The position numbers and the translations under genes were made by a program. From the IMG/VR virus record IMGVR_UViG_3300044568_003467, positions 1 to 44,391 of that record: a DNA stretch of 44,391 nt; one strand, given 5' to 3'. The first letter of the stretch is position 1. Each line of letters starts with the position of its first letter. The stretch comes from a virus. Positions 1-44,391 of the stretch are shown here, piece by piece. Under the pieces are notes generated by a model. That model was not told the DNA's origin. It ran no database searches and saw nothing but the letters and a program-made list of their open reading frames with translations.

Positions 1-2
1 CT

Positions 3-1016
3 AATAAGGCTACTAATCTTTATGGTATATTGATATTAGATAACTTTAAAGACGATCCAGCAAGTTCAGGCATGTACATACCTGAACTTTCTAAATATAA
101 ACCAAATGACATTACTGGATTAAATGGGAATGCGTTTGCTCTTAAGTTAAATGTAAAATTTAACTCATCATTAGATAATGTAGGAGTTGAAATGAATATA
201 AATGACTATTCCACGTTTTCCATGGATATTTTCTTGGACACAACTACTGCTCTCGAAAATGCTGCTAAATTATTGGTTGACGCTGGAAATTCATACGCTG
301 CAATTGCACAAAGAGTATCTGAACTAGAAAATTTAATAGCATATAGTACTTCAACTGATTTTTCTGAAAGAATATCTTCACTTGAAACTTCTATTGAAAA
401 TGCATCTTTAAATTATGCAGCATCTACTTCAATCTTAGATATGATTACTTCGGTAAACACAAGATTGAATCAAATGATTAGCGGGGTTATTCCAACTGAA
501 GTACAATATAATACAAATGTGCTTAGTGCCGGAAATGGGGTAAAAATCGACAAATCAAACCCTAGCATGATTAAGATAGTTAATGACAATAATGGATATA
601 CCCTAAATTCTATTTTTAACTATGATGCCGTTTCAAAAACTTCCGGTTCTTTAATTGCTCCAAGTAATCCATTTAACTTAAATGATACCGCAAATACCAG
701 TTTATTTACAAGAATAAAACCATTTGATAATTTAATTAGAATCAACACAAATGCGGGTACAATGGCCGGAGACTTGGATATATACTTAGATGATAGTGGT
801 ACTTCTTGGAAAAATGGACAAGTTATTAAGTTTTCTTTTAAAAATGAATTACCCAATTTAAACACGTATAAAATAAACATTTTCACAGATAAAAGTAAAG
901 GCTATGAGTTAAAGACTACTATAGACAATAGTAATATTTTAAGCCAAAAACCATACTTTGAATTAATATGTGTGGACGAAATAAACAAGACATTTGAACT
1001 TGAAATAATAAGATAA
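3..1016 (+). CDS. Phage structural protein, 5'-truncated by the window edge
   Basis: The reading frame is open to the left edge (first full codon at base 3), so only the C-terminal part, about 338 residues, is visible. The TTG at 30 is simply the first start-like codon and is unlikely to be the real start. The N-terminal visible third is Asn/Ser/Thr rich, followed by a heptad-like stretch (around 85-155 counted from base 30, with a VSELENLI-like run) that suggests a trimeric coiled coil, and then a beta-rich C-terminus. No enzyme motif is visible. The gene ends one base before the ATG of the next large structural gene, so it belongs to the same late tail/baseplate block. A baseplate or fibre component is inferred from composition and context; I cannot name a T4 counterpart. 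Confidence 0.6.
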   Translation, partial: NKATNLYGILILDNFKDDPASSGMYIPELSKYKPNDITGLNGNAFALKLNVKFNSSLDNVGVEMNINDYSTFSMDIFLDTTTALENAAKLLVDAGNSYAAIAQRVSELENLIAYSTSTDFSERISSLETSIENASLNYAASTSILDMITSVNTRLNQMISGVIPTEVQYNTNVLSAGNGVKIDKSNPSMIKIVNDNNGYTLNSIFNYDAVSKTSGSLIAPSNPFNLNDTANTSLFTRIKPFDNLIRINTNAGTMAGDLDIYLDDSGTSWKNGQVIKFSFKNELPNLNTYKINIFTDKSKGYELKTTIDNSNILSQKPYFELICVDEINKTFELEIIR

Positions 1017-1017
1017 T

Positions 1018-4000
1018 ATGAGCGCTAGCAATTCAATATCACATTTACTTGAACAGTTTCTTGAGTTAAACACTAACTCATTAGAAACATTTAAAAGAAT
1101 TAATGAAGCTATAACTACTGATAAGGAAACTGTTAGTATTGACCTTTTCAATAGTAAAACAAATAAGATGGAAACTATTCAAATACCTGCCTTTGGGTAC
1201 TTGAAAAGAGAAATCGAGCGTTTGAATAGTAATTTAAGTTCAATTAGCGGTCTTGAAGGCTCAAATGCGAATGTAAGACTAAAAGACGGTTCTTTAAGAA
1301 CTATCCATACTTCTAGATTAAAAGGACCATCTCCTTCTATTACTTCTTTAGCCTCTCCTACCCAGTTTTCAACTAAATTAAATGATTTTTTCGAAAACTT
1401 TTTAAACCCATTACTTACAATAAATTTAGATGTAAGCAAGCAAATCCCAGTAGAAACCGAAAAAGTATATGTTGAAAGATTTATATTCAATGAAAATGAC
1501 CTAACATCGACTTCTGCTTTTGATGACCTTTACAAAGGAAGTAGTGAAATTGTGTATGCTGATTTTAAAATGCAATTGACTAATAGTAACTTTGCCTATT
1601 ATTTAGACTCACAAGTTATTGATATGCCTATTAGAAAAATTCAGTACACTGGATTTTTTGATGTAATTAAAATAGACAATGCTCAAAAGAACATTGTTAT
1701 TGATGGAACAACGCAAACCAAAACTGTTAAATTATTTACACTTAACAAGTTAACCTTTACTGATTCAACTAAAGCGCTTAAAGACACTGAAACTTTAAAA
1801 ACTGGAGATTCTCTTATTATCAACTCTGGTAACTATAGAACAAGATATCAGATTCTTTCTATTGATACTTCAACATCGCAGATTGAGTTATTATTACTTG
1901 AAGGTTCTGAATCTATAAAGATTGGAGTTAATCAACTTGGAATTTACAAAGCAATAGATACTGATTTGAATATCGAAATCAATGTTGCATTTAATGAAAG
2001 ACAAGTTATCTTTGTTAAGCCAATTGATCCTGTTTCAAAAATACCTGCTGAAGATTTTTCACCGGGAATCGGGTTCTTTTCTAATAATTTAGAAACAAGC
2101 GATGCTGCTGGTAATAAAATGACTTTAGCGGAGTATTATAAAAATGAAGTTGCGGATTTTGGACAATTCCTTAAATCACTAAAGGTAGATTATATTCCAC
2201 CTGCAGCATCTGGAATCAAACCAACTCCTCCTGTTATTAATGTTGAAAACTTTAAAGTTGTTCAAATTAACAAGCATTTAACTGACAATACTGCAACTGA
2301 TAAAATTAAACAATTAAAGTCTAATAAAGCATCAACTGAGCAATCATTAAAACAGCTTGATGAATCTATTAAACAAAAAAGATCTTTAATTAATAGTAAG
2401 AAATTCTCTTCTCAAGCAGAGGCTGATACTTATAAAAATGAATTAAATTCGTTGATTTCTCAAAGAGATTCTGAATCAAAACTTTTCTCATCAGTCGTTA
2501 GTGAAATTAAATCTTCAGCTGAATCTACAGATCTACAAACAGTTTCTCCAAAATATAAAGTTAGAGGATTTTGGGCAGTTCCAGAACCAAAAAATATTGG
2601 AAACCAAGTATCGCAAGAAGTTGTACAGTTTAAAATTAGATATCGATATGTTTCTACATCAGGCAAAACTTCAACGATTGATCAGCTTAAATTCATAGAT
2701 GCAACAAACCAAACTGAAAAAACAGCTGCTTTTTCAAATTGGGTAGAAGTTAGCGGACCTGTTAGAAAGAGAGCAATGGATGTTAATGGAAAGTATGGTT
2801 GGATTCTTGAAAGTGAAGAAGATGCTAATGCTGTAAACTTTAACTCTTTTGATATATCAATTAATCCTGGTGAAGTTGTTGAATTTATGATTAAATCAAT
2901 TTCAGAAGCTGGATTTCCTGCAAATCCTTTAGAATCTGACTGGTCAGAAATTCAAAAAATAGAATTTCCACAAGGTGAAATAAACACCGATAATTTAGGA
3001 AATGTTATTAAAGCTAATGAACTTGACTTATTAAAAGTACAAATCCAACAAGATTTGGAATCTGTAGGCGTATACAAACACGTTGGAGAATCTTTTACAG
3101 TCGGTAGTCAAACATTTGCCCATAGTGCAAACACAATAGCTTCTGGGTTTATAACTGAAGTTCAGGCACCAATTACTGTTTATGAAAAGTTATTAGCTCT
3201 TCAAAATGAGGTTCTGAGCTTAAGAGCTCTTATTGAAAGAACGTCTGGAGAGTTACTTGTAAGAATTATTGATGAAAATGGAAACGTTACACCAGTAACA
3301 AATAACTCAACAGTACAGTTGTTTGCGGGTTACTATAGTCAAGAAATTCCAAAAACTAATGGAAAAGGAGCAATCGTTACTAAAAACTTTAAAATTGAAT
3401 TATCGAATACTAAAGCGTCTGATCTTGAATTAATATCTAGAATTGTAGGAGATACTACAATTCCAGCTCCTGTTTCTTCTACTAATGATAGATTTGGATT
3501 GTATGAGGTAGGGACAAATCCAGTAGATTCAACGTATGGTAGTAGCAAGTATTATACAGATGAAGCTAAGTACGACTTGGTTCCAGTAGTTTATCAAAAT
3601 ATTAATAATAGCAACACCGACTATATTAATAGTTCTCCGGAACAATCTTCTCAATTAAAAGGACAATTTATCTACTCTAGATTTAGAAATATTGCAAATG
3701 ATGATAATTTGTACGTAATTGATAAAGAAGGTGTTGATAACGATGGCGATATTAATAAAGGAACAATTGTAAATGGTTCAATAACAAATGATCCCGGATA
3801 CCTTGGTATAAATAGTTCGTATGACAAGTATGAATATGGTATTTCATATAAATTTTTCGGTAGCGGAGCAAGTAGTAGTGTTCCATTAATAGGTTTTACC
3901 GGATTTAAAGACTTTACTGGCGTAACTACCGCCCCATACGCATCATCACAAAGTCCAAATGATTTTGTTTGGAGTGGAGCGTATGGTAATAATTCAGTAC

Positions 4001-4764
4001 CTCAAAAAGCCACAATTGGGACTGAAATAACATATTCTCAATACTCAAATGGTATTTATTTACACATCGACCACCCTCTTTTAAAAGGAGGTATTACCTT
4101 ACTGGATATTGCGCGTCATGGCGCTGTTGGAATGCCAAAAACTGCATCGCTAAGAGCAACAGATTCACATGGTAAAAAACAAACACCTCTTAGAATAATT
4201 GATACAATAAGTACGACAGGGCCGATTACTGCAGATAATCCAGATGGAAAGGTACAAGGTCTAAGACAGGCCAGTAAAGCTGCATTCTCTCCAGAAGATC
4301 AATACCTATTAGGTGGTCGATCATGCGGTTCTTTTCTTTATCTTTCTCCATTAAACACTAATTCATTAGCGGTAAATGCTTCTAATAAAAGTGGTAAAAA
4401 GATAATCCCAGGAGGAAGTGCTAATGCTATAACGGTTGACTTGGTATTTCAATATCGTATGACTGATTATTATGGACCTAAGGCTTCCGGAATAGGTAGA
4501 ATTGGAGGAGTTTTAGATAACACTTTTACAAACTTAAGTTATGCTAAAAAAATAGGTATTGATATTTTAGCAGGTGATGATGATTTTCAATTTGATGTTG
4601 AAGTAACTGCTAAATATGCTGCCGAAGGTAGAAATGTTAATAATGTTACAAGCACGATGCTAACAACGTATACACAAAATTATCGACCAGGAAGAGGAAG
4701 ACGTAGATGGTTAACTTCTAGTTTTTCAAATCTTTCCTTCCCAGATATTAACAGGTTTTTTTAA
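1018..4764 (+). CDS. Large virion structural protein with coiled coil and FN3-like domain (baseplate/tail)
   Basis: This is a 1248-residue protein starting at an ATG one base after the previous stop. A strongly charged Lys/Glu/Gln coiled coil lies at about residues 428-503. It is followed (about 514-651) by a beta-sandwich-like segment with the pattern FKIRYRYVS ... FSNWVEVSGPVRKR ... PGEVVEFMIKSIS, which resembles fibronectin type III modules common in phage tail-tip and baseplate proteins. The C-terminal half is Asn/Ser/Gly rich and ends in a basic GRGRRRW patch. There are no catalytic motifs. Its neighbours are other giant tail proteins, so it probably forms part of the baseplate or its peripheral fibre network. 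The family is not recognised beyond this. Confidence 0.65.
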   Translation: MSASNSISHLLEQFLELNTNSLETFKRINEAITTDKETVSIDLFNSKTNKMETIQIPAFGYLKREIERLNSNLSSISGLEGSNANVRLKDGSLRTIHTSRLKGPSPSITSLASPTQFSTKLNDFFENFLNPLLTINLDVSKQIPVETEKVYVERFIFNENDLTSTSAFDDLYKGSSEIVYADFKMQLTNSNFAYYLDSQVIDMPIRKIQYTGFFDVIKIDNAQKNIVIDGTTQTKTVKLFTLNKLTFTDSTKALKDTETLKTGDSLIINSGNYRTRYQILSIDTSTSQIELLLLEGSESIKIGVNQLGIYKAIDTDLNIEINVAFNERQVIFVKPIDPVSKIPAEDFSPGIGFFSNNLETSDAAGNKMTLAEYYKNEVADFGQFLKSLKVDYIPPAASGIKPTPPVINVENFKVVQINKHLTDNTATDKIKQLKSNKASTEQSLKQLDESIKQKRSLINSKKFSSQAEADTYKNELNSLISQRDSESKLFSSVVSEIKSSAESTDLQTVSPKYKVRGFWAVPEPKNIGNQVSQEVVQFKIRYRYVSTSGKTSTIDQLKFIDATNQTEKTAAFSNWVEVSGPVRKRAMDVNGKYGWILESEEDANAVNFNSFDISINPGEVVEFMIKSISEAGFPANPLESDWSEIQKIEFPQGEINTDNLGNVIKANELDLLKVQIQQDLESVGVYKHVGESFTVGSQTFAHSANTIASGFITEVQAPITVYEKLLALQNEVLSLRALIERTSGELLVRIIDENGNVTPVTNNSTVQLFAGYYSQEIPKTNGKGAIVTKNFKIELSNTKASDLELISRIVGDTTIPAPVSSTNDRFGLYEVGTNPVDSTYGSSKYYTDEAKYDLVPVVYQNINNSNTDYINSSPEQSSQLKGQFIYSRFRNIANDDNLYVIDKEGVDNDGDINKGTIVNGSITNDPGYLGINSSYDKYEYGISYKFFGSGASSSVPLIGFTGFKDFTGVTTAPYASSQSPNDFVWSGAYGNNSVPQKATIGTEITYSQYSNGIYLHIDHPLLKGGITLLDIARHGAVGMPKTASLRATDSHGKKQTPLRIIDTISTTGPITADNPDGKVQGLRQASKAAFSPEDQYLLGGRSCGSFLYLSPLNTNSLAVNASNKSGKKIIPGGSANAITVDLVFQYRMTDYYGPKASGIGRIGGVLDNTFTNLSYAKKIGIDILAGDDDFQFDVEVTAKYAAEGRNVNNVTSTMLTTYTQNYRPGRGRRRWLTSSFSNLSFPDINRFF

Positions 4765-4771
4765 GAATTCT

Positions 4772-4824
4772 ACCTCTTTATGTTTTCCTATAATCTGGGA
4801 TATATAATATAAATAAAAAGAGGT
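4772..4824 (+). promoter_or_regulatory. Intergenic inverted repeat with T4-late-like TATAAATA box
   Basis: The 67-bp gap between two large structural genes contains ACCTCTTT (4772-4779) and its complement AAAGAGGT (4817-4824). Between them, TATAAATA at 4808-4815 matches the T4 late promoter core exactly and lies 16 bases before the ATG at 4832. AGAGGTG at 4819-4825 is also one of the few purine-rich, SD-like stretches in the window. Pairing of the repeat arms could hide it. Promoter function is inferred from the motif alone. Confidence 0.4.
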
Positions 4825-4831
4825 GTCCTAG

Positions 4832-7800
4832 ATGACTATAATTAATACTGATGCTGTAAACAATTCAATAGATAATAAATCTTTTGCTTTATTAAGAACA
4901 AATCCAAAGTTAACAAGTAATTTAAAGTTACTTGTTAACTCTAATGGTGACTTATTTTTAAGTTCATTCAGAGCAAATAAAGAACTTTCTAAAATTGAAT
5001 ATCAAAAATATGATGTTAAATCTTCTGGGATTTATTCTATCGATATTGCTAATTTTTATAAAAATCTTCCATTAACACAGAGATACGAAACTCTTGTAGC
5101 CTCTTCGGATATTACCCTATTTTCTGAGTATGAATTTCAATATGAAGATCAGTATCAATATGGTGCAATCCAAAACACTACTAAATTATATGATGAGCAA
5201 TATAAAATATTTGCTCCGATTTGGCTTGAAAAGCAAGTACCTTCTAAATTTGTAATTTATAGAGTTGAGGATGTTGATTATAAAACAGATTACACAGAAG
5301 ATACCGCTGGACAAAATTCTAGGATTTTAGAACTTCTTAAGAATGCTACAATAATTAAGACATTTGATTTGGGAATTTCTTCAAAAATTGGAGAATACTT
5401 AAATACCCATGTTAACGATAAAAGATTTCCAAACTCAGCACTTACTATAAACTTTAAAGAAGGTTCTCAATCAACATTTAATGGGATTGATATTGTCAAT
5501 GGAGGATTTACCATTAAAACAGAGCAATTAGACAGAGATTATGTTCAAGTTGATTACCCTGAAATTTTTAGCAATCAAACTATAACTAATGGATTTGAAA
5601 GAAACGGTATTATTTCTGCTAATATAGTTAATTTAGAATTTATGTTTGATGATTATACTGCAGAAAACTATAAAATCTACAGGTATTTTGGTATTTATGC
5701 AGATGATATTGATGAAGGAAACTTTGGTGTAATTGGACTTGAAAATGATGGTAAGTTAAGTATTGACTCTAATACTTATAAAACATATTATGATTATAGA
5801 TTAATAACTGATAATGTTAATTTGATTGGTATAGATTTGTTTCTACCCGATATAGATCTGTTTCCTAGCAATTCACAATTTGAAATTCCAACAATACAGT
5901 ATGTTAAAGATCGATCGGGTATATTTTATAATATTAAAAACTCTTTTATAAAAGAAATTAGACCAGAGTATATTGAACAAGGCATAACTATACCTTCGCT
6001 AAAGTCTTATAAGTTTTTAATTTCTCAAAATAATAAAGATGAAAAATCATTTATAGGATATTCAAAGAATGGCAAGAAAATAACGGCAATTGCAAAAAAT
6101 CCAAGTTATAAAGGGTTTATTAGAATAAGTATACATGAAGTTCCAGGCGATAATGATAGACTATTTATTGGAGATAAAAATGAGATTGCAATTTCACAAT
6201 ACAATTTAGGAGACTATCTTATTATTGCAACCTCAACTCTTCCTGCAGGTAGAGCAGATGGGAATAAATTTTCAAACAAGGGAAGTCTGCAGCAAATCGC
6301 AATCGCAATCGCTTCTGCGATTAGCAATGGAGAAATTATAACTTACAAAACAAAAGTAATTGGTACTTCGATAATTATTGAAGAAATAGTTTCTGGAAAT
6401 AATAGGCGTCAAACAATACTTGGAGTATACTTAAATAATTCAGTGGACTTTATAGATGAAAATAATGGTAGTGGCTCATTTTATAGTGAACCATTTTTTG
6501 AGAATGATTGGCTCACACTTACAACAATAGCGGGCTCAGTAGAAGGACAGTCTATTCTTGTTGAATCTTCAGAAATTGGAGAAGTTGAAGTTGGAGAATA
6601 TTTAAAACAAAAAGATTCTGATAAATTTGTTAGAATTATAGAGATCGTCCAAGACCCCTTTGAACCTGATTATTATAGAGTTATCTTAAATAAAGCTACA
6701 AAACTTTCAAATGACAAAGTGTATGAGGTTTATGAAGAATATAAAACAGTTCATGGGAAATTTGCAGCTTACGATTTTAAAGATTTTGATTTTGATTTTT
6801 ATTCAACAAGAAACTCAGATTTAGGAGATTTAATCTATGATTTTGATGAACTCTCATCGATAGATGCTACATCATTTTATTCTGGTCTTAGAGATATTTT
6901 ATCTGCAGAAACTTCAGAAACGGTAACAAAAAAAATACTTTTAAATGAATATGAACGTCTTAAAGAAAATAGTCTTAAAGAAACTGCTCTTTTAAGCAGA
7001 GTTGTTCCTACTATTTGCAAATATCAACTTAAAGATGCATCAAATGCTAGAAATTTACCTTATGTTTTAAATGTAAATGAGGCTTTTGGAGATGATAATT
7101 TATCGCCAAACATAGAAATAGATTCAAAAAGAAATGTTGATTTTTTTAACATGGAGCATTTTCACCTAAATAGAATTCCAACAAATATACTAGGTGATAG
7201 AAAGGACTTAAATAATTATTTAGATTTTGCAAATGATGGAGGTTTAACAATTGATAAATTAATAAGTACCGAATTTAATTACTTTGATAAACATTTTAAT
7301 TGGACTGGATATTTTGATTCTACTGTGTCACCTTCAGGAAAGTGGTTTGATAATGAATATAAAAGATTATGGTCTAAGTTTGATGATGGTAATTTTGAAA
7401 AAAATTCATCGACAGTTTTTAGAGGTCTTCGATATGTTTTTCAAAAAAGAAAGGAAATTACTAATGAGATTCCAACTGAATTCTTAAAAGGAGTTGATGT
7501 TAGCGATTATAAATTTGGAGCATACCTTTCTTATAATGTTCTTCCTGATGCAACTGAAAATGATGGAATTATTCCATCCAATTCAATCGTCTTTAATTGT
7601 GTTAAAAATGACAAGTTTAAATTTATATGTGTTAACATAGAATTAAATGTTGTTAGAAATGATGTACATTCAGATGAAATGAATAGATATTTATTGTACA
7701 CTTTAACCGATTTAAAAGAGGAAAATACTATTATAGATACTAGGATTCCATTTAACATTGATATTGCTGGCGCAAATATAGGAGCAACAAAAGATACTCC

Positions 7801-9391
7801 TTTTATTGTTAAAGCGCACGATACTTCAATAAATAAAGGAACTGCAAAGTTTACTAATTTTATTAGAAGAGATTTTGATGGCGAATATTCTTGGATATAT
7901 TTTACCGCAGTAGGTGGAACATGGGGATTAAAAGTTCTCGATGTTATAGATGACTCTACTATTTTGGTAAGTGGATATCCTTATGAATTCTCTCCGGCTA
8001 CAACAGGTCAACCTCCAGTTTTAATGCAGCCGGTGTCACGAATGTCTTCGAATGACATTTCAAAAATACTTATTACCGGACCATTTTATTATTTACAAGG
8101 AGGTAAAAATGAATTTGCTAATTTATTAGATTCGATTACTGCTTATAAATATTCTCAAAGATTTAATTCTTTTGGGCAGATAAATTATACTACGATCGAT
8201 GAAGATGGAAATTCAATAGAAAATGATTTTATTCTTTCAATAGAATCTGGAGTTGATGTTGCTAAGCCTTCAACTATTGTACCGATGGCAGATGGAGAAA
8301 GGCCAAAAGCGTATGCTTTATCTTCAAATCAAATCGGTAATGTTATTGAAGAAAGAGAGGATGGAGGATATGTTACTATTTTAAGAAGAATGAATGGTGA
8401 TTATAATCCTATTTTTAACAATATTATAACTTTTTCTGATATTGATTCATATAAAAAGGTAGATAATATAGTTGGTGTAGATTCAAGCAATTCCAAACCG
8501 TTAGAATATTCCAATACTGTTAGGTATAACGCATTAAATGGTAAAGGAATCTCTTTTGATTCTTTTAAAGAGAACACAGGTAATTATGGTTTTATTAGTA
8601 ATTATTTTTATCATAAAGTTAATGAAAAAGACTCTAAAAATATATTAAAACTTTCGCAAACGTCTGATAAATTACCGCTATATCCTCTAATCGGAGAGAT
8701 TGCAATTGATAAAAAAGAGATGAATGTTTTTAAATCAAAGTATTCAAAAGATTATTTTACAAGGGCACTAGGCGCTGGAGAATCTGAAATAACGAATGGA
8801 ACCTTAAGTCCTGTAGAAAAGAAAACTTTTATGTCTTCGACAATTATGAAAGTTCGAGATACATACGATATAACAAAGTTTGATAATATTAAGGAGCCTT
8901 CCATTGAAGTTTTAGATAAAATAAGATTTGCAAATTCTAATAAAGCATCCATACATTGGGTTGAAAATGGACTTCAAATAATTGCAGATTTTTATTTATC
9001 TACTGCGATATTAAATGAATTGATTGAAGATGGCATTGAACGTCAATTCCAAAGTTATGTTAATGCTACGAATTCATATGGAGATAAATCTTCAATACAA
9101 GATGATTTAAAAATATATTCGGGTTCAAATATAACTCCTCGATTTATTATTGATTCTATTAAAGTATATGGAATTCAAGGTAAAGTAGGTAAGGGATTAT
9201 TTAATCAATTTAATCAAACCCAATTTGTGTCGGTTACTCAAACCTCTCAATTGACTATTGATAATTATAGAGAATTAACCGATTTCAATATTCAAAGTTA
9301 TCAAAATGATAGTTTAAGTTTTAGATTAATATATAATAAAAAACCTGGATACTTAAATAGATTTAAAGTACACGTTAAAATACAAGCATAA
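4832..9391 (+). CDS. Giant virion structural protein (probable baseplate/tail)
   Basis: This protein of 1519 residues is the longest in the window. It is rich in Asn, Asp, Ile, Tyr and Phe, with many alternating hydrophobic beta-strand segments. I see no signal peptide, membrane segment, nucleotide-binding motif or catalytic motif. The N-terminus contains LLRTNPKLTSNLKLLVNSNG followed by SIDIANFYKNLPLTQRYETL. This looks like a conserved structural module rather than a fibre repeat, but I cannot assign it to a named family. It is preceded by a TATAAATA box and followed after three bases by the first collagen-like fibre gene. That supports late co-transcription with tail genes and a role in the baseplate-fibre attachment network. 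Function is inferred from size and context only. Confidence 0.6.
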   Translation: MTIINTDAVNNSIDNKSFALLRTNPKLTSNLKLLVNSNGDLFLSSFRANKELSKIEYQKYDVKSSGIYSIDIANFYKNLPLTQRYETLVASSDITLFSEYEFQYEDQYQYGAIQNTTKLYDEQYKIFAPIWLEKQVPSKFVIYRVEDVDYKTDYTEDTAGQNSRILELLKNATIIKTFDLGISSKIGEYLNTHVNDKRFPNSALTINFKEGSQSTFNGIDIVNGGFTIKTEQLDRDYVQVDYPEIFSNQTITNGFERNGIISANIVNLEFMFDDYTAENYKIYRYFGIYADDIDEGNFGVIGLENDGKLSIDSNTYKTYYDYRLITDNVNLIGIDLFLPDIDLFPSNSQFEIPTIQYVKDRSGIFYNIKNSFIKEIRPEYIEQGITIPSLKSYKFLISQNNKDEKSFIGYSKNGKKITAIAKNPSYKGFIRISIHEVPGDNDRLFIGDKNEIAISQYNLGDYLIIATSTLPAGRADGNKFSNKGSLQQIAIAIASAISNGEIITYKTKVIGTSIIIEEIVSGNNRRQTILGVYLNNSVDFIDENNGSGSFYSEPFFENDWLTLTTIAGSVEGQSILVESSEIGEVEVGEYLKQKDSDKFVRIIEIVQDPFEPDYYRVILNKATKLSNDKVYEVYEEYKTVHGKFAAYDFKDFDFDFYSTRNSDLGDLIYDFDELSSIDATSFYSGLRDILSAETSETVTKKILLNEYERLKENSLKETALLSRVVPTICKYQLKDASNARNLPYVLNVNEAFGDDNLSPNIEIDSKRNVDFFNMEHFHLNRIPTNILGDRKDLNNYLDFANDGGLTIDKLISTEFNYFDKHFNWTGYFDSTVSPSGKWFDNEYKRLWSKFDDGNFEKNSSTVFRGLRYVFQKRKEITNEIPTEFLKGVDVSDYKFGAYLSYNVLPDATENDGIIPSNSIVFNCVKNDKFKFICVNIELNVVRNDVHSDEMNRYLLYTLTDLKEENTIIDTRIPFNIDIAGANIGATKDTPFIVKAHDTSINKGTAKFTNFIRRDFDGEYSWIYFTAVGGTWGLKVLDVIDDSTILVSGYPYEFSPATTGQPPVLMQPVSRMSSNDISKILITGPFYYLQGGKNEFANLLDSITAYKYSQRFNSFGQINYTTIDEDGNSIENDFILSIESGVDVAKPSTIVPMADGERPKAYALSSNQIGNVIEEREDGGYVTILRRMNGDYNPIFNNIITFSDIDSYKKVDNIVGVDSSNSKPLEYSNTVRYNALNGKGISFDSFKENTGNYGFISNYFYHKVNEKDSKNILKLSQTSDKLPLYPLIGEIAIDKKEMNVFKSKYSKDYFTRALGAGESEITNGTLSPVEKKTFMSSTIMKVRDTYDITKFDNIKEPSIEVLDKIRFANSNKASIHWVENGLQIIADFYLSTAILNELIEDGIERQFQSYVNATNSYGDKSSIQDDLKIYSGSNITPRFIIDSIKVYGIQGKVGKGLFNQFNQTQFVSVTQTSQLTIDNYRELTDFNIQSYQNDSLSFRLIYNKKPGYLNRFKVHVKIQA

Positions 9392-9394
9392 TTA

Positions 9395-11842
9395 ATGACT
9401 ATTGATATAAAAGAACTTTTTGTAACCGACCTAGATCCAAATAATGGAGCCTGGTGGTCTGGGGCCAAGGTAGATAAGATTAACTATAATTTTGATCAGC
9501 TTTCAAAGGGAGGTATGCCAGGACCTCAGGGTATTATCGGAATAGATGGCGGGTTTGGGCCAAACGGAGCACAGGGTTTAACTGGATATCAAGGTATCCA
9601 AGGATATCAAGGTATCCAAGGTTCTGAAAGTTTAAATGACTGGGAATATTTTCCAGAAGGTCAAGGTTTACCCGGATATCTATCTCCTAAAAAAAATCCT
9701 GCTAATTCAGAGCAAGAAGCCCCAGTTGCTATAAGGATTGGATATAGATCGGTAGAATCGGCAGATCCTGATCCTGAATATCTACAAAACGCCGGTCTAG
9801 ACGAGCCTATTCAAACGGTTAAAACTGAAACAGGTTGGATTAATCTAAGAGTCGAAGACAATAGTAATATATATGGTTATAATTTTATGTTTGATTGTGA
9901 TTGCGGCGATCAACATTTAAAGATTTCTTCAAATATTGGATCCACTATTCCTAGAATTGTGTTTGTGTCACAAAATATAGTATTAAGAACAATTGTTCAA
10001 GGACTAAATAATACATACACATTAAATGATTCAATTAAAATTACTGGAAATAGTATTAACATTAATACAAGAAGTAATAGTAAAATATTTTACTTAAGTA
10101 AGGATACTGTCGGAGATATAAAATCCGAACAGGCTTTTTACTTTACTCCAGAAGCTGAAATTGGTAAAGTGCTTGTATCAGAAAACAACGATGGAGATGT
10201 TAAATGGAAGAATGTTAAAGATGTTTTTGGTACATTTCCAATAGGTTCTATAATTACGCTGGGAGCAAAAGAATTTAATGATACACACTTTGAGCTAGAT
10301 TCAACAAGTACACCTGTTGCTTCTGGTTATCCTGTTAATTTTGCATATGGAAGAGGTAAGATAGGTACTGAATATGAAGGGTGGTATTTATGTCACGGAG
10401 AAACATGGGAAACTATAGAAGGATATAATAGATATTTAACCCCAAATCTGATTGGTTTTCGATATCAAATATTAGAAAATGGAGCAGGTCAATCTTTTAT
10501 TGATACATATAATGTATCGTCAACTCAGAGGACTAGACCAATAATTGGCGGTTACGACATAGATATGTTTGCAAATGTAGATAGTGATGGACTCTATGAT
10601 ATTTCATATAATAATTCTTTTCTTGAAAATAATACTTCTCCTGGACTCAACACGGTTACTGTTGATAATGTGTCTTCAGCAGGTACAACTCCAAACTATA
10701 TCCGAGGAGATTATTTTAGCTCATTGAACTATTGGATTGTTTATTTAGAAAATCCAAATTTAAAATGGTCAAATACTACAATCACTTCAGCAACTCCAAC
10801 TTTAATTACTGATGTAATTGAACTGTTTTCTACACAAAATGAAAGTGATATATGTTCATCTGTAGGAACTACAAGAGAGTATTATTGGAATGGACCATTA
10901 TTAAATGTAAATTGGAATACATTTGATTTAAGCGATGATAGGATAAAATTATTTAGATATAGAACTAATCTGTATGCTGCAAGCGGGTGGTATAGAAATA
11001 CTGATGGGATTGGGTATCCTATATATTGGAATGGTTCATCGTTTGCGACAAGAGGAGTTGAGTGTCTAACTGTTTCTGCAGGTGATACTCCTAATTTAAG
11101 TTTTAGTTTAACAGTTAGTGATTTAAACGGGCCAGGCCAGGTTGGTGACGAATACGGTGGAACTCCAGATGCGTATATTATAGTTGATAATAATAATAAT
11201 TATAACCCTGAATTTATAGATGCTATAAGTATAAAGAATAGTAATGGACTAAATGCAGACGCAGGATGGTACCGAGATATGAGATCAATTCCATTTGCTA
11301 GAAGATACTGGAATGGCGCTGCCTTTGAAGGTGAAGGTTTTGAATATGGAAGTGACTATGTCTCACTAGTTACATTTGTCGATTATCCCGGCGGCACTGC
11401 AACAATTAAAAGTCCAGGGTATAATTATGCAAGTGTACAAACAGTATGTCAAGAAACAAGGACACATTTGTTAACATATATTGTTGGGGATACTCCATGG
11501 GATAATGGGACTGATCAATCTATAGGTGTCCCTGGGTATCCTATAGATGCGTATATTAGTAGAACAGATCGAGTTAGAGATTATGGTTTAACAATAGGTC
11601 AACATTCTTCTCTATATGTACCCGTACAGGCTTTGGAATTCTTGGAAATAGAACAATCAACTGAAATTCCACCGTACACTCCACCTTTAAAAAATATAAA
11701 GGACACTTATGTGACTGGATCAACTTCTATTAAATATGATAAAGTTTATATGACAGTAAATAATTATGATTATGGTGTAATAAATTCATCTGGATCAATT
11801 TCGCGCGGGAATACATCGAGTGTTGTAAAAATGATTTGTTAA
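9395..11842 (+). CDS. Collagen-like tail fibre protein with collar-like domain (paralogue A)
   Basis: This is an 815-residue fibre. Residues 25-36 (KVDKINYNFDQL) are an N-terminal module shared with two downstream paralogues, probably the virion-attachment end. A Gly-X-Y collagen-like stretch follows at about 40-76, with repeated GYQGIQG units, implying a homotrimer. A beta-rich middle is followed by a tail-collar-like core at about 276-360 (PIGSIITLG ... EGWYLCHGETW ... LTPNLIGF). The remaining 450 residues are unique. They contain two similar modules, one with GWYRNTDGIGYPIYWNG and one with GWYRDMRSIPFARRYWNG, that look like duplicated receptor-binding units. It is likely a tail fibre involved in host recognition. 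The shared head and unshared tip fit modular exchange of adhesin tips. Confidence 0.75.
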   Translation: MTIDIKELFVTDLDPNNGAWWSGAKVDKINYNFDQLSKGGMPGPQGIIGIDGGFGPNGAQGLTGYQGIQGYQGIQGSESLNDWEYFPEGQGLPGYLSPKKNPANSEQEAPVAIRIGYRSVESADPDPEYLQNAGLDEPIQTVKTETGWINLRVEDNSNIYGYNFMFDCDCGDQHLKISSNIGSTIPRIVFVSQNIVLRTIVQGLNNTYTLNDSIKITGNSININTRSNSKIFYLSKDTVGDIKSEQAFYFTPEAEIGKVLVSENNDGDVKWKNVKDVFGTFPIGSIITLGAKEFNDTHFELDSTSTPVASGYPVNFAYGRGKIGTEYEGWYLCHGETWETIEGYNRYLTPNLIGFRYQILENGAGQSFIDTYNVSSTQRTRPIIGGYDIDMFANVDSDGLYDISYNNSFLENNTSPGLNTVTVDNVSSAGTTPNYIRGDYFSSLNYWIVYLENPNLKWSNTTITSATPTLITDVIELFSTQNESDICSSVGTTREYYWNGPLLNVNWNTFDLSDDRIKLFRYRTNLYAASGWYRNTDGIGYPIYWNGSSFATRGVECLTVSAGDTPNLSFSLTVSDLNGPGQVGDEYGGTPDAYIIVDNNNNYNPEFIDAISIKNSNGLNADAGWYRDMRSIPFARRYWNGAAFEGEGFEYGSDYVSLVTFVDYPGGTATIKSPGYNYASVQTVCQETRTHLLTYIVGDTPWDNGTDQSIGVPGYPIDAYISRTDRVRDYGLTIGQHSSLYVPVQALEFLEIEQSTEIPPYTPPLKNIKDTYVTGSTSIKYDKVYMTVNNYDYGVINSSGSISRGNTSSVVKMIC
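9584..9619 (+). repeat. Perfect 18-bp tandem duplication in the collagen-like segment
   Basis: GGATATCAAGGTATCCAA occurs twice head to tail (9584-9601 and 9602-9619), each copy encoding GYQGIQ. The unit is a multiple of three, so copy-number change by slippage would alter collagen stem length without breaking the frame. This is seen directly in the sequence; variation between isolates is only inferred. Confidence 0.85.
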
Positions 11843-11856
11843 ATAGTTTAAAATAA

Positions 11857-11864
11857 TATAAATA
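11857..11864 (+). promoter_or_regulatory. Possible late promoter box TATAAATA
   Basis: TATAAATA at 11857-11864 lies in the 25-bp gap before the ATG at 11868. It matches the T4 late consensus, but at three bases from the start codon a transcript from it would begin inside the gene. It may therefore be chance in AT-rich DNA. Confidence 0.2.
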
Positions 11865-11867
11865 TAA

Positions 11868-13268
11868 ATGATAATTAACCTTAAACAAATAAGAGTACTT
11901 GATACTGATAATATTAAGCTTGACAAAATTAATTATAATTTTGATCAGTTAGTTGTCAATGGTGGCGGACCAAAAGGATATAAAGGACCTGATGGAAATA
12001 ATGGTCCTCAAGGATATCAAGGAACATTTGGAAATCAAGGGTTTCAAGGGGCTACTGGGTTTCAAGGAACCGAAGCAACTTCATCAAATACTGATTGGGA
12101 TTCAGTTCCTGAAATTGGTGAAACTCAAACTGCAGCAGGCGCTATGGCAACCTTATTTTCTAAAGATTACGGAACTGATAGAACTTCAATTGTTATCGCC
12201 GGATATAAGTATATTGATACTTTTTTAGATACTAATTATCATGTCCCACAAAATCATTCTGGTCTTCCTCCATCCAAGTGGATAATTAACAAAAGACCTA
12301 ATGTTGCTTCTAATTTAAGATTTACAAGCGTCGATGTCAAGAATAGTGCTTTTGACATTAACATGGATAATTCTAATTTGGGAAATAATTCAGGAGAATC
12401 TACGTTATATTTAGGTTTTATTAATTCTGATGAATCGCAACAATTAAGTATAGAATCGCAAAATCATGTCTTTGAAGATTCTTATGCAGCTTCTTCATCT
12501 TTTGATATTAAAAGCGATGGTGGAAATACATATAATACCACAACATTTGAAGATTCTGTTACATTTAACTCGGGTTTACGTATTGCCAACACGCCTGACA
12601 CTCCAGTTGACGGTGTTGCCGGCACAAATAAAGTTGCAATGTCTTATGATGATGATGGATTGGTAGCTTTTAAAACAATAGGAGAAATTGGAGGTAGTGT
12701 TCCATTTGGTACTATTATTTCAATATTGCCATCAGTATTTTCTGATGAAGATAGATTTGTAAATAGCCAATACACAGATGCATATGAAGATAATAATCCA
12801 TTAAAAATAAGGATGGGTGCAGGAATCAATGAATATGAGGGTTGGTATTTATGTAATGGACAGACATGGAAAAATATGGATGGTTTTTCTACTCTAGTTC
12901 CTGATCTTAATTCATTTTCATTTATGATTCTTAATAATCCAACAACAGAAGACATGAATAGCCAAGGATATATATATGTAGTTAATAATGAAATTCAATT
13001 AATCGGAGGTATTCATACTGATGTTCAGGCTACTTTTAATGACGGGACTAGTACTTATACTAATCAATTAACAACTCCAGATTCTGAGCCTACGTTTAGC
13101 TCATTAAGTAATCCATCATCTAGAGAGGATCTAGATATAAAAAAGCTACCTCAAATTATTTATTTAAAAGTTGGGGACTTATATTGGGAACAACAAGGAA
13201 CTGGAATGAATTTAAGTGGTGATTATAATTCAATTGACTACGTCAATTATGATTATGCTGCAGAATAA
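11868..13268 (+). CDS. Collagen-like tail fibre protein with collar-like domain (paralogue B)
   Basis: This is a 466-residue paralogue of the fibres at 9395 and 13996. The shared N-terminal module (IKLDKINYNFDQLVVNGGGP) covers about residues 16-35. It is followed by a Gly-X-Y run to about residue 68 (KGYKGPDGNNGPQGYQG), a variable middle, and a collar-like core starting near 325 (EGWYLCNGQTWKNMDGFSTLVPDL). It ends with LPQIIYLKVGDLYWEQQGTGMN, a segment also found in the paralogue at 13996 as LPQIIYLGKSNLRWTDQGTGQD. Unlike the other two, it stops soon after this point, so it has no large C-terminal tip. It may be a shorter structural fibre, or a fibre whose tip is supplied by the next gene. 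Trimeric assembly is inferred from the collagen-like stretch. Confidence 0.75.
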   Translation: MIINLKQIRVLDTDNIKLDKINYNFDQLVVNGGGPKGYKGPDGNNGPQGYQGTFGNQGFQGATGFQGTEATSSNTDWDSVPEIGETQTAAGAMATLFSKDYGTDRTSIVIAGYKYIDTFLDTNYHVPQNHSGLPPSKWIINKRPNVASNLRFTSVDVKNSAFDINMDNSNLGNNSGESTLYLGFINSDESQQLSIESQNHVFEDSYAASSSFDIKSDGGNTYNTTTFEDSVTFNSGLRIANTPDTPVDGVAGTNKVAMSYDDDGLVAFKTIGEIGGSVPFGTIISILPSVFSDEDRFVNSQYTDAYEDNNPLKIRMGAGINEYEGWYLCNGQTWKNMDGFSTLVPDLNSFSFMILNNPTTEDMNSQGYIYVVNNEIQLIGGIHTDVQATFNDGTSTYTNQLTTPDSEPTFSSLSNPSSREDLDIKKLPQIIYLKVGDLYWEQQGTGMNLSGDYNSIDYVNYDYAAE

Positions 13269-13294
13269 AATAAAAATAAATAAAAATAAATAAT

Positions 13295-13951
13295 ATGTCA
13301 AGAGCAAGTGAATTAATACAAACCATAAATACTCTTTTGGCTCCCGGGAGCAATATAACAGCAAACGAACATAAACAAGTAGAAGCAAGTATTGTAAATT
13401 TTGCAGCAAGTCAATGGGTAACAGGAGATATAAAAATGATTGATTGCACTAATGAGTATATCACTGAAAATTTTGAAGATAATGGAAAGGGAATTGATGG
13501 AACTCTAAGACAGGGCTGGGCTATTTGTAATGGTAATAATGGGACAATGAACCGAACTGGTAGAGTTCCAATGGCATGGGGTAAAGTACCTGCTACAGAT
13601 GGGAATGGATGGAATATTCAACAACCATATATAAAATTAGATGGTCAACCTGTTTTGTATGGTAATTATGGGGAGGCTTTAAGTGTTGCTCAAATGCCAA
13701 CTCACGGACATTACGTTCAAACGCACGGATCCGACGGCGGTGGATGGGCCGGTACTAATTATTCTGGTTATTCACAAGCGTTTCCAGGAGCTATTTGGAA
13801 TCAATTACATGTCCAACTTACAGATAGGAACGGTAATACTGCGAAGCCTAATGCTTCTTACAGTACACAACAAACAGGAGGTGGAGCAGCGCACAACAAC
13901 GTACAACCATCTATGGTTACCTTGTTTATTCAAAAAATTGATGAAGTATAG
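13295..13951 (+). CDS. Tail-collar-domain short fibre/tip protein
   Basis: This is a 218-residue protein. Residues 74-96 (GWAICNGNNGTMNRTGRVPMAWG) match the phage tail-collar signature of a Gly-Trp-x-x-C-N-G stretch followed by a beta hairpin. MPTHGHYVQTHG in the middle and HNNVQPSMVTLFIQK near the C-terminus are typical of collar-type short fibres, where His-rich THGH and HNN motifs bind metal or form the trimer core. There is no collagen stem and no attachment module. It lies between two collagen-like fibre genes, so it may be a separate tip or adhesin that caps a longer fibre, or a short tail fibre. The overlapping frame starting at 13683 is a shadow. Confidence 0.7.
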   Translation: MSRASELIQTINTLLAPGSNITANEHKQVEASIVNFAASQWVTGDIKMIDCTNEYITENFEDNGKGIDGTLRQGWAICNGNNGTMNRTGRVPMAWGKVPATDGNGWNIQQPYIKLDGQPVLYGNYGEALSVAQMPTHGHYVQTHGSDGGGWAGTNYSGYSQAFPGAIWNQLHVQLTDRNGNTAKPNASYSTQQTGGGAAHNNVQPSMVTLFIQKIDEV

Positions 13952-13995
13952 TATACTCTATAAAATTAGAATATATAATCTAAATATAGATAGGT

Positions 13996-16536
13996 ATGCC
14001 AATTAGTCTTAAACATATAAACACTTCAGATTCTGACACTATTAAACTTGACAATGTCAATTATAATTTTGATCAGTTAGTTGCAAACGGAGGAGGACCT
14101 CGAGGTCCTCAAGGCCCTATTGGACAGACCGGAATCCAGGGTACTACTGGGGTTCAAGGTTTTCAAGGAGTTGAAGGTAATCAAGGAACTCAAGGAACTC
14201 AAGGACCTATTCTTCCTAACTATTGGAAAAATCTTTCTGAAACAGGTGATATTGAGGCAAAAACACTTATACCCATTAGCTATATTGGAGATAATTTTGC
14301 TCCAGTTATTAAAATCGGATATGTTGAAGCCGATTCGGAATATGGAACAAAATCTGATTTAGTTGGAGGAAAAACGCCGTATCAATGGAATATAAATAGA
14401 CGACCTTACTCTACTTCAAATCTAAGATTCTTAAGTAGTGTTGATCTAGATACTGCTTATGATTTTAAATTAAATAAAGAAGGCGGTACAAAAGACTCGA
14501 TGACAATGGGTTTTTTAGATCTAAATTATTCAACGACAGAATATGTATCCGGCGGTACTAGCTTTAGAAGTTCTGTTGGATCTGGTGATAGTTTATATAT
14601 TAATCGTAATGAAACACTCTTTAAAAAACCTACTACATTTGATTCACCTGTTATTAGTGAAGATGCTTTTTTTATTCAAAATGCCAATGAAGGAACTGGC
14701 AAAATTGCAATCTCTGATGATATTAATGGTCTTGTTAAATTTAAAGATGTAAAAGACCTTGGAGGAACTGTCGCTGTAGGTACTATAATTTCAGTGCCAA
14801 CTTCTATTTTTAATAGTAATTTTGTTAATAATGAAATCGTTAGCATAGGAAATAATGAACCATTAAGATTATCATGTGGAAGAGGTGAAGGAATTTATGA
14901 TGGATGGTATCTTTGCAATGGAAAGACATGGGACGATGGAAGTTCGTTTTTATATACCGTTCCACAATTAGGGATGTTTACCTATAAAATTTTTGATAAT
15001 ACATTATCAACCAATACAAATAGCCAAGGTTTGGCTGATCAGCAGGCTTCGGCAAATTCAGCACTTCCAGGCGCGGCTGTACCTTCATATAAAAACGTAA
15101 ATCATATACATGCGGGAAATGGTTATAGTATGTATGCTGCGCCAAAACCGGGAAATAGTTTAATTTACTCTTATTATGGCTTTACATCAGAATCACAATG
15201 GCCATTTAATGTTGGTGGTGGCACAACTTTTAAAGTTAAACAATTACCTCAAATTATTTATTTAGGAAAGAGTAATTTACGTTGGACGGATCAAGGAACT
15301 GGACAAGATCCTATAGTTCCATTAACTTTTAAATTGGATGATCTTAACCCATATATAACCGGGGCCACAACATCTAAGTTAAATCCAGATCCTTATACAT
15401 TAACTTCTACTTTGGGAACGGCTAATATTACAGTAAATACTAAATTAGGATTAGCATCTGCATATAGTTTTACATCAAACGTTACTGCTCCTGCTGGATA
15501 TTATTGGTTGGCAAATGCAATTCCATCACCGTCATCTATTACTGGATTACCGGGATATGCAACAATTACAAGTATAGTTGCAGATCCCGCGGGATCAACT
15601 GCATTTCCTACTTCAATTATTATAACATTTAGTATTAGTAGTCATCCTCAGCTTCCGCCAAACCAAATCCAAATAACGCACATATTGGGTATTGATACCA
15701 CTAGTTTAATTAGGTCTATAGTTACACCTATAACAATATCTACGACTAATCCAACAAATACAACGCTATTAGGCGCTTTTAATAGATATATTCAATCTTA
15801 CAATTTAGCAAATGGATATACATTCACAGCCGAATATAAAGCAAATACTGGATATACATTTATACAGGCAAATGGAGCACTACCGACAGTGTCAATTGCA
15901 GAAAGTTTTGATGGAGTTCTAGAAATCAATGGAACTATTAGTGTTACCGGTGCCGGCACATCTAATGAAATTTTATATATACCTATGAGGCTACGGGATA
16001 TCCCGCAGGCTATTTCAAGCGGTTTACAATATACTGTAAACATTAATAGCGTATGGCCTAAAATGCCGATAATAACACTTTGTACCGCTGACGTTAATAA
16101 AACAAACTATACGCTATATAACACAATTGTAAATACTGGTGCTTATACAAGAATAGGACAGGTTGTTACTAATAATACCCCAAAAACTATTTATATATTT
16201 GTCGGTCTAGACCAGCGAGATACTCCGTCTTGGAGAACCTGTAGTTTTTATCGGTGTAAGACTTATTACTATAATTGGGCAGTTGATGGAAAATGGAGGT
16301 ATAATGATAGTGAAACAAATTATATTCAAGCATATGCCGGAGATGACACCGCAAATGTTGCTGGTATTCTCAATTATTATTGGAGCTCATACTATTCTAT
16401 TGGCCCAGGACAGGCACTATATGGCGTCTTACAACAAGAGACTTCATCAGACCCTAATCATACAATAGAGCTCTTCTGGTCTTTTAGCCCTACTGATGTT
16501 GCATCTAGAACTCAATTTACTTACTGGCTTTACTAA
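13996..16536 (+). CDS. Collagen-like tail fibre protein with collar-like domain (paralogue C)
   Basis: This is an 846-residue fibre. The shared attachment module (IKLDNVNYNFDQLVANGGGP) is at about 16-35. A Gly-X-Y stretch to about 75 (GPRGPQGPIGQTGIQG, then repeated GTQGTQG) precedes a collar-like core at about 303-330 (DGWYLCNGKTWDDGSSFLYTVPQLGMF) and the conserved LPQIIYLGKSNLRW segment. About 400 further residues are Ser/Thr/Ile rich, beta-predicted and unrelated to paralogue A. They contain several Tyr/Trp clusters (YRCKTYYYNWAVDGKWRY) that could form a carbohydrate-binding face. It is likely the second long host-recognition fibre. The 3' end is followed after 13 bases by the next gene. 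Confidence 0.75.
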   Translation: MPISLKHINTSDSDTIKLDNVNYNFDQLVANGGGPRGPQGPIGQTGIQGTTGVQGFQGVEGNQGTQGTQGPILPNYWKNLSETGDIEAKTLIPISYIGDNFAPVIKIGYVEADSEYGTKSDLVGGKTPYQWNINRRPYSTSNLRFLSSVDLDTAYDFKLNKEGGTKDSMTMGFLDLNYSTTEYVSGGTSFRSSVGSGDSLYINRNETLFKKPTTFDSPVISEDAFFIQNANEGTGKIAISDDINGLVKFKDVKDLGGTVAVGTIISVPTSIFNSNFVNNEIVSIGNNEPLRLSCGRGEGIYDGWYLCNGKTWDDGSSFLYTVPQLGMFTYKIFDNTLSTNTNSQGLADQQASANSALPGAAVPSYKNVNHIHAGNGYSMYAAPKPGNSLIYSYYGFTSESQWPFNVGGGTTFKVKQLPQIIYLGKSNLRWTDQGTGQDPIVPLTFKLDDLNPYITGATTSKLNPDPYTLTSTLGTANITVNTKLGLASAYSFTSNVTAPAGYYWLANAIPSPSSITGLPGYATITSIVADPAGSTAFPTSIIITFSISSHPQLPPNQIQITHILGIDTTSLIRSIVTPITISTTNPTNTTLLGAFNRYIQSYNLANGYTFTAEYKANTGYTFIQANGALPTVSIAESFDGVLEINGTISVTGAGTSNEILYIPMRLRDIPQAISSGLQYTVNINSVWPKMPIITLCTADVNKTNYTLYNTIVNTGAYTRIGQVVTNNTPKTIYIFVGLDQRDTPSWRTCSFYRCKTYYYNWAVDGKWRYNDSETNYIQAYAGDDTANVAGILNYYWSSYYSIGPGQALYGVLQQETSSDPNHTIELFWSFSPTDVASRTQFTYWLY

Positions 16537-16549
16537 AAAAATTATTAAA

Positions 16550-17362
16550 ATGATAGACTTTAAAAAATACATTCCGACAAACAAGAACACTGTCCAATTT
16601 ATAGTCCTAATAGTACTTGTTTTATTATTAACGTACCAATGCGATAGAAATTCAACCCTTAAACAGGACGCTGAAAATGCGCAAAAGGTTGCAACCAGAA
16701 ATTATAATAATCTTAAAGCATCTCAAGATACTATTAAATTTGAAAGAAATAAGAATGGGGAATTAGTTGCAATTAAATTAGCATATGAGTTTGATATTAA
16801 TACACTAACCACTGAAAATAAAAAGGTTATTGGAGAGTATCAAAAATCTCTTGGTCTTAATAAAGACCTTAAAGGAGTAAATTCACTACTAAGAGCTGAA
16901 ATTAAAATAAAAGATTCTATTATTAATGCCCAAAGTTCAGTTGCACAAAAAACTGATTCAACTGCTACGATATCGATTAGTGATGAAAAAAATTGGGATA
17001 AATATAATTGGAGGAAGTTCAATGCAACTATTGATATTTTAAGAAATAAAAAGACTAATAATATCTCAGTTGTTTCAAATAAATTTAACTTTGAACAAGG
17101 AATTGAACTTAAGGCTGCAATTATAAACGAAGAAGGTGTTAACAAATTAAAAATTACATCAACATCTCCCGGATTATTATTTACTAATATTGAAAATATT
17201 AATTTAGTTAATGATAAATTAAACCAAAAACTTGAAAAATCAGGATGGTCACTTGGACTTGGAGTTGGATATGGGATTAACCTAAATAATAATCAAGTTA
17301 TTAGTATCGGGCCATCATTAAATGTAGGACTTATATGGTCTCCAAAATGGCTTAGGTTTTAA
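16550..17362 (+). CDS. Membrane-anchored coiled-coil protein, possibly spanin-like
   Basis: I chose the ATG at 16550 (270 residues) because an upstream ATG at 16496 would overlap the fibre gene by 41 bases and add non-conserved-looking residues. Residues 4-12 are basic/polar. A single membrane segment at about 13-29 (VQFIVLIVLVLLLTYQC) is followed by a long charged, helical region (about 30-140) suited to a coiled coil. The C-terminus is glycine-rich and beta-like (GWSLGLGVGYGIN ... SIGPSLNVGLIW). The N-in anchor plus coiled coil resembles an inner-membrane spanin (Rz type), but the length and beta-rich end are unusual. No lipobox is convincing despite the Cys after the membrane segment. A lysis or envelope role is inferred; no holin or endolysin is adjacent. 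Confidence 0.55.
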   Translation: MIDFKKYIPTNKNTVQFIVLIVLVLLLTYQCDRNSTLKQDAENAQKVATRNYNNLKASQDTIKFERNKNGELVAIKLAYEFDINTLTTENKKVIGEYQKSLGLNKDLKGVNSLLRAEIKIKDSIINAQSSVAQKTDSTATISISDEKNWDKYNWRKFNATIDILRNKKTNNISVVSNKFNFEQGIELKAAIINEEGVNKLKITSTSPGLLFTNIENINLVNDKLNQKLEKSGWSLGLGVGYGINLNNNQVISIGPSLNVGLIWSPKWLRF

Positions 17363-17376
17363 AAAATTATAGAGTA

Positions 17377-19443
17377 ATGGCAAAATCATCAAGATTCGTT
17401 AAATTAGACGACGACGTATTATTAGAATTCATGTATCATGACCAATCAACACCTGATTTGGTTAAAATCGAAAATGACGATAATGGAAGTCAAATTAAGT
17501 ATTTAAACACAGTTGATGCTGATAATAGTGCATCAAGATTTTTAATACACGAATTAGGAGCAGATGTTGTAGAATTTACTGTTACAACTGCGAGCGGGTA
17601 TGTAGTTATTAATAATTTTGCTTCCAGAATGCTATTATTAAAAAATGGAAGTACTTATAAATTTGACTTAGATAATATTACTATTAATAATCTAGCAGGA
17701 TTTAACATTCCAGGCGGAAATGGTTATTTAGATGGAACTACATACGTTTATACACCAACAACTAATGGTAAATATGCTTATGAATATTCAAATTTAGCAG
17801 GTACTGATTTTATTGGTGGAGAAATTCAAGTTTCAGATCGTGCAAGTTCCCTATTTTCAGTTCCATTAGCAGACACTGGAAATGATATTAGAACCGCAAC
17901 AGGACAGTCTGGAAGATACTACGCAGTTCCTACTGATGAATCAAGCACATGGGCCCTTCTTGGAAATAATTTAACATACTTAAATTCTACTGAATGGGCA
18001 GGAACAAATTCTAGCGACTTGCAACCAGTTCCAACAGGTGATGTAGAGGCAGTATGGTATGATACTATTAAGCTTCATTTAAGAACCGGTTATTCTTTTT
18101 TCGGTAGAGGTTACGATGGTTTTCTATTTCAAACCAAAGTTAAAAGAAACTCTGGAATCTATAATTATTTTAATTCAACAGTTTATTTAAACTCTTCAAA
18201 TTTTGAAATTCAAAATCCAAATCCATTTATATTAGGAGAATCTTCATATTCTAAGTATATTGAAATTAAAGTTCCTTCATTGGTTCAAATGTTTTCAACT
18301 CTAGACATTCCAAATGAAGAATTTAAAAATACTTTCTTTGGAGCATCTGGAACTAATTCAATTCCAACAACTGCAAACTATGAGTTTGATTTTAAATTAA
18401 TTGATAGTGTAGTTACTATTGGAGGTTATGATTATATTAATGTTGCTGAAGGAAAATCATTAACATTATCGCAAGAAGATGAGTACACTGATATTGCAGT
18501 TCATGTTGAACATGCAACTGATGGAGATTATTTTAAAATCTATGGTACTTATAATGGAAACCAAGCGTCGTTTGAAAATTATATAACAGGAAGAATTGCA
18601 AACTCAAATGATGATATTACTCTATTTTATGAAGTTCAAGTTGCAGAACAATTAGGTCTTAATTATATTAACACCTTTAATAATACATTCACCCAAACTT
18701 CAAATTATGAAGAGGCTATTGTGTTCCGACCGGTTATTTTAAATTCTTCGGTTTCAAGTAACTTCTTGTTATCGGTTAATTTGAGAATTTATAATGAAAC
18801 TGATAATACTCAAATAGTAAAGACAGCTTCTTTAATATATGCGGAGCCAAAAAGATATGGCAAGAAATTATTAAAACTGGCACTTAATTCTAATTTTGCG
18901 CCAAGCATAGTTTATAATACCTTGCCAAATACGAGCGTTAATAGAGAACTTAATCAATTTGTAAATTCTATTCGACCGAGTGTTGGAGAAACTAAATATG
19001 TTCCTGTTGCCCTTGATACTTATAGAATCATGGGAGGAAGTACATCAGTAACAGTTGACGGAGCTGCAGTAAATGATATGACATCTATAGATTACAAAAA
19101 AGAAGGAGATGGAATTATTACACTTTCAAAAGTTTCTGATAATTACATTAAATTTAAAGTTGCACAACCTGACGGAGATTCGATGAAAAGCGTCAGTCTA
19201 GTTAATGCCGAAGACCTGATACTTATTATTAAAAGTGGAACTATTGAACAACAAATATCTCACGACCCTAGTTTTCCAGGAGTCGACTTAGGTGTTGGAG
19301 AAGTTTTCTTTAAAGTACCAAAAAGTGTAGCAGTTCGATTTGACCAAAGCGATACAAATCAATTTGCAGACAAATTTTATATTAACATAAAAAACGGAAG
19401 TACTGAGTCGCTGCTTTACTACGGAAATGTAAACATCGTATAA
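17377..19443 (+). CDS. Virion structural protein with cupredoxin-like segment
   Basis: This is a 688-residue protein. Residues 91-153 show a pattern common in structural proteins of marine T4-like phages: a STYKFDLDN strand, a G-x-x-Y-x-PTTNGKYAYEYSN stretch and FIGGEIQVSD, like a cupredoxin-type beta sandwich that lacks copper ligands (no His/Cys there). The rest is beta-rich and Asn/Ser rich with no catalytic motif. The stop codon overlaps the start of the tube-like gene (TAATG), indicating translational coupling and probably joint assembly in the tail or baseplate. The cupredoxin resemblance is by eye and moderate; the exact structural role is unknown. Confidence 0.55.
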   Translation: MAKSSRFVKLDDDVLLEFMYHDQSTPDLVKIENDDNGSQIKYLNTVDADNSASRFLIHELGADVVEFTVTTASGYVVINNFASRMLLLKNGSTYKFDLDNITINNLAGFNIPGGNGYLDGTTYVYTPTTNGKYAYEYSNLAGTDFIGGEIQVSDRASSLFSVPLADTGNDIRTATGQSGRYYAVPTDESSTWALLGNNLTYLNSTEWAGTNSSDLQPVPTGDVEAVWYDTIKLHLRTGYSFFGRGYDGFLFQTKVKRNSGIYNYFNSTVYLNSSNFEIQNPNPFILGESSYSKYIEIKVPSLVQMFSTLDIPNEEFKNTFFGASGTNSIPTTANYEFDFKLIDSVVTIGGYDYINVAEGKSLTLSQEDEYTDIAVHVEHATDGDYFKIYGTYNGNQASFENYITGRIANSNDDITLFYEVQVAEQLGLNYINTFNNTFTQTSNYEEAIVFRPVILNSSVSSNFLLSVNLRIYNETDNTQIVKTASLIYAEPKRYGKKLLKLALNSNFAPSIVYNTLPNTSVNRELNQFVNSIRPSVGETKYVPVALDTYRIMGGSTSVTVDGAAVNDMTSIDYKKEGDGIITLSKVSDNYIKFKVAQPDGDSMKSVSLVNAEDLILIIKSGTIEQQISHDPSFPGVDLGVGEVFFKVPKSVAVRFDQSDTNQFADKFYINIKNGSTESLLYYGNVNIV

Positions 19444-19994
19444 TGATATTAAATAGTAGAAATAATTTATTCAATTTTAAGTTTCCTAGGACTTTTATTC
19501 CTAAAGAGGTTGCTGACAAATATAAGAAGTATTTGAATAGAATGCCAGGTAATTTAATTACGGAACCTATAGATTTTATAAACTACTCAATTCAAGGCGT
19601 TGGTCTTCCAGGAATTAGTTTTGACCCTATCGAAGTTTCACCTAATGATGGTACAATAACATATCACAGAGGTTCGATTCCAATACAGAATACTATCGAC
19701 AGACAGTTTAAAGTAACGATGCAACTCTTAGACGGTTATATAAATTACTGGATTATGCAGGACACTTTGTTGTATTACTATTCAAAGGGTGTTAAAGAAC
19801 CTTTTATCAATGACGTTAAACTTCAAATAATGGATGCAGAAGGAATTCACTTAATGAGCGCTGTTTTTGAAAAACCTATACTTAATTCAATTTCAGATTT
19901 GGAGTTAAATATGAGTTCAAATATCGCAGAATTTACAACCTTTGACCTTAATTTTTACTATAACAAATTTAATATAATATTAGAAATAGATTAA
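19443..19994 (+). CDS. Tail tube / gp19-family-like protein
   Basis: This is a 183-residue protein, close to T4 gp19 (163 residues). The pattern FINYSIQGVGLPGISFDPIEV, then a Thr/Gly strand, then DRQFKVTMQLLDGYINYWIM and a C-terminal run of alternating beta strands (FTTFDLNFYYNKFNI), matches the layout of phage tube and tube-initiator proteins with the gp19/Hcp-type fold. Those form hexameric rings inside the sheath. It is coupled to the 688-residue structural gene by a TAATG overlap and followed after two bases by the CTS-like gene. Major tube protein, tube initiator (gp54-like) or a baseplate hub-associated copy are all possible; no sheath gene is in the window to decide. Confidence 0.5.
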   Translation: MILNSRNNLFNFKFPRTFIPKEVADKYKKYLNRMPGNLITEPIDFINYSIQGVGLPGISFDPIEVSPNDGTITYHRGSIPIQNTIDRQFKVTMQLLDGYINYWIMQDTLLYYYSKGVKEPFINDVKLQIMDAEGIHLMSAVFEKPILNSISDLELNMSSNIAEFTTFDLNFYYNKFNIILEID

Positions 19995-19996
19995 AC

Positions 19997-20365
19997 ATGA
20001 AAACATTTTTAGATTACATAGCAGAACAAGAAATAACAGAGACAGAACTACAAGTATTAAATGAGTCCCTTCAAACTGAATGGACCGAAGAACTTGAAGC
20101 TAAAGTTGACGCAGCTTTGGAGCAATTTTCAAAGACATATAAAAATGAGGATGGAACTTATGATATTCAAGCGTTCAATGAAGAGATTACCAATGAAGGT
20201 ATTTTAGGTAGTATCTTTGGTGGACTTGCAGGTTTTGCACTTGGAAAAACTGTAGGTAAAACAATTGCCAATATCTTAGGAATCCAAAGCGGTATAATGT
20301 ACGATATGTTAACCTCAAGACTAGTAGGAGCCGCTCTTGGTTCTTCTCTTGGTAGTAAAATCTAA
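19997..20365 (+). CDS. Small CTS-bearing glycine-zipper protein (putative internal/ejected protein)
   Basis: This is a 122-residue protein. Its first ten residues (MKTFLDYIAE) closely resemble the T4 capsid-targeting sequence of the internal proteins (MKTYQEFIAE-like). Further (L/I)-x-E sites occur at 21-23 (LNE) and 64-68 (ITNEG). The last would release a hydrophobic Gly/Ala-rich C-terminus (about 68-122) with GSIFGGLAGFALGKTVGKTIAN. This is a glycine-zipper pattern typical of membrane-inserting or amphipathic helices. It lies between the tube-like gene and a resolvase. A prohead-packaged peptide that acts on or in a membrane at ejection is a reasonable inference. Alternatively it could be a tail-associated small membrane protein. 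Confidence 0.55.
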   Translation: MKTFLDYIAEQEITETELQVLNESLQTEWTEELEAKVDAALEQFSKTYKNEDGTYDIQAFNEEITNEGILGSIFGGLAGFALGKTVGKTIANILGIQSGIMYDMLTSRLVGAALGSSLGSKI

Positions 20366-21022
20366 ATGAATTTCGTAACAATTGACTTTTCTTTAAATTC
20401 TCCAGGTATTTGTATCTTCTCAGATGACAAGTACTATTTTATTGGGTATTTAAAACCAAACACAGGAACTAAAGCCGAACAAAAGCTCCAAGAGGAACTA
20501 AATATTCTTGGAGATACTCAGATTGCCCATCAACCGGATTGGACGAATAATGAGGCCTATTCGAAAAGCGAAATGATTAAAATCCAAAGACACACCCAAA
20601 CTGCTAATGACATTATTAATATGATTATTGAAATTGCAGGCGATGAATCCCACTTTGTGATTGCTTTCGAAGGTTCCTCTTATGGTTCTTCCAGCGGAAC
20701 TAATAATATTATTGATATGGCGGCTGGGGCTGCAATCTTAAAGATGGAATTAATGTCGAGGCTTAAAGTCCAAGATATGATGACCATCGCACCTTCAACT
20801 ATCAAGAAACATGCTGGAAAGGGTAACATGAAGAAGGATGAACTTTGGGTTAAATTCTTGGATAACGTTTTAAACGATTCAGTGCTTGAAACCTCGTCAC
20901 TGCTTGGATTCTGTAAGTCCAATATCGGAGAGACTAAAAAAGTTCCAAAACCCTTAGATGATTTGGTGGATGCCTATTTTTTAAACCACTTAGCCCGGAC
21001 TCTATTTTACCCGGAGGCTTAA
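20366..21022 (+). CDS. RuvC-like Holliday junction resolvase / RNase H-fold nuclease
   Basis: This is a 218-residue protein starting directly after the previous stop. It has the RuvC/RNase H arrangement: Asp7 in VTIDFSLNSPG (first strand), Glu102 in FVIAFEGSSYG (end of the fourth strand), a Lys-rich STIKKHAGKGNMKK motif at 144-157, and DDLVDAYFL at 198-206 with the final acidic pair. These residues bind two metal ions and cut four-way DNA junctions in RuvC-family enzymes. In T4 this job (junction resolution before packaging) is done by the unrelated endonuclease VII. Here the RuvC-like protein next to SSB and recombination genes is the likely resolvase. Substrate preference cannot be read from sequence. 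Confidence 0.75.
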   Translation: MNFVTIDFSLNSPGICIFSDDKYYFIGYLKPNTGTKAEQKLQEELNILGDTQIAHQPDWTNNEAYSKSEMIKIQRHTQTANDIINMIIEIAGDESHFVIAFEGSSYGSSSGTNNIIDMAAGAAILKMELMSRLKVQDMMTIAPSTIKKHAGKGNMKKDELWVKFLDNVLNDSVLETSSLLGFCKSNIGETKKVPKPLDDLVDAYFLNHLARTLFYPEA

Positions 21023-21049
21023 AGACTTTAGTTATATTCAACCTGTAAG

Positions 21050-21160
21050 TTTTTGTTTCAAGAATCTTAAAAAATATTTTAAGAAGGTAACTTTATGCCT
21101 CTAAGGAAAGGTTTACCGATAAAAAAGATATATAATTAATATAGATTCTTGAAACAAAAA
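21050..21160 (+). repeat. 18-bp perfect inverted repeat enclosing a 75-nt structured loop, upstream of the SSB gene
   Basis: TTTTTGTTTCAAGAATCT (21050-21067) is exactly complementary to 21143-21160. The 75-nt interval contains a nested hairpin, CTTAAAA-aata-TTTTAAG (21066-21083, overlapping the end of the outer arm by two bases), and a GGTAA/TTACC pair (21086-21090 with 21113-21117). It also holds a TATATAAT-like box (21129-21136). No ORF of size is present. It may be the 3' end of the resolvase transcript, a small RNA, or an SSB leader structure. It is not a classical terminator because the loop is too long. Confidence 0.6.
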
Positions 21161-21190
21161 AGATAGTTTCTATATAATTATCATAAGTAA

Positions 21191-21249
21191 TTAAAGGGCC
21201 CTTAAGACTTATTAAATTAAAGTTTAACTAAATTAAAGCAATTAAAGAC
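21191..21249 (+). promoter_or_regulatory. Candidate autogenous translational operator of the gp32-like gene
   Basis: In the 59 bases before the SSB start, TTAAA occurs five times (21191, 21212, 21217, 21233, 21242). A GGGCCC-centred palindrome lies at 21191-21205. The T4 gene 32 operator is an upstream folded RNA next to an unstructured region with repeated UUAAA, to which gp32 binds cooperatively to block its own translation. The same architecture (folded element upstream, UUAAA repeats over the initiation region) is seen here. Function is inferred. Confidence 0.45.
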
Positions 21250-22173
21250 ATGGCAGATTTTGACATTTTTAATCTTGGCGTAAATGACGTCGAAACACAC
21301 GAAACCCAAGCTTCATCTGGAAGCGATCTTTACAAACCTACAGCAGACGATGGTAAAGATGGAACTTATAAAGCAATGATTCGCTTTGTTCCAAACCCAA
21401 CAAACCCACGAAACTCTTTAGTAAAAAAATACGTACACTGGCTAACTAATGCAAGTGGTGACGGTAAAATGGTAGATTCTCCATCGACAGTTGGAGCTCC
21501 ATGCCCTATCGCAGATGTATTCTTTAAGTTACGTAAAAGTGACTCAGCAGTTGACCGTAAAATGAGTGATAAACTTAAAAGACGTGAGCAATACTTTGCA
21601 CTTATTAAAATCATTAAAGACCCACAAAATCCTGAACTAGAAGGACAATACAAAGTTTTCAAATTTGGTTACAAAATCAAAGAGAAAATCGATGAGGAAT
21701 TAAAACCAGCATTTGGTGAACCAACTCAAGTATTTGACCTATTTGCAGGTAAAAACTTCGAATTGATTATTACTCGTCAAGGAGAATTTAACAACTACGA
21801 TAAATCTAAGTTCTCTTCAAAAACTTCACCTATTGAAGTTGATGGTAAAGGTGCAACCAGAACTCCTGAAGCAATGGGTGCTATTAAAGCAGAATTGGAA
21901 TCAGCTCCAAGCCTAGAGCCATACGAATACAAAGCATGGGACGGAGAAACTCTTGATTTTGTTAATTCTATTCTTAGAAATTACTTAAATCCTGGAAGTT
22001 CAATAGATTCAGTTGTTAATAAGCCTGCTGCTAAAAAAGCTCCAGCAAAATCTGAACCAACTTCAGAATCTAGCGATTTTGAATTCCCAAATGAGATGGT
22101 AGGAAATCCAAGCTCTACTAACGTAGATTCTTCTGATGACCTAGATTCATTCTTAAACGACTTAGATATTTAA
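21250..22173 (+). CDS. Single-stranded DNA-binding protein, T4 gp32-like
   Basis: This is a 307-residue protein (T4 gp32 is 301). It has a basic N-terminal half and an OB-fold-like core with YKAMIRFVPNP, then KYVHWL, GAPCPIADVFFKL and a Lys-rich RREQYFALIKIIKDPQNPELEGQ that parallels the gp32 core. A long acidic/Ser-rich tail ends DDLDSFLNDLDI, the protein-interaction tail through which gp32-type SSBs recruit primase, UvsY and other partners. Of the gp32 zinc ligands, only one Cys (in CPIAD) aligns; the second Cys of the CxxC is Ala, so the zinc site appears lost. It sits upstream of primase, UvsY-like and UvsW genes and is closed by its own terminator, which would allow the high SSB expression needed. 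Confidence 0.85.
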   Translation: MADFDIFNLGVNDVETHETQASSGSDLYKPTADDGKDGTYKAMIRFVPNPTNPRNSLVKKYVHWLTNASGDGKMVDSPSTVGAPCPIADVFFKLRKSDSAVDRKMSDKLKRREQYFALIKIIKDPQNPELEGQYKVFKFGYKIKEKIDEELKPAFGEPTQVFDLFAGKNFELIITRQGEFNNYDKSKFSSKTSPIEVDGKGATRTPEAMGAIKAELESAPSLEPYEYKAWDGETLDFVNSILRNYLNPGSSIDSVVNKPAAKKAPAKSEPTSESSDFEFPNEMVGNPSSTNVDSSDDLDSFLNDLDI

Positions 22174-22194
22174 TCTAACGTTATTTTATAAACT

Positions 22195-22224
22195 AAAGGG
22201 CTAATTAAACTTAGCCCTTTTTTT
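22195..22224 (+). terminator. Rho-independent terminator after the SSB gene
   Basis: The stem AAAGGGCTAA (22195-22204) / TTAGCCCTTT (22211-22220) has a six-base loop and runs straight into a T-tract (22218-22224). A TATATAATAG box follows at 22226-22235, only a base before the primase ATG. Confidence 0.9.
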
Positions 22225-22236
22225 CTATATAATAGT

Positions 22237-23361
22237 ATGCAGAGTCAAAAAATCACCGAAGATTTAAAGATAAAAATCAGGAGCTTGGTAAAACAAGCAA
22301 TTGTAAAAGCCCATCATGAGCCAAGCAAGCATATGATTAAAGAGATGCCAGGTAGAATTACTATGGCATGTCCTTATTGCGGTGACTCGACTACTGACCA
22401 TAAAAAGAAGCGTGGAAATCTCTACTGGGACACCTTACAATTCCATTGTTTTAACTGCGGAGTACATTCAAATGCATATCAATTATTAAAAGACCATCAT
22501 GTAAAATTCCAAAGCACTGATGATTCTATCCAAGTTATTGACTACATTCAAGAACACAAGATGGAAACAAATGAAATTGAAGTGCTTGAGCATGATGTTT
22601 TTAAATTGACGTATGATATGGCTCCTACTCGAGTAGAACTTATGGAATGGTTTAACTTTAAAGAAGTCGAACCAGGAGACCCTGCATTTTTTTATCTTAA
22701 GAATCGATTGTTGGCCAGTCAAATACAACGTTTTATGTACTCTCCTAAGGATAAAAGAATTGTAGTACTCAATATAGCCCCAAATGACAAAGTTATCGGA
22801 TTTCAAACTCGTTCAATCGACAAGCGTTCTAATTCTCGTTATTTAACTTATGACCTTGAGAAGATGTACCAAGAGATTCAACGGGAGATTGTGCTGACTG
22901 ATGAAGAGTTGATTGGCGTTAAGAAACTTTCAACCCTGTTTGGAGTAATGACAGTTGACTTTGAACGTGAAGTTACGATGTTTGAAGGACCCATTGATGC
23001 AATGTTTATGCAAAATTCGATTGGGCTGGCAACAGCAGGTCGTTCAACCCTTGAATTTGATGAGATACCTACAATTAGATATATGTTTGATAACGATACT
23101 ACCGGCAAAAAGAAGATGATGGAAAAGATCCGAAGAGGCAAACAAATATTTACATGGGAAAAGTTCTTTAAAGATACTAAAATTGACAAGGACTGGGAAG
23201 ACTTTTTGCAAAAATTGAACAAAGATGAAAGAGATAAATATCCTAAACAAATAGGTGATTTAAACGATTTGGTTATCGCGTCTTGGCTAACAAAAAATAA
23301 ATGCTTAGCGCAGATTCAAAAGTATTTTACTAACTCTCGACTAGATGCATATTACCTATGA
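22237..23361 (+). CDS. DNA primase (DnaG/gp61-type)
   Basis: This is a 374-residue protein. An N-terminal zinc ribbon (Cys45, Cys48, Cys71, Cys74; CPYCGD ... CFNCG) recognises template initiation sites. A TOPRIM catalytic core follows: Glu250 in TMFEGPIDAMF and the Asp pair in YMFDNDTTGKKK (285, 287) bind the metals for RNA primer synthesis. T4 gp61 (342 residues) has the same order. It would work with the replicative helicase, which is outside the window, and with the SSB encoded just upstream. A TATATAATAG box ends one base before the ATG, so any transcript starting from it would be nearly leaderless; otherwise read-through of the preceding terminator is needed. The stop overlaps the next start (ATGA). 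Confidence 0.88.
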   Translation: MQSQKITEDLKIKIRSLVKQAIVKAHHEPSKHMIKEMPGRITMACPYCGDSTTDHKKKRGNLYWDTLQFHCFNCGVHSNAYQLLKDHHVKFQSTDDSIQVIDYIQEHKMETNEIEVLEHDVFKLTYDMAPTRVELMEWFNFKEVEPGDPAFFYLKNRLLASQIQRFMYSPKDKRIVVLNIAPNDKVIGFQTRSIDKRSNSRYLTYDLEKMYQEIQREIVLTDEELIGVKKLSTLFGVMTVDFEREVTMFEGPIDAMFMQNSIGLATAGRSTLEFDEIPTIRYMFDNDTTGKKKMMEKIRRGKQIFTWEKFFKDTKIDKDWEDFLQKLNKDERDKYPKQIGDLNDLVIASWLTKNKCLAQIQKYFTNSRLDAYYL

Positions 23362-23576
23362 TAAAAATAGATTTTTTAGAAATGGTTGCCCAAGAATTCG
23401 AAGATTTTGAAAACGAAAAAAACAAAAGAAAGAATATTAAAATGATGCTAGATTTTAGTACATCAAAATATTCACACACTGAAAAAGAATTTAAAATGAC
23501 TAAGCCGCGATTAAAGGCCCGGTTAAAAAGTTCAGTGTTCATTAAGGAAAACAATAAAGGAAATTCACTTTTTTAA
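23358..23576 (+). CDS. Small charged protein coupled to primase, unknown function
   Basis: This is a 72-residue protein whose ATG overlaps the primase stop by four bases (ATGA), a classic coupling arrangement that supports it being real. It is very rich in Lys and Glu/Asp. An acidic-basic N-terminal helix (FEDFENEKNKRKNIK) precedes a basic C-terminal half (KPRLKARLKSSVF). I see no Cys/His cluster or known motif. The location between primase and a UvsY-like mediator suggests a small replisome or recombination accessory factor, but I do not recognise the family. Confidence 0.6.
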   Translation: MIKIDFLEMVAQEFEDFENEKNKRKNIKMMLDFSTSKYSHTEKEFKMTKPRLKARLKSSVFIKENNKGNSLF

Positions 23577-23587
23577 AAGCATCATAT

Positions 23588-24016
23588 ATGACAGATGTCA
23601 AAGACAAGATAACGCAACTTGATGAATACTTAATTAAACAGCGAGAAGATTGGACCCAAAAAATAAAGGGTTTAACTGAGGAACTTAAATTAGGTAACAA
23701 TTTAGAGAGCGTAAGTGCATTCACACTTAGTTATCGACAAATATTGGTTGAACACCTCGCAACCATGGGTAATCGAATCAAAACACAAAAATCAGTAGTA
23801 GATAAAAAGTATAAAGATAAATGGATTGAGTATTATAGTTATGACTATAAACTCACCGATAAAATGCGCGAAAAATTCGTCGACGCAGACATTGCAGACG
23901 ATACAAATATCCTTGAGTTATTAGTGACTCAAAAAAGTTTTTTTGAGGGATCAATTAAAACACTCGACAACATGGGCTTTGCAATCAAAAACAGGTTGGA
24001 CATTAGTCGTTTATAA
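23588..24016 (+). CDS. uvsY: UvsY-like recombination mediator
   Basis: This is a 142-residue protein (T4 UvsY is 137) made largely of charged helices. The C-terminal region FFEGSIKTLDNMGFAIKNRLDISRL parallels the T4 UvsY end, where a hydrophobic helix is followed by a GFAIK motif. A YYSYDYK-like motif lies mid-protein. UvsY forms hexameric rings, binds gp32-coated ssDNA and loads the UvsX recombinase. Its position directly before uvsW, with which it is also clustered in T4, and after the SSB gene strengthens the assignment. It remains a distant match made by eye. Confidence 0.6.
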   Translation: MTDVKDKITQLDEYLIKQREDWTQKIKGLTEELKLGNNLESVSAFTLSYRQILVEHLATMGNRIKTQKSVVDKKYKDKWIEYYSYDYKLTDKMREKFVDADIADDTNILELLVTQKSFFEGSIKTLDNMGFAIKNRLDISRL

Positions 24017-24032
24017 AAATATCAAATGAGAT

Positions 24033-25541
24033 TTGATTTTAACATTAACGGATGACAATCAATTTTTAAGAATTGATGAAGCAACCGAAATTGAGTTAGA
24101 GCAGATTAGAATCTCTCTGACCAAAAGAATAGAAAGCTGGAGGTTTCACCCTTTAGTAAAACGCGGAGTTTGGGATGGATACGTATCATATATTAAAGAT
24201 GATAAATGGATTCCAGCCGGACTTTGGCGCCATGTTATGACAATATGCAAAGAATACCGATACGAACTTAAAATCGAAGGTATTAAGCGTCTTATTGACT
24301 CCAATATTAATGCAGAACAGTTTGAGGAATGGGCTATTGACTTCTTTAAAGGCTCACAGTTTACTCCTCGTGACTATCAAATAGAAACTGCATATAACAT
24401 ACTAAAATTTAGAAAGTGTCTAGCAGAGCTTGCAACTTCAGCAGGTAAGACACTTATTAGCTTCTTGACCGTTGCCTACATGCTTGAAAAGGGACATGCC
24501 CAAAGGATTCTTTTTATTGTACCAAATGTTTCATTGGTTGTACAAGCCCATGAAGATTTCCATGAATATAATTGTAAAAATAGAATTGACTTAAGAATCC
24601 AACAAATATTTGCAGGACAAGAGGTTAAAAAGAACAAAAATATAATTATTGGAACCTATCAATCACTAATTAAAAAAGAACCTGCCTATTTTGCAGAGTT
24701 TGATGCAGTTATTGTCGATGAAACCCACAAGGCAAAAGGAGCCAGCATCAAAGAAATTCTTAGCAAGTGTGTTAATGCAAAATATAGGTTTGGACTTTCA
24801 GGTACAATTCCAAAAGATGGTACGCTTGACAAATTAACCCTAATGAGCCAGACCGGACCTGTTATTAGCGAAGTTAAAGCAAGTTTCCTGCAAGAGCAAG
24901 GACATATTGCACAATGCGTTGTTAAGGTTATTGAAATGAACTATGCAACTCCAAAACAGCGAACAGCATTCATGGAATTAGCCCAAAACCGATATGATAA
25001 TAAAGACGTGTTCTCATTAGAACAAAACTTTGTAATCACTAGTGATGCCAGACTTAATTTTATTTCAAATGTAATTTCAAGAGTACCCCGGAACTCATTG
25101 GTGCTTTTTCATCGAATAGAGCATGGACAGCGACTATATGAAAAGTTAAGGCAAGAGAGTAACAAACGAGTATTTTATGTTGACGGCGGTACGGCCTCAG
25201 AAATCCGAGAGGAATACAAAAAGAAGATGGAAGCTGGAGATGAAATTGTAATTGTTGCAAGTTTTGGAACCTTCTCTACAGGTATCTCAATCAAGAAAAT
25301 ACACAACATATTTTTTACTGAATCATTCAAATCAGAGGTAATTATAAGACAATCAATTGGACGTGGACTACGACAACATGCATCAAAAGACAAGGTATTA
25401 ATTGTTGATTTTGTAGATGATATTAGAACAGTTGAATGGGATAATTATTTATATAAGCATGGAAAGGTGAGACAATCAATATACAAACAAGAGAAATTTG
25501 AATACACTGTAAAGAAAGTGGATTTTGATGGGGATATATAA
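24033..25541 (+). CDS. uvsW: UvsW-like ATP-dependent DNA/RNA helicase
   Basis: This is a superfamily 2 helicase of 502 residues (T4 UvsW 503). Motifs: Walker A ATSAGKT at 134-140, DETH at 229-232, GLSGT at 254-258, then FSTGISIKKIHNIFF and SIGRGLRQH near the C-terminus. The N-terminal domain (ESWRFHPLVKRGVWDGYVSYI) matches UvsW's DNA-binding accessory domain. UvsW unwinds branched DNA and R-loops and shuts off origin-dependent replication in T4. The start must be TTG at 24033: an in-frame TGA lies at 24027-24029, and the first residues (MILTLTDDNQFLRID) align with the UvsW N-terminus. The nearby ATG at 24026 opens another frame of nine codons. Confidence 0.88.
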   Translation: MILTLTDDNQFLRIDEATEIELEQIRISLTKRIESWRFHPLVKRGVWDGYVSYIKDDKWIPAGLWRHVMTICKEYRYELKIEGIKRLIDSNINAEQFEEWAIDFFKGSQFTPRDYQIETAYNILKFRKCLAELATSAGKTLISFLTVAYMLEKGHAQRILFIVPNVSLVVQAHEDFHEYNCKNRIDLRIQQIFAGQEVKKNKNIIIGTYQSLIKKEPAYFAEFDAVIVDETHKAKGASIKEILSKCVNAKYRFGLSGTIPKDGTLDKLTLMSQTGPVISEVKASFLQEQGHIAQCVVKVIEMNYATPKQRTAFMELAQNRYDNKDVFSLEQNFVITSDARLNFISNVISRVPRNSLVLFHRIEHGQRLYEKLRQESNKRVFYVDGGTASEIREEYKKKMEAGDEIVIVASFGTFSTGISIKKIHNIFFTESFKSEVIIRQSIGRGLRQHASKDKVLIVDFVDDIRTVEWDNYLYKHGKVRQSIYKQEKFEYTVKKVDFDGDI

Positions 25542-25573
25542 ACATAATAACTTAATAAAAAAACATATTAAAA

Positions 25574-28141
25574 ATGGCACAAGTTAATAGAATTTCTTCA
25601 TTTAAGAGCTTTACTGAGGTTAAGAATCAGGAGGCTACAATGAAACTAAGAGAAACAAACAATGCAAAAAGACAGGAAACTGTTGGTAAAATTGGAGCAA
25701 TCCTTGATGAAATGGGACTAACTTCTCTATCTGAATTGGATGAAGAGAAAAAACAAGCACTAATTAACAAAATGTTTGGGAATGTTTCAGAAGATGAAGC
25801 AGAAGATATTGAAGACGAACTTAATAAACTAGGAGAACCTGAAGAACTTGAAGAAGGAAATGCTTTTATTTATGCGGCTGCAAAGGCTAAAAATGCTGGA
25901 AAGAAAACGTTTCAGTTTAATGGTAAAACATATAAAGTAACTTTAAAAACTGATACAGGTCTTAAAGAAGGTAGTGAGTTTGGAGAAGATGAATTTGAAG
26001 TTGATGGAGAGACTTACGAAATTGAAGAGGCTAAAAGAACCAAATTTACTGGTAAAACCGCAAACGACCTATATACTCAAATTGGTGGAAAACCTGTAGA
26101 AGTTTTTATTGGAAATGATTGGTACTCAGTTAACCCTGCAGAATTAAAAGGTGACAAAGGTGATTCTTTTATAGGATATACTCAAGATGGTTCTGACCAT
26201 GAGTTCTATCTTAAAGATATTAGTTTTATACAAGAATCAGTAGAATCTATTGATGAAGCCCGTTCAATTGCTAAAATTCAATATGACTGGTCTAAACTGA
26301 CAACTTCAATGCAGGCTACCGCTCAAAATTGGAAAGCTGCCGAAGGGTCCGCCAAAGAAATGTTACTTGGAAAATTAAAAGAGATGACCGCTCAAAAGAA
26401 AGCCCTAGAAGCTGAATTGGATGCGACAATCGCTGATAAAGACAAAGACCTAGAATTAGTAGTTTCTGAAGCATTTAACCGATTACCAAAAGATGTTATT
26501 GGAAATGAATTATATTTAGCTTCAAAAAACTTAGCTAATTTCTATCAAAATACTTCAGCAGGTCGCGATATTGATACTGGCGTAATCGATACTATTATTA
26601 GAAACTTAGAAAAAGTTAAAAAATCTGTAAAGAAATTTAACAGTAAAGAAGAAGTTGCTGGAACTGTTTATGAAGGAGAAGTATTATTATTTGATGAAAT
26701 AGGAACGGAATTAGAAGCTCTTAAAAAGAAAATATCTGGCTTAATGAAAAGCGCAACAGATAAAAAATGGGTTTCAGCATTAGGTGCTGCTTCATCTGCA
26801 CTTTCTAACTTAGATAGAAATTTAAGTCAATCAGATTCTAAATTAGGAGCTATTATTACTGAAGCTAATCTATATGAAGCTAAAGCAAAAGACCTAAAAC
26901 CAAATCATAAATACACATCAGACTACGGTGAAGTTACATTCATCAAATTAAATCCTGATGGTAAAACTATGAAGTTGCATTCAAAAGAAACTGGAGAAAT
27001 TAAAACAGATATTTCAAATGCATACAATATGGAATTAATTGAATCAGTAGTTAATGAAGCTGAAAAGTTCAAAAGCACTAAAGATTTCATAGATTTCTTA
27101 GAGGAAATTGATGGTATGCCAGAGGTTAGAATCAAAAGAATCATGGGAGACGATTACATTGATACTCCAGGAGGTTTCAGAGATGAGGCAGATGATTACG
27201 ATAATGACATCGAAGAGTATACCCTTTCTAACATGGGTCGTAAAGAGTTTGATAAACTTAGAACATGGTGGGAAAACAATGTTCAAGAATCTTTAACTGA
27301 AGGTCAAGATCCAAGCGCAGAAAAAACAAGTAGAGCTGAACAATTAAAAAAATTAAAAGCCTTTAAAGCTCGCCAAGAAGAAACAGAAAAACTTAAAAAA
27401 CTACAAGCAAAAAGAGCTAAAGTTAATGAAGCTGAAGTTAGTTCTGATGATGAATTTAAAGAATATGCAATGGCTGTTTTGAAAAAAGCATTTGCTAATG
27501 ACTTTGATGAAGCAAAAGCTGGAGAAGTAGTTGATGGAATTCTTAAAAAATGTGGAGATGATTACGGAGCTGCAGTTGGAATGCTAACAAGTTCTCTTGG
27601 AGAATCAGCTACCAATGAAGCATTTGATGCAGATAAAAGAGTTGCTGAATTAGCTAAATTATTAAAGAAACAAAAATTTGTAGGGTCAGTATATCCAGAA
27701 GGAGATACAATTAAAGTGTTCGTAGATTCTGGTGATGTAGGAACTACAATGATGTGGGATGATGACGAACCTGGTAAAGTTAGAATGGAATGTGAAGACG
27801 ATTCATATTCAGAAACTATTGATGACACTAATGACGTAGTATTAAACTTCTTTTCAAATCTTGATGATTCAGTTGACGAATCAGTAGTTACTGAAGCATT
27901 TGATGCAAACTACTGGGAAGATTATCAAGATAAATCTCCAAAAATAACATCTGCATCTAAAGTAGCAAATGCTGTTGAAGATTGTGTTTGGGATTGGAAT
28001 GATAATAATGAAAATGGCAAAGAAAATGAAGTTAGTAAAGCTGGAGAACAGAAAGTAATGAACCTTGCCCATGATTTCTTTAAAGCAAAAGGATATATCT
28101 CATTTGATATTATTGATGCAATGATAGCTCAGGAATCTTAA
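25574..28141 (+). CDS. Mosaic internal-head-type protein with many putative prohead-protease sites
   Basis: This acidic 855-residue protein begins MAQVNRISSFKSFTEVKNQEA, which contains a CTS-like F-K-S-F-T-E block. Sites of the form hydrophobic-x-E-(A/G) recur at about residues 151-153 (EEA), 226-229 (IDEA), 297-300 (VSEA), 428-431 (ITEA), 493-496 (VNEA), 574-577 (LTEG), 617-620 (VNEA), 680-683 (TNEA) and 772-775 (VTEA), often preceded by ES-V-V or ES. They split it into compact segments of roughly 40-130 residues: helical (243-300, 310-425), beta-rich (432-490, 684-770) and highly charged (577-617). T4 gp21 protease cuts after (L/I)-x-E, so I infer a packaged polyprotein or scaffold-core component. 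No enzyme motif is recognised. It is followed by its own terminator. Confidence 0.6.
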   Translation: MAQVNRISSFKSFTEVKNQEATMKLRETNNAKRQETVGKIGAILDEMGLTSLSELDEEKKQALINKMFGNVSEDEAEDIEDELNKLGEPEELEEGNAFIYAAAKAKNAGKKTFQFNGKTYKVTLKTDTGLKEGSEFGEDEFEVDGETYEIEEAKRTKFTGKTANDLYTQIGGKPVEVFIGNDWYSVNPAELKGDKGDSFIGYTQDGSDHEFYLKDISFIQESVESIDEARSIAKIQYDWSKLTTSMQATAQNWKAAEGSAKEMLLGKLKEMTAQKKALEAELDATIADKDKDLELVVSEAFNRLPKDVIGNELYLASKNLANFYQNTSAGRDIDTGVIDTIIRNLEKVKKSVKKFNSKEEVAGTVYEGEVLLFDEIGTELEALKKKISGLMKSATDKKWVSALGAASSALSNLDRNLSQSDSKLGAIITEANLYEAKAKDLKPNHKYTSDYGEVTFIKLNPDGKTMKLHSKETGEIKTDISNAYNMELIESVVNEAEKFKSTKDFIDFLEEIDGMPEVRIKRIMGDDYIDTPGGFRDEADDYDNDIEEYTLSNMGRKEFDKLRTWWENNVQESLTEGQDPSAEKTSRAEQLKKLKAFKARQEETEKLKKLQAKRAKVNEAEVSSDDEFKEYAMAVLKKAFANDFDEAKAGEVVDGILKKCGDDYGAAVGMLTSSLGESATNEAFDADKRVAELAKLLKKQKFVGSVYPEGDTIKVFVDSGDVGTTMMWDDDEPGKVRMECEDDSYSETIDDTNDVVLNFFSNLDDSVDESVVTEAFDANYWEDYQDKSPKITSASKVANAVEDCVWDWNDNNENGKENEVSKAGEQKVMNLAHDFFKAKGYISFDIIDAMIAQES

Positions 28142-28158
28142 AAATAATCTAAATAAAT

Positions 28159-28190
28159 AATACCTGATGTTTTACCATGTCAGGTATTTT
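28159..28190 (+). terminator. Rho-independent terminator after the 855-residue mosaic gene
   Basis: AATACCTGA (28159-28167) pairs with TCAGGTATT (28180-28188) around a 12-base loop, followed by a short T-rich run. Confidence 0.8.
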
Positions 28191-28203
28191 TATTATATTT
28201 ACA
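28191..28203 (+). promoter_or_regulatory. Putative promoter core TATTATATTTACA
   Basis: This 13-mer immediately follows a terminator and lies two bases before the ATG at 28206. The core TTATATTTACA recurs before the small genes at 39145 and 39424. It resembles the TAnnTTTG -7 element of Bacteroidota promoters. The recurrence is seen directly; promoter activity is inferred. Confidence 0.4.
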
Positions 28204-28205
28204 CT

Positions 28206-28655
28206 ATGAAGCATATTAAACTATACGAAGAATTTCTTAACGAAGGTGTTAGCAATATTACTGCATATCATACTTCCGGTACTAAAATTTCTTCTTTTAA
28301 ACCTGCTTCTGTTTGGGTAACAACAAACCTTGAGTTTGCTAAAGCGTACCAAGACAATGCAATTGATGAAGGTCGAGATGCATATACATATGAAATAAGA
28401 GTTTCAGGAAACATACTTACACAAGATGCAGCAAGTGAGTTATCAGAAACATTAGGAATAGATTTTGAAGATTTAATTGCAGATCTTACGGGTAATCCTG
28501 ATGTAAAAGAACGTACACTGTTAATTAAACCTTTTATTGGAAAGTGTGATGGTTTTTTTCACTGGGATTACGATCCAAGAGACTGGGGCGATGGAGAATC
28601 TTTATTAGTTTTTAACCCTGCAAAACATGCAAAAATAATAAAACAAATATATTAA
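28206..28655 (+). CDS. CTS-tagged ADP-ribosyltransferase-like protein
   Basis: The start is placed at ATG 28206 (149 residues) because MKHIKLYEEFLNE then aligns with the start of several neighbours; an upstream ATG at 28167 lies inside the terminator. After this CTS-like leader, ITAYHTS (18-24), VWVTTNLEFAKAYQDNA (36-52), YTYEIRVSGNIL and ESLLVFNPAKHAKII (131-145) follow the layout of small ADP-ribosyltransferase-like domains: YHTS strand, FxT-x-x-x-x-A-x-x-Y helix, and a late Glu before a (V/F)(F/N)P strand. His22, Thr39/40 and Glu131 would be the H-(Y/T)-E equivalents. T4 Alt is an ADP-ribosyltransferase packaged through a CTS and injected to modify host RNA polymerase; this may be an analogue. 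The ART call is by pattern and moderate. Confidence 0.5.
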   Translation: MKHIKLYEEFLNEGVSNITAYHTSGTKISSFKPASVWVTTNLEFAKAYQDNAIDEGRDAYTYEIRVSGNILTQDAASELSETLGIDFEDLIADLTGNPDVKERTLLIKPFIGKCDGFFHWDYDPRDWGDGESLLVFNPAKHAKIIKQIY

Positions 28656-28656
28656 A

Positions 28657-28929
28657 ATGAAACATATAAAACTATTCGAAAATTTTATTAATGAATCAGC
28701 ATATTCAGAAAGAAAAACAGCCCTGTCGATTAAACAAACAACACTGTCTAATAAAAGAAAAGAACTATCAAATAAAATAAGTGAGCTAAATAAAAAACCA
28801 AGAACTCCAAAAATCGCGTTACAAATTCAAATTGCAAATCTTAAAATTGCTGCTTCGGATCTTGAACTTAAAAAATTAAAATTGGATTTTAACATACTTG
28901 ATTTAAGTAACAAAATGAGCAATCTATAA
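28657..28929 (+). CDS. CTS-tagged small coiled-coil protein
   Basis: This is a 90-residue protein, one base after the previous stop. The CTS-like leader MKHIKLFENFINES (1-14) is followed by a Lys/Leu/Ser-rich helix with heptad spacing (about 20-90; KQTTLSNKRKELSNKISELN and LKIAASDLELKKLKLDFNIL). The short PRTPK break suggests a helical hairpin. The net charge is strongly basic, a property shared with DNA-compacting internal head proteins. I do not recognise a family. The identical leader and tight packing in the CTS-gene run argue that it is real and packaged with them. Confidence 0.6.
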   Translation: MKHIKLFENFINESAYSERKTALSIKQTTLSNKRKELSNKISELNKKPRTPKIALQIQIANLKIAASDLELKKLKLDFNILDLSNKMSNL

Positions 28930-28931
28930 AT

Positions 28932-30221
28932 ATGAAAACAAGAATCCTTAATTTTAGCCGTTTCATAACTGAAAAATACGAAACCAAACTAAATGAGAAG
29001 TTGTTATTAGAAGGTGGAGCGGCTGGACATATGTCCCATCCATTCGATAATAATGACCTAACATTTGGAGACTTCAAGAATATGATTATTGGTGGACTTC
29101 AAGGAGAATTAAACTTCGAAGAGGAGCCTACTGAAAAAACAGATGGTCAAAACGTATTTGCAACTATTCAAAATGGCGAGGTAAAATTTGCCAGAAATAA
29201 AACTGAGTTGCAAAACCCTATGAGCCTATCAGATTTTCAAAACAAATTTGAGGGACATGCTAGCAAACTGGTACAAGATACTTTTCAATTTGCAGCTGCT
29301 GATTTAGCAACCCTGCTTATAAAGTTACCGGTAGAGACTCAAGACGAAGTGTTCCAGAATGGCCTAAACTTCATGAACATGGAGTTGATATATTCTGCGA
29401 ATCCTAACGTTATTCACTATGATGTTGATGTAATTCAATTCCATGGTATCAAGAAGACTGATGGTGCTGGAAATATAGTTGGAGATGACAATAGTGCGGC
29501 AAAAAGTGTTAGTGGAGTACTTAAATCCTTAAACGCTAATGTTGGAAAAACATTTACAATTATCCCTCCTCAGGTTATTAAACTACAAAAAGACATAAAC
29601 TTTGAAGAGAATCAGACCAAATTCTTAGGAAAACTTGAAGCTCTTAAAAATCGTTATAATTTAACCGATGCTGATGCGGTTGCTCGCTACCATGAAATGT
29701 GGTGGAGAGAACAAATTGAAAACTTATTCGGTGACCTACCACAAAATATCAAAGAGGGTCTATTACTTAGATGGGCTTACGATGACAAGAAAACATTAAA
29801 CCTTCGTTCATTGGACAAAGAATTAAGTGCATCACAATCAGAAGCCGTTAAGAAGTTTGATAAAGAAGACGTTAAAAAGAAATTCAAAGAAAACATTCGA
29901 CCATTTGAAGACCTTTTCTTAGAATTGGGAAGTGTTATCTTAAAGAATGCAAGTAATTTTGTTGCTGCTTCGCCAGACAAAGAAATGCAAAGGCTACATA
30001 CTGAAATCCGAACCGAAGCCGACAAGATTAAACTTAATGGAGATGTAACTCAAATCGAAAAGGTTGCAAAAGAACTTGACCGATTAGAGAGAATTGGAGG
30101 AATCCAATCTATTATACCGACTGAAGGTATTGTATTCTCATACAAAGGACATATGTACAAATTAACAGGAACATTCGCTGCAATTAATCAATTAATGGGA
30201 ATCATAAAATACGGAAGATAA
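28932..30221 (+). CDS. CTS-tagged nucleotidyltransferase/ligase-like protein (DUF6267-like)
   Basis: This is a 429-residue protein. The leader MKTRILNFSRFITE plus LNE (20-22) and LLLEGGAAG (24-32) give CTS-like and possible cleavage sites. The body then starts HMSHPFDNNDLTFGDFKNMI, which I associate with the phage family DUF6267. Covalent nucleotidyltransferase motifs are visible: motif I K69-T-D-G in EPTEKTDGQNVFATI, an Arg at FARNK (88), motif III NMELIY (149-154), motif IV EGIVFSYKG (398-406) and motif V YKLTG (409-413). An ATP-dependent RNA or DNA ligase-type adenylation reaction is therefore likely. No OB-fold C-terminal domain is obvious. The stop overlaps the next ATG (TAATG), pairing it with the ligase-NMNAT fusion. 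Confidence 0.65.
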   Translation: MKTRILNFSRFITEKYETKLNEKLLLEGGAAGHMSHPFDNNDLTFGDFKNMIIGGLQGELNFEEEPTEKTDGQNVFATIQNGEVKFARNKTELQNPMSLSDFQNKFEGHASKLVQDTFQFAAADLATLLIKLPVETQDEVFQNGLNFMNMELIYSANPNVIHYDVDVIQFHGIKKTDGAGNIVGDDNSAAKSVSGVLKSLNANVGKTFTIIPPQVIKLQKDINFEENQTKFLGKLEALKNRYNLTDADAVARYHEMWWREQIENLFGDLPQNIKEGLLLRWAYDDKKTLNLRSLDKELSASQSEAVKKFDKEDVKKKFKENIRPFEDLFLELGSVILKNASNFVAASPDKEMQRLHTEIRTEADKIKLNGDVTQIEKVAKELDRLERIGGIQSIIPTEGIVFSYKGHMYKLTGTFAAINQLMGIIKYGR

Positions 30222-32092
30222 TGGCATTACAGAAATTAAGAGAGTATTTTAACGAAACCAATAGAGAAACCTTTATTGAAATGTTAAAAAATAGGGTGTT
30301 AGTAACTGAGAAAGTTTCTGCACCTACATTTCTTGTTAAAAGAAATCTTGATGGATTTGAATATTTTAAATCTTCAAATTCAGACAAATTAAATCTAGTT
30401 GACCGAACTATTATCTCCCTATATGAGATTGCAATCAACTACATGCAAAGTTTGCCAAGTGAAACTAAAGGTCAAATGCCAATCGATTGGAGATTTGGAT
30501 TTGAATACCTTCCGGAAGTTAATGTATCTAAAATTAAATACATCAAAACTCCAAAAAATAATCTAATCTTAACCCATATCCAACAGCTTGGAGAAGGTAA
30601 TAAGGTTAAGAAAACTATAAATGACCCAGTTATCCTAAATAAATGGGCAAAAATTCTTGATGTTCAACAGCCAAGCGTAATTTTTGATGGCTATTTATCT
30701 CAATTACAACGGGATGAATTACTTGAAGTACTTGGAATGAGCGATAGAGAATTTAGCGAATCATTTGACTATTTGCCGGAAACAAAAGACAAGAATAGTT
30801 TTACTAGTAAAATAGTTAAACTTTTTAACAATAGTGCTTTTGAAACTGCCTTAAATTCTGACATTGAAGACGAATTTGATGGATTAGTTGTTAATTTTAT
30901 TGATGAAAAATCTATTAAATCTTTTAAATTAGAGGACTTTATCCGAAAAACTGCAGTTGATAACTCTTCAAGTCACATGTATCAAATTGCAGTCACTGAC
31001 TTCTTAGAATTTATAACTCAATTTAAAATTGATGAAGTACAATTGGAAGATGAAAGAGCCGATTATAGATACCTTGAAATAATGTCGATTATATTTAATG
31101 AATATGTTGACAAAAACTCTTCAAAATATATTGGAGTTAATTTTGAAAGTGCTGAATTTTCATCAGCCCAATCTTTTAAATTAAACTCAAAATATATTAC
31201 TGATGAAAAAACCTTAAAATATGTTTCTAACGATATTTTAGCAGAACTTTTTAAAATGATTTTAGGTTCTTTTAGAAAGAAGCGAACAAAAACATCAGAC
31301 TTAATAGATGAGGACACTATGGAACGTTTAAATGAAATAATTGAAAAAATCAACGAGAAAATATTTATTGAAAACACTGATGAAAATTCAATTTATGACT
31401 ATCAAAATTTTATGTTGCGTGATAGGATTAAATCTTCAGTTAACTTAAATGAGGCACTTAAACTTGACCATGTTGAACAAGGAAAACAACCAGTAAATAT
31501 GTTTGTTGGGCGATTCCAACCATTTACACTGGGACATGCAAAGGTTTTAGAGACTATACATAAGGAGAATGGTTATCCAGTTGTTGTATTCCTTGTTAAA
31601 GCAAAAACCAAAAAGAAAGGTGATGAATTTAGCAGACCATACGATGAGAAAACCCAAATCGAAATGTTTAAAAACGTTCAAAAACAATATCCATTCCTAA
31701 AAGAAATATTTGTTATTCCAACTGGAGGTATTGATGTTATGTTTAATGAAATGAGACCTAAATACGAACCAGTACTTTGGGGAACGGGAAGTGATCGAAT
31801 GACAAGTTACGGTTATCAAGTAAACAACGATGCATATAGAGACCAATTAAACTGTAGAGCTGATTTTGGACTTTTTGAAATTCCAAGAAATGACGACGAT
31901 ATTTCAGCTACTGCAGTTAGAAATGCCTTATTAGATGGTGATGAAAAACTATTTAACAATCTAACACCAAAGGCAGTTCATGGAATGTACAATGAACTAA
32001 AATCTAAAATTGAAGATTCTATGGGAGTTGTTGCTGAAGGATTTACCAATGATATTATGACATTCGAACAATTTATTAATAAAGATATATAA
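30221..32092 (+). CDS. Fusion of ligase-like domain and NMN adenylyltransferase (NadM-like)
   Basis: This is a 623-residue protein. The N-terminal part looks like a second RNA-ligase-type nucleotidyltransferase: TEKVSAPTFLVKR (29-41, motif I Lys31 but without the usual x-D-G), DWRFGFEYL (89-97, motif III-like), FDGLVVNF (219-226, motif IV) and SFKLEDF (234-240, motif V). A helical linker ends with VNLNEA at 407-412, a possible protease site. The C-terminal domain has GRFQPFTLGHAKVL (430-443; the H-x-G-H-type nucleotide-binding motif) and ISATAVRNAL (561-570; the IS-x-T-x-x-R motif), typical of NadM/NMNAT enzymes making NAD from NMN and ATP. The extreme C-terminus (MTFEQFINKDI) resembles a CTS. 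It is translationally coupled to the preceding ligase-like gene. Confidence 0.7.
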   Translation: MALQKLREYFNETNRETFIEMLKNRVLVTEKVSAPTFLVKRNLDGFEYFKSSNSDKLNLVDRTIISLYEIAINYMQSLPSETKGQMPIDWRFGFEYLPEVNVSKIKYIKTPKNNLILTHIQQLGEGNKVKKTINDPVILNKWAKILDVQQPSVIFDGYLSQLQRDELLEVLGMSDREFSESFDYLPETKDKNSFTSKIVKLFNNSAFETALNSDIEDEFDGLVVNFIDEKSIKSFKLEDFIRKTAVDNSSSHMYQIAVTDFLEFITQFKIDEVQLEDERADYRYLEIMSIIFNEYVDKNSSKYIGVNFESAEFSSAQSFKLNSKYITDEKTLKYVSNDILAELFKMILGSFRKKRTKTSDLIDEDTMERLNEIIEKINEKIFIENTDENSIYDYQNFMLRDRIKSSVNLNEALKLDHVEQGKQPVNMFVGRFQPFTLGHAKVLETIHKENGYPVVVFLVKAKTKKKGDEFSRPYDEKTQIEMFKNVQKQYPFLKEIFVIPTGGIDVMFNEMRPKYEPVLWGTGSDRMTSYGYQVNNDAYRDQLNCRADFGLFEIPRNDDDISATAVRNALLDGDEKLFNNLTPKAVHGMYNELKSKIEDSMGVVAEGFTNDIMTFEQFINKDI

Positions 32093-32116
32093 AACATAAA
32101 TAAATATAAAAATACT

Positions 32117-34711
32117 ATGAATTTTAATCAATTCTTAAATGAAAATACTTCATCGTATGGTGGAAGAGCAGGACTTACTAAAGATGAGACACTTAAAATT
32201 GCTCAAAAATTTGCAGATGCCGCCGCTAGTGTAGACCCTGAAAAGGGAAAATGGAGCGTAAATAAAAGAACCTTAGAGGAAGATGGTTTTGACTTAGACT
32301 ACAATAGTGAGGAATTTGACGGTGGTTCATATAACATTTACAAAAATGGTAATGTTGTAAATATGGCTCTTCGTGAAAATCCAGTTTTAGGCAAAGTAGA
32401 TGACGATATTAAAACTATTGCAAAAGGTTTTAAAAAAATGATGGCAAATGAATCAACAATTACTGAAGAATACGATGTTAGTGGACTTTCAAGAGAAGAA
32501 CTTAAGGATGCAATTGATTACTTAAAAGCACACGATATTTCACACGACTATGATGGGCGTGAAGATATTCTATATTTTGACATGACAGAATTGGACAAAA
32601 AAGGCCAAGAACAAATGAAAAAATTGGGTCTTAGTGAATCAGTAGTTAATGAAACTGGATTTAAAAAATCTGACATTAAAAAAACTATCGACTTTATTAA
32701 TAAAGAAATTGGAATTGATCCAGGATATGCTCTAATCGGAGACGAGGATGATATTGAAGAATTTGATAAACTTTGGGATCGTGGAGATTATGAAGATGCA
32801 TTTGATTTTTTAACAGTTGCAACAAACATGGAAATTTCAACATTTGCCGATGTTAAAGATGCTATTAAAGAATCTGTTGTTAATGAAAGAAATATCACAA
32901 TCAAAAGACAATATACTGATAAAAGTCCTGCAGTTACTGTAGGTAAAGCTGCTAAAGTTCGTAACCGAATGCTAGAAGCTATTAAAGATGGTAAAGTTTC
33001 ACAAGAAGATTTTAATAATATTCTTAAAGAAATGACCACAGATTCTAAAAGATGGTTGAGAAGAAACGCTCAGTGTTTTAACGTATCTGAAGATGGTATT
33101 AGTCTATCAAAAACAGGTTCAAGAATCCTTAAAAATGTTATGGTTTCAGAAGCCACAACAAAGGCACCAAAGATTTGGGTTCCTGGAGGATTTGATAAAG
33201 CCATTGCAAAATACCCAAATAGTAAAATCACAAGAAAAATAGTATTAGATGCGGCACTTAAATGGGATGTAAATCCAGAAGACGCTATCAAGTACGTTGA
33301 ATACGCTTGGGCGGTTGACTTAGATGAAAATAAAAACACAAATGATATGAAAACAAAATTTATTTACGAATCTTTCCAAGAATTCGTTGAAAACCGATTA
33401 AACGAAGCAGCTTCTTTAAATAAAATTAAAAGTTTAATTCCCGAAGTAGACTTTGAAGAACAAGAAATAGAATTTGATCCAGCAGAAGGTTACAAATCAG
33501 TAGAGAGCTACTCATTTGAAATTTCTGGACTTAGTGAACCGGCTTACATAAACATTTATGACGGAAATAGCTTTTGTTTTTTCTATGATTCGGCTCCTAT
33601 AGCAGTATCTCTTCATTCTGCTAGAGAAAGAAATGAAATGGCACAACAACAAATTGAGATTCCTAAGCCACTTGGTAAATTAAACAAAAAAATCTATGAT
33701 GAAGCAATTGCTGAAATCAAAGAATGGATAGGAGAAAGTTTTGTAAATGTTACACTAAATGAGGCATTTAAAAGTGCTAAACTGGCTAACCTTTTCTCAG
33801 TAGGAAGTGCAGGTACTAAAGACCTTGCAGGAGCATTCTATACTTTTTCAAAACTGGCACTTGACCAAATTGAAGATTATGACATTATTGAAATGGATCC
33901 TCAAACTGCCCGAAAAGAAAAAAGAGCAAATGCAATTTACTTTTACGTAGTAACTAACCAAAAAGAGAACCCATATATTCAAGGTAGCATTCCAAATATT
34001 TACAATAATGGAATTATCCAATCAAATACCCTATTAGCAATAACTAATGGACAAAATGAATGGTATTCTACCGGATATAATAGATACTCAAAAACTGAAA
34101 CTATATCAAAAGCAAGTTCAAGAGAAGATGCTGCTGGATTTGATAAAAGAGACAGTAAAAGATATGACGGTTCAGGAATTACCAGTATTACAAAAGTAGC
34201 TGAATTAGCTGATATTGCATATGTTATTGACTTAGACGTTCTTAAATCGCGATATTCTACAACTCAATTAACATTACAAAGAGCTAATGATAAAAGAGGA
34301 GCTACTATTTTTATGAGTGACAAAGACTTTAAAGCAGAAAACAAATCTAGATATAACCAAATCTTAGCACAAAAAGCATCTGCAATGCCAATGGACACAG
34401 TAGTTCTAGGAGCTATTGATACTCTAGCTACTCAAATTAAAGATGCACTATCTAAAGGTGAAAAAGGAAGATATGGAGAACTTATTGTTGGACTAGACCC
34501 TAAAGGTAGAGAAATCAAAATGAACGATGCTGCAAATTTAATGAGAAATATTCTTGATGAATATAACAGATACGTGGGATACGTTGTTGAAACTGAAAAA
34601 GAAATTGCATCCGGATATAATGGAAAATGGGCTGAAGGTAGATTAAAAGATAGTTCTAAAACAATCGTTGATTACGTTAAGAAAGTAGAAGCTAAAAATT
34701 ACGCTTGGTAA
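32117..34711 (+). CDS. Mosaic CTS protein with internal CTS copy (putative packaged polyprotein)
   Basis: This is an 864-residue protein. The leader MNFNQFLNEN is CTS-like. Putative protease sites follow at 114-117 (TITEE), 174-180 (ESVVNET), 252-258 (ESVVNER), 342-346 (MVSEA) and 546-550 (TLNEA). At 411-431 there is a complete second leader, M-K-T-K-F-I-Y-E-S-F-Q-E-F-V-E ending RLNEA, with its own ATG at 33347. The protein therefore looks like at least two originally separate CTS genes joined in frame. Segment 120-175 (SREELKDAIDYLKAHDISHDY) and 258-340 are small helical domains. The 551-864 segment is a larger alpha/beta domain with NIYNNGIIQSNTLLAITN and YGELIVGLDPKGREIKM, which I do not recognise. 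Confidence 0.6.
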   Translation: MNFNQFLNENTSSYGGRAGLTKDETLKIAQKFADAAASVDPEKGKWSVNKRTLEEDGFDLDYNSEEFDGGSYNIYKNGNVVNMALRENPVLGKVDDDIKTIAKGFKKMMANESTITEEYDVSGLSREELKDAIDYLKAHDISHDYDGREDILYFDMTELDKKGQEQMKKLGLSESVVNETGFKKSDIKKTIDFINKEIGIDPGYALIGDEDDIEEFDKLWDRGDYEDAFDFLTVATNMEISTFADVKDAIKESVVNERNITIKRQYTDKSPAVTVGKAAKVRNRMLEAIKDGKVSQEDFNNILKEMTTDSKRWLRRNAQCFNVSEDGISLSKTGSRILKNVMVSEATTKAPKIWVPGGFDKAIAKYPNSKITRKIVLDAALKWDVNPEDAIKYVEYAWAVDLDENKNTNDMKTKFIYESFQEFVENRLNEAASLNKIKSLIPEVDFEEQEIEFDPAEGYKSVESYSFEISGLSEPAYINIYDGNSFCFFYDSAPIAVSLHSARERNEMAQQQIEIPKPLGKLNKKIYDEAIAEIKEWIGESFVNVTLNEAFKSAKLANLFSVGSAGTKDLAGAFYTFSKLALDQIEDYDIIEMDPQTARKEKRANAIYFYVVTNQKENPYIQGSIPNIYNNGIIQSNTLLAITNGQNEWYSTGYNRYSKTETISKASSREDAAGFDKRDSKRYDGSGITSITKVAELADIAYVIDLDVLKSRYSTTQLTLQRANDKRGATIFMSDKDFKAENKSRYNQILAQKASAMPMDTVVLGAIDTLATQIKDALSKGEKGRYGELIVGLDPKGREIKMNDAANLMRNILDEYNRYVGYVVETEKEIASGYNGKWAEGRLKDSSKTIVDYVKKVEAKNYAW

Positions 34712-34712
34712 G

Positions 34713-35060
34713 ATGAAACATATTAAACTATTTGAACAGTTTGTTAATGAAAAGATAGAATATCCAGAAGGTGTTAAAACCACGGATGATAAAATACTTG
34801 ACAAGGTGGCTAAACTATTAAATTCTTCTAAAGGCATAATCGAAATAGGTTCTGGCTCTGTTAGAGGTAAAAAAGTTCCGTTTCAAACTGGTGAGGCAAA
34901 CTTTAATATAACTGGACATAGAGAGTATTACGTTCTTCTTTGTAGTAAAGGAGAATTTGAAATTCCTAGAGAAGATATTAAAAATGCCCAAGAGCTATAC
35001 GATCAAATTGAAAAGGCTATTCAAATGGGAAAAGTAACAATAGGAAAACAAAGATCATGA
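34713..35060 (+). CDS. CTS-tagged small protein, unknown function
   Basis: This is a 115-residue protein, one base after the preceding stop. The leader MKHIKLFEQFVNEK (1-14) differs from that at 28657 at only a few positions. The remainder has a mixed alpha/beta pattern (IEIGSGSVRGKKVPFQTGEA, then REYYVLLCSKGEFEIPREDI and a C-terminal amphipathic helix) with no recognised catalytic residues. The stop overlaps the start of the next gene (ATGATG/TGA), so the two are likely translated together. Membership in the packaged-protein set is inferred from the leader. Confidence 0.6.
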   Translation: MKHIKLFEQFVNEKIEYPEGVKTTDDKILDKVAKLLNSSKGIIEIGSGSVRGKKVPFQTGEANFNITGHREYYVLLCSKGEFEIPREDIKNAQELYDQIEKAIQMGKVTIGKQRS

Positions 35061-35569
35061 TGAAACATATACCTACATTCGAAAGTTTTGTAAATGAATC
35101 CCTAAACGAAGGATGGGGATTTGATGACATTAAAGAAATCCATTTTGAAACTGATCCTGATAAACAAGAAAAACTTAAAAGGGTTTACGGTAAAAAAACT
35201 GGAGCAATGTCTTATAAGTCTCAAATCGAGGCCGCCGACTATGCACTAACTAAGTATAGAAAAGAAATTGGATATGACAATGGTAAGTCAGGTAGCACAG
35301 GTCTTACTGATGTATTTATTCCAAGTTCATCTATGGCCGCATTTTCTACAACCGGCAATGGACCACATTCTAAGCCTAAAAGATGGAACAAAAAGGAATA
35401 TGACAAATGGATTAAAGACATGTCAGGAGACGGTGGTGCAAACCACGCATACGATATGGCGCAAAACGCTAAATTTGAACCAGGTCTTATTGATTGGGTT
35501 AAGAAAAATGTAGCGTATGGCGAAAAACCATTAGACAGAATTCAATGGGATATCGAAGCCTATTCATAA
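35057..35569 (+). CDS. CTS-tagged protein, unknown function
   Basis: This is a 170-residue protein; ATG at 35057 or the adjacent 35060 can serve as the start. The leader MMKHIPTFESFVNESLNEG contains two consecutive candidate cleavage sites (VNE|S and LNE|G). The body is polar and aromatic with GWGFDDIKEIHFETDPDKQ, a helix with YALTKYRKEIG, a Gly/Ser-rich loop (NGKSGSTGLTD) and a C-terminal segment rich in Trp, Asp and Lys. It resembles small secreted or packaged globular proteins, but I cannot place it in a family. It lies in the middle of the CTS-gene run. Confidence 0.6.
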   Translation: MMKHIPTFESFVNESLNEGWGFDDIKEIHFETDPDKQEKLKRVYGKKTGAMSYKSQIEAADYALTKYRKEIGYDNGKSGSTGLTDVFIPSSSMAAFSTTGNGPHSKPKRWNKKEYDKWIKDMSGDGGANHAYDMAQNAKFEPGLIDWVKKNVAYGEKPLDRIQWDIEAYS

Positions 35570-35574
35570 ATAAG

Positions 35575-35805
35575 ATGGAAAACTATATACCTACATTTGC
35601 TGAATTCTTAAACGAAGAAAAGTCAATATCTAATCTATCTAGTCGAGATGAAAAACCGATGATTTATGGAATCGCTGAAATAATCAATAGAGTAAAAGAC
35701 CCAGTTAATAAAAAGGAAATGGTAGAAGCTTCTATTGAAGATTTTAAGAAAGAAGGAATTGAATTTAATTATGATGAATTTAGAAACATATGTAAAGTAA
35801 AATAA
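35575..35805 (+). CDS. CTS-tagged small protein, unknown function
   Basis: I place the start at ATG 35575 (76 residues), five bases after the preceding stop. The ATG at 35545 would lie inside the previous gene, whereas 35575 gives the leader MENYIPTFAEFLNEEK, matching the family pattern. The rest is a short helical domain (PMIYGIAEIINRVKDPVNKKEMVEASIEDFKKEGIEF) ending in NYDEFRNICKVK. This resembles the small helical modules inside the mosaic proteins. No catalytic motif is visible. Confidence 0.6.
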   Translation: MENYIPTFAEFLNEEKSISNLSSRDEKPMIYGIAEIINRVKDPVNKKEMVEASIEDFKKEGIEFNYDEFRNICKVK

Positions 35806-35811
35806 ATAATT

Positions 35812-36951
35812 ATGCCAAGTACTAGTAAAGCACAACAACAATTAATGGGTATGGCGTATGCTCTTAAAAAAGGAGATATGGACCCTAAAGATGCAAGCCA
35901 AGAGGTTAAAGACCTTGCAGATTCTATGACACTTCAACAGTTAAAAGATTTTGCAAGTACAGAACACAAAGGACTTCCAGACCATGTAAAAGAGGCTGAA
36001 GACCATGAGGTTGGAATGGCAATGAGTCAACTTAATGCAATTTCAAAAGCAGTTGGAGAGCTACTTCAAAAAATTGGAAGAGAAGAAAAGGACTTACCAG
36101 GTTGGCTACAGGACCATATTTCACAGTCTTATAATTATATTAAACAGGCTAATGATGGTTATCATGAACTAGATGAGATGGTTTCTCCTGATAGTATTGG
36201 AGGAATGGGAGCCACTGCCTTACCTTCACCAACATCAGTAGGTTCTGGAGACGTTCCAAAGGGTTCTGGAGATGCTAAAGAAGAGGAAGAGGAAGAAAAA
36301 AAGAGACGTAAAGAGCTCTTAAAGAAGTTTAAATCTTTTGAAGAGTTTATAAGCGAAGCCAGTTTACAAACAATTTCTGGAAATAGTGGTAGAACTATTA
36401 CATTACTAGATAATAAAAAGTACGAATTAAAGAAAGATGTTAAAAATGCAAAAATAGGAGATTATGTTAATGTTATCTTGCCAAAAGGAACTATCATTAC
36501 AAATTTACCTGGTGGAATATTTGCAAACCATACTTCATTAAAACAAAATCGTAATTACAAGTGGTCCGGCGATATTGGAGTAAGAATCACTTCTATGCCT
36601 GAAACAATTCATGAAATTGAAAAAAATGGCAAAATACTAGAATCATTAAATGAAGGGGTTGAAAGTGCAGTTAACCAATTTGCAAAAGAAGAACAACAAG
36701 ACGGATTTAATGCTAAAGTTGTTTTAGCTAAATTTGATGGAACATCAATCGATGCTCAATCTACTGATAAAACTTGGCCAGAAGGAACTCCAGTAACTAA
36801 ATACTTTAGCAGAGGAGGATATAAAAAATATGCAATCAAAGGAGAGTACCCGGTTGTAGATTCTGATCGAGGTTGGTGGTATTACAAAGTTGGTAGAAAT
36901 TGGTTTGCTGTTAAAAAAGCTGACTATGAAACACCACCTTTTGAATATTAA
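35812..36951 (+). CDS. DUF3008-like protein fused to an internal CTS and C-terminal domains
   Basis: This is a 379-residue protein. Residues 1-60 (MPSTSKAQQQLMGMAYALKK ... EVKDLADSMT ... HKGLPDHV) match the phage family DUF3008, usually a stand-alone protein of about this length. A helical stretch (65-125) and an acidic/basic linker (EEEEEEKKRRKELLKK) lead to KFKSFEEFISEA at 172-183, an internal CTS-like block with a cleavage-type SEA. The next segment is beta-rich (185-275) and is followed by ESLNEG at 277-282. A C-terminal domain rich in Trp/Tyr/Lys (WWYYKVGRNWFAVKKADY) closes it. The architecture is as if a DUF3008 gene had been joined to a CTS gene. It is followed by a strong terminator. 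Confidence 0.6.
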   Translation: MPSTSKAQQQLMGMAYALKKGDMDPKDASQEVKDLADSMTLQQLKDFASTEHKGLPDHVKEAEDHEVGMAMSQLNAISKAVGELLQKIGREEKDLPGWLQDHISQSYNYIKQANDGYHELDEMVSPDSIGGMGATALPSPTSVGSGDVPKGSGDAKEEEEEEKKRRKELLKKFKSFEEFISEASLQTISGNSGRTITLLDNKKYELKKDVKNAKIGDYVNVILPKGTIITNLPGGIFANHTSLKQNRNYKWSGDIGVRITSMPETIHEIEKNGKILESLNEGVESAVNQFAKEEQQDGFNAKVVLAKFDGTSIDAQSTDKTWPEGTPVTKYFSRGGYKKYAIKGEYPVVDSDRGWWYYKVGRNWFAVKKADYETPPFEY

Positions 36952-36974
36952 TAAAAAATTGAAACAATATTCTA

Positions 36975-37003
36975 AACCTCAGTATAACTACTGAGGTTTT
37001 TTT
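36975..37003 (+). terminator. Rho-independent terminator closing the CTS-gene cluster
   Basis: This is a perfect 10-bp stem, AACCTCAGTA (36975-36984) / TACTGAGGTT (36989-36998), with the four-base loop TAAC and a following T-tract to 37003. Confidence 0.92.
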
Positions 37004-37012
37004 AATTTAACA

Positions 37013-37288
37013 ATGATGCAATATTTTTTTAAACCAGACAATTTTGAAAGATGGTCAAATTTGGCCACTGAAAAAATAAATAAGACAATTGATTCATGCA
37101 CTACTCTGAGGCAACTAGAATCAGCCAAACAAATGATCGACACATTTATAATGATTACTGCTCTCGAAGACAATATTGAAGCAGAGGAACTAGAATGGAT
37201 TGTAAATCTATATTGGTTAAGAATAATTTTAAAAAAACAAATTATTTTGAAACAAACAAAAGATACTAAGTATAAATTAAGAACTTAA
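37013..37288 (+). CDS. Small helical protein, unknown function
   Basis: This is a 91-residue protein predicted to be almost entirely helical (NLATEKINKTIDSCTTLRQLE, then KQMIDTFIMITALEDNIEAEEL). It has a hydrophobic-basic C-terminal stretch (LRIILKKQIILKQTKDTKYK) that is too charged for a membrane segment. Two ATGs (37013, 37016) are possible. It starts ten bases after the terminator and precedes the DUF2828 gene by eleven bases, so it may be co-transcribed with that gene and serve as its partner. I do not recognise a family. Confidence 0.55.
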   Translation: MMQYFFKPDNFERWSNLATEKINKTIDSCTTLRQLESAKQMIDTFIMITALEDNIEAEELEWIVNLYWLRIILKKQIILKQTKDTKYKLRT

Positions 37289-37299
37289 AAATAAACAAA

Positions 37300-38724
37300 A
37301 TGGAATTTATAGACGCATTAAGACAAGAAGATATAGTAACTGAAAATGGAATGGCGACAAATTCGACATCATTGAATGCTTGTGTTGACCTTTTCTTTAA
37401 CATTGGAGCTATGAGAGGACAGGACAAGCAACGTTTGATTGCTACTTTCTCTAAAGCATTTAATGAAGACCCAAAGCGCGCTATGAAACTTCTTTTTTGG
37501 GCTAGAGATGTTCGAGGTGGAGCTGGAGAACGTCAAGTTTTCAAAGACATTTTAGCTTATTTGGCAGAAAACCACGACTTGGTACTTAAACCAAACTTAC
37601 ATTTAATTTCAGAGTACGGACGTTGGGATGACTTACTAGTCTTGACAGGAACATATCTTGAAAAGCAAGCATTCACCTTAATTTCAGATGCTTTAATTGC
37701 TGAAAATGGATTATGCGCAAAATGGATGCCACGTAAAGGACCAATAGCTGAAAAGTTACGTAAATTTACTGGAATGTCTCCAAAACAATACAGAAAATCT
37801 CTTGTAGGTTTAACTAATGTTGTTGAAACTAAAATGTGTGCTAAAGATTGGAATTCTATCGATTTCGGTAAATTACCATCAGTAGCTTCTGCACGTTACC
37901 AAAAAGCATTTGGTAAAAATGCATACGAAAGTTATTCAGCGTATATTGCTTCTCTTGTAAAAGGTGAGGCTAAGATTAATGCAGGTGCAGTTTATCCTTA
38001 TGACATTATAACATCATTACAACATGGAAATGCAGCAATAGCAAACGAACAATGGAAAGCCTTGCCAAACTATTTGGAAGGTGCAAATGATATGATTTTA
38101 CCAGTAGTAGACGTTTCAGGTTCTATGTCAAGTCCAGCTGGTGGAAGTAAAACTGTAACTTGTATGAATGTTGCAATCTCATTAGGTCTCTATATTTCCG
38201 AAAGAAATGAAGGTCCTTTTAAAGATGCATTTATTACATTCTCAAGTAAACCACAGTTACAAGTATTAAGTGGCTCACTGAATGATCGCTACACACAGAT
38301 GTCAGACTCTGATTGGGGAATGTCAACAGATCTTGAGGCTACATTCAAACTGATCCTAGATCAGGCCACTAAGCACAAATTATCGCAAGATAAAATGCCA
38401 AACAAAATCCTAATCCTATCGGATATGGAGTTTAACATGGCAACAGCAAAACGTTATGGAATAGAAAGTGGATGGAATCCAACTGCACAGCAGATGATTG
38501 AAACTATGTATGCCGATGCAGGTTACAAGGTACCTCAAATTGTTTACTGGAACATTCAATCCCGAAACGGAGGAGTACCAGTTGCATTTGATGCTAAAGG
38601 AACTGCACTGGTTTCAGGATTCTCTCCAGCGATTATGACAAGTTTACTTGGAGGAGATATTGAATCTCCACAACAAATAATGGATAAAACAATTTTGAGC
38701 GAGAGATACGCTCCAGTTGTTTAA
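37300..38724 (+). CDS. DUF2828 / Ro60(TROVE)-like vWA protein
   Basis: This is a 474-residue protein. The N-terminal half is helical-repeat-like (GMATNSTSLNACVDLFFNIG, GQDKQRLIATFSKAF, AMKLLFWARDVRGGAGERQVF, SEYGRWDDLL), the pattern of DUF2828 and of the related TROVE ring of Ro60. The C-terminal half is a von Willebrand A domain with a complete MIDAS: DVSGSMS at 271-277, Thr343 in GMSTDLEATF and Asp375 in LILSDMEF. Ro60 binds misfolded small RNAs and Y RNAs in its central hole; RNA binding here is inferred from the family relation. About 320 bp without a convincing gene follow directly and could encode an RNA partner. A preceding 91-residue gene is probably in the same operon. Confidence 0.75.
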   Translation: MEFIDALRQEDIVTENGMATNSTSLNACVDLFFNIGAMRGQDKQRLIATFSKAFNEDPKRAMKLLFWARDVRGGAGERQVFKDILAYLAENHDLVLKPNLHLISEYGRWDDLLVLTGTYLEKQAFTLISDALIAENGLCAKWMPRKGPIAEKLRKFTGMSPKQYRKSLVGLTNVVETKMCAKDWNSIDFGKLPSVASARYQKAFGKNAYESYSAYIASLVKGEAKINAGAVYPYDIITSLQHGNAAIANEQWKALPNYLEGANDMILPVVDVSGSMSSPAGGSKTVTCMNVAISLGLYISERNEGPFKDAFITFSSKPQLQVLSGSLNDRYTQMSDSDWGMSTDLEATFKLILDQATKHKLSQDKMPNKILILSDMEFNMATAKRYGIESGWNPTAQQMIETMYADAGYKVPQIVYWNIQSRNGGVPVAFDAKGTALVSGFSPAIMTSLLGGDIESPQQIMDKTILSERYAPVV

Positions 38725-39047
38725 GATATATATACAATAAATTGGTTCCTTACAGCAAACGATACAAGCAATTATAAACTACGCAAAATCGGAACCAGGT
38801 GGATCGGTACAGCAAAAAGTACAAACACAGCTATGATAGCCAACGTATTACAGAGATTGCATCAAGTATAACAGGCAAATGGAAGTTTAACCAGGATAAA
38901 AAATGGATCACCAGTCACACCACCTCAATAGGTGATAAGTAGGATGGGTCGAAGTTTAGTAGACGCTCGCGAACATCAAAGCCGAAGACTATAAAATGGG
39001 TTATTCCGCCGGGAAGAAAATCACGAAAAACGATCCCGTAATAATTT
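38725..39047 (+). other. Gene-poor 323-bp stretch after the DUF2828 gene: candidate structured RNA or decayed ORF
   Basis: No ORF of convincing length exists. The G+C content is higher than the surroundings (about 46% in 38941-39040 by my count). Hairpins that can be drawn: TGGTTCC/GGAACCA (38743-38749 with 38791-38797), GTAC-AGCAAAAA-GTAC (38807-38822), CACCT-caat-AGGTG, and a long-range GGATCG/CGATCC. Two diverged copies of a TACAGCAAA...TACAA segment lie 57 bases apart. Because a Ro60-like gene is immediately upstream, a Y-RNA-like partner is an attractive reading. I see no classical tRNA T-loop. The alternative is a broken small gene: one frame has protein-like content interrupted by TAA (38775) and TAG (38940). 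Confidence 0.4.
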
Positions 39048-39092
39048 AATCCTGACAAAATTGTTAATAACTTTTTTAGTCAGGATTTTTTT
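39048..39092 (+). terminator. Strong rho-independent terminator
   Basis: AATCCTGAC (39048-39056) pairs with GTCAGGATT (39079-39087); inner A/T pairs extend the stem, and a T-tract follows to 39092. It ends the transcript of the DUF2828 gene and the downstream gene-poor stretch. Confidence 0.88.
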
Positions 39093-39107
39093 ATGTCGAT
39101 TTTTTGT

Positions 39108-39136
39108 ATTATATTTACATATCTAATTTAAACAAA
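39108..39136 (+). promoter_or_regulatory. Duplicated 29-bp promoter/leader, copy 1
   Basis: The 29 bases at 39108-39136 (beginning ATTATATTTACATATCTAAT) are identical to 39389-39417. Both copies precede a small gene by 6-8 bases. The core also occurs before the gene at 28206. The sequence right after a terminator is where a promoter is needed. Confidence 0.55.
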
Positions 39137-39144
39137 AAAATATT

Positions 39145-39357
39145 ATGAAAATCTCTGAATCAAACAAAAACCATTGTATACTATTTAATAAACATTCTGT
39201 TGGGTATCTTATTGTTGAATTGGGATCTATAGAACATTCAGAAGCAGTTAAGAAAGGTTATGAATTCCGTGGACCATCTTATGTTGCAAATATTACTGAG
39301 ATTGATGCAATGAGCGAATCCAATAAAATATTCATGGAAACTTTAACAAAAAATTAA
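39145..39357 (+). CDS. Small protein under the duplicated leader, unknown function
   Basis: This is a 70-residue protein. Apparent alternating strands (CILFNKHSVGYLIVELGSIE) and a helix (HSEAVKKGYEF) suggest a small alpha/beta fold; there is no membrane segment or metal cluster. It has its own transcript unit: a terminator upstream and a leader identical to that of the next gene. Small, individually promoted genes of this kind in large phages are often early host-takeover factors, but that is inference; the family is not recognised. Confidence 0.55.
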   Translation: MKISESNKNHCILFNKHSVGYLIVELGSIEHSEAVKKGYEFRGPSYVANITEIDAMSESNKIFMETLTKN

Positions 39358-39388
39358 CATTTAAAATTTTCCAGGTTTGAAACTATTG

Positions 39389-39417
39389 ATTATATTTACA
39401 TATCTAATTTAAACAAA
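39389..39417 (+). promoter_or_regulatory. Duplicated 29-bp promoter/leader, copy 2
   Basis: This is an exact copy of 39108-39136, followed by CATATTATG (copy 1 is followed by AAAATATTATG). Identity extends over the spacer and leader, not only over a -10-like core, which points to recent duplication or selection on the mRNA leader. Confidence 0.55.
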
Positions 39418-39423
39418 CATATT

Positions 39424-39648
39424 ATGACATCAATTTCAACCCAAGAACGTTACAATCAAATTATGAATAACCAAACATACTTGACTCAAGAAGAGTATGA
39501 TTTTTGTTTTAATATTAACCCATCAGAGGTTCGTACATCAACTTCATATATTGGAGATTATTCAAAATCTGGTGCATACTTAAACTGTAATGTTTATAGT
39601 GAGCATGACCATGAAAAACGTCAGTTTGAAATGGAAACTGGTCTTTAA
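39424..39648 (+). CDS. Small protein under the duplicated leader, unknown function
   Basis: This is a 74-residue, hydrophilic, Tyr/Ser/Asn-rich protein (QERYNQIMNNQTYLTQEEYDF, then GDYSKSGAYLNCNVYSEHDHEKRQ). It is not similar in sequence to the neighbour at 39145 despite the shared leader, so the regulatory region rather than the gene is duplicated. No motif is recognised. The reverse-strand frame here is a shadow. Confidence 0.55.
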   Translation: MTSISTQERYNQIMNNQTYLTQEEYDFCFNINPSEVRTSTSYIGDYSKSGAYLNCNVYSEHDHEKRQFEMETGL

Positions 39649-39703
39649 TAAAGTGCATAAAAAACAAAACCAATATATAACATATAATACTTAAACACAA
39701 ACT

Positions 39704-39997
39704 ATGAATATTTTAGACGAAGCAAGCGGAATAGTTAATAACCGCTCCGAAGAAGCAGACAGAAACTATGGTCCTTTCTCAGAAGGTATGGACAGGGCTG
39801 CAATGATTTTTAAAGGTATGACCGGACTTGAAGTTACAGGTGAACACATGTTTAAAGCACTTGTTGCACTTAAATTCTCAAGAGAATCTTACAATCACAA
39901 GCGTGATAACTTATTAGATGCAGTTGCATATATCCAAGGATTAGACAACTATATTGAAGAAAACAAGAACGATATCGATGATGCATTCAATGGTTAA
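39704..39997 (+). CDS. DUF6378-like phage protein
   Basis: This is a 97-residue protein. The order ILDEASGIVNNRSEEADRNYGPF, then MDRAAMIFKGMTGLEVTGEHM, then ALVALKFSRESYNHKRDNLLDAVAYIQGL matches the common small phage family DUF6378: an N-terminal helix with R..YG, a middle helix, a KFSR helix, and a final H-x-D-x-x-x-D-A-x-x-Y helix. The acidic/His residues of the last helix resemble the metal site of all-alpha NTP pyrophosphatases, so a nucleotide-handling role is possible but unproven. The 3' end overlaps the next gene by eight bases. Confidence 0.65.
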   Translation: MNILDEASGIVNNRSEEADRNYGPFSEGMDRAAMIFKGMTGLEVTGEHMFKALVALKFSRESYNHKRDNLLDAVAYIQGLDNYIEENKNDIDDAFNG

Positions 39998-41039
39998 TAT
40001 TTATGCAGTTTTAGATTCATTAAAAGGTAAGAAGATTGCAATTGATGATGTTGTAACTACGTATAGTTCAAAGAAGGCCAGCCATAAAAGTGCATGGGCT
40101 TTCTTATTAGCTAATCAATTAAAGTCTCTTGGATTGGATGTTGAAGTACTTACCAAGTCAGAAGATATTTACCAATATGATGTTTGGTTAGTAGCACTTC
40201 CAATGGAATTTCAAGGTTCTTATAACCTATTTGGTGGAGCCACTGACGAACCAGCAGAGAGAATTAAAAGATTCTTAGATTTTAGTGGAACAATATATTG
40301 TTTGAATCGAGAAATGCCAAATGTTGGACAATTTGCCGAAAGCCGAATGAAATCATGTTCTCCTCTATGGGCATCTCTTAATACTGAAGCACTTACAAAA
40401 AGAAGTTTGGAAACACAAACGATTGAATTAAAACTAGATTCTAAAACATTTGTTTTAGGAGATTCTCATTCAGTTTCAGTGTACCATCCAGGTTCAAATA
40501 TTAGTCGAAATGATGGTAAAACCCTATTTGGAGTCTTAAAAGAGGGAATGCGATCTTATATTCCTTTAGACACTGAACACTTAATAACGTACTTTGGAAA
40601 TATCGATGTTCGTCATCACTTATGTCGACAAGAAAAACCAGTCGAAGCGGTTAAAAGTTTAGTAGCAAACTACTTTGAACACCTTAAATCATTAGGAATT
40701 CAAAAGAATACCATCGTAAAATTATTACCAATCGAATTTGAAGGTCGTAGAATTCCTAAAACTGGCTACCATAAAGGAACTCCATTTATTGGAACTCAAC
40801 GAGAACGGACTCAATTGATGGAGATATTTAACGAAGAGGTTGACAAACTCTCGGCTATATATAATATGAATGTAATCGAATGGCCAATTCACTGGTACTC
40901 AGCAGACCCTCAATACTTTGCCGATACCTATATGGAAAAGCCAGGTTCTGTTCACCTATCTAGAGAGTTTTACCAATATGATTTCGAGACGTCCGAAAAA
41001 AATGTTGTCCTAAAGAAGACTATCAATACTCTTTTTTGA
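39990..41039 (+). CDS. SGNH/GDSL-hydrolase-like two-domain protein
   Basis: I prefer ATG 39990 (349 residues), which overlaps the upstream stop by eight bases; ATGs at 39954, 39978 and 39981 are possible but extend further into the preceding gene. The N-terminal domain is Rossmann-like (KKIAIDDVVTTYSSKKASHKSAWAFL, DVWLVALPMEF). The C-terminal domain starts VLGDSHSVSVYHPG (about 155-168), the GDS nucleophile block of SGNH hydrolases. It continues with YFGNIDVRHH (block III-like, Asn in the oxyanion hole) and PGSVHLSREF near the end, where His fits the catalytic D-x-x-H block. An esterase or acetyl-group hydrolase acting on a sugar or envelope polymer is the likely activity; the substrate is unknown. 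Confidence 0.55.
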   Translation: MVNIYAVLDSLKGKKIAIDDVVTTYSSKKASHKSAWAFLLANQLKSLGLDVEVLTKSEDIYQYDVWLVALPMEFQGSYNLFGGATDEPAERIKRFLDFSGTIYCLNREMPNVGQFAESRMKSCSPLWASLNTEALTKRSLETQTIELKLDSKTFVLGDSHSVSVYHPGSNISRNDGKTLFGVLKEGMRSYIPLDTEHLITYFGNIDVRHHLCRQEKPVEAVKSLVANYFEHLKSLGIQKNTIVKLLPIEFEGRRIPKTGYHKGTPFIGTQRERTQLMEIFNEEVDKLSAIYNMNVIEWPIHWYSADPQYFADTYMEKPGSVHLSREFYQYDFETSEKNVVLKKTINTLF

Positions 41040-41089
41040 AACTTTTTAAATAAAACAAGTATAAAAATTATAAATTAAATTTTAAGAAA

Positions 41090-42277
41090 ATGAACAAAAT
41101 TAAAGTAGGAATTATTGGAACTGGAAATTGCGCTAAATCATTAGTTGAAGGTGTACAATATTACACAGAAAATCCAAATGATATTACCGGAATGATGAAG
41201 TCCGATATTGGAGGTTACAAAGCAGAAAATATTGAATTTGTTTGTGGATTCGAAATTGATGAACGTAAAGTTAATCAAACACTAGGATATGCACTTAAAC
41301 AAAGACCAAACTCTGCATGGGACATCGTTGATGTAATCAAATCTGAGGCTCCAGTTTATGAGGCTCCAGTAATTGATGGTTATGCAGCCCTTATGGATAA
41401 CTATCCAGAACAAAATCGTTTCTTAGTTGACGAAAAACTAAGAAATTCTACAGACATGAATCGCACTGATTGGACACCAAAAAAATCAAGAGAGTGGAAA
41501 GATTTAATTATTGCCAAATTAAAAGACCATGGCGTTGAAGTACTAATTAACTACTTACCAGTAGGTTCTCAAAAAACAACTGAATTCTGGGCTGAAATTT
41601 GTCTTGAAACAGGAATCTCTTTAGTGAACTGTATTCCAGTTTTTATAGCATCTGACCCTGCTTGGGAGCAAAGATTTATCGATGCTGGAATTCCAATCAT
41701 CGGTGATGACATGCGTTCTCAATTTGGAGCAAGTATTCTTTCTCAAATGTTACAAGAACTTGCCTTTGAAAGAGGACATCACGTAAAAGCGCACATCCAA
41801 AGAAACGTTGGAGGTAACACAGATTTCTTAAACATGGAAGACAAATCTCGTCTAGCATCTAAAAAGATTTCTAAAGAAAATGTTATCCGTGCACAAAACG
41901 AAATCCGTGGAATTTCAACTGAAGATTCATTCTTGCATGCAGGTCCTTCTGAGTATATTGCATTCTACGGCGATAACAAAGTTGCTAACTTCCGTTTAGA
42001 ACTTACAGGATTCGGTGGAGCACCAGTTCTTTTTGATGCTCAATTAAGCGTACAAGACTCTCCAAACTCTGCAGGAGTTGTAATCGACGCAGTTCGTTAC
42101 TTAAGAGTTGCGAGAGAATTAGGAGTTGTAGGAGCCTTAAGAGGTCCTTCAGCATTTACACAAAAAACCCCACCAGACCAGATGATGTTTGCTGACGCTG
42201 TTTATGAATGTACTGAATTGGCTGCAAGACGTCTAACAGATTCTACAAGAAAACAGTTAGTTGCTAAAACAAAATAA
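41090..42277 (+). CDS. ino1: Inositol-3-phosphate synthase
   Basis: This is a 395-residue protein, similar in length to the short bacterial/archaeal type. The NAD-binding Rossmann motif GIIGTGNCAKSL is at 8-19, followed by VQYY, NYLPVGSQKTTEFWAE (near 153), VNCIPVFIASDP, GDDMRSQFGASILSQMLQEL (near 204), the active-site helix region with VGGNTDFLNM and FGGAPVLFDAQLSVQDSPNS. All are typical of the MIPS family, which converts glucose-6-phosphate to 1L-myo-inositol-3-phosphate using bound NAD. Codon use looks like that of its neighbours. A terminator follows, then a HAD-like phosphatase that could remove the phosphate. Such a gene is an auxiliary metabolic gene in a phage; the product could feed modification of host envelope or phage DNA. 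Confidence 0.9.
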   Translation: MNKIKVGIIGTGNCAKSLVEGVQYYTENPNDITGMMKSDIGGYKAENIEFVCGFEIDERKVNQTLGYALKQRPNSAWDIVDVIKSEAPVYEAPVIDGYAALMDNYPEQNRFLVDEKLRNSTDMNRTDWTPKKSREWKDLIIAKLKDHGVEVLINYLPVGSQKTTEFWAEICLETGISLVNCIPVFIASDPAWEQRFIDAGIPIIGDDMRSQFGASILSQMLQELAFERGHHVKAHIQRNVGGNTDFLNMEDKSRLASKKISKENVIRAQNEIRGISTEDSFLHAGPSEYIAFYGDNKVANFRLELTGFGGAPVLFDAQLSVQDSPNSAGVVIDAVRYLRVARELGVVGALRGPSAFTQKTPPDQMMFADAVYECTELAARRLTDSTRKQLVAKTK

Positions 42278-42298
42278 GTCTAACAATCTAATTAACCT

Positions 42299-42328
42299 AA
42301 AGGGAGAGAAATAACTCTCCCTTTTTTT
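42299..42328 (+). terminator. Rho-independent terminator after inositol-3-phosphate synthase
   Basis: The stem AAAGGGAGAG (42299-42308) / CTCTCCCTTT (42315-42324) has a six-base loop and a T-run to 42328. Confidence 0.92.
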
Positions 42329-42343
42329 ATCAAAACTTTAAGC

Positions 42344-42742
42344 ATGTTAAATATTTTTAAAACAAAAAAACCAAGCGATATCTACGGATACGATTTTGAC
42401 GGAGTAATTTCAATTGGAATAACTCCAAGAGCAACAACAGATTTTATTATTACTGGAAGATGTGTCGATGAACAGGACGAAGTTCGTGCAATCCTTAAAG
42501 AGAGAGGAATTAAATGTAAGGTCTATTTTAATCCAATGACTCTTGCTGAGCGTGGAAACCATACAGTTGCGGCAAGAAGACATTCTGGACACCATAAGGC
42601 ACATACAATTAACCGTTTAAAAGGTGAAGGTGTTATTGTTTCCCGTTTTTTTGAAGATGACCCAATACAATACCAAATCATTCAGGAAAACTGTTCTGAT
42701 GTCGAATTGGTTAATATTGTATCAAAATTAGTACAAAAGTAA
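42344..42742 (+). CDS. HAD-like phosphatase/hydrolase
   Basis: This is a 132-residue protein. The minimal HAD set is present: DFDGV at 17-21 (nucleophile and acid Asp in YGYDFDGVIS), ITGR at 36-39 (motif II Thr), Lys85 in GHHKAHTINRLK (motif III) and FFEDDP at 102-107 (motif IV acidic pair). It is short, without an obvious cap domain, like small nucleotide or polynucleotide phosphatases of phages. The gene begins 15 bases after a terminator and one base before the FkbM gene. Adjacent inositol phosphate synthesis makes inositol phosphate a conceivable substrate; 5'-nucleotides or nucleic-acid ends are equally possible. Confidence 0.7.
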   Translation: MLNIFKTKKPSDIYGYDFDGVISIGITPRATTDFIITGRCVDEQDEVRAILKERGIKCKVYFNPMTLAERGNHTVAARRHSGHHKAHTINRLKGEGVIVSRFFEDDPIQYQIIQENCSDVELVNIVSKLVQK

Positions 42743-42743
42743 G

Positions 42744-43445
42744 ATGTCTAGAGTTAAACTTCCAGAGTTTCCAATTTTAAAATTGGAAAAGACCAGACTC
42801 AAAAAGAAATATGTTAAGATATTAGGAGCATCCGAAGGTGTTGATGACACTATGATTGCCGAGAGCATTGCTAATTATTTAATCCCTGAGGTTGACTATA
42901 AAGGAGCAGTTTGTTTAGATCTTGGAGCTAATATCGGCGCATTTACTCAAATCGCACTGGATTCCGGAGCAAGCAAAGTATGCACTGTAGAATGCGATGT
43001 CCGAAACTTTGAAAAGTTAAGAGAAACATTTAAGAATGACGACTATGTTGACTTGGTCTATGCTGCAGTTTCTGGACTGCCTGAAAAGACCCTAAAAATA
43101 TTCAAATCCCATAGTCAAAATGCACATTGTTCAACTTCAATTGAGAATAAGATGAAGTTTAGTGAATACGACTATGTTGAAAATATTCATCTAAAGAAGC
43201 TATTAAAGAAATACAAGCCAGACATTATAAAAATAGATATTGAATCAGCTGAATATACACTAATCGATACCTTAATAGATTACCAACCTAAATATTTATT
43301 TATTGAATTACATGCAGGAAAACATAGGGCTGAAATGTACCAAGTAATGGAGAGGCTAGAGACTGTTTACCCGTACTCAAGGATAGTTCCACTAATTATA
43401 TTCACCGACAATTTAATAGCGCACGATTGCTTTTTTAAAAAATAA
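42744..43445 (+). CDS. FkbM-family SAM-dependent methyltransferase
   Basis: This is a 233-residue protein. The SAM-binding motif I is VCLDLGANIGAFTQIALDSGA (about 57-77). It is followed by the acidic end of strand beta2 (VECD, 83-86), then DLVYAAVSG and DIIKIDIESAEYTLI (the FkbM-type K-x-D-x-E-x-x-E motif), and LFIELHAG. FkbM enzymes O-methylate sugars or other small groups. It lies one base after the HAD-like gene and three bases before the next start, so the three are likely one transcript. It could decorate a sugar, an inositol derivative or a glycan; the substrate cannot be told from sequence. Confidence 0.8.
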   Translation: MSRVKLPEFPILKLEKTRLKKKYVKILGASEGVDDTMIAESIANYLIPEVDYKGAVCLDLGANIGAFTQIALDSGASKVCTVECDVRNFEKLRETFKNDDYVDLVYAAVSGLPEKTLKIFKSHSQNAHCSTSIENKMKFSEYDYVENIHLKKLLKKYKPDIIKIDIESAEYTLIDTLIDYQPKYLFIELHAGKHRAEMYQVMERLETVYPYSRIVPLIIFTDNLIAHDCFFKK

Positions 43446-43448
43446 AAT

Positions 43449-44391
43449 ATGAAAATGACTTCAAATAAACAATTGCTTGAGATGGATTCTCAGGCTTTAT
43501 TGGATTTAATACCAACAGAAAAAAAGCAACTCATTCGAGATTTTATTCATGAAATGAATCGAAGAGAATATGAGGTTCGCTTTGCAAAAACATGTACCTT
43601 TGATACTTTTAGGCATCGAGAAGGCACCGGAGAGGACACATTTGGACACGGATTTATAGTAGAGGGACGTTCAGTTCCTTATTTTCACCCAAACCGTTCA
43701 TTTCACGATGAGATTATTTGGCTAAATGAAAATGTGTTCTACAATCCAGAATGTACATTTGAAGACCGACTAATTAATGCAGCAATTGTAAAATTCTATG
43801 GACCGTCAAATACAATTAGTCTATTAACACATGACACTGGATTTCCATTCGTTAAATATGACCGATTAGTTAATGACGAGAAATATGTTCTGCAATGTAT
43901 GGTTAACATGGAGAATGCAAGGAGACGTGGAGAAAAGATTTATGGTACTACTGAATTACGAACAAGTCTGCAAACTGAATCGAGAAACCATGCACGAGTA
44001 ATTAAAACTCCTTATGACATATTAATTAATGCCGAACCAGACCCAACCCGACAGAGTCGAACAAGCGATATGTTTTTTTGGTTTACCTTACTAGGTCCTC
44101 GTTTTGCAGAATTCTATGCTAAGAAACCGACAATGGAAGAGTCTTTTGACTTCTTAACATCGCATCGAGGAATTGGAAACTACTATGGGTACCATTTTAG
44201 TACCAACCTTGCCCGAATGCCAGAAATCGGTACTCCTGACCTATTACGACCAAATACTCTATCTGGAAATCTTAACGAAGATGATGACTTTGTTGCACCT
44301 GGAGTTGGAGCGATGACCACAATCAACTGGTTCTATGAAGACTTAGGTTTTTCAATTTCATCTGATGTTGGAGCTAAAGTCATCAGACAAA
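43449..44391 (+). CDS. Putative DNA-base-hypermodification enzyme (thymine pyrophosphorylase / hmdU kinase helical-domain-like), 3'-truncated
   Basis: The frame is open from ATG 43449 to the right edge (314 codons visible), so the C-terminus is missing. Visible segments are FHDEIIWLNENVFYNPECTF, then FGPRF-like LGPRFAEFY, LTSHRGIGNYYGYHFSTNLA and FVAPGVGAMTTINWFYEDLG. The helical core with G-x-G-x-x-x-x-Y-H...DL and a late (G)PGVGA glycine turn resembles the helix-hairpin-helix, glycosylase-like family called alpha-glutamyl/putrescinyl thymine pyrophosphorylase, or the helical domain of 5-hmdU DNA kinase. That family builds hypermodified thymines in phages. The match is by eye and moderate. 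Membership would imply modified DNA in this phage. Confidence 0.45.
   Translation, partial: MKMTSNKQLLEMDSQALLDLIPTEKKQLIRDFIHEMNRREYEVRFAKTCTFDTFRHREGTGEDTFGHGFIVEGRSVPYFHPNRSFHDEIIWLNENVFYNPECTFEDRLINAAIVKFYGPSNTISLLTHDTGFPFVKYDRLVNDEKYVLQCMVNMENARRRGEKIYGTTELRTSLQTESRNHARVIKTPYDILINAEPDPTRQSRTSDMFFWFTLLGPRFAEFYAKKPTMEESFDFLTSHRGIGNYYGYHFSTNLARMPEIGTPDLLRPNTLSGNLNEDDDFVAPGVGAMTTINWFYEDLGFSISSDVGAKVIRQ

What the first reader, a model, noticed from the sequence alone, without database searches (positions are those of the whole stretch)
28206..28655. CTS-tagged ADP-ribosyltransferase-like protein, a possible analogue of T4 Alt
After a leader almost identical to its neighbours, the protein shows the YHTS / VTT..FAKAYQDNA / ESLLVFNP order of small ART domains. 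T4 packages Alt, an ADP-ribosyltransferase, through a CTS and injects it to modify host RNA polymerase. A tiny independent version in a distant phage would show the same strategy with a different enzyme.
Basis: partly seen in the sequence, partly recalled or inferred. Interest (0 to 1): 0.75.

Follow-up and report, generated by a model that had tools for sequence, protein, structure and literature searches.

The report
Phage-head-packaged mini ADP-ribosyltransferase-like effector
This marine T4-like phage gene encodes a tiny protein with the fold of an ADP-ribosyltransferase behind a removable tag that in T4 sends proteins into the phage head, so it is probably injected into the bacterium with the phage DNA, as T4 does with its unrelated enzyme Alt.

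Summary
The ORF is real: 28206-28655 (+), 149 aa, with a 13-residue leader (MKHIKLYEEFLNE|G) nearly identical to leaders of neighbouring genes. Eleven of 36 window genes match a leader pattern (1.2 expected by shuffling). The leader fits T4 capsid-targeting sequences, including the L-x-E cleavage motif. A close relative of this phage encodes a T4-type prohead protease.

The remaining 136 aa match no database family directly. The trimmed AlphaFold model (pLDDT 74, one of five models) finds ART-PolyVal proteins (viral library, best E 2.9e-5, probability 1.00). A profile comparison with ART-PolyVal also exceeds all 600 shuffles. It resembles the H-Y-[EDQ] ART clade, not the R-S-E clade of T4 Alt.

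Corrections: His22 is Phe in one homologue; strand 2 has Trp instead of Tyr; the architecture is not unique. The best structural hit, Salmonella phage Mutine gp027 (149 aa, MKTFLEFYRE leader), has the same layout, with relatives in 225 phage records; LIMEstone1's copy was reported in virions (one peptide).

Close relatives of the window phage carry other payloads behind the same leader, so the ART is an exchangeable cassette. Catalysis, target and packaging remain untested.

The parts
28206..28655 (+). CTS-tagged ART-fold protein gene, 149 aa
   Evidence: fold
28206..28244 (+). Leader MKHIKLYEEFLNE (residues 1-13), candidate capsid-targeting sequence; predicted protease cleavage after E13 (L11-N12-E13 | G14)
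   Evidence: shared with neighbours; shared with unrelated proteins in L004-L011; L/I-X-E rule PMC9026906
28266..28277 (+). Y21-H22-T23-S24, strand-1 motif equivalent to YHG[ST] of ART-PolyVal; His is Phe in L003
28311..28349 (+). V36-W37-V38-T39-T40 ... A45-K46-A47-Y48, strand-2 plus helix motif equivalent to gFyFTd...A..Y; Trp in the usual Tyr position
   Evidence: Trp also seen in two accepted PF18760 members L068, L069
28545..28559 (+). C114-D115-G116-F117-F118, equivalent to YDG[VI] of ART-PolyVal
28596..28619 (+). E131-S132-L133-L134-V135-F136-N137-P138, strand-5 motif equivalent to xxxVVFxP; E131 is the candidate catalytic acid
28159..28188 (+). Hairpin followed by a U-run between the 855-aa gene and this gene (terminator-like); the spacer it lies in is identical in relatives L004, L005 and L006 up to the start codon (L011 has a short insertion just before it)
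   Evidence: (z -4.5)
28657..28929 (+). Neighbour with same leader (MKHIKLFENFINE|S), 90 aa; its homologue occupies the first slot in relative L006
28932..30221 (+). Leader-like gene (NFSRFITE), 429 aa, function unassigned
30221..32092 (+). Leader-like gene (LREYFNE), 623 aa, C-terminal nucleotidyltransferase domain closest to NMN adenylyltransferases
32117..34711 (+). Leader gene MNFNQFLNE|N, 864 aa, with five further [VILF][NT]E sites inside
34713..35805 (+). Three more small leader genes (34713-35060, 35057-35569, 35575-35805)

Best explanation
The gene makes a head-packaged, injected ART-fold effector. Steps: (1) the 13-residue leader targets the precursor to the prohead core, as T4 capsid-targeting sequences do (inferred from the resemblance of the signal); (2) a T4-type prohead protease cuts after Leu-Asn-Glu13, freeing a 136-aa domain (inferred; the motif, and the protease in relatives, are shown); (3) the domain leaves with the DNA into the new host (inferred; supported by a virion-detected protein of the same layout in LIMEstone1); (4) it binds NAD+ in the cleft of an H-Y-[EDQ]-type ADP-ribosyltransferase and transfers ADP-ribose to a host macromolecule early in infection (fold supported; activity and target inferred). 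The gene is an exchangeable payload placed behind a standing leader in one slot of a CTS array (shown by comparison of relatives).
For: Fold: trimmed-core AlphaFold2 pLDDT 74, pTM 0.64; Foldseek BFVD 10 hits at E<=0.001, best an ART-PolyVal-like protein of phage Mutine E 2.9e-5; PDB hits include a diphtheria-toxin homologue, NatT, PARP4 (not significant alone). Sequence: profile comparison with ART-PolyVal score 26.3 (0 of 1000 shuffles), 30.1 (0 of 500), 34.0 with the Ackermannviridae set (0 of 600, best shuffle 24.8); a true ART pair, Arr versus ART-PolyVal, scores about 29-31. Leader; L-x-E kept in window (LNE), L001 (LYE), L003 (LKE). Protease: Peptidase_S77 in G001 and in G010, and G010 is a close syntenic relative of the window; the G001 major head protein has a candidate LNE|G site near its N-terminus. 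Precedent: Mutine gp027 and LIMEstone1 ORF173; CTS rules PMC9026906; packaged ARTs common in myoviruses PMC9503650. Cassette.
Against: No direct Pfam, PHROG, NCBIfam or PDB sequence hit. Only one of five AlphaFold models was confident, and the full-length job was poor (pLDDT 50.5). His22 is Phe in L003; Tyr is Trp; the register of the catalytic acid is uncertain. Profile probability is 71% at best and the family was chosen after seeing the motifs. No data on virions of this phage. The window contig itself lacks the protease gene (fragment).
Confidence: 0.62

Rival explanations
1. ART-fold but catalytically dead or repurposed: a packaged NAD+/ADP-ribose-binding or protein-binding domain rather than a transferase.
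For: His to Phe in L003, Trp in place of Tyr in all three, HG[ST] changed to HTS, catalytic acid offset. The most conserved stretch is CDGFFHWDYDPRDWGDGES, which is not typical of ART-PolyVal and has low model confidence.
Against: His22 kept in window and L001; E131-S132 invariant; Trp is tolerated in accepted PF18760 members; one accepted domain, L064a, also lacks the His.
Confidence: 0.17
2. Packaged NAD+ glycohydrolase or NAD-pathway enzyme acting on small molecules, perhaps linked to the NMN adenylyltransferase-like protein of the same array and to NAD-based anti-phage defence.
For: The H-Y-[EDQ] and R-S-E clades include NADases (PMC9503650); NatT, an ART-fold toxin, is among weak PDB hits; NMNAT-like CTS protein at 30221-32092.
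Against: The ART homologues in G001/G002/G003 occur without a detectable PF01467 gene on those contigs, while relatives with the NMNAT-like gene lack the ART. Contigs are fragments.
Confidence: 0.1
3. An ART made and used inside the infected cell (like T4 ModA/ModB) that is not packaged; the shared leader has another role.
For: No virion data for this phage.
Against: Leader shared across unrelated payloads, ends in the protease motif in all homologues, and the same layout was detected in LIMEstone1 virions.
Confidence: 0.07
4. Not an ART; the motif resemblance and the fold match are a coincidence of a low-depth model.
For: Three-sequence alignment; single converged model; no family hit.
Against: Two lines (structure search and shuffled profile test) point to the same family, with the motifs in the same order.
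Confidence: 0.04

Closest known systems
Ackermannviridae mini-ART: Salmonella phage Mutine gp027 (AUG88162.1), Dickeya phage LIMEstone1 ORF173 (YP_007237495.1)
   Same: About 150 aa, CTS-like leader (MKTFLEFYRE, MKTFLQYLQE), single ART-PolyVal domain; best structural match; LIMEstone1 copy reported in virions (17.33 kDa, 11.84% coverage, 1 peptide, PMC3296691)
   Different: Passes PF18760; keeps HGS and FYLT; lies in a different gene context; pairwise profile similarity to the window protein is weak and limited to the N-terminal half
ART-PolyVal (PF18760), H-Y-D ARTs of polyvalent proteins, Tox-ART-HYD2 clade (PMC5512222)
   Same: Order of motifs YH..., xWVTT...A..Y, .DG, VF.P and predicted fold
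   Different: Below Pfam detection, stand-alone instead of part of a giant protein, Trp for Tyr, HTS for HG[ST]
T4 Alt (Alt/VIP2, R-S-E clade) and the T4 CTS internal proteins IPI-III
   Same: Delivery logic: short N-terminal propeptide ending in L/I-X-E, T4-type protease in relatives; Alt is also an ART
   Different: Different ART clade, far smaller, no sequence match
Arr (PF12120), rifampin ADP-ribosyltransferase
   Same: Similar V-[WY]-x-T ... A segment by eye
   Different: Profile comparison with Arr alone is at chance level

Membership tests
ART-PolyVal (PF18760) | Passes the curated score cut-off | tested here: not met
   No Pfam match for the window protein even at E<=10
ART-PolyVal (PF18760) | Detectable profile similarity in correct register | tested here: met
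   hhalign score 34.0, probability 71%, 0 of 600 column shuffles;
ART-PolyVal (PF18760) | ART fold | tested here: met
   Foldseek BFVD best hits ART-PolyVal-like, E 2.9e-5; model confidence moderate, one of five models
ART-PolyVal (PF18760) | Strand-1 His | tested here: inconclusive
   Present in window and L001, Phe in L003
ART-PolyVal (PF18760) | Strand-2 Tyr | tested here: not met
   Trp37 in all three; Trp also in accepted members L068, L069
ART-PolyVal (PF18760) | Strand-5 acidic residue or Gln | tested here: inconclusive
   E131 invariant but one position before the E/Q column; at the E131 column 6 of 18 members have D and one has E
T4 Alt/VIP2 (R-S-E clade) | R-S-E active site and family sequence match | tested here: not met
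   His at strand 1; no Pfam family matched; clade definition from PMC5512222
T4-type CTS internal protein | Short N-terminal leader ending in L/I-X-E | tested here: met
   LNE13 in window, LYE in L001, LKE in L003; rule from PMC9026906
T4-type CTS internal protein | T4-type prohead protease in the phage | tested here: inconclusive
   Peptidase_S77 in G001 and in close relative G010; not on the window contig, which is a fragment
T4-type CTS internal protein | Cleaved protein present in virions | not testable with these tools
   Only indirect: LIMEstone1 ORF173 in virions (PMC3296691)
Polyvalent protein | Several effector domains in one large polypeptide | tested here: not met
   Leader plus a single domain of 136 aa

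The most novel reading that the evidence does not exclude
Marine T4-like phages keep arrays of genes with one shared head-targeting leader, behind which payloads are exchanged at the leader sequence; mini-ARTs with an unusual H-W-E active site are one of the payloads, and the same delivery layout has arisen or spread independently of Alt in Ackermannviridae.
Probability: 0.4. Interest if true: 0.68.

Novelty: new variant of a known kind. Interest (0 to 1): 0.52.

Why it matters
If true, injected ADP-ribosylation in T4-related phages is not tied to the Alt enzyme: a small ART of a different clade uses the same packaging tag in at least two phage groups. The leader then becomes a practical search term for injected effectors in uncultured phages, and the Ackermannviridae relatives make the idea testable now with cultured phages.

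Tried and rejected
Direct family searches (Pfam, PHROGs, NCBIfam, PDB sequences) gave nothing. tblastn in cultured phages found no relative. The GTDB scan gave one short hit (L029) that proved to be a chance reading frame with stops. DNA-pattern scans found only the same three loci. The full-length AlphaFold job was too poor to use; a second job without the leader did better. Arr was tested as a relative and is at chance level. L040/L041 looked like distant relatives but are a deletion remnant joining the leader to SLLVFNPQ at a shared GAA. ART-PolyVal queries in viral contigs and plasmids gave few seeds. A coupling with the NMNAT-like neighbour was considered and is not supported by co-occurrence. 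Membership of the Alt family was rejected on active-site class. For the hhalign test ART-PolyVal was picked by me after reading the motifs; the Foldseek search was not steered in that way.

Full report
OBSERVATION. The open reading frame is real: ATG at 28206, 149 codons, stop at 28653-28655. Its first 13 residues, MKHIKLYEEFLNE, are nearly the same as those of neighbours at 28657, 34713 and 35057. A leader-like pattern is found in 11 of 36 window genes against 1.2 expected after shuffling N-termini (the pattern was chosen after looking). In the viral collection, eight further loci share only this leader and carry unrelated proteins, so the leader is modular.

HOMOLOGUES. Only three loci (two distinct sequences) share the payload: L001=L002 at 72% and L003 at about 50% identity. 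Alignment- and pattern-based re-scans found no more. E131 and S132 are invariant; H22 is Phe in L003. L003 carries a C-terminal zinc-ribbon-like tail. The window and G001 contigs share only this protein and one leader; window and G003 share only this protein. Contigs are fragments, so this is suggestive of gene exchange, not proof.

FOLD. Full-length prediction was poor (pLDDT 50.5). With the leader cut off, one of five models reached pLDDT 74 and pTM 0.64. Foldseek against viral models gave ten hits at E<=0.001, the best an ART-PolyVal-like protein of Salmonella phage Mutine (E 2.9e-5, probability 1.00), with further ART-PolyVal- or PARP-labelled proteins below it. Against the PDB nothing was significant, but a diphtheria-toxin homologue, a typhoid toxin chain, NatT and PARP4 are among the first twenty.

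PROFILE TEST. I collected ART-PolyVal domains from genomes, phages and plasmids. Of eleven sequences scanned with Pfam, ten pass the PF18760 cut-off and L042 falls just below it. The three-sequence core aligns with them starting exactly at YHTS on YHG[ST], then VWVTT...AKAY on gFyFTd...A..Y, CDGFF on YDGvi, and LLVFNPAK on VVFrPeQ. Scores: 26.3 (0 of 1000 column shuffles, best 21.8), 30.1 (0 of 500, best 29.6), and 34.0 after adding Ackermannviridae members (0 of 600, best 24.8). Among 186 proteins of these contigs the two ART homologues rank first as single sequences, though the third-ranked protein is close behind and L003 alone scores low. Arr versus ART-PolyVal, a true ART pair, scores 29-31. 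The test family was chosen after reading the motifs; the Foldseek search was not steered in that way.

ACTIVE SITE. The relevant clade has His, Tyr and an acidic residue or Gln (PMC5512222; PMC9503650). Here: H22 (Phe in L003); W37 for Tyr (Trp also in accepted members L068 and L069); and E131, five residues before the strand-5 Phe, where 6 of 18 members have Asp and one has Glu, while the other acidic column holds S132. Alt has R-S-E and belongs to a different clade. Activity is therefore plausible and unproven.

DELIVERY. T4 CTS leaders are about ten residues long and are cut after L/I-X-E; Alt is itself a packaged ART (PMC9026906). All three homologues end their leader in L-x-E a few residues before the domain, although L003's leader is otherwise different. 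The T4-type protease Peptidase_S77 is in G001 and G010. G010 holds L011, which is syntenic with the window and mostly about 90% identical, and has what read as portal-like and core-like head genes beside the protease (those two names rest on inspection only). The G001 major head protein carries a candidate LNE|G site.

PRECEDENT. Mutine gp027 is 149 aa, starts MKTFLEFYRESTLPDFTDIVLYHGS, and passes PF18760. Relatives occur in 225 phage records. The Dickeya phage LIMEstone1 copy, ORF173, is annotated as a confirmed structural protein and is listed with one peptide in the virion proteome (PMC3296691), as is its neighbour ORF174, which also begins with a CTS-like leader. I found no paper naming this CTS-plus-mini-ART layout; PMC9503650 reports that about 44% of phage ARTs sit in contexts suggesting packaging, with enrichment in myoviruses.

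CASSETTE EXCHANGE. In relatives L004, L005 and L006 the spacer upstream (including a terminator-like hairpin) is identical up to the start codon, and in L011 nearly so; the leader follows, but the slot holds a 158-aa, a 90-aa or a 182-aa protein instead. In L040/L041 the ART gene has shrunk to the leader plus SLLVFNPQ. So the ART is gained and lost as a payload. That T4-like phages vary their internal proteins behind CTS-like leaders is already discussed for T-even phages (PMC9026906).

VERDICT. An ART-fold protein with a head-targeting leader, very probably; a packaged and injected effector, probably; an active transferase on a host macromolecule, the leading guess. It is a divergent variant of a known theme.

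Noticed in passing
window 25574-28141 and 32117-34711: Large leader proteins carry repeated internal [VILF][NT]E sites (for example ESVVNEA); the array as a whole has 27 such sites against 5.7 expected, while nine control genes have 7 against 7.5 (pattern chosen after looking). They may be polyproteins cut at several places by the prohead protease.
   Followed up: partly
window 30221-32092: Leader-tagged protein with a C-terminal nucleotidyltransferase closest to NMN adenylyltransferases (TIGR01527 E 1.2e-7, below its cut-off); a possible packaged NAD enzyme. Close homologues are in relatives L004, L005, L006, L009, L011 and a more distant one in G008.
   Followed up: partly
L040 around 2743, L041 5001-5060: Remnant of the ART gene: leader joined directly to SLLVFNPQKNLHIVK then stop; junction at a shared GAA.
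   Followed up: yes
L003 8450-8627: C-terminal zinc-ribbon-like tail CDNCKWSW...CHKCDYDN on the ART homologue, absent from the other two.
   Followed up: no
window 37300-38724: Phage RNA-binding protein family (phrog_850, E 3e-154) just after the leader array; it looks like a Ro/TROVE-type protein (that name is from memory).
   Followed up: no
L079 1995-2453 (LIMEstone1 ORF174): Neighbour of the Ackermannviridae mini-ART, also reported in virions and starting MPTSKLFESE, another likely CTS protein.
   Followed up: no
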